From: Escallonia rubra | Lineage: Eukaryota; Streptophyta; Magnoliopsida; Escalloniales; Escalloniaceae | NCBI GenBank assembly: GCA_033065855.1 | Contig: JAVXUO010001891.1 | Location: 62,001-126,000, forward strand | Direction: 5' to 3' | DNA: 64,000 nucleotides | Shown here: positions 1 to 64,000 of the stretch, piece after piece | Position numbering within the stretch: position 1 is the stretch's first letter | Layout: the number at the start of each line of letters is the position of its first letter | Translations under genes and position numbers: made by a program | The notes under the pieces: model-generated | The model's database searches: none | What the model saw: the letters and a program-made list of their open reading frames with translations, nothing else | What the model was told of the DNA's origin: nothing

Positions 1-360
1 GAAGAAACAACCTGCGCCAGAGCTGCAAGGGTCTTCCGGCGACCGGCTAGGGTCTTCCGGTGACAGCGCCCCTCCTTGCCCAGATCTGAGTTGTGACGGC
101 TATGTTATATAAACAGGGATAAACTTAAAAGCTAGGGTTTCTTTTAAGTTTCTCTTTATTATGTTTGACTCCCCCACTTTGTTAACAATCTTTTAAAATG
201 GCCCCAAACTTTTTAAAATATAACAGAACTTCTACAAACTTTGTCATAATTGATTATGCACTTTCAATATTTCTAAAGCAGCCCTCAAAATTAACAAAAT
301 ACCTTATTGTTTGTCTAAAATAGCATTATTTTTCTTACATATAAATAATATATATTAATA
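1..360. other. Left edge: GC-rich scrap then AT-rich DNA, no gene seen
   Basis: Bases 1-110 are GC-rich with a repeated GGGTCTTCCGG phrase (two copies about 22 bp apart). The rest is AT-rich. I see no RPOTp exon here. It is presumably intronic if the polymerase continues to the left. Confidence 0.3.
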
Positions 361-364
361 AATT

Positions 365-480
365 TTTGCCGTATCCCCGCCGCACCCGTATCCTATTTTT
401 TTTTAAAATGACGTATCCACGTATCCGCACCCGTATCGCATCCGCACCCGCACCGGAATCCGTGCTTCTTAGGCTAAGGG
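365..480. repeat. Short-phrase repeat of CGTATCC / CCGCACC type
   Basis: Interspersed phrases such as CCGCACCCGTATCC, ACGTATCCGCACCCG and CACCGGAATCCGTGCTTCTTAG recur within 110 bases. Similar phrases occur dispersed in many plant genomes, so this is probably a piece of a transposable element. Family not identified. Confidence 0.35.
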
Positions 481-552
481 TTAATAAGGGAGTTTTTGAC
501 TTATAATATTTCTTTTCTATTAAATACCCTTTTTAAATTAGAGTGATACTTA

Positions 553-935
553 AAAATGAGCGTGCTTTTGACTTCTCATAAGGTATCAAGTCTCTTTCTT
601 TGAAATATCCTTATTGGGATATATGTTTTGGTTAGAGTTAAGCATTGTTTTGACTTTTGACTTAAACATGAGGGTGTTTTTGACTTCTCATAAGATATCA
701 AGCCTCTTTCCTAATAATATCTTTATTGGGATTATGCTTTGGTTAGAGTTAATGACTGTTTTGACTTTTGACTTAAAACTTTCTTATTTTCATTAAATAC
801 CTATATCAATAATAGTGTGATTAAAAAATAAAGGTGTTTTTGAGATCTTATATAAAATCAAGCCTCTTTCGTTAAAATATCTTTATTGTAATATATGCTT
901 TTGTTAGAGTAAATGATTGTTTTGACTTTTATTGA
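553..935. repeat. Degenerate tandem repeat, about 3 copies
   Basis: Three diverged copies begin near 565, 681 and 840. Each carries TTTTGACTTCTCATAAG-like, ATATCAAGCCTCTTTC-like and TTGGTTAGAGTTAA-like blocks and ends in TGTTTTGACTTTTGACTT-like sequence. Unit length is roughly 115-160 bp. Short ORFs inside are by-products. Confidence 0.7.
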
Positions 936-1069
936 AAAAAAAAAACAAAGAAGAAGAAGAAAACCTATGAAAATTCCATAAAATCACCTTTGAACTCTTG
1001 CATGCTCTAATTATTGAAAAAATTCCTATCAAATACTACCACCTCCATTCACGTTAAAACTAAACTACA

Positions 1070-1565
1070 TTAGAGTTATTATATCCTCTTCATCATATTT
1101 GATTAAAGAAAATAACTTGCAGAGAACAGAGTTTTCTATAGCCTTTTTCGAGAAATATAATATACCTAAACTAAATTGAATATTATGCCAGAAACTCAAT
1201 ATTTTTTAATTTTTTATTTCATATTCGTATCATGAACTAAGCCATCATCTCCTTGAACTATTACGCAAAGACGCAACAACAACCCAAAGCATGAAGCATA
1301 CCCCCCCCCCCCCCCCCCCAAAAAAAAAAAAAACATTGTTGCCACTCTACCTGGCCAAAAACACGGAGAAAACAACTAAACTACCTTATTAGCTACTACA
1401 ATCTTCTCTATCGGATTCGATTAAAGAAAACAAATTGCTAATTACAGATTTTTTTTGTTGCCTTTTAGAAGAAATGTAATATACTTAAACTAAATTGAAT
1501 ATTTTGTAAGAAACTCAATCTTTTTTCAAATTTGTATTTCATAACACTCTCATGTGTAGATATGC
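1070..1565. repeat. Old direct duplication, two ~180-bp copies
   Basis: The segment at about 1070-1250 (TTGATTAAAGAAAATAAC..., AAACTAAATTGAATATT..., AAACTCAATATTTTTT) recurs, diverged, at about 1385-1560. A C-run followed by an A-run (about 1300-1333) and other sequence lie between. Confidence 0.65.
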
Positions 1566-1571
1566 AATGGG

Positions 1572-2230
1572 TTAAATGACTAAATATTTAAATATTTTTG
1601 TTAAGTCTTAAAGGTTTCTAAATCTATTGAGGGTGCTTATGACTTTTAAAAAGGTGAGGCTAAATTACAACCTTTTTGGCTAACTTTAATTTTTTTACTA
1701 ACGAGGTTAAAAGTTTATTAATGCATCTTTTAATGACAAAAGACCATGAATATAACCAAAATGGGTAAGGATCTGGCCCCAGCTTCAAAAATTGATATCA
1801 AGGATTACAATAGCTATGCAATTTTCATTATAACTATCCTTTTTAAAAATTAAAGGTTTACAAAAATTAAGGGTATTTTTTACTTTTAAAAATGTGAGGC
1901 TTAACTAAAAAAAATTTTGGCTAAATCCAATCAAGTTGCTGGAAAAGAGGTTAAAAGTTGACAAATGCAGGACAAAAATATATGAATGTGGCCAAAAATC
2001 TAGGCCCGCCGCGTGAAAATGATCCGAAAGGGTTACATGGCTAAACATTTTTTTGTAAAAATACCCTTTTTAAATTTATAAATTTACAAAATTAAGGGTA
2101 TTTTTTATTTGCAAAAGAGTGAGGCGAAATTATATCATTTCAGGATAAATTTTAATATGTACTTAGTGAAGAGGTTAAAAGTTCAGTACTAAGTTTTTAG
2201 TGACAAAAGAATGAATCCAATTAAAAGCAG
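1572..2230. repeat. Degenerate tandem repeat, three ~220-bp copies
   Basis: Three copies start near 1572, 1805 and 2035. Shared blocks are AAATTAAGGGTATTTTTTA-like, AAAAGGTGAGGCTAAATTA-like, GAGGTTAAAAGTT and GACAAAAGAATGAAT-like. Divergence is high, so the amplification is old. Confidence 0.65.
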
Positions 2231-3860
2231 AAGTGGATCTAAGCCAATCATATAATATAATGCTAAATCTCCGTTCACCTTTAAAAAAATTCTATCAAAA
2301 TCCAACCTTAAAATTTATCAACATCAAAATCGATAAAATGAACACCTTAAATTTCGCTACTCTTTAGAGAACTGTAACTAAGTCCAGGTATTGTCATGTT
2401 CTTTATTTCATTATTTAAGGTGGACTGACTACTGCATTCACTAACTTTTGTATATGACTGTAAATTTAAATTTATCGACATGATCGAGTCAGAATATCTA
2501 CAAGTTCGACTAAGCCTTCTTTTTTCAGCCTTTTTGATATTTATGTATTATTTTGTGTTTGGTAAAGTAGTGGGTTATTATAATTTTCTTACTCTCAAAA
2601 CCTTATGCCATAAGTTATAATTTTTTCCTTTTATTTTGATGATACAGGTCTTATATATTCTAATGAATGATCTGATTTAGAAATAATTCTTCATAAACTT
2701 TTGTTGAGTTTGTCTCTGTATTATGAATGTAATGCTTATGTATATAAGGTGAGAAACTTAGGTTTGTGAACATTCATGAAGTTACTTTGTTCTTTTTTAT
2801 CTTGTAAGAACCTCACATGTTCATTTCGTAGTATACATTTCAAAAGGAAACATACACACGCACGTATATATTGACCTCTTAGATGACTAGGTGTGGTATA
2901 ATCATATAAATCTGTGTTATAAATAAAAATCTTATGGCAAATATATGCTAAACTACATACAGAACTAAATTAATAGCATTGTTGTACTACTAAGTTGAAG
3001 AAGGTCATGCTAGGTAAAAATAAAAAAAGCTTTAATTGAAAAGTAGTAAAGGAAGATAACATTAAGATTAAGCGTAGTCTTAGACCAATTATACTCGAAA
3101 CTTAGAATTTAAGCTAGAAAAATTAAAAAAGAACTTGCTTTGTACTTTAATCTTCAATAATAGATACATGAAAATTATAACAGACTAAATCATTACCAAA
3201 AAAAAATTAAACTGCAGGGCTATTTTGACCCTAACAATTATCACCGTAAGAAATAACCATCATTATACAGAAAGAAACAAGATGCATAATGAATGATATT
3301 GAAAGTCCTAAGTGATGATATTTTGAACTTTAGTGATGATGCTTGAAGGAAAAAGGGCCAAAACTCTAAAAGTGAACGATAAAAAACTTTAAAAATATCC
3401 TTAAAAGTTACAAATACTAGATTTATTGCTTAAGCAATTGAGTTTTTATATATGCACTGCTAGATCTCTTGAATTCACTTGATTATTGATTTTGAAAATG
3501 TAACACATAAGTTCCTTAATCCTTTTGTTTTACAAACTTTGTTATACATTTATTGATCATGACTCCTTTCCGTTGACATTTTACCATCGAGAATTCTTTT
3601 TGGGTTAATTTTTAAACTTTCGTTAAATTATTTAGTAATAATTCAGAATTTTCTCAATTTTACTTCCTAGACTTGTATGCACACCATAGAAATATGTTTC
3701 AAAAAATTGGACATCTCAAGTTACACTCTTGACATTAATTGTCTATAGAATATCTTCACTTTTATTACTGTAATGTCAAACTTGTAGTGTTTCGTGAGAA
3801 TTGAATATTTGTGCAAGACTCGGGATTTTCTTTCGCGGCAACTTAACTTGACAAAATAAA
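2231..3860. other. AT-rich spacer, no gene seen
   Basis: Very AT-rich DNA without long ORFs, polymerase motifs or clear terminal repeats. By position it is probably part of the long RPOTp intron. Confidence 0.4.
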
Positions 3861-3865
3861 TAGTA

Positions 3866-4234
3866 CTCCCTCCGTTCCTAAAAAATTGATCATATTTCAT
3901 TTTTGGGACGTCCTACAAAAAGTGATCACTTCCAAATCAGGAAAGATTCTATAGGTATTTTTACATACTTCCCTTTTTATACTTTATTTTATGTTATTTT
4001 TCTCACCACATTTAATTATCTACCAACTCATTTTCTCTCTCCTAGCCCACCACTTTATACTTTTTAATTCTATTTCTCTCACCACGTTTAACACGCTACC
4101 AACCAATTTTCTCTCTCATGGCCCACTCCCTTCCCCCCTCTCTAAAGGGTAAAATGGGAAAGACACAATATATAACATAAATCTTTAATATACGTGCAAA
4201 GTAAAATAGATCACTTTTCAAGGGACAGAGGGAG
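3866..4234. mobile_element. Stowaway-like MITE (Tc1/mariner type)
   Basis: The left end CTCCCTCCGTTCC and the right end GGGACAGAGGGAG form the classic Stowaway-type terminal inverted repeat. TA dinucleotides flank both sides (3864-3865, 4235-4236), the expected target duplication. Length is 369 bp, non-coding. The interior has an old direct duplication (ACCACATTTAATTATCTACC-like, then ACCACGTTTAACACGCTACC-like). Confidence 0.88.
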
Positions 4235-4471
4235 TATGATAGATAGTGACAAATATTGGTGATAATTCACATTAAAAATTCGGATTTGAAAGAAAGACCG
4301 TGCTTTTGACAATGAACTTCCATACTTTGAGTCTTTGATTAGCAGTTAGCAACCGTTTTATTTATTTTAACTTAATTGTAAAGGTCGTATTTATTATTTT
4401 TTGTGTTTTTCACCCTTATTTATAATTTTTTTTTTGAATCACTATATAACGTGCAAAGCACATGATTCTTA

Positions 4472-4474
4472 CTA

Positions 4475-4513
<39 letters not shown>
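4472..4513. repeat. (TA)n microsatellite
   Basis: About 20 TA units directly abut the GGG end of the palindromic element at 4514. Confidence 0.95.
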
Positions 4514-4516
<3 letters not shown>

Positions 4517-4657
4517 AGCTGATCCGTTGCTAGCGCTAGCAGAGCTAGCACCGTCCGCTACATAATGTAGAGGACGGTAAATTATCGTCCCCTACATTAT
4601 GTAGCGGACGGAAAACAGCGCTAGCAACGTGCTAGCGCTAGCAATGGATCATGACCC
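4514..4657. mobile_element. TA-microsatellite-flanked palindromic element, family A short form
   Basis: A 144-bp element lies between two (TA)n tracts. Its ends are GGGAGCTGATCCGTTGCTAGC and a diverged inverse copy ending GGATCATGACCC. The core is an almost perfect palindrome of two CCGTCCGCTACATAATGTAG-type arms around AAATTATC. GCTAGCGCTAGC blocks sit inside both ends. It is non-coding and resembles the copy at 7938-8157. Micron-type elements of rice are known to be flanked by (TA)n, but I cannot say this is the same family. Confidence 0.8.
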
Positions 4658-4680
4658 ATATATATATATATATATATATA

Positions 4681-5549
4681 GGGCCGATCCCCATCGACCG
4701 GTGGGAAAAATCTTATTTTCCCACCGAACCGCTGTAAAAAGCAGCGATTGCATTAAATAAGAAAAACCCAACCGCAACACTTTGTTGCGATTGGGACTTA
4801 TTTCCTCTTTTTGGCCAACCGCAACAAAGTGTTGCGGTTGTTCCTCTACCCCAAAAGTCTACAATTGTGGCTTCTCCCCCCACCCCCCCACCCCCCCACC
4901 CCCCCCCCCCCCACCCCCCCAAAGTCAAAACAGGTGGCTGCCCTTCTTCTTTCCCTTTTTTTTTCTTCCTTTCTTCGTAAGATTTTTCTTTCTTTCCTTT
5001 TTCTTTCTCTCTTCTTTCCTTTTTTTTTTCTTTCTTTCTTCTTTCCCTTTTTTTTCTTTCTTTCTTCTTTCCCTTTTTCTTTCTTTCTTCTTTCCCTTTT
5101 TTTTTTCTTTCTTTCTTCTTTTAGTTGCAGTTTGGGGAGGGTGGGACCCGGAGTGAAAAGAAAATAAAAAAAAAAGGAAAGAAGAAAGAAAGAAAAAAAA
5201 AGGGAAAGAAGAAAGAAAGAAAAAAAAGGAAAGAAGAGAGAAAGAAAAATCTTACGAAGAAAGAAAGAAAAAAAAAGGGAAAGAAGGAGGGCAGCCACCT
5301 TTTTTGACTTTGGGGGGGGGGGGGGGTGGGGGGTGGGGGGGTGGGGGGGGGGGCAGAAGCCACAATTGTGGACTTTTGGGGCAGAGGAACAACCGCAACT
5401 CTTTGTTGCGGTTGGCCAAAAAGAGGAAATAATTCCCAACCGCAACAAAGTGTTGCGGTTGGGTTTTTCTTATTTAATGCAACCGCTGCTCTTTGCAGCG
5501 GTTCGGTGGGAAAATAAGATTTTTCCCACCGGTCGATGGGGATCGGCCC

Positions 5550-5551
<2 letters not shown>
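4681..5551. mobile_element. 871-bp foldback element flanked by (TA)n
   Basis: Nearly the whole element is one inverted repeat with arms of about 420 bp around a centre near 5120-5150. Its ends are GGGCCGATCCCCATCGACC and the inverse. The arms contain consecutive small hairpins: CGGTGGGAAAA/TTTTCCCACCG, AACCGCTG/CAGCG, and CCAACCGCAACA/TGTTGCGGTTGG used twice. Next come G/C homopolymer blocks and CTTT-rich tracts mirrored by AAAG-rich tracts. (TA)n tracts touch both ends. The ORFs across it on both strands are low-complexity products of the palindrome, not genes. Confidence 0.85.

Positions 5552-5613
<62 letters not shown>
5552..5613. repeat. (TA)n microsatellite
   Basis: A TA tract of about 30 units with one C interruption touches the right end of the foldback element. 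Confidence 0.95.
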
Positions 5614-5769
5614 TGTTTCCTTTAGTATTTTTCTCTCATTTTGTCCCAAACATTTGTTTTCATGCTCATATTTAAGTTCATTTTGAGACTTTAATGTACT
5701 TTTTTCATTATCATGACTAAATTGCAGAGTTGGATGGTCAATAATATGTTTTGAAATCTTTCGGAAAAA

Positions 5770-5930
5770 ACGTAATTCATAACCATGGGCAACCCGTGGG
5801 CTCCCGTGTCCACCAAAATTTTAATCGGCTCGGCGTGAACAGATATTAGTAGGCCCGTAGATGAGCTAGGCATGATCTGACACTTGGGCTCGTCCAGCCC
5901 GTCCAGCCCGCCCAAGTTGTACCCCTAAGT
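5770..5930. repeat. Possible hAT-type terminal remnant
   Basis: The stretch ends in GCCCGCCCAAGTTGTACCCCTAA. Its inverse, TTAGGGGTACAACTTGGGCGG, looks like the ends of plant hAT-derived repeats, with GGGC/GCCC-rich subterminal phrases before it. No partner end was found. Confidence 0.35.
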
Positions 5931-6570
5931 GCAGATAGACCAACAACTGGCAATGATTTTATGCTATCTAGAAGTGGGCTTGACCAATATAACTTAAGTA
6001 GCTAATCTGTTATGATTGTGATGGCAGTGTGAGTATGGGAGGGTTATAATAGTTAGAAATGTTCAAACAGAACTATATAATTCGCAAGTATCACACATTT
6101 TTTATTTATCTTGGAAACATTAGATAGATAAAAGTGGTTTATTTGGCCATAAGGGCATCCTTTTCGTTACCTGATGGCTATGGCTTGTAATTTCGCGGTA
6201 TAGCAGGAAGTGTTTTGGTTGCTGAGCTTCTAGGTGTCCCTTACAAGTGCTGTTTTTGCAGTCATTGGTTTAAATATTCAAACAAATAACTTGAAAAGGA
6301 AAAAGCTGAAAAAAGGGAAGAAAATTTTTCAAGACAGCGACTTCCATCCATACTAAAAGAAAGCCTGCTAGCCAGTTCAGAAAGCTATCCCCACTCAAAT
6401 CCTGAATGCATTAGGAGGAAAAATTGCAAACTCCAAACAAGAACATCTAGATTTCAATGGCCACTGAAAAAGTGGATTCTCCGCTAACTTTCAAGTAAAG
6501 CAATGAAATTCAAAATACAACAAGGATATCCAGCAAAGAATGAACAATTATGTCTCAATAGCAAACATAC

Positions 6571-6621
6571 AGTGTCTCTTCCCAGAGCAGCATAATGTTG
6601 TAGACCATTGCATGAACCATC
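6571..6621 (-). CDS. RPOTp: RPOTp exon 10: catalytic motif A micro-exon
   Basis: A 17-codon exon reads [17 protein letters not shown]. It is preceded by an AG acceptor (6623-6622) and followed by the donor GTATGT. It is in phase 0 with exon 9, which ends HLPIHQ|GTAAGT at 10744. The Asp corresponds to the first metal-binding Asp of T7-type polymerases. It is too short to be seen as an ORF and lies 4.1 kb from exon 9, across an intron full of transposon insertions. Its presence shows the gene is not truncated at 10.7 kb. Confidence 0.92.
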
Positions 6622-6947
6622 CTATTAGAACAACAAATTTAAATCATATCAGGAACTACAAAATATGGTTAATGCACTCCATCATATCCCTTGAATCAGA
6701 TTGAAGGTGCCGAAGGCATTAACTCAGATAAAAACAGGTAAACAGGAAAAGTTGGTCAATTAGACAAAGTGGAAGATATCACATCTGAAAACTTCTTTTT
6801 GAGGCCAAATTTATGGATGGTAAAAGTCGTCATTAAAATCATCTAAGCCTTTGGCCCCAAACTAATTCAGGTCGGCTACATGTATATTTTTCTTCCATTC
6901 CCCAATCCAATGTCTTTCAATCAATTCCTACCAATCAAGTATTTTCT

Positions 6948-6979
<32 letters not shown>

Positions 6980-8155
6980 TCATTTCCTCCCCGTGTTATC
7001 CTTGGTCTACTCTACCCTTACCTAGGCTTACCCCGTCAACTTGGCACATAATACGAATTCTTGCAGGGGCATCTAAATTCCAAAGGCCTAATTGGATATG
7101 ACGAAAACATCTCTAGCGACATACCCTCATCTTATCCTCTTTTGGCGCCACCCCCGTATTGTTCCGGATATCCTCATTTCTTGTTCTATACCTCCTCCTA
7201 TGAACGCACATGGATTTAGCATTCGTACTTCTGCAACACTCATCTTATGTATGGTGATTCGAAGATGCCTAGCATTCTGAACCATACAACATTGCAAGCC
7301 TCAGTGCCATCCTAAAAGACTTTCCCTTCAACTTGAGAAGCAGACCTCCACTTTAACCAACCTGCTCTTATCCTGTGGGCAACATCCCCCACAATTCCTT
7401 TATTGATCCAAGCTACCAAAAGATATCTTTCTTAGGTACTTATGGCTCATCCATACTACCTTCTTGTACCTCCTCCTAGTGTTACCAAAACTGCAATCTA
7501 ATGACTATCTTAGTGTCATCAACTACAAATTACGTCATCCCAAAATAACATACACTGTGTGATCTCATCATGAATTTTCTTTGTAACCTGATCCAAAACC
7601 AAAGTAAAAAAACATGGGCTTAAAGCTGATGCTTGGTGAGGTCCAATCCTAATTGGAGGAACCTCACCAGTCATGCCAAGTTGCTCTGTCTTAGGTATCC
7701 TCGAGTATATGGATTGACTTGGCAGACACTCCTTTTTCACCACATAACCAGAAGTACAAAGGAAAGCAAGACCATAAAGGCCCAGGGTAGCAAAGGGGAT
7801 TCTAGGCGATGACAATTTAATCACTTAAATATTGCCCGGGCCCACCAAAGACCATGCTACTGCCACGTTACAAAACTCATGAACAAATACCCAAAAAAAA
7901 AAAAATATTAATAAATAAATAAATATATATATATATAGGGAGCTGATAAAATGATAGCGCTAGCAACTTAACCCAAGTTGCGCGCGATCTGGCCGTCCAC
8001 ATGAGAGAATAGACGGCCAGATCGCGCGCCACAACAGCGAATGTTTTCACCGTCCGCTACATAATGTAGCGGACGGTAAATTATCGTCCACTACATTATG
8101 TAGCGGACGGCCAAACAGCGCTAGCAACTTGCTAGCGCTATCAACGGATCAGCTC

Positions 8156-8195
<40 letters not shown>

Positions 8196-9350
8196 AATAG
8201 CGAATATGTTGCTAGCCTTAGGCAGCTTGCCTAAGGCTAATCTTGAAACTACGCCGTTTTTGAGTTAAGAAATCTAGTTTTTATTTTCTTTTCTCTTTCC
8301 CTTCATCCTGTTGATTGAGACTCACTCAGTCTCACACAGAATCTTCGCCAATCGTCAGCCAACCTCCATCGCCGGTGACCTCACAATCTACTGGACCACC
8401 AACCATCAGAAACCATGGCCACCACATGGGAACCCACGACTGCTAGTGCTACATCATGAAACCGCTACAAGATTGAGCATCAAATCAGAACTTTTCCATC
8501 ATTAAGCCGCTATAAAAACTAAACATCATATTCATTCATCTTCAACTGGGAAACGGTTTTCTCTATAAAAGATTTGGTACAGTCACCTCCGTCTTCTGCC
8601 GGCTCCATTGCCGGTGACATAACACCGCTACCGCAGACCACCAATTTGAGAAATTCACCGTTGATTAAAATCTATATATTCTCAATTCAACAAATCCAAT
8701 CAAAACTAATGAATTCGTTTTTTGTATCAAATCAGTGAAGGTTTGTATATTATGGCGGTGGTTTGTGATGATGGATGTGGTCGGAGATCTGCAGCAGCGA
8801 TGGGTGATAAGTCATCGGCGAAGGAAGCTGGCCACGATGGAGGGCGATAAACAGGCAAGCTGGTGGTCACTAATTCTGTGATGTGGCGGGGGGAAAGAGC
8901 AAATGCACTCTGGGTTTGTGCATGGTGCGGTGGGGCGGAAATTTGTGGTGGGCGACTGTGTGGACACTGGAAAAGGGCTGGCGTTGGTGATTTTTGCGGT
9001 GAACGACGGGGTGGAGGCTGACGGCCGGTGATGAGCAACGACCAGCGATGAGCAACGACCAGCGATGATGCCCTATGTGGTCTGATATGAGAGAAAGAGA
9101 GAGAGAGAGATTGGCCGGCGATGGTGGGGGATGGTTTGCTGGTGCAGAGGTTGGGTTGGCCGGTGACAGTGGCCGGTAACGAGGCGGTCTGGGCGCGCAG
9201 ATCTGATAACGTGTGAGAGAGAGAGAGAGTTACCGGGATAGAGAAAACATAGAAATGATAGAATTAGTAAACTCTGCAAAATAAGACAAATGTAGTTTTA
9301 GTCGTTAGCCTTAGGCAACTTGCCTAAGGCTAGCAACATATTCGCTTTCC

Positions 9351-9390
<40 letters not shown>

Positions 9391-12300
9391 TCAGCATATG
9401 GAAACTCCTATTAGCCCGAAAAAAAGGTTCACTAAAGAATAAATGAATGCGATCTATTGGCAGCTCAACTACATAGAAGCTATATATACCCCCCTTTAAG
9501 GCACAATGGTGCCACCTCCGCCCTGCACCCCCTACCCCTGATGCCCTCACGTCCACCACCCCCCCCCCTCCGCCGCGGGGGGCCCCCAAGGCAGTTGCAA
9601 GCCAGATACTGGACCCAGAGCGAGCCAAGCAGAGAAAACCACAAGCTGCAGCACACGATGAAAAAAAGATTGATCAATCAACTCCCCAGTTTGGTCTGCT
9701 CCTCCTTGGGACTGTAAGTAGTCAAAAGACAACTGAAAAGGAATTTTATATTTGTTTACTGCAATTTGTACAAGTTGTAGACCGTAAAGTTCTTTGTTCA
9801 TGCTATTAAAGGAGCTGAGAGAGACCGATCAAGGAAATAATTTCTTGCGTTTCTGAAACCCAACGCATATGCCATTGCTGCATTGCAGAAGTTATTGCCA
9901 TATAAGTTAAATACTTGATTGGTGGCATATTTTAATGCATTAATAAAAGGTAAAGCATCTAACTTTTTTCAAGCCGGGGAAGTGGAGACCTATGCTATAG
10001 ACAGCACGATTTAAAATATGACATAGGAAGTGCGAATAATACTGTTGAGTCACCACTTGCTCTAAAAGCTTTGGCTGTGAAAAACGGCTCGACATATACC
10101 ATGTTTAACACTCCCTCTCTTGAGAGCGCTAATTGCACGTGGAGAGACAAACCTAAGGTGCTCTTCTGAGCACAAATAACAAGATAAAGTGCTTAATAGG
10201 GAGCAAACACAGGGCACCCAATGCAAGCCGGGAAACTCTACCCTAAGACCTTGCCAGGTAGAGAGAGAGAGAGAGGTTGGCGAAAATGATAGACATACTT
10301 AATGTCTATAAGTGGATGGTTGCTGAATCAGTGTTGGTACTTTTTTGGGATGGGGGCCTTCTAAGCAGCGAAAATAAACTTGGGAGTATCCCACGTGAAT
10401 TAAAGGTACACAGCTGGTGGGTACTTCTTTCCTCAGTTATACACTAGAAAAGTATGGACGCAAAGGTCGAAGCTAATAGGCTCAAGACTCCAGAGATTAA
10501 GATCTGCAGAAAGTTTCACTCGGTTGAAGAATTTGGTTCCGTGACATAATTTAGCTCTCCAAAAAAACCTTTTTCGCTAAATAGAACACCCTCAAAAAAC
10601 TCATATGATTTAGTTTGAATAAGCTTGTACAGAAGCAATAAATAATCCTACTAAAAAGAGTAACCTTAGAGAACCACATGGTATTTTCACCTTACATAAC
10701 CTGTTACACTGTTATTGTCACCGGGCACCTGAGAACTACTTACCTGATGAATTGGCAAGTGGGAGATGACGGTATGCGGTGACGAGCTCTTTAAGGCTTC
10801 TGCCAAATTTATACAAGCAGCTAAGCACTGAAAAGGATCCTCAGCCATTAGCCACCATCGATCGCCACTAAGTGGGTTGTCTGCTGAATCCAGTATATCA
10901 TCCAGATGGTTATCCACAAATGCTAGGCGGCCATCATAAGAAAGCTTTTCAACACCACCCGCGTATAGGTTTGCCAAGTGTATCTTCAGCCAAGATAGCC
11001 CCGACTTCCCGAGTGGTCGTCCTTCGGCAAACTCTAGAATTCCTCGGCAAAGATCAGAGCTTAGGTGATTCAAATGTGGATGCATAGGATAAGCACGGCC
11101 TCGAAAGTCAAGATTGTGAGGATAGTAGAAGCCGTCCTCATCTTTCATTCTCCGAGCCACCTGTTTAAACTGGCCTCTTCAGTATTCACTCCTATATAGC
11201 TTTTAGTATATATACAGAAGTACAAGCATTTGTCCCAGATAGCTCTAGCGAGATTCATTAAAATTCAACAAGTTGTGTAATGAACTTGTATCACGAAGAT
11301 TGCCCCCAAGAATTGCTTGATAAAGCGGACCCCTACCAGTCATTCCATCTACCAAGAAACACAGTGAATTGCAAGACAATTCTGAACTCTTATTACTATC
11401 TAGAGGAATGTATAATTAAGACATGAAGTGGCATCACGACCGGACTAACTTCATGTCAGAACTCTTCTGACAAGTGGATATATCCTGGTGGGCCAGCAAA
11501 GTTCTCAATGTTGTATTATACACAATAAGAACTTCGTAATACAAGAGCAAGGAGTAGTCCAGTGACATAAAGCTGTCCTACCCCCACTTGAGGAAGTTTA
11601 AACTCTCATCAGCCGTATGGCGTCACCCTTCCCCGCTTCCCTCTTACAAGTATGCTAGATGTTATCGAGTGGAAAATATAAAAAATACATAATGCTCTCG
11701 AGAAAATGTTTACCGAAAGTTTAAGTTCGATGTCGCACCGCTGAGAATGTCTCTCTTGGTTAATTTTCTTCGCTTTCCTCACACTCCATCTCCATTTCTT
11801 TATTTCTTTCAAGTCCTCAGAGTGTAACTCAGGTATGGGAACCTACATGCCAACGAAGAATGACCTTTACGCAAAAAAACTACATAAGCTGCATGTCAAC
11901 AAGAGAATCAAGGTAATAAGAAGAGCATCTCAACAAGAAGATTTTCATTGCTGCATCTTTATATCTTTAAGTCCTGAAACCTCATGAGTGTAACATGCGG
12001 GTGTTGTTACACTAATATTTCTTCTATTGTAAAAAATTGTCAGGATTTATAGTAAAAAAGGATTACATATACAAACAATAGTACTTTGTCAGTGGGACAG
12101 GGCATTCAGAGCACTCACATCTACACGATCAACAAGGCCAGCAATGTTCCCTCCTCCAGACCAAATCCTCTCCACCACACTTAGTACTCTTCGGTTCACT
12201 CTCCATTTGGTGTGTCCTAGAGTATTCAAAGCCTGCTCATTGTAGTCCAAACTTTATTATAGCTGAAATCTAAAGCCACATCCTAGCAATGACACGAGTT

Positions 12301-15300
12301 TTTGGTTTAAATAACTAGCCAAATAATCATATTCGAAGAGACATTCAAGCATGAATAACAGTGTATCATAAGATATGAGATAATTCACGTGATCCATAAA
12401 AACGCACATGCAGATTCACATACTTCAGTTCTTCTAATACAACGCATGTAAAAAATTTCCACAAGAGTAAACAGCCAATGATGAACTACAGGGCAAGCCT
12501 GTTGAGCTTTGGCATATTCGTTGTTGAATGTCCCATATATTTACTTATTATACATTATGTTTGGTACTGAATTTCAATTTCAAGATAATTGGACCAGATG
12601 GTATCCCTACTAAGGTTTCGAGATGCATGGGTGATGTGGGCATAGATTGGATGACGAAGTTCTTTGGCAAGAGCTTAAATCTTAAGAGAATGCCCAACGA
12701 GCGGAGGAAAAGCAGTTTGATGCCTATATATACTATACACTAATACTAATTTTATAAAGGAGTTATCCAGAGTTGCAACAACTATAGAGCGATCAAGCTT
12801 ATGAGTCACACTTGAAGCTTAGGAACTTGAGCATAGGAAATAAAGCGACACTAAAATATCTGACAATCAATTTAATTTCATGCCTGGAAGATCCACTATT
12901 GAAACTCTATTCTTGGTTAGGCGGTTGATGAAGGGATTTAGAGAGAAGGGAAAGGATCTATCATAAAAATTAAAGATTTAAATTAAGCATATGATAAGGT
13001 ACCAAGGAACGTTGCGTGGTGGCCTCTAGAGGAAAAAGTGCCCACAGAAGTATCCTAATGTGATTTAAGAATATGTATGATGGAGCGACTACTAGTATGA
13101 GAAAATTGATGGAATGACTAATGAGTTACCCATTACTACTTCATAGCTGTAAGCCCATTCTTTTACTTCGGTTATGTGAGAGCTTGCTAACAACATTCAG
13201 GATGAGGTCCCATGGTGTATGTGCTGATATAGATTTCAATCAATGAGACTAGAGCAGGACTATACGTTCAGTTGGGAGTTATGAAGGAGTACTTTAAAAA
13301 ACAAAGCCTTTGGTTGAGCAGGAATGCAATTTTAGTAAAACTCGGAGGAGGTCCGGGGAGGAAGTGAGAAAGGATGGGCACCGCATACCCAAGAAAGACA
13401 TATTCAGTATCTTGGATTTATAATGCATAAGGAGGGAGAGATTGACAAGGATGCTGCTAAAGGATAAGAGGAAGTTGGCTGAAGTGGACGTCTGATTCTG
13501 AGGTGCTGTGTGACCGTAATATTACTCTCAAGCAGAAGTTAAAATTATATACATGGCAGTGAGCCAACAATATTGTATGGTTCAGAATGTTAGGCAACTC
13601 AGAAATACCATAGATATAAGATGTGTAGTTGAATTGCAAATTTTAAGGTGGATATAAGGCCAAACAAGAAGGGACAGAATAAGAACTGAGGATATCCAAT
13701 GTAGGCCATCATATACCCCTGTAAGAAGAAGTGATTTGTGCTAAGTTGATGGGCTAAGACGAAGCAGGGGTAGAAAGGGGATAACATGGGGAGAAGTAGT
13801 GAGGATTCGTCACTACTTAACCTGGGATAGTGATGCTTATGGGTGGCAAAAAGGTAGGTGGGTCAAATTTGGGTATGGGTTAAACAGTTTAGGTATAAAT
13901 GGGTGGCTGAACAATTGAACCCATTTAGTTGTGGTTTACCTTGGTCATCACTTAAGTGGTTGGTTTTACCCATTCATCCGATGCTGACCCATTTACAATA
14001 TGTTCGTGACTCTCCCCTCCGCTTCATCTTCATCTTCATCTTCATCTTCATGACTGAAACAACACCTAAGCAATTCAACCAGGCAGTATATCAAGGTTAG
14101 GGTTTCTCTCCTCGACTTCATCTTCATCAACGACCCGAACAACTTCTCTGCCACACCGAACCGCCACCATACCCACAACAATCAACATCTTGTCTACCGT
14201 CACCATACCCAAAACCACCACAATCGCCCATATACACACACAACGACCACTACCACAATCGCCTGCCACACCCACAACAACCACCACAAAAACCACTCAG
14301 AACGCCACCGAGGCCATTTATTGAGCCACCACCGAAATTGTTGATCCATACCAGATCTAAGCAAATAGGGTTATAGGTTGAAGATATTGCCTGGAACTCC
14401 TCTAAGCTTCTGGAGTGATGGCGGTGCTTGGTTGTGTGTTGGATACTGGCTCCTATGGTCGCAACGGTGACGACAGGGTGGTAACAATGTCAACGAGTGG
14501 TGACGGCGGCAACAAGTGGTGACGGCGGCAACAAGTGGTGACGCGACGACAGGTGATGACAGCAACGAAGCGTCATGAGAGGTGGCAATGGCAGGTTGGT
14601 CGTTAGGATAAGGATAAAGAAATTAGGTTTTTGGAGTCTTCTGACTCAAAAAGTCAAACTAAGATAATACGGTTAAATCGGCACCCATTTATGGTCCACT
14701 AAATTCACAAGTTATTTGGTTCTAGAATATATGACCAATTACGACCCAATTATTTTACGGGCCGGATTTGGGTAGCTTTTAAGTAGGCGGATTCCGGACG
14801 GGTAAATGGATTTGGGTTTAGATTGCCACCACTAACGATGATGATGATGACTTCATTCAATTTCAGCAATTTGGGCACTTATTTTGCGGTCAGATTTGGA
14901 TCGCTTTTAAGGAGGCGGATTTCGGACGAATAGATGGATTTGGGTTGCAATTGCGACCAGCAAGGGTGACGACTTCATTCATGATAAACCAAATGTGGGG
15001 CTCGTTATGCCCCGTCTCATGCTCATAGCACACTTACGAGGAAGCCCACTCATGGTGGTTTCCTTTAGAAGTAATCTAATCTACAGTAGGTCTAAGGAAA
15101 CCCACTTATGTCATCTTAGGCGGGATATTAAGACTCTTTCGGTCTGAAGTTGTATGCCATGCCCCAGAAGTGTCATGCAATGTAAATTCTATTGATCTTC
15201 CAGAAGTTTATCACACCTGCACAAATAAATGCACCAGAACTCGAGAAAGTGAAAGCTAATAAAAACAAGAGAGCGCCCAGTAACATTCACCAGGTTTCAA

Positions 15301-18300
15301 TGATTGGACACATTGGCTGAGCCGTTATTAAGGGTGGGTTTAAGTCCATTATGATCCTAAATTCACGAGCTTAAATGCAGCGTTCAAAGGACATCAGCTA
15401 ATCCAAAAGACATACAAAATGAGTCTCGAAAGTCTTTGAGGTCCTTTGTGTGCATCAGGCATCGGGACAGACCATGAAGGTGCTTCAGAAACACAATCTG
15501 TAGAAAGCATATCTCACTACAATAAAACCTCACTGTTATGGCTACCGCTTTCAAGACTCAACTCTTAGACTCCTAGTTCTTGTTTGTTCGCAGAAAAATT
15601 TAAAACCTGATAGGTGCAACAGATTATAAATGTGGAGGCTGCATTGCCACAGAATGCGCTTCCTCTAAACTCTGGCATTGAAGAATTGGTTCAATTAGAA
15701 ATTCTTTCACCAGTCCTTAATCTGCTTCTGAATTCAATTCATGTAAATCTTCAATCATCAAGCATTAGTGCTTAGTTATTTGAGTTCGTTTTTTCTTTTC
15801 TTAAAATTAGACCCAAGTCCAGCTCCTCATCTTCCTTTTGAACAAAAATCCCAAGAAAACCTTTTATAGAGAAAAAAACGGAGGCTCAACAATTGCCAAA
15901 ATATCATTTTCACTTGGCTTCCGATGAATGCACGCCTTTTTTTTATGCTCACAAGTTTTTAGCAAACATGTCAGGATAGCGTGACTCCATGTTATTTAAC
16001 ATTTTATGCATTGGTTCTTCTTTGTCATATTATAAGGTAACTAGGACAAAGAAATTCTTGCAGATCTTCTACAAATTCAGGGTACAGCTATTAGATATCA
16101 GGAAACAATAAACTGTAGTGACTTCAAGTATAACATGCTAAATGAACTACTAATGACTTAAACATTTGTTTATAGGTTCTAAATAAGCTAGTGTGTTTGG
16201 AACCTTCTTAAAACAGACAAAGGTTTTGGTGGTCATATAGATAATTTCATTGGCAGTGACACGGAAATCAAGTTTCCCTTCAGAAAATGATGACTAGATT
16301 CATAAATGGTACATAATTGCACCAAGTTAATTTGCTTCTTGTAGTCAGACTGGTGAAAGTACCATTCACTTAGAAGGCTCAGGCACTTTTGAAGGTGCTC
16401 TATTGGATCCATATTCCAAAAAGCACAATTTAAGCTCTTAATAGGCAGAAAAGAATCTCTATGAACTATTGAATTCAGCTACGTAAAAGTGATAAATCAC
16501 CATTCAGAAAAGGATGGGAAGGAATTGGGTGACTAAAACTTGGAGTTGCGAATTTATAACAAACTTGCAAAAACATCAGTTCGTCATCGTTCAAGCGGAT
16601 TACGTGATGGACCAGATGCCCGCATCAGAATATAACCAGAAAGCATTCTAGCTTTTTCTCTTTAGTAGTTCTTACCTCGTATACTTTCTGCATTTGCTTT
16701 GGAGGAACACTCTTAACAGCATCTTGTTGCTGCCTTGATCCATGAGTACGCATGAGATAAGAAGGTAAGAAAAAGTGACCACCTTTGTCGTACCTGGCAA
16801 GATACTTGAAATGTCAGTGAATAGCTTTTAGGTAAGAAATATCCCTGTAACTCTCGACAAGTGCACGCGAATATATTCTCAACTGCATTGAACAAAACAA
16901 CAGTTCCATCCATCCAAGATTTGTTGTGTGTTCAATCTTTATGGCACTTTGAGATAGAGAGCTTAGTACAGCATGTTGAATTGAGTTTCAACCCCCAACA
17001 CATCACAAAAAGAGACCACCTTAATGGCTATTGCGAAATTGCATCGCTGTAAAATAGTAGTATACCCTTTCCACTTTCTAGGAGGAACCAACATTGGTAC
17101 ATAAGGAATTATCATATGCTTAGCCTGCATATAAAAGAAAATTCCAAGAATTAGAAATATAAGACCTGCACAGGCCCTCAATTTTCATCACATATTTAAA
17201 AATTATTATAGCCTCAGCAAAGCGTGAATGAGGAATGCAATGTGTTGGTTTAACAACAAATTTACCATCAATATTACAAGTCTCAAATGCGCCTAACAAC
17301 TTATTTACCATTATTATTATTTAATCTGGAGAATCAGATCTTACACCAAGACAATTGATATGCGCATGACTAAAGCCACTACACACTGCATCATCCTAAT
17401 GGAGATTACATATGCCAAATTAAACCATAGTGAAGAAAACGCAAACAGTGAGCCAACCAGGTAAGACTACAAAGGGTTTAAAGTACTTACATTTCTCTCT
17501 AGTCCAGCAAGGACGAGGGAATCACATTCTATAACGCCATACCTCTTCCCAGTGCTCTGCCTACAAGAACCAAATCCAATCAAAATCACTGTTAACTCTT
17601 ACGAGCTGGAAAGATACTGACAGCCTCAAAGGATTAAACCCACTTGGCTGTGATTTTTCCAATAGAATCGGTATTCCGAGCAATTATATTTGGTGGTCCT
17701 TGTCCCATTACAACAAGCCAAAAACTCAATGAGAATTTAAGCATAAGAAATTGAGAATCAGTACAAATTCTAATCAAAACATAGCACCTAATAATTGGAC
17801 ATGGGGTGCAGTTCCTCAAAGATGATATGCTGTTGGAGAGAAGATATACATTCTCACCCTGGATCCTTCGTTATAATTTTGAATATATGCCGAAATGCAG
17901 GTCGAATATCAGGGGGAGAATCTGCCAACTGGTCAACTGGAAGTTGTACATAAGCTGTTTCTGTCAATAACTCTATCAGACGACATCCAAGCTGCATCAC
18001 GTAAGGATAAACTATTACAGGTTAAAATACATTAATAACACTATGATACAGTCGACTAGCTATTCCACAACGAGCAATTAGTGAATGACACAAACCTTGG
18101 CCTGCGTATCTCGGCCCCAAGACTTGATTTCTTCAATTTTGACAAGCTTCTGCACCTCAATTAGTCGTTTCCTTTTGATCAGACTCCTGACACGCCTCTT
18201 CAATATCTCAGCCTCCTTACTCATATCTTCTTGAGCTTGATCATCTACCTTCTTTCTTTGGAACTTGGTTTTCTCCAAGATACCATGAATCCTAACCTAA

Positions 18301-20994
18301 ATAAACGTGTTATTGATCATCTTTTCGCAATGCTTTTGCTCATTAGAAAAGCAAATCTAGCAAAGCATAACATTCGATTGCTGTAGAGTTTCTCCTTTAC
18401 ACCTATTCCCTCTCCCCTGCCCCCACCCCACCCCCCACCCCAACCCCCGTCGCAGCCCCTTTGAATTTCAAATTCAAATGCACAAGCCACCTTAAGTCTA
18501 ATTCATAGTTTAGTACAGGTGGGGTTTAATGAGTCAGCATAGCGTCCCATGACAAAGTTACCTCCCTACCTCCTCTCTAAGTTATACTTCACTAACGCCC
18601 CACTCTTACTCACATCACACCACTAGTGGTACCAAACCTGGCATGGAAGCGTTTTATGAGTCAGTGTACTGCTAAAAGAAGTTGTCTTCCCTTCCTCGCT
18701 GCCTCTGTAGCTCAGAGTCCACACTTAGCCATCATCAAGTCCCGCCTATTGCAACTACCATGAGAAAAACCCACAGCAGACCACAAATGGTAAGCAAAAT
18801 CCAGCATGAGTTGGTGAGTCTGTTTACCATGACAATGTAGCCCTCCTCTCTGCCTCTCGATGTTAATTTCCCTTCCCATACCTCATCTAAGCCCACATCT
18901 TAGCACTACCACCACCAAAACGATAAACCCACCTCACACCGCCATTACTGAACTTAAGAGGGTCTTTAGCATAGGATATAAGATGTAACACAAAGAGATA
19001 ACCTGTGTGAGAATAATAAAAAAGAGATAGGAGAGGGGAACGGGGGAGAGAAAGGACGATGCCAGATGTGTTTTCAATACACAAGGTGTCTTCACTAAGA
19101 AGATATATTGCATGTATGCATTCATGAAAATGGGTTCGATTATTGAGGGTAGGTTCGCGTAATATAAATTTCTCGGCCTCGTCACCAAAAGCATTCCTCC
19201 TCATAATGACTTTTGACGGATGAGACTTAATTGAGATGATACTATGAAAGTTGGTTTTGCGCCATCCTTGTGCAAGTCTTCTCTAATACATCTCCCTCTC
19301 ATTTTATCAAGAAAATTTTGCAAACCATCTGTTTGCAGTCCATCGAACGACCAGTCACTCAAGTAAATGCACCAAACAATGCATTGGAGAAACTTTGTAT
19401 GCTTATAAATAGAGATCTTTACCTTATGTGGTCATGAGAAGGGACATTGGTGGTTTAACTTCTGTGTAAGCAGAGTTCCAATGGAGAGGATGTAAAAAAT
19501 GTTTAGGCAAGAATGCATCATATACAATATTAGGCCCCTTCTCTACCAGATTAGGCTCTGTATCGTAGCTTAACATGGTACAAGATATCTGTGTGGCAAG
19601 GTCTTGGTTGGAATTCCTCCCAGTACTTTTTATATCAGCACAATTTGAATTACATTTGTTTGTGCACTTTGCTGTAGTGCACCTTAAATTCTTCCTCATT
19701 AATCCATCACTCCATATGCAATAAGGGGGCTTGCACATAGGGGGAATGCTTAGTACAATCTACATTGTTAGCCCATTCTTACAAGAAAATTTTCTAAGCA
19801 TGTCTTGTCTAAAAATAGTCATCCACATGGCATTGTGAAAATGCCATCTGATACCTTAGTCATATTATATTTTTTAAGTCTGAGAAGGGAGAGGCAACTA
19901 ATAGCTCAAACGGTCGCCTAAGTTCTAAACAAGAACTCCTAGCGCTTTCTTATAATTCCTTTCGATGCACTAGAATTCATCTAAACTATGTCCTAAAATT
20001 TCAAACAAGACAACATAATTCTGAACTATCACATTATCTAACAGGAAATTGGGCATGCATCTCACAATTGTACATTTCCTCTCTATAGACACCAAAATTA
20101 CCTGGATAATAATTCGAGTTTCATCAACCAAACTAGTAATTTCTCTCTGTATAAGCTAACTACAAGCATACAAGTATCAAGACTGACCTCCTGCTCAATC
20201 GCTACACCAATCTGAACCGCAGCCTGAACCACCCTGACATACCGATCCTCCTGCCCCATCATCAACAGCCCCATCATCTTGTGCATGACGATAACAGCCA
20301 TCTTATCAGCGGGCAAACAATCAATGTGGGGCGCGTACGCCGCCTTCTGCTTCTTCGTCCGCTGCGTCTTCTGCTCCTTCGCGATAGCCTCCCTCAATGG
20401 CTCAAACCAACCTAGGAACAGCTTCTTCACGTAAGGCAAATTGGGTGCCAACTTCTTCTCACACATCTCTCTCTCCAACTCCCGGTACTCATCGGTCATC
20501 TTCTCCCACGCCTCCGTCTCCGCCTTAATCTGCCTCCTCCTCAACAAATAATAATTTCGCCTCTCAATCTCTTTGAATTCTGTTTTCACCCTCTGCTGAT
20601 TCCTCCTATACACATTCCTCACAAATAGCGAAGTTATCCAAGTTGGCTCTTGTATAAACACTTTCCGGGTAGACTCTGTTTGCCCAATTTGACAAAACCC
20701 ATTTGGGAGTTTCTCTGAATTGACCACATTTGCCAAATCTTGGAGGCTTTCAGTGAAATTTTCGTCTGTTGAATCTGGCAAAGGATGTAAGTAAACTGAA
20801 ATGGAATTGTTTAAAGAGGGCAACTTGAGGTTGTAAGGGAAAGGACACGAGGAAAGTGGTGCGCTTTGTGAGAAACTGTGAAAGTTGGAGGTGTGAATGA
20901 AGAGGAAGCTACGGTTTGGTTTGAAATTCTTGGACTTCCATGAGGGGTGGAGATGGGCTTTGGGCCTTGGAGAGAAGGGAGCTGAAGAAGCCAG
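6571..20994 (-). CDS. RPOTp: Phage-type organellar RNA polymerase, probably plastid RPOTp (10 exons; 3' part outside window)
   Basis: Single-subunit T7-like RNA polymerase encoded in the nucleus. The RPOTp member transcribes plastid genes. I read ten minus-strand exons with GT/AG borders and consistent phase: 20188-20994, 18096-18296, 17858-17991, 17491-17560, 17066-17124, 16676-16793, 12119-12232, 11714-11842, 10744-11160 and 6571-6621, about 700 codons in all. Family landmarks in order are a basic N-terminal region, [19 protein letters not shown]...[60 protein letters not shown] split as read, [11 protein letters not shown], and [16 protein letters not shown], which carries the first catalytic Asp. 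The family is usually near 1,000 residues, so the K-R region and the HDSYW catalytic Asp are missing. No exon for them is visible in 1-6570, so the gene probably continues left of the window. Plastid rather than mitochondrial assignment rests on the transit-like N terminus, the CTG start and the neighbouring LRR kinase. No in-frame stop occurs in the exons. Confidence 0.93.
6845..7830 (-). pseudogene. LINE (non-LTR retrotransposon) 3' remnant
   Basis: On the minus strand, 7519-7700 encodes an RT tail resembling [20 protein letters not shown] then ...[14 protein letters not shown], a degraded form of the plant LINE motif with FADD. 7090-7330 gives scraps of the C-terminal RNxxIR...MRxxxLRW(F)GH block. 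The 3' tail at about 6845-6880 (CGGCTACATG, CTAATTC) is typical of these elements. Frameshifts and stops throughout. It lies within RPOTp intron 9. Confidence 0.75.
7938..8157. mobile_element. TA-microsatellite-flanked palindromic element, family A long form
   Basis: 220 bp. The ends GGGAGCTGATAAAATGATAGC and the inverse of GGGAGCTGATCCGTTGATAGC are flanked by (TA)n on both sides. It shares with 4514-4657 the double CCGTCCGCTACATAATGTAG core and the GCTAGCGCTAGC blocks. It also carries an extra hairpin module (7980-8032) with a near-perfect stem, GCGCGATCTGGCCGTC against GACGGCCAGATCGCGC. Confidence 0.82.
8158..8192. repeat. (TA)n microsatellite shared by two elements
   Basis: A single TA tract of about 17 units is the only DNA separating the element ending at 8157 from the one starting at 8193. 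Confidence 0.95.
8193..9352. mobile_element. 1.16-kb TA-microsatellite-flanked element with ~47-bp TIRs
   Basis: The left end GGGAATAGCGAATATGTTGC and the right end (inverse GGGGAAAGCGAATATGTTGC) continue into matching AGCCTTAGGCA...TGCCTAAGGCT sequence, itself a hairpin. So each terminus is an inverted repeat containing a palindrome. (TA)n tracts lie on both sides. The interior is GC-richer, with GAGAGA tracts and short ORFs on both strands. No transposase domain is recognised, so it is non-autonomous and possibly holds captured host sequence. Confidence 0.8.
9353..9387. repeat. (TA)n microsatellite
   Basis: The TA tract abuts the CCCC end of the preceding element. Confidence 0.95.
9388..10743. 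other. Remainder of RPOTp intron 9, no gene seen
   Basis: Contains a GC-rich patch (9480-9640, C and G runs) and a GA microsatellite (10260-10274). Short overlapping ORFs on both strands at 9311-9801 show no recognisable domain and look spurious. Confidence 0.4.
12560..13840 (+). pseudogene. LINE reverse transcriptase remnant
   Basis: Plus-strand scraps follow the order of a plant [26 protein letters not shown] and [14 protein letters not shown] come first (12588-12725). Then come [11 protein letters not shown]-like, RLMK, AYDKVP-like, MYDGATTS-like and DEVPWCM-like pieces. [15 protein letters not shown]-like and [10 protein letters not shown]-like pieces, VRRSD-like and [14 protein letters not shown]-like end pieces follow to about 13800. 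Multiple frameshifts and stops. Opposite orientation to RPOTp, inside its 4.4-kb intron between exons 6 and 7. Confidence 0.8.
13845..14835. mobile_element. Probable hAT-like non-autonomous element
   Basis: The left end TATGGGTGGCAAAAAGG and the right end TTGCCACCACTA are inverse-related, in the style of plant hAT ends (TAGGGTGGCAA). The flanks GTGATGCT and ACGATGAT match at 5 of 8 positions, so a target duplication is only suggestive. TTCATC repeats occur inside. Confidence 0.5.
14740..14965. repeat. Direct duplication of hAT-like subterminal sequence
   Basis: The block GGATTTGGGTAGCTTTTAAG...GGCGGATTCCGGACG...ATGGATTTGGGTT (about 14763-14830) recurs diverged at about 14890-14960 (GATTTGGATCGCTTTTAAGG, GGCGGATTTCGGACGA). 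A GATGATGAT run lies between. This could be a second, partial element end. Confidence 0.6.
14966..16675. other. RPOTp intron 6, remaining part, no gene seen
   Basis: Moderately AT-rich, with no domain-bearing ORF or terminal repeat recognised. Confidence 0.4.
18297..20187 (-). other. RPOTp intron 1 (1.9 kb)
   Basis: Intron with donor GTCAGT and acceptor TTATTTAG. It holds a C-rich patch (18418-18450) and three loosely similar stretches near 18520, 18650 and 18810 (ATGAGTCAG-like then CCTCNCTGCCTCTC-like), suggesting an old tandem repeat. ORFs at 18887-19204 and 19424-19738 show no known domain. Confidence 0.6.
20188..20994 (-). CDS. RPOTp: RPOTp exon 1 with probable CTG start and plastid transit peptide
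   Basis: This exon is open for 269 codons and ends GAG|GTCAGT. In its frame a TAA (21009-21007) lies 15 bases before a CTG at 20994-20992, and there is no in-frame ATG until well inside the conserved part. The CTG has A at -3 and G at +4. Read from it the protein begins [11 protein letters not shown], Ser/Pro/basic-rich and poor in acidic residues, as expected of a chloroplast transit peptide. Known: CUG initiation was reported for plastid RPOT of Nicotiana sylvestris. Upstream ATGs (for example about 21144 and 21111) lie in another frame, and that frame ends at about 20811, overlapping this exon. Alternatives are a one-base assembly error joining the ATG frame to this one, or an unseen 5' intron. 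Confidence 0.8.
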
Positions 20995-21170
20995 GTTTGC
21001 GGCTGTTTAGGGTTTTTGGGTGGAGGAGGAGATAAGACATAAACACCGAGAGAGCAGTGTGAGAGCGGAAATGAAGAGGACAAGAAATTTTCCAATAAAG
21101 AAGAAGACGCCATTTTGAAACCTCTCTTAAACCCCCCATTGGCCATTTCTATTACTTTATTTATTTATTT
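20995..21170 (-). promoter_or_regulatory. RPOTp leader with out-of-frame upstream ATGs
   Basis: Upstream of the putative CTG start are several ATGs out of frame with the polymerase. One near 21111 opens a frame of about 100 codons that overlaps exon 1 and stops at about 20811. Another near 21036 opens a shorter one. If the transcript includes them they would act as overlapping upstream ORFs. If transcription starts closer, the CTG would be the first good start. No TATA box is obvious. Confidence 0.4.
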
Positions 21171-21900
21171 TGGCAACTTTTTACTTTTTCCCTCTTTTTT
21201 ATTTTTGGTAGAATATTGAGAAAAGAAAACAAAATATTCTTATAAAGATTTTACAACGAAGCAACAAACAAAAATAACTAACAACAACCGAATAGCAAAT
21301 TAAATAAACAACCCACAGAAATATTAAACAGGAACAGCTTCACACTATGGGAACTATGGACACAAAATCACGACCTAAGTGGAGTCTTTAAAAATCGAAG
21401 GGAGAGCTCTTCACAGCAAAAGGAATAGCAGCCTATTCCTCATTGAACCATTCATGTTGATAATAAGTTCACGTCGTTAAAGCAAACTATGTTAGGACTC
21501 ATGCCAATGCAAGAACTCTATCTCTACCCCTTCCGATATGAACTGAATGCAAAAATTTTGTAGTGAGTTGTTATCCCTAACAAACTTTCATAACTCTGTA
21601 TCCGTAATATCCACTCTGCTAGTCTTAGAAACACTGCGTCGAAGTTGTTCAAACAAGAATGATGGAGTAATTAATATAATAATATGTAGACAATGTAGTC
21701 TAACAGGCAGAGCTAATCTCATCAGCTAGCTGACAGAGGCAACAAAAGAACCAATAGGTACCCAATAAAAGTTGAACAAAACCAAGCCTATACCAAATAT
21801 GTTATCTTCTAGCCGCTCAAATATTGCCAAGGCACAAGTAATTGGCACAAGACTTTTGAAACAGGAACATTAGGTAGGATAATGAATCAGATAAAGCAGC
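21171..21900. other. Intergenic, no gene seen
   Basis: AT-rich DNA upstream of RPOTp. No domain, TIR or LTR signature recognised. Confidence 0.4.
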
Positions 21901-21906
21901 TTACAA

Positions 21907-22173
21907 TTAGTCAGATAAAACATAGATGATAAAATGAGGATTATCAGGAACCGTACTTAAAGGCTTGCAAGACTTGCGAAGGCTTTGTTGAGAAACATTA
22001 GAAAATTGAATATCTTTCAACATTAAATTCGATTTTCTAAGTACGAGAGAAGGGTTAAAAGGTTGTTCACGAAATGCTAACTCGTTATGACCAATCCAAA
22101 TATTCCAAAGACGGGCGTAGGAAAAAAAAAACAAATAGTCCAAAGAATGAGAGAAATTCTGATAATGATCCAA
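21907..22173 (-). pseudogene. Possible LINE RNase H-side fragment
   Basis: An 88-codon open stretch includes FFFSYARLWNIWIGHNELAF and PFNPSLVLRKSN. This resembles the conserved LW.IWK.RNE segment after the zinc-binding region of plant LINE RTs. Only this scrap is visible. It ends shortly before the Ty3/gypsy LTR. Confidence 0.45.
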
Positions 22174-22437
22174 GAGTTGATTACATTACCAAGGATAGGT
22201 TTTGATAATCAGGAACTCATGGTGCCAAAAACTCAACCTTTTAGCTACAAGTAATACTTTAATGCACCGAGCTAAAAACGAGATAAATCCAATTGTGGCT
22301 CTATCCGAATGCAACTTGGAGGTAATCAAACCCCTAAAAATATATGACTTAAAATGGTAAAAATGCGAAAGCAAAATATCGATTACAATGACTTCATCCA
22401 CGTTGCTTTCCCATAGTGATTTGTATAACAAACTCAT

Positions 22438-23758
22438 CGTAGACACCCCATTTTTGTAGGCATCTTTTAATTAATCAAATAATAGACTTTATCATTAATT
22501 AGAATATATCATTGAGTCTAGGCTTAGTAATGTAATTTATTTAATTAATTCAATTCAATTGTATTTAATTAAGTTAGTCCAGTTTAACTTTCCAGTCCAG
22601 TCCAGTTTAATTGTCTTAGTCCAGTCCAACTGTCTTAATCTAGTCCAGTCCAGTTGCATTAGTCGAGTCCATTTACGTCAAGTCCAATCCAAGGTCTAAA
22701 TTATTTTAAATGATGTAGTTTGTCTAGATGACTTGAAAAATTAATCCATGATTTATCCTTGATATAAAAATCAAATTAATTCATTTTTTTTTGTTAGGAA
22801 ATGGCTTATCTTGAATCTGGTACACCCATTTGTGATTTTTGATATAATTACCGAAAATAAGAGCAGATAATGCTTCAAAATTTGAGAATAATTATTTTTA
22901 ATTAATGGGGTGAATAAGCCGGTTTTCGATTAACCGGCCGGTTAGTTGACTTTTGTCAATCTGCGATTTTATCACTTATTTTGACTTATCTCCAGCCTTG
23001 CAGATTGGCATTGCCAATCTTATGGGATTCTGTGACCCTAAACACTATAAAAAGGGTCTTGGTCTTTATTTTTAGGGGTCGAATTTTAGACAGTCCAAGA
23101 GTTGATTCTCTTTAGACCTGAGCATGTCATTTCTTCGTGAAGTGACATACTATCTTTCTCGAGAAGTCTAGCCACTCAGACCAATCTTAAAGAGCATCCC
23201 CGAGTCGTCCTGAGAAGCTACATCTCGAGGTAATCTTTACTAGCTTTTGAAGGGTAAAAATCTTGTAGATTGTCATCACTTCCCTATAATCGCATTTCAT
23301 TTCAAAAACAACAAAAAAAGTCTTTTTTACCTACTTCTTGTCTTTGTTTAAGTCTCGAAATGTAGATTACCCCCATAGGACCAATGTCGAACTACGACGG
23401 TTTTGATTCAGATTAGTCCAATCAGATATGTGGGCCACTTGACCCCTGTTGTCGAGTTCAAGCCAAAAAATATTAAATAAACTTAGGTTTAGTTTTATCA
23501 TATTCTATATGCTACATATTTTTAAGGTTATTAATCACTAAAAATGAAGTAGAGATCGAAAGGGCGCGGTGGGTGCCTCACACCTTCCCGTCGCATAACT
23601 TAATCCCTGGACCCCTTTCTTGGTTTTAATAGACTAGTCGTCATTTTGGACGCTTAGGAGTAATTTTTTAGGTTTTTATTATTTTTCTCAAATTAAATAA
23701 GATGGCAACTCCATCAAAAAATCACTTTTGTGAATTTGTTTCGAGGAGGTTCGGTACA
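22438..23758 (+). repeat. 5' LTR of the Ty3/gypsy element
   Basis: Starts CGTAGACACCCC (TG mutated to CG) and ends GGTTCGGTACA. A putative primer-binding region follows (TGCGCGAGTCTGC..., diverged). It contains a run of GTCCAGTCCA-type repeats (22575-22680), a GGTTAACCGGCCGGTTA-like palindrome (22919-22945) and a TATA box near 23045. The single-copy boundary is inferred from terminal motifs only. Confidence 0.55.
23045..23053 (+). promoter_or_regulatory. TATA box in the Ty3/gypsy LTR
   Basis: CTATAAAAAG lies about 710 bp before the LTR end, in the position expected for the U3/R promoter. Confidence 0.5.
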
Positions 23759-24179
23759 GTGCGCGAGTCTGCTAGGGACTACAGTTTTAAAAGAACAAGA
23801 CTTGAAAAGTTTTATTGATTTTTGGCCTTGTTGTATTTTCTCTTGTATGTTGTGATATGTACAATTTGACATAAAATGCGGTATTATTTCCATACCTCAC
23901 ACATGCGCACGTCTCACCCCGACCCATCTATTCGAGAGCGGCAATTGAAGCCATTGGTCCTCCTGGTCACAAGGCGAACTTTTTGATTGAGCTCTCAACT
24001 CCACTTGATTGACCTTCACACCGGTGTTATAAGGAGAAAACTCACACCTGGATCATTCAGTGTTCTGCACTTTGTTATGAGAATACATGTATTAAAGGCT
24101 TATTGCATGTTGGTAAGGAAATCAGCTAGCATTTTGTAAACTATACTAGTAATTTTGCACAAAAAAAAAGGAGACTCTG

Positions 24180-24610
24180 TCTAATTGGCCAGTTATCCAT
24201 GCTCCTAACCGGATGCTTAATCAGTATGTACATTACTTGAAAAAAAAATCTAAAATTGGCTAGCGCATACCCTGATCCAACTCACTTAGTCAGAAACCTT
24301 ATCCTTCAGGAAATTCCTAAAAAAATTCCCAAGAGAAAACCTAATCACACTAACCAACTGATCGGTTATCCTCTCGGATGACCAGACGGTTAGTCAAAAA
24401 CCTCATCCTTAGAAAAATTCCCAAGAAACAAACCCTAACTCACTAATCAACAGTTATCCCCCAGGATAACTGAGCGGTTAGTCAAAAACCTCATGCTCAG
24501 AAAAACTCCTAGAAAAATCCTCAGAAAATTACCCTGGACTCACTGACCAACCGACTGGTTTTCCTGTTGGATAACCAGACGGTTAGTCAATCCACTTTCC
24601 GAAAAATCCA
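24180..24610 (+). repeat. ~110-bp degenerate tandem repeats in the retroelement leader
   Basis: Three to four diverged copies. Shared blocks are CTCACTNACCAACYG, GGTTATCCTCTNGGATRACCAGACGGTTAGTCA and AACCTCATCCT...AAAAATTCC. Each contains an imperfect inverted repeat around GGTTATCC/GGATAACC. They lie between the LTR and gag. Confidence 0.65.
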
Positions 24611-25029
24611 AAAAAAACACCCAAAAAGCTAAAAAAATCTCCTTCACCCCTGTTAGGTTATGAACCAGCCAGCTTGATCTCTATGGAATGTATAATTAAA
24701 TTTTTAACAACTTTCCCTACACAGTTAAGGCTAAGTGTGGTTAGTATCGAGCCTCATCTGGAAAGTTCTCACGAACTCCAATGGCCGAAGAATTATCGCA
24801 GATTTCTGATTTGGTCTGTATCATCAGTGAACATTAGAAGGATCTTCAGAATGGTTTCAATACTCTAACTGAGAGACAATCCCGAACTGCTAAGAAATTG
24901 TATAGCCTCAAGAGGAGAGGTAGGAGAGAATCGGAAGAAGAAGGGAAGAATGATGATAAGAAGAAAGGTCTGGAGTTTGATTAAATGTATGAGTCGAAAG
25001 AAAAAGAAACTAAACCCCATGCCATGCCG

Positions 25030-25690
25030 GAATAGAAGAACAAGTTAAAGGCACTCGAGTCACATATCGCTAGGATGAGGAGAGTTGATGACCCTCTAGA
25101 TCTCAGTGCCCTAACCATGAACCTAGAGGATAGACTATCCGTCAAGTTCAAGATGTCAGAGATGGATAATTTTGACAGAACCATGGATCACGAGATCCAT
25201 GTAAAGATGTTCATGCGGGCTTTGGCCCCATATGGAGTGAATCAGAATCAGTTGATACAGTTGTTCCACCATACTATCACCGGAGCTGCCTCTCGATGGT
25301 TCTTACTTTGGATGAAGCTCGAGTCCGTATTTGGGAAGATGTCATGAGAGAGTTTGTGAAGCAGTACCAATACAATGTCAACCTAGATATCACCCAAAGA
25401 GATTTGGAACCCAGAAACAAGAGCTGAGGGAGTTAGTTTCAACTTTCATCATGAGGTTGAGGAATAAGGCAGCTTAAATGGTGAACTGTCCTACAAAAAA
25501 AGAGCAAATGAACATAGTCAGGAGTAACCTACTTCCAGTCTACCGCGATTATATCTTTGGCCACTACCATTTTTCATTCAAAGCCCTCATGGGGTCCTCA
25601 TACATATAGAAGATGCCATCAACAAGGGAACTATCTCTCGTGAGTCGAAGTTGCCAAAGGGTATATTGAGCCAGCTTAAGAAGTTCTAAT
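25030..25690 (+). pseudogene. Retrotransposon gag remnant
   Basis: An open stretch at 25075-25347 has KFKMSEMDNFDRTMDHEIHV, then GAASRWFLLWMKLE, a retrotransposon gag (PF03732-like) signature. The next stretch has REFVKQYQYNVNLDIT-like sequence in another frame. Several stops and frameshifts. Confidence 0.75.
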
Positions 25691-26595
25691 GCGCAATTTA
25701 AGCCAACCACAGCCAACAATGCCAACACCATACAGGCACCTCAGGCAGTGACATGGGGAGTCACTATTGAGCCTAAAAGAAAGTCCACACCATTGAATGC
25801 ACTGCTCCCTAAAGTATTTGAACAATTGTTGAGGAGGGAAATTTTTAACTTATCGCCTACTCCCACGCTGGGCGATGATACCTGAAGGGATACAATGTGG
25901 ATACCTTTTGTGATTACCAACAAGGAAAAGGGTCACCCCATAGTGCCATACAAGACATCATCAACAGGGTGAAGTTTCCTTTCATGTTAGACCGAATGTC
26001 CAAAGAGAACCCTTGCCGCCTCATAGGATTAACTGTAGTGATGATAGCCAGCCAGTTATGGATCCGACCATTCTCATTGTTCTAGCCAGCCAACCAATTT
26101 GGAAGTCAATATCTGCTTATGATTATCTGCCGCAGTTTTCTTATGTGAATACTTGGGAAGAGTTGATGGAAGAAGAGACCTTCACTATTAAAGAAGAAAT
26201 CTATGTTCCAACCCAGTGCCGATGTATCCCACCTAACCCGATCAAGCCGAGTGTACTAAACCCCGCCCCAACCAACCACATCTGACCCATTATTCTCTCA
26301 AGACCCTCCTGATGATGAAGTCCTTAGACAGTTGAAGAAGACACAAGCCAACATTTCCATACATGGACTATTGCCTGTCCCACTATTGAGCCCTTAACAA
26401 ACTTCTTACTAAAGCCCAGATACCAGATCAATAAACCAGCGCCTAAAGGTGCCCTACTAGGCCGGTCCCCCCTTTCCATTAAAGCAAGGAAAGCGGGGTG
26501 AAAGCTCTAAAAGGTTTGATTGTCTAATAGAGAAAGAGAGCAGCAAGCTGGGCTTTTTGATCCCGGAATTTTAGGAAAGATTTTTAGACCAAGCC

Positions 26596-26848
26596 TGAAG
26601 ATCTGTCCCAAGCTCTAGGGTCTATACATTAGGGAAATGTCCTCACCTTTTTCGAGCTTGACCTCCCCAAATCAGGACTAAGCCACAATGACCTGCTTCA
26701 TATCACTATGCATCCAGACCCGCCCGAAGACCTGTCCCAAGCGCTAGGGGCTATACATTACGAAGGTCCTCACCTTTTTAGGGTCCAACCTGCCCAAATC
26801 AGGATCGAGTACAATGACCCACTCCATATCAATATGCAAGCACTTGAA
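26596..26848 (+). repeat. Tandem duplication inside the retroelement
   Basis: A segment with GAAGATCTGTCCCAAGC, GTCTATACATTA, CCTCACCTTTTT and CCCAAATCAGGA (about 26598-26715) is repeated at about 26731-26848. The copies differ by substitutions and small indels. A smaller duplication (CCTCTACATTGCA...) occurs at 27125-27195. Confidence 0.75.
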
Positions 26849-27049
26849 AAGAGGGTTCTATTAATCCTCATAGACAAATGGTTTTGCTCTTAATGTTTAT
26901 CCCCTACGCATTATTCAAGCCCTCGGCATTGACCCATCGGAGTTCACCCCTTCCAACCAAACTATCTGAGCATATGTTAACATATGGAGGAAGGTGATTA
27001 GTACAATGAAGCTTCTGATGACCGTGAGTACTGCTAGATTTGATATGGA

Positions 27050-27930
27050 GTTTTAGGTATTAGATATTCCCGTTGCCTTTAACCTTCTATTGGGAACACC
27101 TTGGATACACTCTGTGAGTGCAATCACCTCTACATTGCACCAGACGGTCAAGTTTTTTTCAATCCCCTCTACATTGCAGCAGAAGGTTAAGTTTCTGTTG
27201 AACGATGATGTTTTCACCATAATGGGAGATTCGTAGTTGCCTCAGATTGGACAAGTTGAGAAGGACGTTGTTGAGGTTCCGCACTATTCTTTGGATATTA
27301 TACTTAGTGGATTTAGGATGGATCATCCGGTTTTGTGTCTCGAATATGAGGAAGCTTGTCACGGTGAAAACTTCCTCACTTTTGCTCCGTACAATAGAAT
27401 GACTGTGCTCCCCATGTTGAGGAAATTCTATTACTTTTTCAGAAAAGGTTTAGGCAAAAACTATCAAGGAATTCCCAGCTTCTTGGATATGGAGAATAAG
27501 AAAGATCAGTTCGGTTTAGGATATAACTCGACCAGAAAGGAGAAAAAGGAAGCTCTCCAAAAGCTCTCACAGGCCAAGAAAGATAAAGAAAGTAAGAAAC
27601 GCATAAGCATGACCAAGATCCCTACCATGAAAGAACGCTTCATCAAAGAAGGAACGAGTGAGCCCTTTTATGGATTTCAAGAACCAATATATAGTGTTAA
27701 GACCGTAATGCAGATTAAAGGATGGGAAATCTTCTACGACTACGAGTGGGTCCAAGACGAAAAATTGTCAGTACAGACTAAGCCGAGTACCGAAGGGATC
27801 TCCGTTTGGATAAATTTGATGGAGCTGGAAGCAATGACAACACACTTCACTAATATGTTTATCTTGGTGCTTATCTGTGAAGTGGATGCCCAGATCGTGG
27901 ACCCATCATGCCTAATCACTCTAGCATAGG
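27050..27930 (+). pseudogene. Retroelement protease end and linker region
   Basis: Sequence around 27060-27230 resembles the end of a Tat-type protease ([20 protein letters not shown]-like, then a VFTIMGDS-like end). It is followed by a 230-codon open stretch (27237-27929) with FGLGYNSTRKEKKEALQK, a glycine-patch-like linker seen before RT in such polyproteins. There is no conserved catalytic DTG/DSG in the open part. Confidence 0.55.
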
Positions 27931-28329
27931 GCGACACTAAGAATTCGATGATCAAGTACAAACCGCTAACAGTGGGAAAGGTTACCGAAGGAAGTCTTAC
28001 TGCCAAAGATGTTCCATAACCAGAAGACTTAAATACTTATGTCACCTTAGCCAATTTAAATCTGCTTACCTACTATGTTTTTTAGACTACTTTATGATAA
28101 TATAATAATTGATTTCGATTATTTCTTGGTTGTTGATAAAGGTTATGATGAGTTAATCAACTCAGTTGACGATGAGCCACATCTAATGGACTTAGATAAG
28201 AAAAATATTTAAAAAAAATGATGAAAGAAATTAAAAACCGGGAATCTAGTCGTGTCAAGCCAGTGACTAAGGAAACAGTCAAAGTCAACATAAGCTCCCC
28301 TTAAAATGTAAAACAAATTAAAATAGGGG

Positions 28330-31300
28330 AGAAGAGATCATTGCACTCCTTAGAGAATTTTTCGATGTATTTGCTTGTCATATAGTGACATGCCTGGTAT
28401 AGACCCATCAATCATGGAACGCCACCTACCTATCTTACTAGAATCCAAACATGTTAAAAAGAAACTTCCCAAGTTGAGGTCGGAGTGGTCTCTCAAGGTT
28501 AAGGAAAAGGTGATGAAGTTATTCCACATCAAATTTATTCGAGTGATTGAATATCCTACCTGGCTAGCCGACACCATACCCGTTCATAAACCTTCTGGTC
28601 AAGTCAAGATGTGTCTTGATTATCGAGACCTAAATCAAGCTTCTCCAAAAGATGAATTCCATTTACCCATCATAGACAACACAGCCGAGCATGAGCTAGT
28701 ACTTTTTATAGATTGTTTGTGGGGTATAAACAGATAAAGATGTCCCCAGAGATTAAGAGAAGACAACTTTCACTACCCTTTGGGGTACCTTCTATTAGAC
28801 AATGATGCCTTTCGGCTTGAAGAATGTTGGGGCTACCTACCAGTGAGCCACTACCACCCTGTTCCATGACATGATCCATAAAGAGGTGGAAGTGTTTACA
28901 GATGATATGATTATCAAGTCAAGAAAAATGAAGGATCATTGTATAGTATTGAGAAACTACTTTGAGAGGTTAAGGCAGTATAAAGTAAGGTTGAGGCCAC
29001 ATAAGTATGTGTTTGGAGTAACAAACAGGAAGTTGTTAGGTATTATGGTGAACAAAAGAGGGATAGAGGTGGATCCAGTCAAGATCAAAGCCATAGATAA
29101 GATGCCTCAACCCTAGATGATGAAAGAAACCATTGGATTCTTGGGTATAATCCAATACATTACCGATTCATATTCCAGATAATCATGACATGTGTTTAAA
29201 CTGTTGAAGAAGTATTCAAGTAAAGAATGAAACCCCTTGTGCCAGGAAGCCTTTGACAAGATTAAACAATACCTTAGCAACCCTCAAGTTCTAAGCCCAC
29301 CTATACCCTGTAGCCCTTTCTTACTATACCTTACTGTGACCAGTACTGTAACCAAAGCCATAGCCCAACATTAAGAGAATTCCTTGATTGACAGAGTCAT
29401 ATACTATGTGAGCAAGAAGTTAACCAAACGAGAGGTGAATTATTCGACCCTAGAAAAGAACTGTGTATCTTTGGTATGTCTTGGCATATCCCCATCAGAT
29501 TGCTGGTCAGAATGGACCCCATGAAATACTTGTTTGAGAAGCCTGTCCTATCTGATCGCCCAACCAAGTGGTTTTTGTTCTTATCCGAGTTTTATATCAC
29601 CTATATCATTCAGAATTCGATTAAAAGAAAGACCGTGATCGACTTGTTAGCCGATTGTCCAGCGGATAATACCAGTCAATGGGATGCGAGGTTCCCAGAT
29701 GAATGAGTATGCATAGTTGAATCAGAAATGAGGTGACAGTTATACTTTGACGGAGTAGCGAATACCAAAAGTTTTAGGCGTAGGGATATTGTTCACCTAT
29801 AGCCATCAAGCTGACTTTTGACGGTACTAAAAACACCGCCTAATATGAAGCTTGTATCTTCAATTTAGAGATGGCCCTAAACCTAAGAGTTTGGGAGATC
29901 ACAGTATGTGGAGACTTAGTAGTAATCATATACCAGATTCAGGGTATGTGGAGGATCAAAGATGAACGTCTACAAGCATATCGTGCTTATTTGGAAAGAA
30001 TTGTAGACCAATTTGAAGATGTAAAATTCCATTACCTACTCCCAGTCAAGAACAACTTTGTCGATCCCTAGCTACCCTTGCATAGTTGACATACCTGAAG
30101 GGAAGGATAAGTAGAACTATTTTTCATATAGAAGAGAGACCGACCAACCGACTACTTCATGATAGTACCCATAGAAGAAGATGGAATAAACGAGCCTTGG
30201 TATACTGATATAAGTACCCTGAGGGGTGCTCCATAAAGGATAGAGTAGCTCTGAGACGATGGGCATCACAATTTATCATGTGTGACTGGAAATTGTATAA
30301 GATGTATTATAATATAGAACATCTGTTGTGTGTAACCGAGAGAGAGAGAGAGAGAGAATAGACAAATCATGGAAATTATTCATACATGAGACTATGGACC
30401 ACACATGAATGGGATAATGCTATCGAAGAAGGTCCTCCGACACGGATATTATGGAGTACCATAGAGCAAGATTGTGTTGAGTATATGAGAAGGTGCCACG
30501 AGGGTCAGGTGTATGCCAACTTACAACATCTTCCTCTATGAGAGTTATACAACATGACATCTCATTGCCCGTCTCAGTATTGAGAATATATGTGATAGGA
30601 AAGATTAGTCTCAAGTTGTCTAACGGACATGAGTTTATCCTAATAGCCGTAGATTACTTCATGAAGTGGGTGGAAGCCTCTTCATATTTCGTGCTTAATG
30701 CCAGAAAGATTGCTCAGTTTATCTGAAGGAACATTATTTGTCAATATGGAGTGCCCCGGGAGTTGATCTCAGATAACGGGATACATTTTGAAGGAGAAGT
30801 CACAGAACTAGCCCATGAGTACGATATCATCTGGCATCGCTCGTCTCGTACCGTTCACATACCCATGGGGCTGCAAGGCCAACAAGAACGACAAAAACAT
30901 GTTGAGTAAAATGATATATTCCTGTAGGAGTTGGTCGGATAAGCTTCCATATGCCCTCTGGTGCTATAGGACATCAGTGAGAATGTCAACTAGGGCTACC
31001 CATATTCATTAGTTTATGGCACAGAGGCCGTACTCCCGAAAGAATTGGAAGTTAACTCTCTCAGGGTGCTATTGGAGAACCAAATAGCTGAGGAAGACAA
31101 GGTGAGACGCAGATTTGAAGAGTTGGCATTAGTAGATGAGAAGAGATTGGAGGCGATATATCATATCCAGGGTTATCAGAAGCAGATCGCCCGAGCCTTT
31201 AGCAAGCGAGTGAAAGGACACGGACTGAAGGAATGAGATTTGGTGTTAAAAGAGAATATTGGACAAAATTTGAGGGCCGTGAGGAAAGTTTGAACCCAAC

Positions 31301-31450
31301 TGGTCAGATCCCTATATGATCACGCAAATCATGACTGGAGATGCAGTCCTGCTAGTCGACTTAGATGGAATTGAGTTGTCACGGTTAGTGAATCTACATC
31401 GACTCAATAAATACTATGTTTTGAGTGAGTTTTGTAATTGAACTACAAAT
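28330..31450 (+). pseudogene. Ty3/gypsy RT - RNase H - integrase remnant
   Basis: The RT has MPGIDPSIMERHLPI, WSLKVKEKVMKLF, DYRDLNQASPKDEFHLP and EVEVFTDDMIIKSR, where the active-site YVDD is changed to FTDD. RNase H has ITVCGDLVVIIYQIQGMWR (29871-30071). The integrase has ISLKLSNGHEFILIAVDYF-like core start, an SDNG-like motif near 30770-30780, and a C-terminal HIQGYQKQIARAFSKRV region (31045-31236). Stops and frame changes separate all parts, so it cannot encode an active polyprotein. Confidence 0.85.
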
Positions 31451-32204
31451 GACCTGATCCTCCTTAAGAACTTTTTCCAACACATACCAATTGATATAAC
31501 ACATATATGGAGGCACGTAGGCAGCCCGTAAAGTTACCTCGGGTGTGGTAAAATTTTAATAAATTTCTTTTATTCGATTGGGTAAAACACTGACTACATT
31601 TCCTGAGAAAAAAAAATGCCCACTAAGACAAAAACCCTGTAAAGGGCGGCCTAGAGCAAAGAAAAATAAAAATAACAAAAATGCTAGAAAAAATAAAAAA
31701 TGCCCATTAGGACGAAAACCCTGCAATAGGGGCGGCTTAAGCAAAAGTTAGGGCAAGAATATTCAAAGTCTTATTAGCAACCTATGGGTTATCCATCAAA
31801 ATAGTTTTCATCTTCTTCATAACTGTACTATCTTTGTCATTTAAAATTGACTTCCATGTCTCCATATCTTTCTGATAAGCCGATCTCTGAGATACTAGGA
31901 TCATATCCTCCAATTCCTCCACCTGAAAAGCTGGTCTTTGATCCACTTTTTCTTTGCCTTTATTGCCTTTTTGATCAAACTGGCCTTAGAGATAAGCATC
32001 CAAGTCAACTTCCTGGCTTTAAGTTGCTTTGATAGTCGGATTCCTCTACGGTGGTTTCTCCTTAAGCAGCAAAGAGGGATGTCATCGAGGTTCATCCATG
32101 TTTAAAGACCGTATGGGATTCCCGTCAACATCAAACTTTTCCTTGAACATTTGGGAACCAATCCAAGATTGCTTGATCTAAGTGACCTGAACTTCCACTT
32201 CAGC

Positions 32205-32890
32205 CTAACGGAAGCTCTGTACCACGCTTTGAGAAGACTTGCCAGACTCAGGTTCCTCTAGCCCTAAGCTGATAGCAGCACAAGCTTTCTCTTTTGCTTG
32301 CTTTAGAGATATTATCTCACAAGCACTCAAGAAGTACCAGTTCAGCTCTGCCATTAGCTTATTCTCCAAAGCCAACACTTTTTCCTGGATGTTAGGCCAC
32401 AACCAGTTGATATACTCCTCATATAGCATTGGAGGAGTTGGATCCCTACAATCAACAAACATGTCACCTCCAATGAAGCGATCAAAATAGGGGGGGAACC
32501 CCCAACCTTTCAGAGCAGCTTTGATCAAAGAGGAGATAATGACGTGTTCCAAGGTAGCAAAGGTATAACAAAAATCAGGAATAGCCTGTTTATACCCAAA
32601 TTGTCTCAATATCTTATGCAAAGTAGAAGGTGCAGTAGCAATATCCCAAGAGGCAAACACAATAGTGTCAGTCCTCGGGGTCTCATGCAAGACGAAATGA
32701 TATAAAGGATTTGCAGAAATCGAGTATTCACGCTACAATAAACCTGGCTCCCACCTTTACTCTGGTCTTTGCGGTGAAGTGATTGTGTCTCTTGAAAACT
32801 AACCACACTTAAGTACCTACACATAAACTGGCCACCCGGTCCATGAATCTCACAAGAAGCCCAAAATGCTTCAGAAATTACTGGGAATCA
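32205..32890 (-). pseudogene. Antisense ORF downstream of pol (Tat-type aORF candidate)
   Basis: On the minus strand, 32205-32690 is open for 161 codons (FGYKQAIPDFCYTFATLEH..., WLWPNIQEKVLALENKLMAE..., a coiled-coil-prone end). It appears to continue upstream in another frame to about 32890 (SEAFWASCEIHGPGGQFMCR..., SVVSFQETQSLHRKD). Composition is protein-like. Known: several Tat-group retrotransposons carry antisense ORFs between pol and the 3' LTR. The function of these proteins is unknown, and I recognise no domain here. Confidence 0.5.
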
Positions 32891-32950
32891 TGAAGTTTTA
32901 CTCTTAAAGGAGGCACATAAAGATACATACCATGATAAGTTTCTTGACAC

Positions 32951-35570
32951 CACCACATGGTATATTGGTTAACCAATTGGTCAACATATATGTTAAGCCT
33001 TTCTTTTGACTAGATGTTTACGGTAGTGGTTCCTCTCCTTCCCCCCCCCCCCCCCCTTTTTGCCTTCATATTGCAATTGATTCATCTCTCTCCCTTTAAC
33101 TTATACTTGGCTTACCGTTGTTGGGTATTGAAGAGGTCTTCGTTTAAATAAATTATATGTGACATATTAATTAGGCAACTAGAATGAGTCCACAATTTTA
33201 AATCAAGATGTGGTGGGTATATGTCATTTGGTCCAAATATACAAAGCATCCAATTTAAAAGCACCAATGTAGGTTTTTTTTTATTTTAAATTTTTTCCTT
33301 TTTTTGTTTACCTATTTAACTCCATCTCTTATTGATTTTGACATGTTAATGACCAGTTTCATGCATTTGATGCATAGTAGATCCGTTGGTGTGTCAAGGG
33401 GTTTACAAAACGATGCATACGTTTACGTTTTTTGCTTCAGTGTATTCATCAGAATAAGATCTATGTTTCTGTGCTACTCGATCTATTATGTTGCATATAA
33501 TTTATTGATCCGGAATATCCTATTTCGACCTCTAATATGCAATTCACTCTTTTTTAGTTACAAAAAGTGCAATTTGCGTGATAATTGTTGACCGGTTAGC
33601 AATCAATGAGTGGGTACTATAGCATATTTTGGGGATAACCATGTCCTCTTTCTAATGGATATATAGCAACTCGTGGTAGAAATCAAATCTGTTTCATGTG
33701 CATTTGTTATGTTAAAATGATTATAGATTGAACAATTGTACACAATAAAAGCATCAAGCAAGAAACATCCATATAATATCTTTTTTTTTTGTTTTTGTTT
33801 TCCCCTCACAACACTCTAAATGTACAGGTCTATGTTCTCATTAAACAAGGTTAGGATGATGAGAAACAGTTACGAACCGGTTACAAATGGTGAAAGGGTG
33901 TACATACAATTAACCCAAAATGTTCATAAGGTTGTATGTAAGCTCCATACAATTTTGATCCTACTTGTGAGAATTAAATATACTATCAATTGTGAATTGT
34001 GTAGAGGTTAAACTAGAGTCTTACGTGAATATGATCGTTTCTATTAGAGCTCAAACCTTTTGATCCAAAGTAGCCCAAATTGCAAGTGTGCATTTTATTT
34101 TCGAATTTCTCCTTTATGTCGTATGGAAATTCACAGTTGTTAATGAAATGGTAATTTTATTTTTAAATTAGCTAATAAGTGGCAATACTTTCCTTTTCCT
34201 TATAATCAACTTTAAGAATTCCATTCATAAGATGCTAAAAAGAGAGTTACAAACATGAGAGCATACGCTACGAAAAAAAACTAAACTAATAAACAACAAA
34301 GCTAAGACCGAACTAATCAACAGTGCCATCTCAGTCCCAATCATCTGCTAGGACTATGAGTCCAAGCTAGGGAATTGCTTGTATATGTAAAATTTATTGT
34401 GCGATACTATATAAGAAATTTCGATTTTCACACTCTATCTCTGCTTTTCGCACCCTAGTTGCTGTAAAATGACACTTTAAACATTTTACTAATAAATTAG
34501 GATGTGAAGAAGTATATATAAAGGACGTGAATATGGATATTGCATAATTCATGTATATGTTAATTTTATTCATTCAAGAACTAACCTCTTTGGACTTTGG
34601 TGACTTACTAGACCGTGTTGCAATACAAGATATAATATTCCATAATGATAACCACATGACTTTTGTTATCTGGTGAAGTAGATTGCTGATGGTAATCAAG
34701 CCTAGCCGTCGGATCAGCAACCTGATGAATTCACTTTTGGTAGGTTTGATTTTACATCAGCTTGCTAGTTGGTCAAAAGAAATTAGCATAAAATGTACCA
34801 GATGACACTTTGGAGTAAGAGGTAGAGATGGAAATGTATGTCATGCCACACTTTCTTGTTGCGATGTTATTATTTGATACATGCAAACCAGTATTGTCTT
34901 CATTAAGATTATTCGCTAAGAGATAGATATACCATTCCAAGTGTTACAAGAAAATGGAAGGACAACTCTCAAAAAATAAAGTAAAGAATAGCTAGTTGAG
35001 ACGTGGACTATGTCGTTCTCAAAAGACGATTCGCGTCCTTTCGAATTAGTACTTAGTACCGGTGCAACCACGTTCTTGACGCATCACCTCCGAAATACAA
35101 AACCTTAGCTCTAACTATTGCTTCACTTGTATTTTAAAACAAACGAATGAGCAGAATTTTATCCGATAGCTTACCAAGATGACTAGAAGTCTATAAAAAA
35201 TCAGAAAGTAGAAGACGTAAGTGTTTTTCAAAAATTTAAGAACGTAAGAAAAACCCATCTTTTCACTTAGAAGTAATGTGGGACTAAAGATTTGAAAGGT
35301 GTTTTTTTTTTTATCAAAATTTTAATTTTTTTTTCTCAAAACTATTCTTGTATAAACATGGAACTTTTGTCAATACTCCAACATACACTGCTTGCATTAA
35401 TGTTACAGCCGCTAAGCTTCATCCCATAAAATGGGCGTTGTAGTTGTCTGACACAATACGCGCGCGCGTGTGTGTGTGTTTTTTTTATTAATTCTTATAT
35501 ATGTTTCCTCCAAATCATTCTTGCACGAGAAGATTTTTTTTGTTAAAATATTCCAACATACGTCGTGTGA
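32951..35570. other. AT-rich intergenic DNA, no gene seen
   Basis: Has a C-run (33040-33056), an alternating CG/TG stretch (35459-35479) and ORFs such as 33304-33591 without recognisable domains. Confidence 0.4.
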
Positions 35571-35581
35571 CGCACATACCC

Positions 35582-35655
35582 TTGAAGCTTAATACGTTTT
35601 GATCTGAAAGAGCCTTACAGTCCAGCTTTTTTCAGATCAAAACGTATAAGCTTCA
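35582..35655. repeat. Short inverted repeat (hairpin)
   Basis: The arms TTGAAGCTTAATACGTTTTG...CTGAAA and the inverse TTTCAG...AACGTATAAGCTTCAA pair over about 26 bp with one bulge, around a 20-base loop. It could be a tiny MITE or a precursor-like hairpin. No flanking duplication is clear. Confidence 0.7.
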
Positions 35656-36616
35656 ACCCAGGGATGAATAGCTATACAAACAAAAATAACAAGGAAAAAT
35701 TACACACGGTACATCTAAGGTTTGCTCTGAACTACATACGACTCTTACTAAATTTTTTTATTACACTCCGCTGTCTGAGATTTATAACATGTTTACACAA
35801 AACTCCATTCCGTTAAGTTACCGTGAATAAAAGTGTGGTCACCACATAATATTTTATGAACTATCAAAATTGCCCTTTAACATGTCTTCCTTCTTCAGCC
35901 ACCATTGCCGGCTCCAGGTACTGCCACTGGCGCTGCCGTCATCCTCCACTGCCCACTGCCTCCCTCCCCCCCCTCTCTCTCTCTCTCTCACACACAAACA
36001 CAAACACACTGCCCACAAGATACCACAATAGTACCAACAGATTTAGCACCACCACAACACCACCAACAAATCTAGCACCACTACAATGTTACCCACCTCC
36101 AAACACAGCACACACACACCCCTCCAAACACACACTTGTGCCGCACCACATCATCACCACGCAACCTGTGGCATCATCACAACATCCACCGCACTTCGCC
36201 ACACTGCCAGTGACCAGATCAGACCACCATTTTCCGCCATCAGGAAGCATCATCATCACCGACCATGGTTTTGAGGACCCGTCGGCATAGATCTATGAAC
36301 AAGATAGATCCGACGTTGGTTTTGAGGGCCTAGCGATGGTTTTGAAAAACCCATCGCCGACCATGGTTAGGGCCCGGAGCTCCACAATTGACCCACCGCT
36401 GCCGAAGACACGTACGGATTGGAATCCTTAGGCATGGTGATGGCAGAGTTCCTGGCGATCGGAGCAAGGCTTTGGTGCGACAGAGGATCTGAAAAAGACG
36501 ATTGGCTGCTCCAGGGGAGGCGGTGAGACGAGATAGGAGGCTGGAGGGTGTTGCCGTGTGGTGGGGTTGCCAGCGGTGTCGCCGGAGTGTGTTGCCTTGT
36601 GGTGGGTCGTGGTGGC

Positions 36617-37646
36617 CAGTGGCGGAACCATGATTTCATCCCGGGGCTAAAAATATTCGAAGGAGGTTGGTAAGGACCTTTCTCCAATCGTTAAAACCAT
36701 ACCTAATTAAATTACTTTCACCCCACCATTCAACTAAATCATATATCCGACATCTCAATCCAATTGGGTTCCATCCTCCATCAACCATCTCAATTCTCAA
36801 ATGCTCAATGCACAATTAACAACATATAATCAACATGAAAATAATCTCAAATTTTAAATGCACAATTAACACAACCTAAAATTATCAATCAAATAATCAA
36901 TGCTCAAATGGGATAAAAATCCAATTGGGTCCCATCCTCCATCAACAATCTCAAATCTAAGTGCTCAATGCACGATTAACATCCATAAAGCATCAATTAG
37001 TAATCTAAATTATCAAATACACAACTAACAACCTAAAATTATTAATCAAATAATCAATTCTCAATAGCAAAAGAAATTGTTCAAAATGCACACTGACCTC
37101 GGTCCTCAGAAATCAAACGGCGTCGTTGTTGCAATGTTGTCGGTGACTCTGAAACTCAAAGTCAGATCTGCAATTTCACTATTTCAAGTGCCGTGACCGC
37201 CGAACGGCAGTGGCGGAACTTCCTCGGTTCGTGCGCCGGCTCGTAGACGGTAGATCTAAGCTAGATCTGCCGCCCAGATCTGTTCTGGCCGGAGTCGCCG
37301 GAGTTGGGTGGGGACTGGCCGGAGTTGAGGTGGGGACCGCCGGACTGAGGAGGGCCTGCGCAGGCTTTGAGCTTCGGAATCGGGGGACGGACGGCGACCA
37401 ACTGATGAGCCCAGCTGAGCCGACGACCGGTGGCCGTGGGTCGGTGGGTGGTGCCGGCGTGCGGGCGGTGCGGCGAGCCGCGGTGGCTGAGAGAGCCAAG
37501 AGAGGAGGACTGGAGGAGAGATGTTGGCGTCACGGCGTGAGAGCTTCACTGACGGCGACCGTCGACCGGCGTAAGTGCAGTTCGGTGAGCCGGTGACCGG
37601 TGTCCGACTGTCCGGTGACTGTGAGACTGTGAGCCGGCCGAGAGAG

Positions 37647-37699
<53 letters not shown>

Positions 37700-37799
37700 G
37701 TTGCAAATGAAAAAAAAACACTATATATAATTTGAAAAAAATTCCAAAATCTGAGGGGGGCTACAGCACCCCCTCGTACAAGCGTAGTTCCGCCCCCTG
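36617..37799. mobile_element. hAT-type element nested in the Mutator-like element
   Basis: The ends CAGTGGCGGAAC and GTTCCGCCCCCTG are inverse-related. The 8-bp sequence GTGGTGGC is perfectly duplicated at 36609-36616 and 37800-37807, as expected for hAT elements. Length is 1,183 bp. The interior has a GC-rich block (37180-37630), a GA microsatellite and short ORFs without a transposase domain, so it is non-autonomous. Confidence 0.88.
37649..37692. repeat. (GA)n microsatellite
   Basis: About 20 uninterrupted GA units within the nested hAT element. Confidence 0.95.
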
Positions 37800-38398
37800 G
37801 TGGTGGCTGCGGTGGTGGCCTGTCAGTAAGGTGAAGGGACTGTGCTATTGGTACGTGGCTGTTGGTGAGGCTGTTAACTGAAAATGGTGGCCTAATCTGG
37901 TGGCCCGTTGGTGGGGCTGCAGGGGTAAATTTATTTGTTTACGAGGGTATCAGAGTCTTTTCATTTGTTTTATTAACTCTGTTAACTGAAAAATAAAAAT
38001 GTGTAGCTTAGTATAATAAAAGAAGATAGTAAGAACCGTGTGTAGTTTAGGACAAATCTCAAGGATGCCGTGTGTAATTTATCCAATTAACAAATGGTCC
38101 GGTGAAAAAGTTGCAACTTGCATGAGCACTTTTTCTTCTTCTATGGGAACAAAGACTGAATGGGAATTTGTGGAATGGGGAAAGCCAACGGAGCACAACT
38201 TGTCTGGTTAAAGTAGCTCTAGAAAGTGGAAAGGGGTTTTCCGTCCATTTTTCAGTGTAAATGCACACGCGTTCATGCTCCTCACAAATGACACAAAGTC
38301 CACCAAAGGAAAGCCAAGAGCTCCTGCCTATTCGCTTTGACATGGACATTGATCTCTTAGCACTTGCCTTAAAATAATATTTGCATTCTTGCCCCTTA

Positions 38399-38790
38399 GG
38401 GTGTGTTTGGATATGTGATTTTGAAATACTGGGCATTTCTAAATACCCTCATTTCGAAATTCCTTGATTTACAAATTCTATCATTTTGAAATATCTTGTT
38501 TGGAAGAAAAGAAGCAAAATGTTGTTAAAAAAAGTGGGAGGCAAGATTCCTAAAAAATAGGGAACTAGTTATTGTGGGTTTGTAACTGGTTAGTGTGGAT
38601 TTGACAAATAACTAGTTCAGACTAGTGATTTGAACTGTGGATTTGGTGACCCCAAATCCACAGTTCAAATCACTTCGAAATTTCAAAAATTTCCTTTTGA
38701 ACTATCCAAACAAGATATTTTGTCCAAAGGATTTACAAATACCCTACCAAAGTCAAATCCCCATTTCAAATCCTATATCCAAACACACCC
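38399..38790. mobile_element. Tourist-like (PIF/Harbinger) MITE forming a long hairpin
   Basis: The ends GGGTGTGTTTGGATAT and ATATCCAAACACACCC are flanked by TTA on both sides (38396-38398, 38791-38793). The inverted repeat extends inward, and the centre is palindromic (AAATCCACAGTTCAAATCAC and inverse at about 38622-38672), so nearly all 392 bp can fold back. Confidence 0.9.
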
Positions 38791-39329
38791 TTAGTGGAAT
38801 TTGTATACTTACTAAAACCAAACATTGCAGGTTTCTAGGAATGCTACATTGCATATGAAAAGGTGGAGGAGAAGATTGCTTATAGTATGAATTCACATAA
38901 CAGTCAATTTCCATTTAAAGGCATGTTTCACTTCTTTAAAAAGTCTCCCTCAACAAAATAGGCCCCTTTACTATTCGTACTAGGTATCATGGCATATGCG
39001 ACGCCCGCGTAAAACTAAGCATCACCTAATAATCGTAAGAAAACCATAGTTACCAAGGATTTTCAGGATAACTAAAGATGCCTTGACTTGTCAGGTAGTT
39101 ATCTAGACTTTATTCCTTTTGTTTTTAATCTCAGATAGTTTTTCTTTACAGTTGTTGCTCAAAAAAGTTTAGCGACACTTGTTACTCGGTTAGTATGTTA
39201 CACCAGATCGACTTCCATATCAAACAAATTTTGAAAGCTTGACCATATATACAAAATAGATAGAGATCTCAACACATACATTGTCTGTGGATACATAAGC
39301 CTAGCAAATAATATAGCATAGACTAATGT

Positions 39330-39810
39330 AGCGTTTGATAGCACTTCCAGTTTTGGTTTTCTGTTTCAAAGAAAACAAAAATCAAAACCAATTAAAAAAT
39401 ATATATTTTTTTTACAAAAACAAATGGGTGTTTGATTACCCAGTTTTTATTTTGAGTGTTTGATTACGCAGTTTTTATTTTGAATTTTTTCTTTGATGGT
39501 GGTTTGTGGTGGGGCGTGGTGGTGGCCGACCGCCGACGATGGCTGCCGGTAGTGCCAGGCAGTGGCTGCCGACCGTCGGAGGAGGCTGCCGGTCGCCAGC
39601 GGTGGGAGAGTGGTTGTGGTGGTCTAAAAATAAAAATCAAAACTGAAAACCGAAAATCAAAATTCTTTTTTGGAGTTTTCAAAAACAACCCAATTTTAAA
39701 AACTAGTTATTAAAGCTGAAGGGCAAAAAAAAATGAAAACTGTGTGTCAAACGTGTTTATTTTCTTCAGTTTACAAAACTGGAAAAATAATGGTTACCGA
39801 ACGGAGCCTA
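39330..39810. mobile_element. Possible hAT-like MITE
   Basis: The left GCGTTTGATAGCACTTCCAG and the inverse of the right end CTCCGTTCGGTAACCATTAT are loosely related and both run into CCAGTTTTG...CTG. A GC-rich core (39500-39625) sits between AT-rich arms. No clean target duplication, so tentative. Confidence 0.4.
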
Positions 39811-40561
39811 AGATTTAGCAAGCATAGTACAAAGGAAAACATTGACACACCTAGTAACAAGCACAAATTACACACTAGCTAGAAAGAAAACTGGAAAATA
39901 AATACACACGTAGACAACCTTATGGAGGACGAAAATACCCTAAAATGTTTTCAATTAAGTGAAAACCCGAGAAATAATCAAAAGTGGATTTATTTGTAGT
40001 GAAATAACAGGGAGTCGAGTGCCATTAAAAGGGCTCATATATACGGGATAAAGTTTGAGTCGACAAGGCTTGGTTCCATCTATGACACATCTTCCCTGCT
40101 CAATGTTCGGCTTATACAACTTATACATGCTCCTAAAAGTTACCAAACAAGATGCATTCTTACTACCCGGACTTGTTGCCTGATGTCATTATCATGTGAT
40201 TAAAGGGAACTACTATAACACAATCAGCCGACAAATCTACCAGAACGCAAAGTTGCCACTTCACAAATAGCCAAAGCCTAAGCGTGCTCATAACCTAGAT
40301 TATCTGCAGCTAAACAACTCATCACACACTAATTACACCAAGAAAAAGTCCCACAAACCAAACTAATTAGCTTAATTATAATACTCCATGGTTAGGCATA
40401 AGTGACATGTAAACCACCAATATATATCACAGCGGCCTCTGATGCCCATCAGTAACGTTCACACGTGCTCAGTCCTCATTCGTTGACTTCAGAAGTCAAA
40501 TATCTGTGGCGCCAAATGTAACGTTCAATGTTAGGCACACGGGTCTTTATTTTGGAATTTC
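39811..40561. other. Upstream region of the LRR kinase, no gene seen
   Basis: AT-rich, with W-box-like TTGACTTC (about 40481) and its neighbouring GTCAA inside 220 bp of the start codon. No long ORF. Confidence 0.35.
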
Positions 40562-40697
40562 TCCGTTTCTTCTTATAGCGGTACAGTGGTGCGCTTCTTT
40601 GTGCTAATCCATTCTCCCTCCCTCTCTTTCTCTCTTTCTATCTCTCTCTTGGTGTCTTTCTTTGAATTTTGGCTCTTCCAAGAAGATCATCTGGATC
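40562..40697 (+). promoter_or_regulatory. Probable 5' UTR / core promoter region of the LRR kinase
   Basis: Just upstream of the start ATG is a pyrimidine-rich tract (about 40605-40660, CTCCC and CTCTCT runs), typical of plant 5' UTRs. There is no clear TATA box. A TTATAG at about 40574 is only a weak candidate. The transcription start cannot be placed from sequence alone. Confidence 0.35.
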
Positions 40698-43600
40698 ATG
40701 ATAATGGGTACTTGTAAGTTCTTCAAGTTTAACATTCTTTTCTTAGCAATGGCGGTTTTCTTTGCGGTACTTGCACAAGCAAAAGCGGAAAATATGAACG
40801 ATCAAGCTTCACTTGTATCGTTCATGTCTGGGGTCGTTTCTGACCCCCGACATGCTCTCGAGAGTTGGAGCATTTCGCATGCTCATGCATGCAATTGGTC
40901 CGGAGTTTCTTGCAACAGAAAGAATAGAGTGGTTCAGCTTGTACTTAGCGGCACTTCTCTTCGTGGCATCATTTCGCCGTCTATAGCCAATCTTTCTTAC
41001 TTGAGGATTCTTGATTTGTCAGGGAATTTCTTCCAAGGTCACATTCCATCCGAGCTAGGCTCTCTTTTCCGGCTCAAACAGCTCAGTTTATCGACAAATC
41101 TACTTGAAGGAAGGATTCCAACCGAGTTAGCATCTCTTAGAGAGTTGGTGTATCTTGATTTGGGAAGTAACCGGCTCAATGGTGAAATCCCAGTGCCACT
41201 TTTTTGCAGTGGATCTTCTTCTTTGGAGTATATAGACCTTTCCAACAATTCTCTGACTGGCAGGATCCCTTTGAAGCACCAATGTGCGCTTAAGGAGCTT
41301 AGGTTTCTATTGCTTTGGTCGAACAAACTTGTGGGCGAAGTTCCGCGTGGCCTTTCAAACTCCTCAAAGCTCCAATGGCTTGACTTGGAATTAAATTTGT
41401 TAAGTGGGGAATTGCCTTCTGAGATTGTGAGCAAAATGCCACGGTTACAATACCTCTACTTGTCCTATAATCACTTCTCAAGCCATAAAGGTAACACTGA
41501 CCTCGAACCCTTTTTTTCTTCTCTAGTAAATTCCTCTAACTTGCAAGAACTTGAATTGTCCGGAAATAGTCTTGGTGGAGGGATACCTTCTATTATTGGT
41601 GATCTTTCTACTAGTCTTGTACAAATTCAGCTCGATGACAATCACATTAGTGGCTCAATTCCTCCAAGCATTTCAAGCCTTGTCAACCTCACCCTTCTAA
41701 ATTTGTCCAGTAACTTCTTGAATGGGTCAATTCCACATGAACTCTATCGTATGGGAAAATTAGAGCGGCTTTACATATCGGATAATTCTCTCTCCGGTGA
41801 GATTCCGTCGGCTTTCTTACACGTTTCTCATTTAGGTCTTCTTGATTTATCAAAAAACCAACTCTCGGGGTCCATCCCAGATAGTTTTTCAGATCTTCCT
41901 CAGCTAAGAAGACTTCTGCTTTATGAGAACAACCTCTCAGGAACCATACCACCAAGTCTTGGAGATTGCATCAACTTAGAGATTCTTGACCTTTCTCACA
42001 ATAAAATTTCAGGGTTGATTCCACAAGAAGTGGCAGGATTGAGTAGTTTGAAGTTGTACTTGAACTTGTCTAGCAATCACTTACAAGGACCCATACCACT
42101 AGAGCTGAGTAAAATGGACATGGTGCTGGCAATTGATCTTTCATCAAACAATCTCTCTGGCACAATTCCTTCACAGTTAGGTAGCTGCATTGCTCTAGAG
42201 TACCTTAATCTGTCGCATAACATCTTAAGAGGCCCTCTTCCTCTGTCAATGGGTCAGCTACCTTACCTCAGAGAACTTGATGTGTCCTTGAACCAATTAA
42301 ATGGAGAGATACCTCAATCTCTACATTCATCATCAAGTCTGAAGAAACTTAATCTCTCTTTTAACAACTTCTCTGGGAATGTCTCAAACGAAGGTGCATT
42401 TTCCTCACTTTCCCTAGACTCTTTCTTGGGCAATGTAGGTCTATGTGGCTCCATCCAAGGCATGCGAGCCTGTGGGAAGAAAAGAGCTTCCCATTCCATA
42501 ATCTTGCCGATTCTTGCTTCCTTAGTTGCCAGTCTCATTTTGTTGATAGTTGCGTTACCTTTGGTGTTAAAGTCAAAATTCAGAAGGCGGGTGGGAATTT
42601 TTAACCATGGCATCATAGAAGATGAAGAGAAAGAAACTAAGGACCTCAAGTACTACCCGAAAATAAGTTATCAGCAACTCATTGAAGCCACGGGTGGATT
42701 TAGCAGTACGAGCCTCATTGGATCAGGTCGATTTGGTCGTGTCTACAAGGGAATTCTCACAAACAACACAAGTATAGCTGTGAAAGTAATAGACTCGAAA
42801 ATAGGTGGAGAAATATCTAAGAGCTTTGAAAGGGAATGCGAAGTTCTAAAAAGGACCCGCCACAGGAATTTGATACGAATCATGACTATATGCAGTAGGC
42901 CAGATTTTAAGGCACTTGTTCTTCCGTTAATGCCAAATGGGAGTCTTGAGACACATTTGTACCCGAGCCACGGGCTGAGCCTTGGGTTGGACTTGTTTCA
43001 GCTGGTGAGAATTGGCAGTGATGTAGCTGAAGGGCTGGCTTATCTGCATCATAATTGTCCTGTTAAAGTTGTGCACTGTGATCTTAAGCCAAGCAATATT
43101 CTCCTTGATGATGACATGACAGCTTTGGTGACTGATTTTGGTATTGCAAAGTTGGTAAAAGGGGAGGATAAAGATGTTTCTGCTCATAGTTCAGTTTCCT
43201 TTAGCTCTGCAGATGACTTGCTTTGCGGAACAGTTGGTTACATTGCTCCTGGTACGTACTGATCGGTCACTTGTTAATAATATGATTTTGGGGCACGACT
43301 CGGACTTAACTAGCTGTTGCATAATCATGTTTTTTTTTGAACTCTCAGCATAACATGGTGAGCAATTAAGAGTGCTGCACACTTTGCACAACAGAATACA
43401 CTCTTATGAGGTCAAAAATGAGATCTCATCGTATACATTTACAACATTTTACAACATAGCTCGTCTGACTCCCTCTAACTCCTGTCTTTTCCTTGACCCA
43501 ATGCAGAATACGGTATGGGGAGGCAAGCTTCAACACAAGGAGATGTTTACAGTTTTGGGATTCTGTTGTTAGAAATTGTGACCGGAAAACGTCCCACAGA

Positions 43601-43901
43601 CGTCCTTTCAAGTGAAAGTTCAAGCTTGCATGAATGGGTTAAGATTCATTACCCTTACAAGCTCGAGCCAATCGTTAACGAAGCACTTGTCAGGTACGAG
43701 CCGCGAACTCCCCTGGGATGTCATAGCAAGAGATGGCATGATGTGATCTTGGAGTTGATCGAACTTGGCCTGATTTGCACACAGTACAGTCCTTCAACTA
43801 GACCAACTATGCTGGATATAGCTCATGAAATGGCTCGGTTGAAGGAGTATCTTGCTGGTCCTTTCACTGAGGAAGCTTCAACTAAAGTTGGGATTATCTG
43901 A
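40698..43901 (+). CDS. LRR receptor-like serine/threonine kinase, non-RD type (At2g24130-like), two exons
   Basis: Plasma-membrane receptor kinase, intact over 982 codons. Exon 1 is 40698-43251 and exon 2 is 43507-43901. They are joined inside the activation-segment region (GYIAP|EYGMG), with intron GTACGT...TGCAG. Residues 1-30 form a hydrophobic signal peptide. LRRNT with the CNWSGVSC motif spans about 35-72. Some twenty extracellular LRRs of the IPxxLGxLxxLxxLxLSxNxLxG type follow. The transmembrane helix is about 601-624. The kinase has GSGRFGRVYKG (675-685), Lys696, HCD (793-795) with Lys797, and DFG at 813. Cys in place of Arg before the catalytic Asp makes it a non-RD kinase, a class rich in immune receptors (subfamily XII). 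The C terminus matches At2g24130 as I remember it, including GLICTQYSPSTRPTMLD. Two close in-frame ATGs exist (40698, 40704), and the second has the better context. Ligand unknown. Confidence 0.95.
43252..43506 (+). other. Intron of the LRR receptor kinase
   Basis: 255-bp intron bounded by G|GTACGT and AATGCAG|AA. It interrupts the Glu codon of the conserved APEYG segment in the kinase C-lobe. Joining the exons keeps the frame. No transposon signature is seen in it. Confidence 0.9.
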
Positions 43902-45209
43902 TCATACAATGACAATGAAAGAAAGTTAGTGCACATGGATTGTGGGGATCTTTTTTTCCCTTCATTCTCGGTGGGGGTCGGTAGCTACCAGAATAGTTCA
44001 TTCGTTTCATTCGTTTCAAATAATTTTTCTGGAATGTATATATTCATATGCTTGTTCACGCTTCATTTGTCAGTAGAAAGTACAATGAATTGTCTTTGAT
44101 GCACTTTACAGTGACAAATGAGAGTGTGGACAAGCATAACATGGTATGCAGATATATGCTCCCTTTTGTTTACTCCATTTTTCTTGACAAACCGAACAAG
44201 TTTGACTGACAAATTTTTCGGCCCATATTACAGTACTTTTGAAGAAATGTGTACCAAAAACTAACCAAGATGTTATAGCTCATAGATTGAGTTGGGTTAC
44301 GTAGATGTGATCGTGTACGACTTTCACCTGTTTTTAGAAAGTGGGCTCATGCCGAAAACGTATAACTGGTTGAATTTTAGGTACTTCATTGTTCGCTCTA
44401 CAAAATTTGATTTCAGCTCTTTACTTTGAGCTTAGTTATAAAACTCTGTTTATTATTGTAGGTAGTGAAAAATTCAGCATCAAACTAATTTCTACCCAGA
44501 ATGGTAGCATAGGCCACTCAAAAACGAGTCAAAAGTGTCGCTAAGGATTACCCTCCCTTTAAGCAACAAAAAGCCCTCATCAACACTTTGCATATAAGAC
44601 TTCTGGTGACGTTTAGCAGCAAAGAATCTCTCTTTTAGTGATTTTGGCTTCAGAAGAGCGGTTGCCTAGTGAGTGAAAACCAAGTCAGTTGACGTTCATC
44701 AATCATCTTTCCTCATCCAAAATGCATCCCCACAGTATGCCATTCGTCATGGATCGCAATGTCACTTGACCCATACCTTGGGTGTCTTCATTTATCTTTT
44801 TATTAGTTGCAATCAACAAGTTTGTGCAGGGTATAGTCGAAATGCACTTGTGAAAGCATTCTTTCTGCCTACCATTTTCTATTGGGGGATACTTTAATTA
44901 GCTAGTGGAATGTCTCTAAATTACCCAACTCACTTAAAATGCACTAAATTTCTCTTTAATCATTGTGACACCTAGATCTTTGGCTTTAGAAGGTCCAGAG
45001 TATGTAGACGAGTCTAGAAAAATCTCTCATCCTGGCTGGTTTGCCCTATTAAGTGTAGCCAGATATAAGTATAACGCAGAGGGAAAAACTGGATATGCAT
45101 GCAACATTGACCATGTTGGTTACAGGCCATTTTTGAAGATGAGAATTCTGCAGTTGTGAGTTCAGAATAGGGTTATTGGAAAGCAAATTTCTTTACAAGT
45201 GGGCTGGAT
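43902..45209. other. 3' flank of the LRR kinase, no gene seen
   Basis: AT-rich. Poly(A) signals are not unambiguous (AATGAA-like at about 43914). Short ORFs at 44673-44897 and 44965-45159 show no known domain. Confidence 0.4.
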
Positions 45210-45214
45210 AAGCT

Positions 45215-45547
45215 TGTTCGATTTGATCAGTCCAATCCAATTAGGTGGCCTAACATGTCATACTAATGAACATCATAATGTTGGCTACTCTTTTGTCTCC
45301 TAGACTAATGAAAAATACATAGCTCTATTCCATCATTAAGAATAGACAAGAGTAGTGAAGATCAATTCCAAAAGGGATAAGTTCTCTTCGGCATCTTGGC
45401 GTTCTTTCATCATTGGAATAAAGCTCTTGGTAATTTATGGCTTCCTTCGATTCCGGTAAGTACGAAACCCTATTGTTCTTACGTTTATGCTACTGAAAGA
45501 TTCTTATGGTCTTGATTATGGGTTAAGATGAATGAAATAATCTAACA
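45215..45547 (+). repeat. 5' LTR of the copia element, internally deleted
   Basis: Runs TGTTCGATTTGATCAG to AATCTAACA. It aligns with the 3' LTR at both ends but lacks about 220 bp from the middle, including the TATA region kept in the 3' copy (after CATACTAATG). This copy would have no promoter. Confidence 0.9.
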
Positions 45548-45759
45548 TGTGATATCAGAGCCACATTAATTAATTGCATAAACATAGAACTTTCCCTTTA
45601 AGATTCTTGGAATATTTGATGAATTATGTTTCAGGTTAACCTAAGAAAGAAAGGGGAAAAAAGAAAAAGAAAGAGAAAAAGAAAGGGGGCTACTGTGCCA
45701 AAGGTCTGCGCAGTTTGGTCCTTTTAAGATCAACTATAACACGCAAAAAGAGAAGTAGA

Positions 45760-48155
45760 AGATGAGTGAGTTGATTTTCATGTCCGTCCAAGAAGAAGAG
45801 AGGCTACAATCCGAACAACCTGATAGTGCTCACGTTGCAATACCTGGTCCATCTAAAGGAAAATGAAAGAAATTTGGCAAAGGAAGTGTGCAAGGGAATA
45901 AGAGTGCTTCTATAACCAAGACTGATAAGGCAAGTTCTTCCGGTACCAATTGTCCTTCTGGTCCCAAGTGTCACTTTTGTAGAGCTAAAGGACATACGAG
46001 GAAAGAATATCAGAAATTCAAAGAGTGGTTGGAAAGAAAATGTAATTTATCTATTTGCGTTTGTTATGGGTGATGCAACTGTGCACATAACTAATTCATT
46101 GCAGGAATTCCTTTACATGAAGAAGTTAAACAAAGGGGACTGTAATGTGCTAGTAGGAAATGGAGAGAAAACTCAAGTTGAAGCTGTATGAACTCTCTGA
46201 TTAGTTTTGGAGAGTGGCTTCAATTTAGATTTAGTTAATACTGTTTATGTTCCCAGTTTGATTAGAAACCTTATTTCTGTTTCTAAGCTTGATGCTTATG
46301 GATATTCGTTTAAGTTTGAGAATAAAGGCTTCTCTTTTTTCCTTTACTCTAAAAGTATTGGTTTTGATTTGTTGGAGGAAAACCTCTACAAATTACGTTT
46401 GGATGCTTCTTTTACTGAATCCTTTAAAATAATGAACGTGAATGATGTAATTGCTAAAACTTATGGTAAGAGAAAACAAGATAATAAAAATTAAAAATTT
46501 ACTAAATTGTGGCATGAACGTCTAGGTCACGTATCACGAGGCAGAATGGAATGCCTCATTAAGGATGAAATTCTTCATTCTTTAGATTTTTTAGATTTTG
46601 ACGCATGTATTTAATTTATTAAAGGAAAATTGCAAAAGACAATAAACGTGGTACCACTCGAAGTACGGGTCTTTTAAAGATTATCCACACTGACATTTGT
46701 GGACCTTTCCCGACACTGGGTATTGGTGGTCATAGATATTTTATCACCTTCATTGATGATTATTCTCATTGTGGATATGTTTATCTCTTTCATGAGAAAT
46801 CAAAATCACTTGCCATGTTTAAGACTTATAAAGCCGAAATTGAAAATGAACTCGACCTAAAGATTAAAGTTGTAAGATCTAACAGAAGAGAAGAATAGTA
46901 TGGAAAATTCTTTGAAACGAGTCGTAACCCTAGTCCTTTTACCTTGTATTTGGAAGAATATGACATTGTTGCTTAGTATACAATGCCGAGTACACCCCAT
47001 CATAATGGTATAGCTGAACGGCAAAATCGTACTCTCGTGGATATGGTATAAAGTATGATATGCCAAAGCACTCTAACGGAGTTTTTGTGAGTTGAAGCAC
47101 TTAAAATAGATGTGCATATTCTTAGCAGGGTTCCTAGTACTAGCAATTTTGAAGATTCTATCTTTCAAGATGCTCAGAGACAGAGCCCTAGCATTATTGC
47201 TTCCTCTAGTGATTCATCAGACAAAGATCAGACTCAAGAAGACTCTAGTGAAAGACCCCATATTACTTGGGAAAGAGAGACTCTTTTAAAAATTTTTGTT
47301 TTAAAAAATGATTATGCTTACCACATGTTTACCTAGATCTAAATCAATTATGCTTCTAAAACGAATTGCCAGAATTTTCTTTATGGGTTTAAAACAAAGA
47401 AGCTATTGGGGCCTGAGGTGTTCTAAAAAGTCTGTGCCTAAAACACCTTTAAATTGTGGACATAGAGAAAACCAAATTTAGGAAGTTTTCATGTATGGGG
47501 CTGTTTAGCTGAAGCAAAAGTTACAATCCACATGCTAAGAAACTTGATCCCAAGACCATAAGTTATGTTACCCTGAAAGGTCTAAAGGTTTCAGATTTTA
47601 TTGTACATCACATACCACTAGAATTGTTGAAACTAGGCATGCAGTACTTTTGAAGATGTTGAGTATAGTATGAGTAGTACACAAAGAATAGTAAACCTAG
47701 AGAAAATTGGATCATGTTTTTATTCCTGTTATCCAAAAGGTTGGTGTGCCATTACCTCATATATTGGATAACGATGCACCTGAGGTAGTACCTAATGATG
47801 CGCCCCTATTATGGATCCTGCTCCAGTTCCTGCTAACGAACAACCTCTTCGAAGGTCAGGAGGAGAGAGACGGACAACCATCTCTGATGACTATATTGTA
47901 TACCTAGATGAGGCTGACTATAATTTAGGCATAGGAAATGATCCTACATCCTTTAAAGAAGCTATTATGAGCAAACACTCAACTCAATGGCTTGAAGCCA
48001 TGAAAGATGAATTAGAGTCAATAAAAATAAATGAAGTTTGGGACCTTGTTGACTTCCTTGAAGTGGCCAAAGCTGTAGGCTATAAATAGGTCTACAAAAC
48101 TAAGCTAGATCCTGAAGGTCATGTCGAAAGATACAAGGTTAGACTCATCACTAAA
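45760..48155 (+). pseudogene. Copia gag/pre-integrase/integrase and start of RT
   Basis: 45888-46073 has a zinc knuckle CHFCRAKGHTRKEY in which the last Cys is Tyr. 46207-46494 has NTVYVPSLIRNLISVSKLD. LWHERLGH follows at about 46510. The integrase core (about 46680-47110) has IIHTDICGPFP, FIDDYSHCGYVYLF, and an HHNGIAERQNRTL-like end. RT begins at 47811-48089 with the WLEAMKDELESIKINEVWDL block and reaches the nested insertion. Stops interrupt several times, and the gag N terminus is mostly missing. Confidence 0.88.
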
Positions 48156-48507
48156 GGTTTTGTTAACCCTACAGTTATTTAACCTAGAATTATATTTGGT
48201 TTTGATGATAACTAACATTGATGTTTATGTTGTCTAACATGCATTGAGTTGTTGAAGCAATATGAACAATCTCATACTCTTGCAAATGGACTATTAGATG
48301 AGCAGCACGGCCAAAGACTCTCAACGGAACGCATCAAAGAAGGAATTCGTCGATTGAAGTTTTCATGCTTTTATTTCCTTCTTTGTAAACTAGACATAGA
48401 GATATGATCGTTACGATGACTGTATACCTAGAACTTGCCCATAGGTTTCCCTTGCATGCATAAAAGTTTTTCATGCTTTAAAAACAAGGAAACTGTATTT
48501 TCAGGAA

Positions 48508-48713
48508 TGCAGTCGACTGCATTGGAATGTAGTCGACTACAAGTTGGGCAGTGAGGTATTACAGTCGACTGCGATTGCAATACTTCCAGTAGCCTATTAC
48601 AGTCGACTGCATTGCATTGCAGTTGACTGCAAGTTGGAAATTTGAATTTCCAACGGCAACTTTTTGGGTTACAGTCGACTGCAATGGGCATTGCAGTCGA
48701 CTGTATTTACCGT
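48508..48713. repeat. Array of TGCAGTCGACTGCA palindromes (5' LTR)
   Basis: Seven units of the self-complementary motif with core CAGTCGACTG (one unit has GTTGAC, one TAGTCGACTA). Irregular spacing of about 15-60 bp, with AAGTTGG phrases between. It lies just upstream of the LTR TATA box. Confidence 0.9.
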
Positions 48714-48766
48714 TTGGCGCATTTAATGCCCTACCTAACCCCAAACGGTCATATTTATTCCCAGCT

Positions 48767-48775
48767 CTATAAATA
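48767..48775 (+). promoter_or_regulatory. TATA box of the nested element's 5' LTR
   Basis: CTATAAATA, conserved in the 3' LTR at 52276-52284. Confidence 0.7.
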
Positions 48776-49426
48776 CTCATCTTGGGCATTGTTTTCAATC
48801 ATCAATTGCATTCAAAGCTCTCATATCTTTCATATTCTCAAAGATCAAAGCAATTGTTCAAATCTCTCTTGTTTTCATTGATTTCTCATCCCTTTCAAGA
48901 GTGCATTTATTGTGAGCTTACATTAGAGAGAGATACACTTTCATAAGTCATCATACACTCATCTCTCTTGTTCTAGTACTTCAACTTGTACTCATCTACT
49001 TCTTAAGTGTGAAATCTTGTACTCATTTCTTCATTGAAAGGTTCTTGTATCAAAGCTTGGGGTTGTCAAGCTTTGGAGCTTTGGGTTTGTCAAAGCTTGT
49101 TCTTGATGTGGGCATAGCATCAAGGGATTGTAAGAGGTTCAATCTTGACCCGTAAGGAAGATCATACTAGTGGATTCTAGGGCCTTTCAAGGGACTTCCT
49201 TGAAGGGGTGGACGTAGGCTTGAGGGTATATCAAGCCGAACCATTTAAATCTCCTTGTCAAGTATCTCTAAACCCTTCTCTCTTTACATTATCATTTTAC
49301 ATTTGTGTTGAGATTGGTTGTTTGCTTATTTAAGTTATTGAGATTGAGGTTTGTTGTTTGTTAATTTTTAAAGTAGTCTTAAAACCCTATTCACCCCCCT
49401 TCTAGGGTTATCTTTTTGGTTTCAAG

Positions 49427-49441
49427 TGGTATCAGAGCAGG
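49427..49441 (+). other. Primer-binding site (initiator tRNA-Met)
   Basis: TGGTATCAGAGCAGG begins two bases after the LTR and matches the complement of the plant initiator tRNA-Met 3' end over its first 12 bases. Confidence 0.85.
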
Positions 49442-50029
49442 TCACGGGTTCGAGTCCCCCGGGGTGTATCTGGGGAAGGGATTGTTGGCAGACCGGAGGT
49501 TGGCCGCATCCATCTACTCCCTTGTGTACTCGACCGTGTGCGCTAGCTGCTGTGCCAGGACTATAAGGAAATAAAGTTGGGCCCTTACTAACAGCAATTG
49601 CTTTTGGTGCAGTGGTAAGCGCTTGATCCTAACAATTGGTACAGTGGTAAGCGCCCTTACATGAGTGTTCACTTGATTCATGCTTAATTACGTTATTTGC
49701 TTGATTATACATGGTTAATCACCTTTAATTTTTCCAAAATTGGTCTTTCCCCAAATTGCATAAATTAGGGTTCTTCATCTATCAAAAATTTTCAAATTGA
49801 TCATGCAATTAGTTGTCTTATCTCTTCATTCATGTTTAGTTATACATATTACTTGCTTCAAAATAGTTACTTACATTCAATTTATACTAAATTCATTTTT
49901 TCTTCAAAATTGCATTAACTAGGGTTTATTTTTTCAAACACTTCATAAACCCTAATTTTTTATTTTTGCTTTTTTCAAACATATTTCTTATGTTCTCTAT
50001 CTTCCAAATTTGTTAGATTGTTTCAAGAA

Positions 50030-51303
50030 TGGCCAGAGAGAAACGTGCTCGCACTAGTTCATCCTGATCACGAGCCGCACCTGCACCCGCGCCCGAGCCC
50101 GTGCCTATCGCGGTAGAGTTTGACCGCAACCGCTATCGAAACCGTGAGGCTCTAGACCATTTCTCCCCTCAAAACTCTTCTCCTCTGGCTCCAGGTTTGC
50201 GTTTAGACACTCCATTTCTATCTAGCATAGGTGTACTTAGAAACCTTCAGGATTGCTATCTTGATCGTCTTACTGATAGGAACACCATCCTATATTATCC
50301 TGATGCAATTCGTCTTTTTATGCAAATCTGACTTGGAGCATTTCCACTGAGTCGTGTACACTCACTTCATATGTCTTTGGTCGGCGTCTCTCATTCTCTC
50401 AGTCACGACTAGCCGATCTTCTAGGCCTCCCCGACACTGGTTTTTCATTTTCCCTAGAGATGATTCCTGTCGCCGGTAAATCACATTGGTTTGACCGACC
50501 TTTCTCCATCGAGGACCAGCTTCAACACACACTTCACAGTCGACAGATTAGGGCTGCACATAAGCCCACCCTTAGTGACCTACCACCTCTGTCTCGACTA
50601 TTCCATCATGTCATCGGTCACAACGTCATCCCTAGAGCCGGGGGTCTTTCATTTGTTTCTTACATATACGTTCAGCTCTTGGCCTTTTTCCTCTCAGGTA
50701 CACCGCTTAACCTCTCTCGTCTTATCATGTTGAACATGATTAGGAGCGCTTCTCATCCTGGCTTAGCTATACCTTACGGCCTCCTACTCACTCGCATTTT
50801 TGCTGCCTTTGACATTCCTCTTCCCTGTGAGTATATTGAGGTGACTCGACACAATGTACTCGACTGCTTTACCCTTCGTAGGAAGAAACTTTTAGATGAT
50901 CGCAGTCGTTTCTTGCCTGAGCCCAACATGGACACTGCTATGGCGGATGATGATGATGAGGATGCGGATGATGATGAGGATGAGGCTGATGGTGATGATG
51001 ATGAGGATGATGCTGCTGATGCTGATAGAGATGCCGGCGACGGGATTGATCGTGATCCACCTCCGTTGATCATTCCGAGTACACATGAGGCGAACACTTC
51101 TTCCGGTCCTTCTGCTTTAGGATATGAAGTGATCCTCGCACGCTTAGATATGATGCAGTAGCATATGCATGCCGGTTTTAGTCGGATGGATCTCGCCCAT
51201 AGCCAGCTCAGTCGACGCCTCTCTCGCATGGTGGATCATCGTGGGATTCAGTGTCCCGAGGAGGACATCTTTCATCCACCACCTCCACCATCGGGTCCTT
51301 GAG
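50030..51303 (+). pseudogene. Plant transposon-protein-like ORF (PF20167-like) in the nested LTR element
   Basis: ATG at about 50030 opens a basic start (MAREKRARTSSS) that meets a TGA after 12 codons. The same frame resumes to 50331, and a one-base frameshift near there moves it to the frame of 50460-51161. Family-like features are a YVFGRRLSFSQSRLADLLGL segment, HVIGHNVIPRAGGLSFVSYI, GTPLNLSRLIMLNMIRSA and IPYGLLLTRIFAAF, matching the layout of the 'putative plant transposon protein' domain found in many non-autonomous LTR elements. The C-terminal part is an Asp/Glu run from GATGAN repeats (50940-51040). Function unknown. Confidence 0.65.
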
Positions 51304-51727
51304 ACATTAGGACTTGATTAGTACTTTATGCTTATGTCTTCAGACTTTATTTTAGACCTTGTCATGGATGCTATTCAAAGTATTACATTAGAACTTGGAT
51401 TGTTATTCTAAATTTTAGCACTTTGTTTCACGCTTCTCTTGCTACACTTTTGATTCATATTACGTTTTTATGTGCTATTATTACCAGTCTTGATATACCT
51501 TTTGATGGTTATTCAAGTCCTTATACTTTCTTGTTTTTGAATGCCCTTGTTGGCTATATTGATTATCCATGGATGGATACATAAGTTGATCACTTTCACA
51601 CACACCCTTGATCTTTTTTCAATGATGTCAAAAGGGGGAGAAAATAATTGTTGCTTCATTACGCATATTATCTTATATATCTCATATTATTTGAATCAAT
51701 GTTTGCCATCATAAAAAAGGGGGAGAT

Positions 51728-52933
51728 TGTTAACCCTACGGTTATTTAACCTAGGATTATATTTGGTTTTGATGATAACTAACATTGATGTTTATGTTGT
51801 CTAGCATGCATTGAGTTGTTGAAGCAATATGAACAATCTCATACTCATGCAAACGGACTATTAGATGAACAACACGGTCAAAGACTCTCAACGGAACGCA
51901 TCAAAGAAGGAATTCGTCGATTGAAGTTTTCATGTTTTTATTTCCTTCTTTGTAAACTAGACATAGAGAGATGATCGTTACGATGACTGTATACCTTGAA
52001 CTTGCCCATAGGTTTCCCTTGCATGCATAAAAGTTTTTCATGCTTTAAAAATAAGGAAACTGCATTTTCAGGAATGCAGTCGACTGCAAGTTGGGCAGTG
52101 AGGTATTACAGTCGACTGCATTGGATTACAGTCGACTGCAAGTTGGAAATTTGAATTTCCAACGGCTACTTTGGGATTACAGTCGACTGCAATGGTGCAT
52201 TACAGTCGACTGTATTTACCGTTTGGCGCATTAATTGCCCTACCTAACTCCAAACGGTCATATTTATTCCCACCTCTATAAATACTCATCTTGGCCATAG
52301 TTTTGATTCATCAATTGCATTCAAAGCTCTTTTATCTTTCATATTCTCAAAGATCAAAGCAATTGTTCAATCTCTCTTGGTTTTCATTGATTTCTCATCC
52401 ATTTCAAGAGAGCATTTATTGTGAGCTTACATTTGAGAGATATACACTTTCATAAGTCATCATACACTCATCTCTCTTGTTCTAGTGCTTAAACTTGTAC
52501 TCATCTACTTCTTGAGAGTGAAATCTTGTACACTTTTCTTCATCTAAAGGTTCTTGTATCAAAGCTTGGGGTTATCAAGCTTTGGAGCTTTAGGTTTGTC
52601 AAAGCTTGTTCTTGATGTGGGCATAGCATCAATGGATTGTAAGAGGTTCGATCTTGACCCGTAAGGAAGATCATACTAGTGGATTCTAGGGCCTTTCAAG
52701 GGACTTCCTTGAAGGGGTAAAAGTAGGCTTGAGGGTATATCAAGCCGAACCATTTAAATCTTCTTGTCAAGTATCTCTAAACCCTTCTCTCTTTACATTA
52801 TCGTTTTACATTTGTGTTGAGATTGGTTGTTTGCTTATTTAAGTTATTGAGATTGAGGTTTGTTATTTGTTAATTTTTAAAGTAGTCTTAAAACCCTATT
52901 CACCCCCCCTCTAGGGTTATCTTTTTGGTTTTA
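51728..52933 (+). repeat. 3' LTR of the nested element
   Basis: 1,206 bp, close copy of the 5' LTR. It has only five palindrome units (52075-52215) versus seven and ends in TTTTA rather than TTTCA, so the two LTRs have diverged since insertion. Confidence 0.93.
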
Positions 52934-52938
52934 GGTTT

Positions 52939-54090
52939 CATTCAAAGGGAGGGGATAGATTATAACGAAATATTTTCTCCTGTGTCAAAAAAGGATTCCT
53001 TTCGAATAGTTATGGCTTTAGTAGCTCATTATGATTTAGAGATGCATCACATAGATGTAAAGATTGCATTTCTTAATGGTGACTTGCATAAAAAAATGTC
53101 TATATGATGCAACTAGAAGGGTTCATGGTTGAAGGCAAGGAACATATGAGATGTCAGTTGAAAAAAATTCATATCTGGATTAAAGCAAGCCTCTATATAA
53201 TGGTATCTTAAGTTCCATGATGTGATTAGTAAATTTGGCTTTAAAGAAAATGCAGTGGACCAACGTATATACCTAAGGATCAGTGGGAGTAAGTTTATCA
53301 TTCTAGTTTTTTATGCCGATGATATCTTACTTGCTAGTAGTGATATGCATATGTTGCATGAGATCGAAAAAAAAATTTCAAAGATTTTTGTTATGAAAGA
53401 TCTTGAGAGGCCTCTGATGTTATAGGCATTTAGACTCACCAAGATAGATCTCATGGAATATTGGGATTGTCCCAAAGAGCCTACATTGATATGGTTTTCA
53501 AAAGGTTCAACATGCATAACTGCACTCCCACCGTTGCATGGTTTGTTAAGGGTGACAAATGTAGTTTGCTACAATGACCTAGGAGCCAACTGGAGTAAGA
53601 CGAAATTGAGCTTATTCCCTATGCCTCAGTAGTAGGGAGTCTCATGTATTCTTAAGTCTGTACTTGCCCAAATATAGCATATGTTGTTGGCATGCTTGGA
53701 CGTTACCAAATAAACCTAGAAAAAAGGTCATTGGAAAGCAGCCAAGCAAGTCGCGCGCTACTTACAGGGTACCAAAGATTTCATGCTTACCTATAAGAAG
53801 TCAGATAACCTTGAGGTTATTGGTTATTTTGGTTCCGATTATGCAAGGTGTGTAGACACCATTGAGATTATTGATTAAGTACCTTGTTGTAAGGGAAAAA
53901 ATTTAGAATCACATGTTGTCTATTCAACATATCAGCACGATCACTATGTTAGTGGATCCCATGACGAATGGCTTACCACCCAGTCTCTTTAGAGAACATG
54001 TTGCTAGCATGGGTTTGGTTGATATCTATTCCTTTTTTTATGATTGGATTTTCAATGAGACATTTATTTCCGTGATCACCTTATGTTTTG
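52939..54090 (+). pseudogene. Copia RT (second part) and RNase H
   Basis: Resumes exactly after the nested element's target duplication: REGIDYNEIFSPVSKKDSFR, MALVAHYDLEMHHIDVKIAF, then FYADDILLASSDM with the RT active site in the form YADD (53222-53425). RNase H-side scraps follow (53750-54000, RYLQGTKDFMLTYKKSDNLE-like). Stops and frameshifts present. Confidence 0.88.
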
Positions 54091-54417
54091 AATTCTGAAT
54101 ATTATGCTTATGCTTGTTACTTCTCGTTAAAGTGCACATTTGAAGTATTCAGAAACAAACACTGATGTAAGGATCACATGAACTAGTTTACATTGTTATT
54201 TATTTTGGAACGATGCAGTTCATGTCTATTAAGCTATTTGATTGTCATTTTTGATAAAAGTTGTAAGATTGTAACCGAAGAACGGTTCTGTGGCGTTGAG
54301 AGACATGGATACTATATTCGATTCGGTTTTAGTATTTTTGTTAGATGTTTTGTTCAATTTCGTTACATCAAAACTTATGAGGTTAACCTAGGTATAACCC
54401 TTGGCCAAGTGGGAGAA

Positions 54418-54967
54418 TGTTGGATTTGATCAGTTTAATCCAATTAGGTGGCCTAACGGATCATACTAATGTTGACTTTTTATTTGATTTGGACATTGAT
54501 TAATTAAATTGGTTAAATAACATTATGAGCCTATTTAATTTTATCATCCAATACACTAATGACTTATTGTGTGTAAGAGGCTTATAGGCCATAATCTCTT
54601 AACTTAGATGGACGGTTGAGATTTGACAAGCTTAGGGTTGATCCCATTACTCTCTTTGTATAAATATCTCTTTTTCTTGAAGGTTAGGGCATCATAATAT
54701 TTGGCTACTCTTTTGTCTCCTAGACTAATAAAAAATACACAACTCTATTTCATCATCAAGAATAGAGAAGAGTAGTGAAGATCAATACCAAAGGGGATAC
54801 GTTCGCTTCCGCATCTTAGCGTTCTTTCATCATCGAAATAAGATCTTGGTAATCTATAGCTTCCTTCGATTCCAGTTAGTTCGAGACCTTATTGTTCTTA
54901 TGTTTATACTATTGAAAGATTCTTACGGTCTTGATTATGGGGTCAAGATGAATAAAATAATCTAACA
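54418..54967 (+). repeat. 3' LTR of the copia element
   Basis: 550 bp, TGTTGGATTTGATCAG...AATCTAACA, with a TATA box TATAAATA at 54659-54666. Full-length relative to the deleted 5' LTR. Confidence 0.92.
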
Positions 54968-55339
54968 AAGCTGAACCACATTCTTCCACTAATCTCCAGC
55001 ATTACATTTTTATGAGCCAACTACTTATCCTTGGTTGGGCTAGCATTCAAAGACTAAGGCACTAAGCGGAAATTGAGAGCGCAAGAGCAGCAGAGTTGAA
55101 ACCTCCTTAACAGAGGCATGAGATTCAAGTGACTTCTTAGCAAAAGGTCTCCCCTTCCCAGATTTTAACAGATCAACATCGATAGTGAAAAAATAACAAG
55201 TATTAGAGGAAAAAAATAATAATAATTAAAGCAAAGAAAGTTATATTGAATTATGATTCATATATTGATCTAACGACAGAGTTCTCGGTCTCACTACAAA
55301 GCAACAATCCCTTAAAAATGCTAGTCAAATATATACTTA

Positions 55340-55790
55340 CACTACAACAAAAAGAACTTTTAGCGACGCATATTACGTTGTTAAATATCTTTATCCGCCG
55401 CAAAAGACTTTTAGTGACAGACTCCCCGTCGCTAAAAGTTTGTTACCAAAAAATTCCATTGCTAAAAGTTTAGCGACGGAATTTTTTAATCCGTCGAAAA
55501 AAGTTCAACTTTTATTGACGAAAAAGTCTATAGCTAAAGTAATTTTTTTGTATTTTAATTTATTTTTTTAGGAAATTAATATTTAAAAACACTTTTAGCG
55601 ACGAAATTTTTTGTCGCTAAAAGTCTTGACGACGGATCCGTCATTAAAAAATGGGCTTTTAATGATGGAATTTTTACTAAAAGTTCGTCGGTAATAACCC
55701 TGGGATTTTTAGCAATGGACAGTTTGTCACTAAAAGTCCATCAGCAATACTGTTAGCGATGAAACTTTCCGTAGCTAAAAACCTGCAAAC
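55340..55790 (+). mobile_element. CACTA (En/Spm-type) terminus with subterminal repeats
   Basis: Begins CACTACAACAAAAAG directly after TTA. It continues with more than ten direct and inverted copies of TTTTAGCGACGG-like motifs (for example 55359, 55428, 55469, 55597, 55612), the usual transposase-binding subterminal array of plant CACTA elements. No matching TTGTTGTAGTG end is seen to the right, so the element is truncated, rearranged or extends beyond base 64000. Confidence 0.85.
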
Positions 55791-56750
55791 TTATTGTCCT
55801 ATAATTCAAATATAACCACACAATATTCATCCACCAGGCAACTCAATCCATAATACTAAATACTTGTTGATCCATCAACAATTATTTAACCCTAAAGCAA
55901 TAATTAATGCATGCATACACAATAGTCAAATTTTCTATTATAATTTAACACAATATATGTACAATGCTATAATGTGAACCAAATATCTACATCCGTTAAA
56001 TGAAAGAGCAGGAGGGGGCTAAAAAATAGGGGAGGGGAAGGATGGGAGCCACAATTCTAGGAGGAGAGGGGAAAAGAGTAAGGGAGGGCTCATGCCTCGT
56101 CAATAACATCAGGACCCTGCTCTTCGTCATCCATGGGGTGCCATCTAGACCCTGTTCGGATTGAGAAGTATTTTCCTACATTAAAAGCACGTACGCATAC
56201 TCGTCAGTAATTGTATATGACACTTAAACGGCGGATTGACTTCATAATATAACATATTTGTACCTGATCGTCCCTCATGATCCTGGTCACCTCTCGAGCA
56301 ACGCAACGAAAGTTTTGTGTCTGTGGAGGGTCAGTAGGGGGTGAAGATGCTCCCATTACGACACGTGCAGTCAAGCTGGTGCGGCGTACACGCCCTTTCT
56401 TTATATCGACGACTCACGATGTGTCCAGCCACGTCTGCAATCTCTTTACACTCGTACCCTTAGACGCTAATAACTGACCGAACAACTGCCTAGACATCCT
56501 TATCTCTCGAAATATGGCCTGGAAAATAATCAAAATGTAACATAACCTTGTCAATGATTGATCAGGCAGTAGGCAATAAAGATATCCAAATTTTAATCAA
56601 AGACAACTTTATCTAGAACTTACATCGACCTGGGAAATGAACTCCCCCGCCAGATGCGCGTTATCTTTTCCTCTTGTGCATCATTCGGTATGTCAAAGCA
56701 CACACTTCATCCTTACCCATCTCCGAGTGCTCAGCCGCATTCTGATCTCG
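55791..56750. other. Mixed region with a GC-richer island, no gene assigned
   Basis: The part at about 56080-56760 is GC-richer and could be coding remnant on the minus strand (REIRMSRQLFGQLLASKGTS-like scrap), but no domain is recognised. A CACTA interior is possible. Confidence 0.3.
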
Positions 56751-56759
56751 GAGGCTTTT

Positions 56760-57715
56760 ATCATTCAAAGTATTCAACAAGATAAGAACCAAAAGTCTAA
56801 AGAGCAAAAGTTAAGTAAAGATAAAAAGTTTTGTACTTTTATTTGCACTTCTAAAAAACTCCAAATAAGAAAGAATGTAAATATATGAGAGACGAAAGTA
56901 TATTTTGAAAAAAATGTTGAAGCTTACTAGAAGTGAATATGATTACTAGCACTTAAACAAACTTAAAGATGAAAAATGTTAGTTATTGTTAAAATAATAA
57001 TTCCGGATGTAAAATTTCTTTTTTACTTTTAATCAATAAATAAAATTATTAGAACTTGGGCATTACTATAATCACCTGAATATATTATAAAATTATAACT
57101 CAATCAACAAAAGCGGTGGTCCTTTGCTCATGCGGCCCTGGAATGCTTCTTTACAATCGCGGAGTGCGATGGAATTACTACGCGGGAAGAACCACCCGCC
57201 CCTGTCCCGGGGATCCCCGCTGCCCCGACGGACGCCCCTGTCCCCGAGATCCCCGCTGCCCCGCCAGTCGACATTCCAGAGTTGGTATAGCCCGTGATCT
57301 CTGATGAGCAAAGACGGATTGCGCCCCTTCTATCACAGTCTATACGATAAACTAGACATGAACAAAATTTTTATCCATTTGACATATCTTTTACTTAATC
57401 ACATAGTAGTATAATAATTACTAAAATAGAACCGTATGATCGTTCTTTTAATATTACCTTTAATTATCATGTGTAATCGTACGGTATTTCATAAATGTAA
57501 TAAATGTGGAATCAGTTCGATAGTTACTATTTTGGAACATTTTTAGTTTTATATTTTTTTTGAGTTTCTTTTAATTATGATAATACTTATATGTGGAATG
57601 CATGCATATGACATATTTTTAATTTGATTGTTCACTTCATGCGAATACAAATAAAGCTTCATTCAAAACCATCGACATAACGTTTAAATACCTAACCTTA
57701 ACTCTACCAAATTAT
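56760..57715. repeat. Tandem duplication unit 1
   Basis: Matches 59664-61900 segment by segment: AAGTATTCAACAAGATAAGAA, GAAGCTTACTAG, TGATTACTAGCACTTAAA, GAATATATTATAAAATTA, CTATACGATAAACTAGAC, GATCGTTCTTTTAATATTA and the TTTAAATACC end. It carries a private GC-rich insert at about 57112-57320. Confidence 0.8.
57112..57320 (+). other. GC-rich insert with Pro/Ala-coding repeat
   Basis: Present only in duplication unit 1. One plus frame reads an APVPGIPAAPTDAPVPEIPA-type repeat (57196-57262, two copies of a 33-bp unit), ending DIPELV before a stop. This looks like a low-complexity protein linker, perhaps a scrap of a transposon gene. No domain. Confidence 0.4.
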
Positions 57716-57879
57716 TGCTTACACTCAAACATACAGATACATAAGTCGTTAAATGTAATTGATCTTGGCCGTGCCCGAGTTACAGGTCTAGTCATATAAA
57801 TATATAATAGACGAAATGTTGTGTGTTGTAGAGGCGACACATAATTTTTTTCAATGTTCTTTTTCCTTTTTATCCCTTT

Positions 57880-59185
57880 TAATTTTGCGATACGTCATCC
57901 TCTTTTACCTATGCGATACGTCATCATGTTTGTTTTAGTATCACATTCTCTTTTTACCTCTGCTTATTAAAGTCACACATGTATCATGACTCTTTACTAT
58001 AATTTATTACTAAAAAATTCGCGGATATTATTGACATAACTTTATTAAACCTTATAAGAGTAGAAAACCAATTATACACCATCTAAAACTCTTCCTATTC
58101 AATATACTAACATATTAGATCTTAATTTTCACTACTAACACCTCAAAGGTACTTTAAAAAAAAATCTCACAATTGTAAAATACGAAAATCATTTATGAAA
58201 TCAAAGATAAATAATTAAAAAATTATGATCTATTGAAAATAATTTACAAAGTGATATGACTTAATTTTTAAAAATGTTTTATGTTTTATTATATTTTTGG
58301 GTGTTTAGTTTGTTACCTTAAAGTGTTTTGAGGTTTTAATAGTTAAAATTAAGTTTTAATACGTTGATACATTGATTGATTAGCGTTTTAGAAAGTGTAG
58401 AATTTGTTTCCTACTCATAGAAGGTAAACTAAAATTATAGCAACAATAGTTACGAATTTTTAATAGTAATCAAGTTAAGAACCATGATGCATGTGTAAAA
58501 TAATGAATATGGATAAAAAAGAAAAAGGATTTGAAAAGAAACATGACGGTATGCTGCAAAATTGACCTCAAATTCTATATTGTGAATCATATACACCAAT
58601 ACATACAAAAAAAAAAGTTAAAACAAATACGACTTAAAAATAAAGATCTTTCTTTCCGATTTACGAGAATAATGTAAAAGTGAATACGACTTACCTTTCA
58701 AAAATATTTTAAAACACCAACATGGCAATTTTTAAGAAAATATTCTAATTGTGTGACCTCAACTTACAAATTGAGAAACATCAATAAATGCAAACTAAAA
58801 AGAATCAAACTGAATATGCCTTAACTCTTAAAAGCAGTTAAAATACAGAAATAATAGTTTAATTTTATAACTAATTTTTAAGATTTAAAAGTAAACAAAT
58901 ACAAATGTTCATGGCGCTACTTACGTGACATGTCACCCTTTCTAATTATGAGACACATCATCCTATTTGTTTTCGGGTCTTTTTCCCTTTTTATCCCAAC
59001 TTATTTTCACTTTAATATGATTTATTATTAAAAAAATCATGATCTAATTTTTCCAATGTTTGTATACCTTATAGAATTACAAAACCAATTTTACACCTTC
59101 TAAAAATCTACCTAATCAATATACTCACATATTAGGTATTAATTTTAACTTTTAACACTTAAAATAGTACTTTAAAATACTAAAA
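57880..59185. repeat. Second old duplication inside the AT-rich block
   Basis: 57880-58170 (ACGTCATCATG, TTTATTACTAAAAAATT, AAAACCAATTATACACC, ATACTAACATATTAG) recurs diverged at 58920-59185 (ACATCATCCTA, TTTATTATTAAAAAAAT, AAAACCAATTTTACACC, ATACTCACATATTAG). Confidence 0.7.
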
Positions 59186-60216
59186 TCATCTCCTACTTAA
59201 CTCTTTATTAAATTTATTGTTGAAAAATCGGTTGCTATAATTGTCCCCATACTGTAAATCATATAAAACTAGACAATTTTGATTTTGACTATTAACAGCT
59301 GAAAAATCATTTTAAAAGAATTAAATAAATCTATGACAATCATATATGAAATGAAAGACTATACTAAAAAAATAATTAGTTTTTTATTTCATTTTATGAA
59401 GCAACATACAAACCCAAAATGACAAAAAAAGAAAATTAAAAATAAGTATCAAGTAAAAAGCACTGCACATCATCAATAAAATAACTGATAAGATGTAATT
59501 AGATTACTCGTGGTTTCAAAGAACTCTAGCAAAGAAATAATGTAAAAATAAGAGAGACAAAATTATATGCTAAAAAATGAATGTTATATCTCATAAGTTG
59601 GAGAGTTTTTTATACTATACTTAATTAATAAACTAAATTATTGGTTTTAATTATGACTTTTATCACCTGAAGTATTCAACAAGATAAGAACAAAAAATCT
59701 AAAGAGCAAAAGCTAAGTAAAAACTTTTTATCTACACTTTGAAAAAATTCTAAATAAGAAAAAGTGTAAAAATATGAGAGACAAAATTATATATCAAAAT
59801 AAATATTGAAGCTTACTAGGAGTTAATATGATTACTAGCACTTAAATAAACTTTAAATATGAAAATACTAATAATCGTTAAAATAAATGCTATAGCTCAT
59901 AATTCCATATATAAAATTGATTTTATACTCTTAATCAGTAAATAGAATTATTAGAACTTAGGCATTACAGTATTCGCCTGAATATATTATAAAATTAGTT
60001 TTCAATCAACAATCTAAGTAAAAAGATAAAGTAAGTGAACATAGAAAAGAATTTTTTAACCCTACGCCATTACAGCCCATTCAATTACGGTCTATACGAT
60101 AAACTAGACCTTAACATTTTTTTTCCCTCGTTTGACATATCTTTTACTCAATCACATAGTAGTATAGAAATTACTAAAAAACAACCTTATGATCGTTCTT
60201 TTAATATTATCTTTAA

Positions 60217-61640
60217 GGGATAATATCTTATATCCCTCAGTTTATGGGTAAATTACGGTCGAGGACACAAGTTAGTATTTATATCACTTATATCCGTTGA
60301 CCAGACAGAATACTAATGGTGTTAAAATTTTGTGTTAAATGACATGATTGCCCCTCAAGACTCTCTTCATCCATCAGCATCAACCTCTCTCCTTTCTTTC
60401 TTTCTTTTCTCCTTTCTCTTCTTCCCCTTCTCATACTCTCCAACACCCCCGCCCCCACACCACAGAACACACATTCACACAACACACACAGACACACACC
60501 CACACCCATAAAATTTGACATTAAACCCCAATTAGGCATCCACACAACCCCATTAATTAGCGATACCGGAGCTTCTCCATCTTGTGGCGGCACTGCGCGG
60601 AGGTCTTCACCCCCGGGCAGCAAATACCCACAGTGGCGGCCAGAGTGTCCTAGTCGGTCGTGCGGAGGTAGCCACGGCAGAGCTCGTACCACCTCTCGTT
60701 GTAGGCCTCGATCAGGGACAACGCTTCCTCCTACGTCCCACACGATGGCAGAAACTTCTGCGGCGGCTTGTCCGGCGTCGCGACCATCTGGGGGTCGTGG
60801 TGGGTGATCGACAATTTCGGAGAAGCGCATGTTAGCAGGAACTGTAAAAACTCAGCCACAACTGCAGTGACGGTGAGCGATGGTCTTATTGGCCCGTGCA
60901 TCGGCCGGTGGCGATGAGGATTAGGAGGCATACGTTCACGTTAGCGGATCCAGAGTCGCGGGTCAGCAGAAATAGTAGAAACCATCTTGGTGGTGGTGGA
61001 CGGTGCCCATAGTAACTGGGCCTAATTTATGGGTGGTTACTATGGACGTTGCCTACAGTAACTGGGCCTAAATTATGGGTGATGGAAAAATAAGGGGTGA
61101 GGCTTCTCTTACAATGTCCAACAAGGCGATGGAGGGTCTAATCAAGAGATAATCTAGGTGGTAGCACCATAATTTGTTGTGGTAAAAACTAGTGGTAATT
61201 AAGTAATGTGAAAAGGGGAGTTGAATTGTATATGAATTGGTTGTGGCAAAGTGGTGGAGGTGGGTGGTGCTGGTGGAGATTAATGATGGAGTGGGCGGTG
61301 CTTTGAGTGTATTGGTGAATCTGTGTGCAACTATGATGTTGGGGTGGGATTTTTGGGACAAAGTGACTAGGTTGTGAAGTGTTTTTGGTTGGTAATGCTA
61401 GGTGGTCCAGTGGTTGTGAGAGAGGATAGAGGAAATGGGAAGAAGGAGAGGGTAGTATTGCCATTTTTAAAGTACGGTATTGCCACATCAGCAAAAATCA
61501 TTAGTTAGGTTCACAGAATCCTAACGGTGGGCATATCTGATACAAAATTTTCATATTTCGGATAAGATTGCAAATTTTTGAAACTTACGTCTTTGACTAT
61601 AATTTACCCTTAAACTGAGGGATATAAGTGATATTATCCC
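60217..61640. mobile_element. Mutator-like element with captured gene fragment (Pack-MULE-like)
   Basis: The ends GGGATAATATCTTATATCCC and (inverse right) GGGATAATATCACTTATATC continue together through CCTCAGTTTA and GGGTAAATTA. A perfect 9-bp duplication TATCTTTAA flanks it (60208-60216, 61641-61649). Duplication unit 1 shows the empty site. No transposase is seen. The interior is GC-richer and holds a trihelix-type gene fragment. Confidence 0.92.
60557..60800 (-). pseudogene. Captured trihelix-type transcription factor fragment
   Basis: In one minus-strand frame: TPDKPPQKFLPS, then EEALSLIEAYNERWYEL, then DTLAATVG, then CPGVKTSAQCRHKMEKLRYR and a stop. This is the SANT/trihelix layout (helix with Trp, spacer, QCRHKxEKLRKRYR helix) of plant GT-type factors. 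Two in-frame TAGs (60731-60733, 60650-60652) sit where Trp codons would be expected, as from TGG to TAG changes. It lies wholly inside the Mutator-like element. It is a fragment, not a gene in use as far as sequence shows. Confidence 0.7.
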
Positions 61641-61936
61641 TATCTTTAACTGTCGTGTGTAATCGTATGATATTTCACAAAGGCAATAAATGTGGAATTA
61701 GTTAGGTATTTACTATTTTAGGATATTTTTCAGTTTATACTTCTTTTTTTGAATTTCCTTTGATTATGATGATACTTATCCGTGAAATGCATGAAAGTGA
61801 TATATTTTGAATTTGATGGGTCGCTTTACCTGGATACAAAATAAAGTTTAGTTCAAAATCATCGATACAATGCCTAAATACCCAAATTTAATTCTACCAC
61901 CATCACCGCCCCCACTGTCGCTATCCCCGGCCGCCT

Positions 61937-63761
61937 CTACTCTGTCACCGGTGCTGGCCACTCACAGACTCTGTCATACCTCGTGTACCCAAATGCGGTC
62001 GTCACACTCCATGGGCCACGATACCCACACGACGGCTCCAAGTCATAGCCAAATGTCCGCGACAACTGGTTCGGACAATACCGGGCCACAAAATACAGGT
62101 TCTCCGCAGGCTTCCCGCCATCATCAGTCATTACTGGCAGCCTACCTAGAAAATAGGCCACCAAGAGCACAACGTCCGCCGGTGGCAAGCCCCCCATCCT
62201 GGTCAAGTTTATCACCATCTCCTGTCTGTGCAACCAGGGGGGTACTCCATATGATGCATGCATATCTTTGTACGGTCGTGCCAAGCATGCCTCCCTCGAG
62301 TCTATTAGCCATGACAGCGGACAATCCGGCCTCTTGATGCCCGAACATGCAAACGCCCGTGACCCCTTGCACCACAGCGCCACCTCTCGTGATCTGCCCC
62401 CATGCATCACCATCCTCATCCTCGATAATGCATGCTCGAGCGGGTATCCTGCCGGACGATAATCCGGAAAACACTCGTTCAAGTACCGCTGCAGGAACAT
62501 CCAATCCACATACGTCGCCACCTGGTACCGCCCATACGACCGCTTCACGTCATTCACAAACTAGTCCAGCCGTGAATATAGGGTGCCCAGATACATGGGA
62601 GCTAGCCCAACACGCTTCCCTTGCGCCATCCGAATCACCAGGGGAATCATTTCGGGGAAATGCCATCCTCCGGCGTCCCCTCAAACATGAATCTGCAAAC
62701 ACACAACAACGCATTATACACAGCCTCAAATAACATCACATGTGCAAGCATACAAACAATGGAACGCACAATGTTTACCTCGACAAGAACATCGTCAAGA
62801 AGGCCACCATCTCGGACCGCTCGTCCTTGTGATACGGCCCAATCACGAAGTGGACAGCATTGCCTAATCTCTGCCCCGACCTCACCTGTGGCGTACCATA
62901 GAACAATCGGAGCCACCCACTGTATGTCGCCTTCCGGTGCTGCCTCATCTCCGAAAAAATGTCGAGTAGCTGCGTCTGCAAAAGCCGCTCCTCACCAGTA
63001 AGCCGCGTCACACGCGCATCCAACTCTCCATGCATCGGTAGCCCCGTTAGCATTATCACATCCAGTAGCGTCGGCCCAATCTCTCCAAACTCAATCACAA
63101 AGGTATGCGTCCGAGTGCTCCACCTCGACAGCAGCAGGGTCATCCCATGTGTATCTCTATACAACTCCAGCCCCCTCCCCGTAATGTCAACCGCCAGCAT
63201 CAATCCCAACGTCTGCAATAGCACCGCCCACCTCGGTGTCTCCACCGTATGCTCACACCAGAAGTACCACCCAATTGGCATCGCACCATGGCCCTTGAAC
63301 ACCGCATGTGCCCGGGTTATATCCTCCCGCTCCACCAACAACCCCGCAATATACCTCGGTGACGGCACATATGCCTTCTCCCAGCTCAGAGCCCGCACAT
63401 ACGGTGACGGCACTCGTGGCTCCTCGCCCATCGACACACCATTCCAAGGCACCGTGAACGAACCATCAGCTACCCGGATGGCCAGATCCCTCCACAACTC
63501 CCGGTCAGGCACGGCCGGTACTACCCATTTTACTCCCAGCGGCGTGTTCGTCTTATCCGGGTCTGGATCATATGTTCTCACCAACGAATCATCAAAAGTA
63601 ATAGTCACTCTCGTCTCACCACCCACCGTAGCTTTGGCCTCATCTGTCGGTGGGAACGACACCGGTTCCGTCGTCACAATCTGCGGTGGCCGCGCTGCGC
63701 TCGTCGCCTCACCTCGTGGCTTCGCCCACATCTTCTGCTTCAACTTTTTCAGAACGGGCAC
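61937..63761 (-). pseudogene. Plant mobile domain (PMD, aminotransferase-like) gene, broken
   Basis: PMD proteins are plant-specific, occur in MULE and gypsy elements and in the host MAIL genes, and have no settled biochemical role. Exon A (62779-63761, possibly longer to the right) encodes the diagnostic stretch WSTRTHTFVIEFGEIGPTLL followed by DVIMLTGLPMHGE, and later SGWLRLFYGTPQVRSG. An 86-bp intron (62693-62778, GTAAAC...TTTGCAG) joins in frame to RFMFEGTPEDG. Downstream, one base is missing near 62660 and an in-frame TAG occurs near 62562. After that the frame is open to a stop at 61937 (SYGRYQVATYVDWMFLQRYL..., VINLTRMGG...). The intact exon A and broken exon B suggest recent decay. 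A true ATG was not settled, since the open frame extends upstream of 63761. Confidence 0.8.
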
Positions 63762-64000
63762 CGGCTCAGTAGGCGTGGCCTTGGCCCCACCGACCCCCCT
63801 GCCCCCGTTGACCCCTTTATAGCTCTCGACCCCCTTGGGCCATCCGACCCCCTTTCATCTCTCATTCCTTCTTCTCTTCCCCTTCCCCTCGCGACTGTAG
63901 CTTCGTCCGAGGCCTCTTGGCTGGCCGACCCCCCTCCCCCCTTTCTTCTCTACCTTCTCTTCCTCTCCTCTCCTCCATGCTGGCTGACCCTCCTCGTCCG
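63762..64000 (-). other. Upstream part of the PMD gene: GGGGGTCG-rich low-complexity region
   Basis: Reading minus strand, the exon A frame stays open to about 63860 with Gly/Lys/Val-rich repeats (from AAGGGGGTC-type units). An upstream stretch encodes RPAKRPRTK-like basic sequence in another frame. It could be the gene's 5' part with a frameshift, or untranslated. Confidence 0.35.

Follow-up and report, generated by a model that had tools for sequence, protein, structure and literature searches.

The window, by which we mean the whole 64-kb stretch of DNA analyzed, carries minus-strand exons of an RpoT-like gene and four elements (E1 to E4) bordered by TA tracts. The features, in order of position, are as follows.

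4476-4513: (TA)19 tract, 38 bp, left flank of E1.
4514-4657, plus strand: E1, 144 bp, foldback of family A, GGG...CCC.
4658-4680: TA tract, 23 bp, sole spacer between E1 and E2.
4681-5551, no strand assigned: E2, 871 bp, near-perfect foldback of family B with a C-tract and CT-rich arms.
5552-5613: TA tract, right flank of E2, composed of 5552-5594 (43 bp) and 5596-5613 (18 bp) with one C between.
6571-6621, minus strand: RpoT-like exon, 51 nt (17 residues), AG before and GT after, located with an RpoT probe.
6622-10743, minus strand: GT-AG intron of the RpoT-like gene, containing E3 and E4.
7923-7937: TA tract, 15 bp, left flank of E3, preceded by AAATAAATAA.
7938-8157, plus strand: E3, 220 bp, foldback of family A.
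8158-8192: TA tract, 35 bp, sole spacer between E3 and E4.
8193-9352, no strand assigned: E4, 1160 bp, family C.
9353-9386: (AT)17 tract, 34 bp, right flank of E4.
10744-11160, minus strand: RpoT-like exon region matching Pfam RNA_pol (PF00940); an exon ends at 10744, and 11160 is the limit of the region rather than a mapped exon edge.

An exhaustive RpoT motif search marked four places in the window, and three more weak probe places (E values of 0.12, 1.1, and 4.2) were taken as chance. An earlier note on this DNA had assigned all four elements to the introns of one gene. This held for the two elements within the intron at 6622-10743. E1 and E2 are located beyond the 51-nt exon, and we only infer their position in the next intron, since RpoT probes detected no exon later than 6571-6621 in the window.

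All four elements begin with GGG, end with CCC, and adjoin (TA)n directly at eight of eight borders, exactly where the earlier note had placed them. The 12 bases beside each border are pure alternating TA. Outside the cluster, GGG starts at about 0.9% and CCC at about 1.2% of positions, and because they are so rare there, the agreement of all eight borders is not due to chance. As had also been noted, the elements form two stacked, non-nested arrays, E1-E2 and E3-E4, each with a single tract of 23 and 35 bp, respectively, as its only spacer. TA tracts of at least 10 bp number seven in the window; six adjoin an element, the seventh is separated from one of these tracts by a single C, and none was found elsewhere in the 64 kb. 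When the threshold was lowered to at least 8 bp, 15 tracts were counted, and the other 8 were exactly 8 bp each. None of 100 first-order Markov simulations, each 64 kb long, had a TA tract of 15 bp, the longest being 11 bp.

Terminal inverted repeats were present in every element, with ungapped matches (80% or better) of 28 bp in E1, 333 bp in E2, 32 bp in E3, and 56 bp in E4. In E4 the repeats span 48 to 56 bp and hold a hairpin each. The number of terminal guanines differs between the two ends in E2, with 3 on the left and 5 on the right, and in E4, with 3 versus 4. The nested hairpins previously ascribed to all four elements were borne out over the full length of three of them, with DNA fold z-scores of -13.2 for E1, -16.5 for E3, and -63.0 for E2 (the last from 20 shuffles only). 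In E4 the ends were folded (with RNA parameters), and each shows one strong hairpin. The longest stop-free frame of E4 has 178 codons. Six of its 14 stop-free frames of at least 40 codons were scanned and matched no Pfam family; thus, a captured gene piece in E4 was not demonstrated.

E1 and E3 are two copies of one family, E3 carrying one hairpin more. Their likeness is measured on a common block of 63 nt (97% identical), since the whole-sequence alignment (115/144) placed the left end of E1 badly. The remaining elements had been considered unrelated to these and to each other, which is not wholly true of E4: GTTGCTAGC occurs in E1 (positions 13-21 of the left end) and at both ends of E4 (positions 16-24). 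In this test, one of three family comparisons, a word of that length within positions 4-30 arose in 13 of 2000 joint permutations (0.0065), and 15 of 3000 random 27-mers from the window had a word of at least 9 bases in common with family A. No terminal word of E2 was common with the other families (permutation values of 0.80 against A and 0.83 against C). The published end of the MuTAnT elements, GGGGTTTGCTAGAACA, has TTGCTAG in common with E1 and E4; a word of at least 7 bases was found in any of the eight ends in 146 of 5000 shuffles, the TTGCTAG match having been seen before it was tested. The whole 16-base MuTAnT end matched none of the E1-E4 ends at up to 4 mismatches, and an exhaustive window search returned three 4-mismatch matches outside the cluster.

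Exhaustive window searches for further copies of the terminal sequences, with up to 25% mismatch allowed, found none outside the cluster for family A, B, or C; nor did two internal palindromes of the elements recur there. A 20-base word of E1 and E3 had 0 matches in viral contigs. Two bacterial contigs matched an 18-base word from the end of E4, where an estimated 7 or so matches would arise by chance alone in 257 billion bases. No Pfam match to a MULE transposase was obtained in the 10 frames scanned of the 28 listed window frames of at least 110 aa. Having returned neither a transposase nor a further copy, these window searches count against a Mutator reading. At 60217-61640, the window does contain another, separate element of the form GGG...CCC, and its 9-bp duplication is exact. 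It emerged from a scan for 9-bp duplications, which left out two-letter duplications and whose row count stands without a null; of the four rows, one is this element, one an internal palindrome of E1 and E3, and two a single AT-rich place near 1872-2091 that appears chance-like.

The phase of the TA flanks is informative about the insertion event. The base preceding GGG and the base following CCC are both A in four of four elements. In pure (TA)n this pattern implies a target duplication of odd length, and its parity stays readable in TA tracts because slippage shifts them by two bases. The odd phase rules out even lengths, including 2, 8, and 10 bp, and is compatible with the 9 bp of MuTAnT. 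Lengths of 3, 5, 7, or 11 bp match equally well, the exact length being unreadable in pure (TA)n. With only four elements, the probability of finding all of them odd under random phase is 1 in 16.

These properties recall several published plant elements, compared here with the cited passages of each account. The MuTAnT elements of Medicago truncatula are foldbacks that carry between zero and four terminal guanines. They resemble E1-E4 in their GGGG/CCCC ends of varying G number, their (TA)n setting, and the location of some in introns or untranslated regions (PMC4486113). Of 218 MuTAnT copies, 204 reside in perfect (TA)n, and 9-nt duplications, which match the odd phase seen here, were indicated at the other 14, the impure sites (PMC4486113). 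TTGCTAG lies in the MuTAnT terminal repeat as it does in E1 and E4, a comparison limited to the 16-base published end; unlike E1-E4, for which no coding relative was seen in the window, the published family has one (PMC4486113). Empty MuTAnT sites average nine TA repeats, as opposed to about 15 per flank at PCR-amplified occupied sites (PMC4486113), and maize is cited as similar (PMC5907723). Targeting of TA repeats and growth of TA tracts, posed as alternatives in the earlier note, may therefore both be true.

The SaTar elements of guayule, rice, sorghum, and citrus are likened to E1-E4 by description only. They form arrays of unrelated non-autonomous MULEs, stacked and never nested, with a microsatellite (often TA) between them and no element interrupting another, and members of citrus families have 9- or 10-bp duplications (PMC5907723). 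E1 (144 bp) and E3 (220 bp) fall below the published SaTar sizes, and the 10-bp duplications of guayule would produce an even phase, in contrast to the odd phase of E1-E4 (PMC5907723). Members of 11 of 15 guayule families have such duplications, and many guayule flanks are inconsistent with cut and paste (PMC5907723), both of which speak against the reading favored below. The rice Micron elements (rSaTar2; Akagi 2001) are also alike by description, being small and set in (TA)n (PMC5907723, PMC12550479), and the guayule paper connected the Micron ends with a rice Mu-like element that is autonomous (PMC5907723). Pineapple mMITEs share the (TA)n setting, clusters of adjacent insertions, and 9/10-bp duplications outside TA; they were called Mutator-derived, their ends are mostly GA...TC rather than GGG...CCC, and the cited passages report no autonomous relative found there (PMC8449440). 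Carrot MiMs are likewise MITEs in (TA)n, with Mutator elements as their driver left open by the authors (PMC8227079). The maize elements TED and Jittery make 9-bp duplications, in an account whose cited passages contribute nothing about TA targeting (PMC9569675).

Taken with these precedents, the ends, borders, phase, and foldback structure of E1-E4, and the terminal word common to two of the three families, make it highly probable that they are non-autonomous MULE-type foldbacks, moved by a transposase, inserted through odd cuts into TA-rich DNA, and later flanked by growing tracts. They are best read as new members of the known TA-microsatellite class that includes MuTAnT, SaTar, and Micron. 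The shared TA-targeting machinery proposed earlier is partly supported, as a shared kind of machinery already described in plants. A transposase from elsewhere in the genome would recognize the GGG-led terminal repeats, excise the element, and insert it through a staggered cut of odd length, most likely 9 bp, in a TA-rich site, leaving ATATATATA on either side. The TA flanks would then grow by repair or replication slippage. Longer flanks would present a bigger target to the next element, in whichever order the insertions may have come, and unrelated elements would consequently stack with only a TA tract between them.

A stronger version is conceivable, though we hold it only tentatively: a single Mutator-type transposase may move several otherwise unrelated foldback families by reading only a short terminal code, namely GGG plus a subterminal hairpin, with TTGCTAG in two families. 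Each 9-bp insertion would seed or lengthen a TA tract, the next target, so that arrays build their own landing sites. The 59 kb outside the cluster lack any TA tract above 8 bp, which fits insertion as the source of the tracts rather than mere use of tracts already there.

An unlikely alternative is spread by homologous recombination, in which a circular form of the element, its ends joined by microsatellite filler, recombines with a TA tract already present in the genome. This model was published for guayule SaTars, where the authors termed it speculative (PMC5907723). It is challenged by the 9-nt duplications of MuTAnT copies outside pure TA (PMC4486113). Circle recombination would account for stacking without nesting and for the exact junctions between tracts and elements; alone, it does not demand the odd phase, which random filler would give in all four elements 1 time in 16. 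We consider it very unlikely that another cut-and-paste superfamily with TA-rich targets, namely Tc1/mariner (Stowaway), PIF/Harbinger (Tourist), hAT, or CACTA, moved these elements. Stowaway and Tourist MITEs typically are short, have inverted ends, and use TA-rich targets. Duplications of 2 bp (TA in Stowaway) or 8 bp would leave unlike border bases, as opposed to the identical bases that flank each of the four elements, and the TTA/TAA duplicated by Tourist is absent from pure (TA)n, the sequence of the 12 bases at all eight borders. CACTA ends read CACTA, and eight of eight ends here read GGG. Least probable of all is that the tracts belong to the elements and move along with them, or that each pair is one compound element: the same tract type at every element, common to the members of each pair, would agree with this, but each of the four has an inverted terminal pair of its own that stops precisely where the tract begins, the inverted-repeat match stops at GGG/CCC (the outer base, read inward, being A on the left and T on the right), no duplication was seen by eye in the outer flanks of E1+E2 or of E3+E4, and empty MuTAnT sites retain a TA tract without the element (PMC4486113).

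Four elements within 5 kb had been called striking. They are less so because stacking is common in the TA-microsatellite class: 32% of guayule SaTars were linked to another element in a 1% sample (PMC5907723), and 46.1% of full-length pineapple mMITEs are in clusters (PMC8449440). E1-E4 add three apparent families to this known class of plant transposons. Applied genome-wide, the parity test could tell cut and paste with a 9-bp duplication apart from 10-bp insertion or circle recombination, a question left open by the guayule authors (PMC5907723).

TA tracts of at least 10 bp number seven in the 64 kb, and six of them adjoin an element. The seventh (5596-5613) is separated from an element-adjoining tract by a single C. 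At a threshold of at least 8 bp the window holds 15 tracts, the eight additional ones all being exactly 8 bp long. In 100 simulated Markov sequences of the size of the window, the longest tract was 11 bp and none reached 15 bp. As the earlier note had correctly described, all four elements begin with GGG, end with CCC and are set directly in TA tracts.

Elements in TA tracts (window positions)
4514-4657, E1, 144 bp, family A
4681-5551, E2, 871 bp, family B
7938-8157, E3, 220 bp, family A
8193-9352, E4, 1160 bp, family C

Judging by a 63-nt palindromic block that is 97% alike in the two, E1 and E3 are one family; compared with E1, E3 has an extra hairpin. Both fold back over their own length (fold z of -13.2 for E1 and -16.5 for E3, against 200 shuffles). 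E2 is a near-perfect foldback, with halves aligning at 371 of 413 bases and a fold z of -63 (against 20 shuffles). Its arms are C-rich and CT-rich; at 4876-5353 these long arms are mirrored by G- and GA-rich arms. Such sequence is likely to adopt non-standard DNA structures and to make assembly difficult. The terminal repeats of E4 span 48-56 bp and contain a 27-nt hairpin each, and no Pfam match was found in 6 of the 14 stop-free frames of E4 (frames of at least 40 codons).

The word GTTGCTAGC is common to the left end of E1 (from position 13) and both ends of E4 (from position 16). Of 2000 joint permutations, 13 equalled or surpassed this sharing, which comes from one among three family comparisons made. 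When 3000 random 27-mers were drawn from the window, 15 had a word of at least nine letters in common with the ends of E1/E3. E2 has no terminal word like this in common with family A (permutation 0.80) or C (0.83). At up to 25% mismatch, the rest of the window contained no further copies of the ends of A, B or C.

We infer that the window is plant nuclear DNA. Parts of a phage-type RNA polymerase gene (RpoT) lie on the minus strand.

Gene features near the elements
20101-20823, minus strand, frame matching Pfam RPOL_N, polymerase gene piece
10687-11157, minus strand, frame matching Pfam RNA_pol, polymerase gene piece
6622-10743, intron of 4122 bp containing E3 and E4
6571-6621, small exon of 51 nt, AG before and GT after

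The exon region ending at 10744 reads LPIHQ, followed by GTAAGT, and the small exon was located by a probe that matched it at 16 of 16 residues (E 5e-6). E1 and E2 are positioned past this exon. Since the remainder of the probe gave just three weak places in the window (E 0.12 or worse), E1 and E2 probably lie within the next intron, its far end not being seen in the window. Elsewhere, the plus strand carries a leucine-rich-repeat receptor-like kinase gene at 40662-43901 (Pfam kinase domain in frame 43515-43898, LRR part by eye) and an open frame at 50460-51158 with a weak Transposase_32 match (PF20167, E 4e-8), under the curated cut-off.

The note's suggestion that the four elements share a mobilising machinery is sound, and E1 to E4 most likely belong to a phenomenon already named and characterised. 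MuTAnT elements, for which 218 copies are reported and 90% measure 200-300 bp, are foldbacks with GGGG/CCCC ends in which the number of Gs varies from zero to four; all except 14 sit in perfect (TA)n, 9-nt duplications are indicated at those 14, TA repeats are more numerous at occupied than at empty sites, and a coding relative carries a mudrA-like gene (PMC4486113). SaTars, described in guayule, rice, sorghum and citrus, are non-autonomous MULEs that stack in arrays of mutually unrelated elements spaced by microsatellites, rSaTar2 being Micron; among more than 300 guayule clusters, none had one element interrupting another (PMC5907723). Guayule SaTars have duplications of 10 bp, citrus ones of 9 or 10 bp. 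Many of the flanks in guayule are inconsistent with cut and paste, and to explain them the authors propose recombination of circles (PMC5907723). Microsatellite MITEs are also described in pineapple (PMC8449440) and in carrot, where the authors left a Mutator link open (PMC8227079), and a survey of 207 plant genomes places Micron-type MITEs chiefly in Poaceae and Rosaceae.

In all four elements, an A stands directly left of GGG and directly right of CCC. Within pure alternating TA, the two border bases differ after an even-length target duplication and are identical after an odd-length one; slippage, occurring in whole TA units, keeps the phase. Mariner elements duplicate 2 bp and hAT elements 8 bp. 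The same border base in four of four, with phase kept by slippage, is thus evidence against duplications of 2 bp (mariner), 8 bp (hAT) and 10 bp. A 9-bp duplication fits, and sizes of 3, 5, 7 and 11 bp fit equally. Four odd-phase elements out of four have a chance of 1 in 16 under random phase; that the shared base is A rather than T in all four on the given strand (1 in 8) carries no special weight.

A scan for 9-bp duplications, run without a null, returned four rows, of which one was convincing.

60217-61640, separate element of 1424 bp, GGGATAATATC...CCC inverted ends, exact 9-bp duplication TATCTTTAA

This element shows no match to families A, B and C at its ends, and it is probably an ordinary non-autonomous MULE. 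Nearby, the open frame at 62778-63761 on the minus strand matches the Plant mobile domain family (PF10536, E 4e-14). The element at 60217-61640 suggests that elements with GGG...CCC ends and a 9-bp duplication are present in the host genome. As to mechanism, the phase of E1 to E4 leans toward cut and paste with tract growth over recombination of circles.
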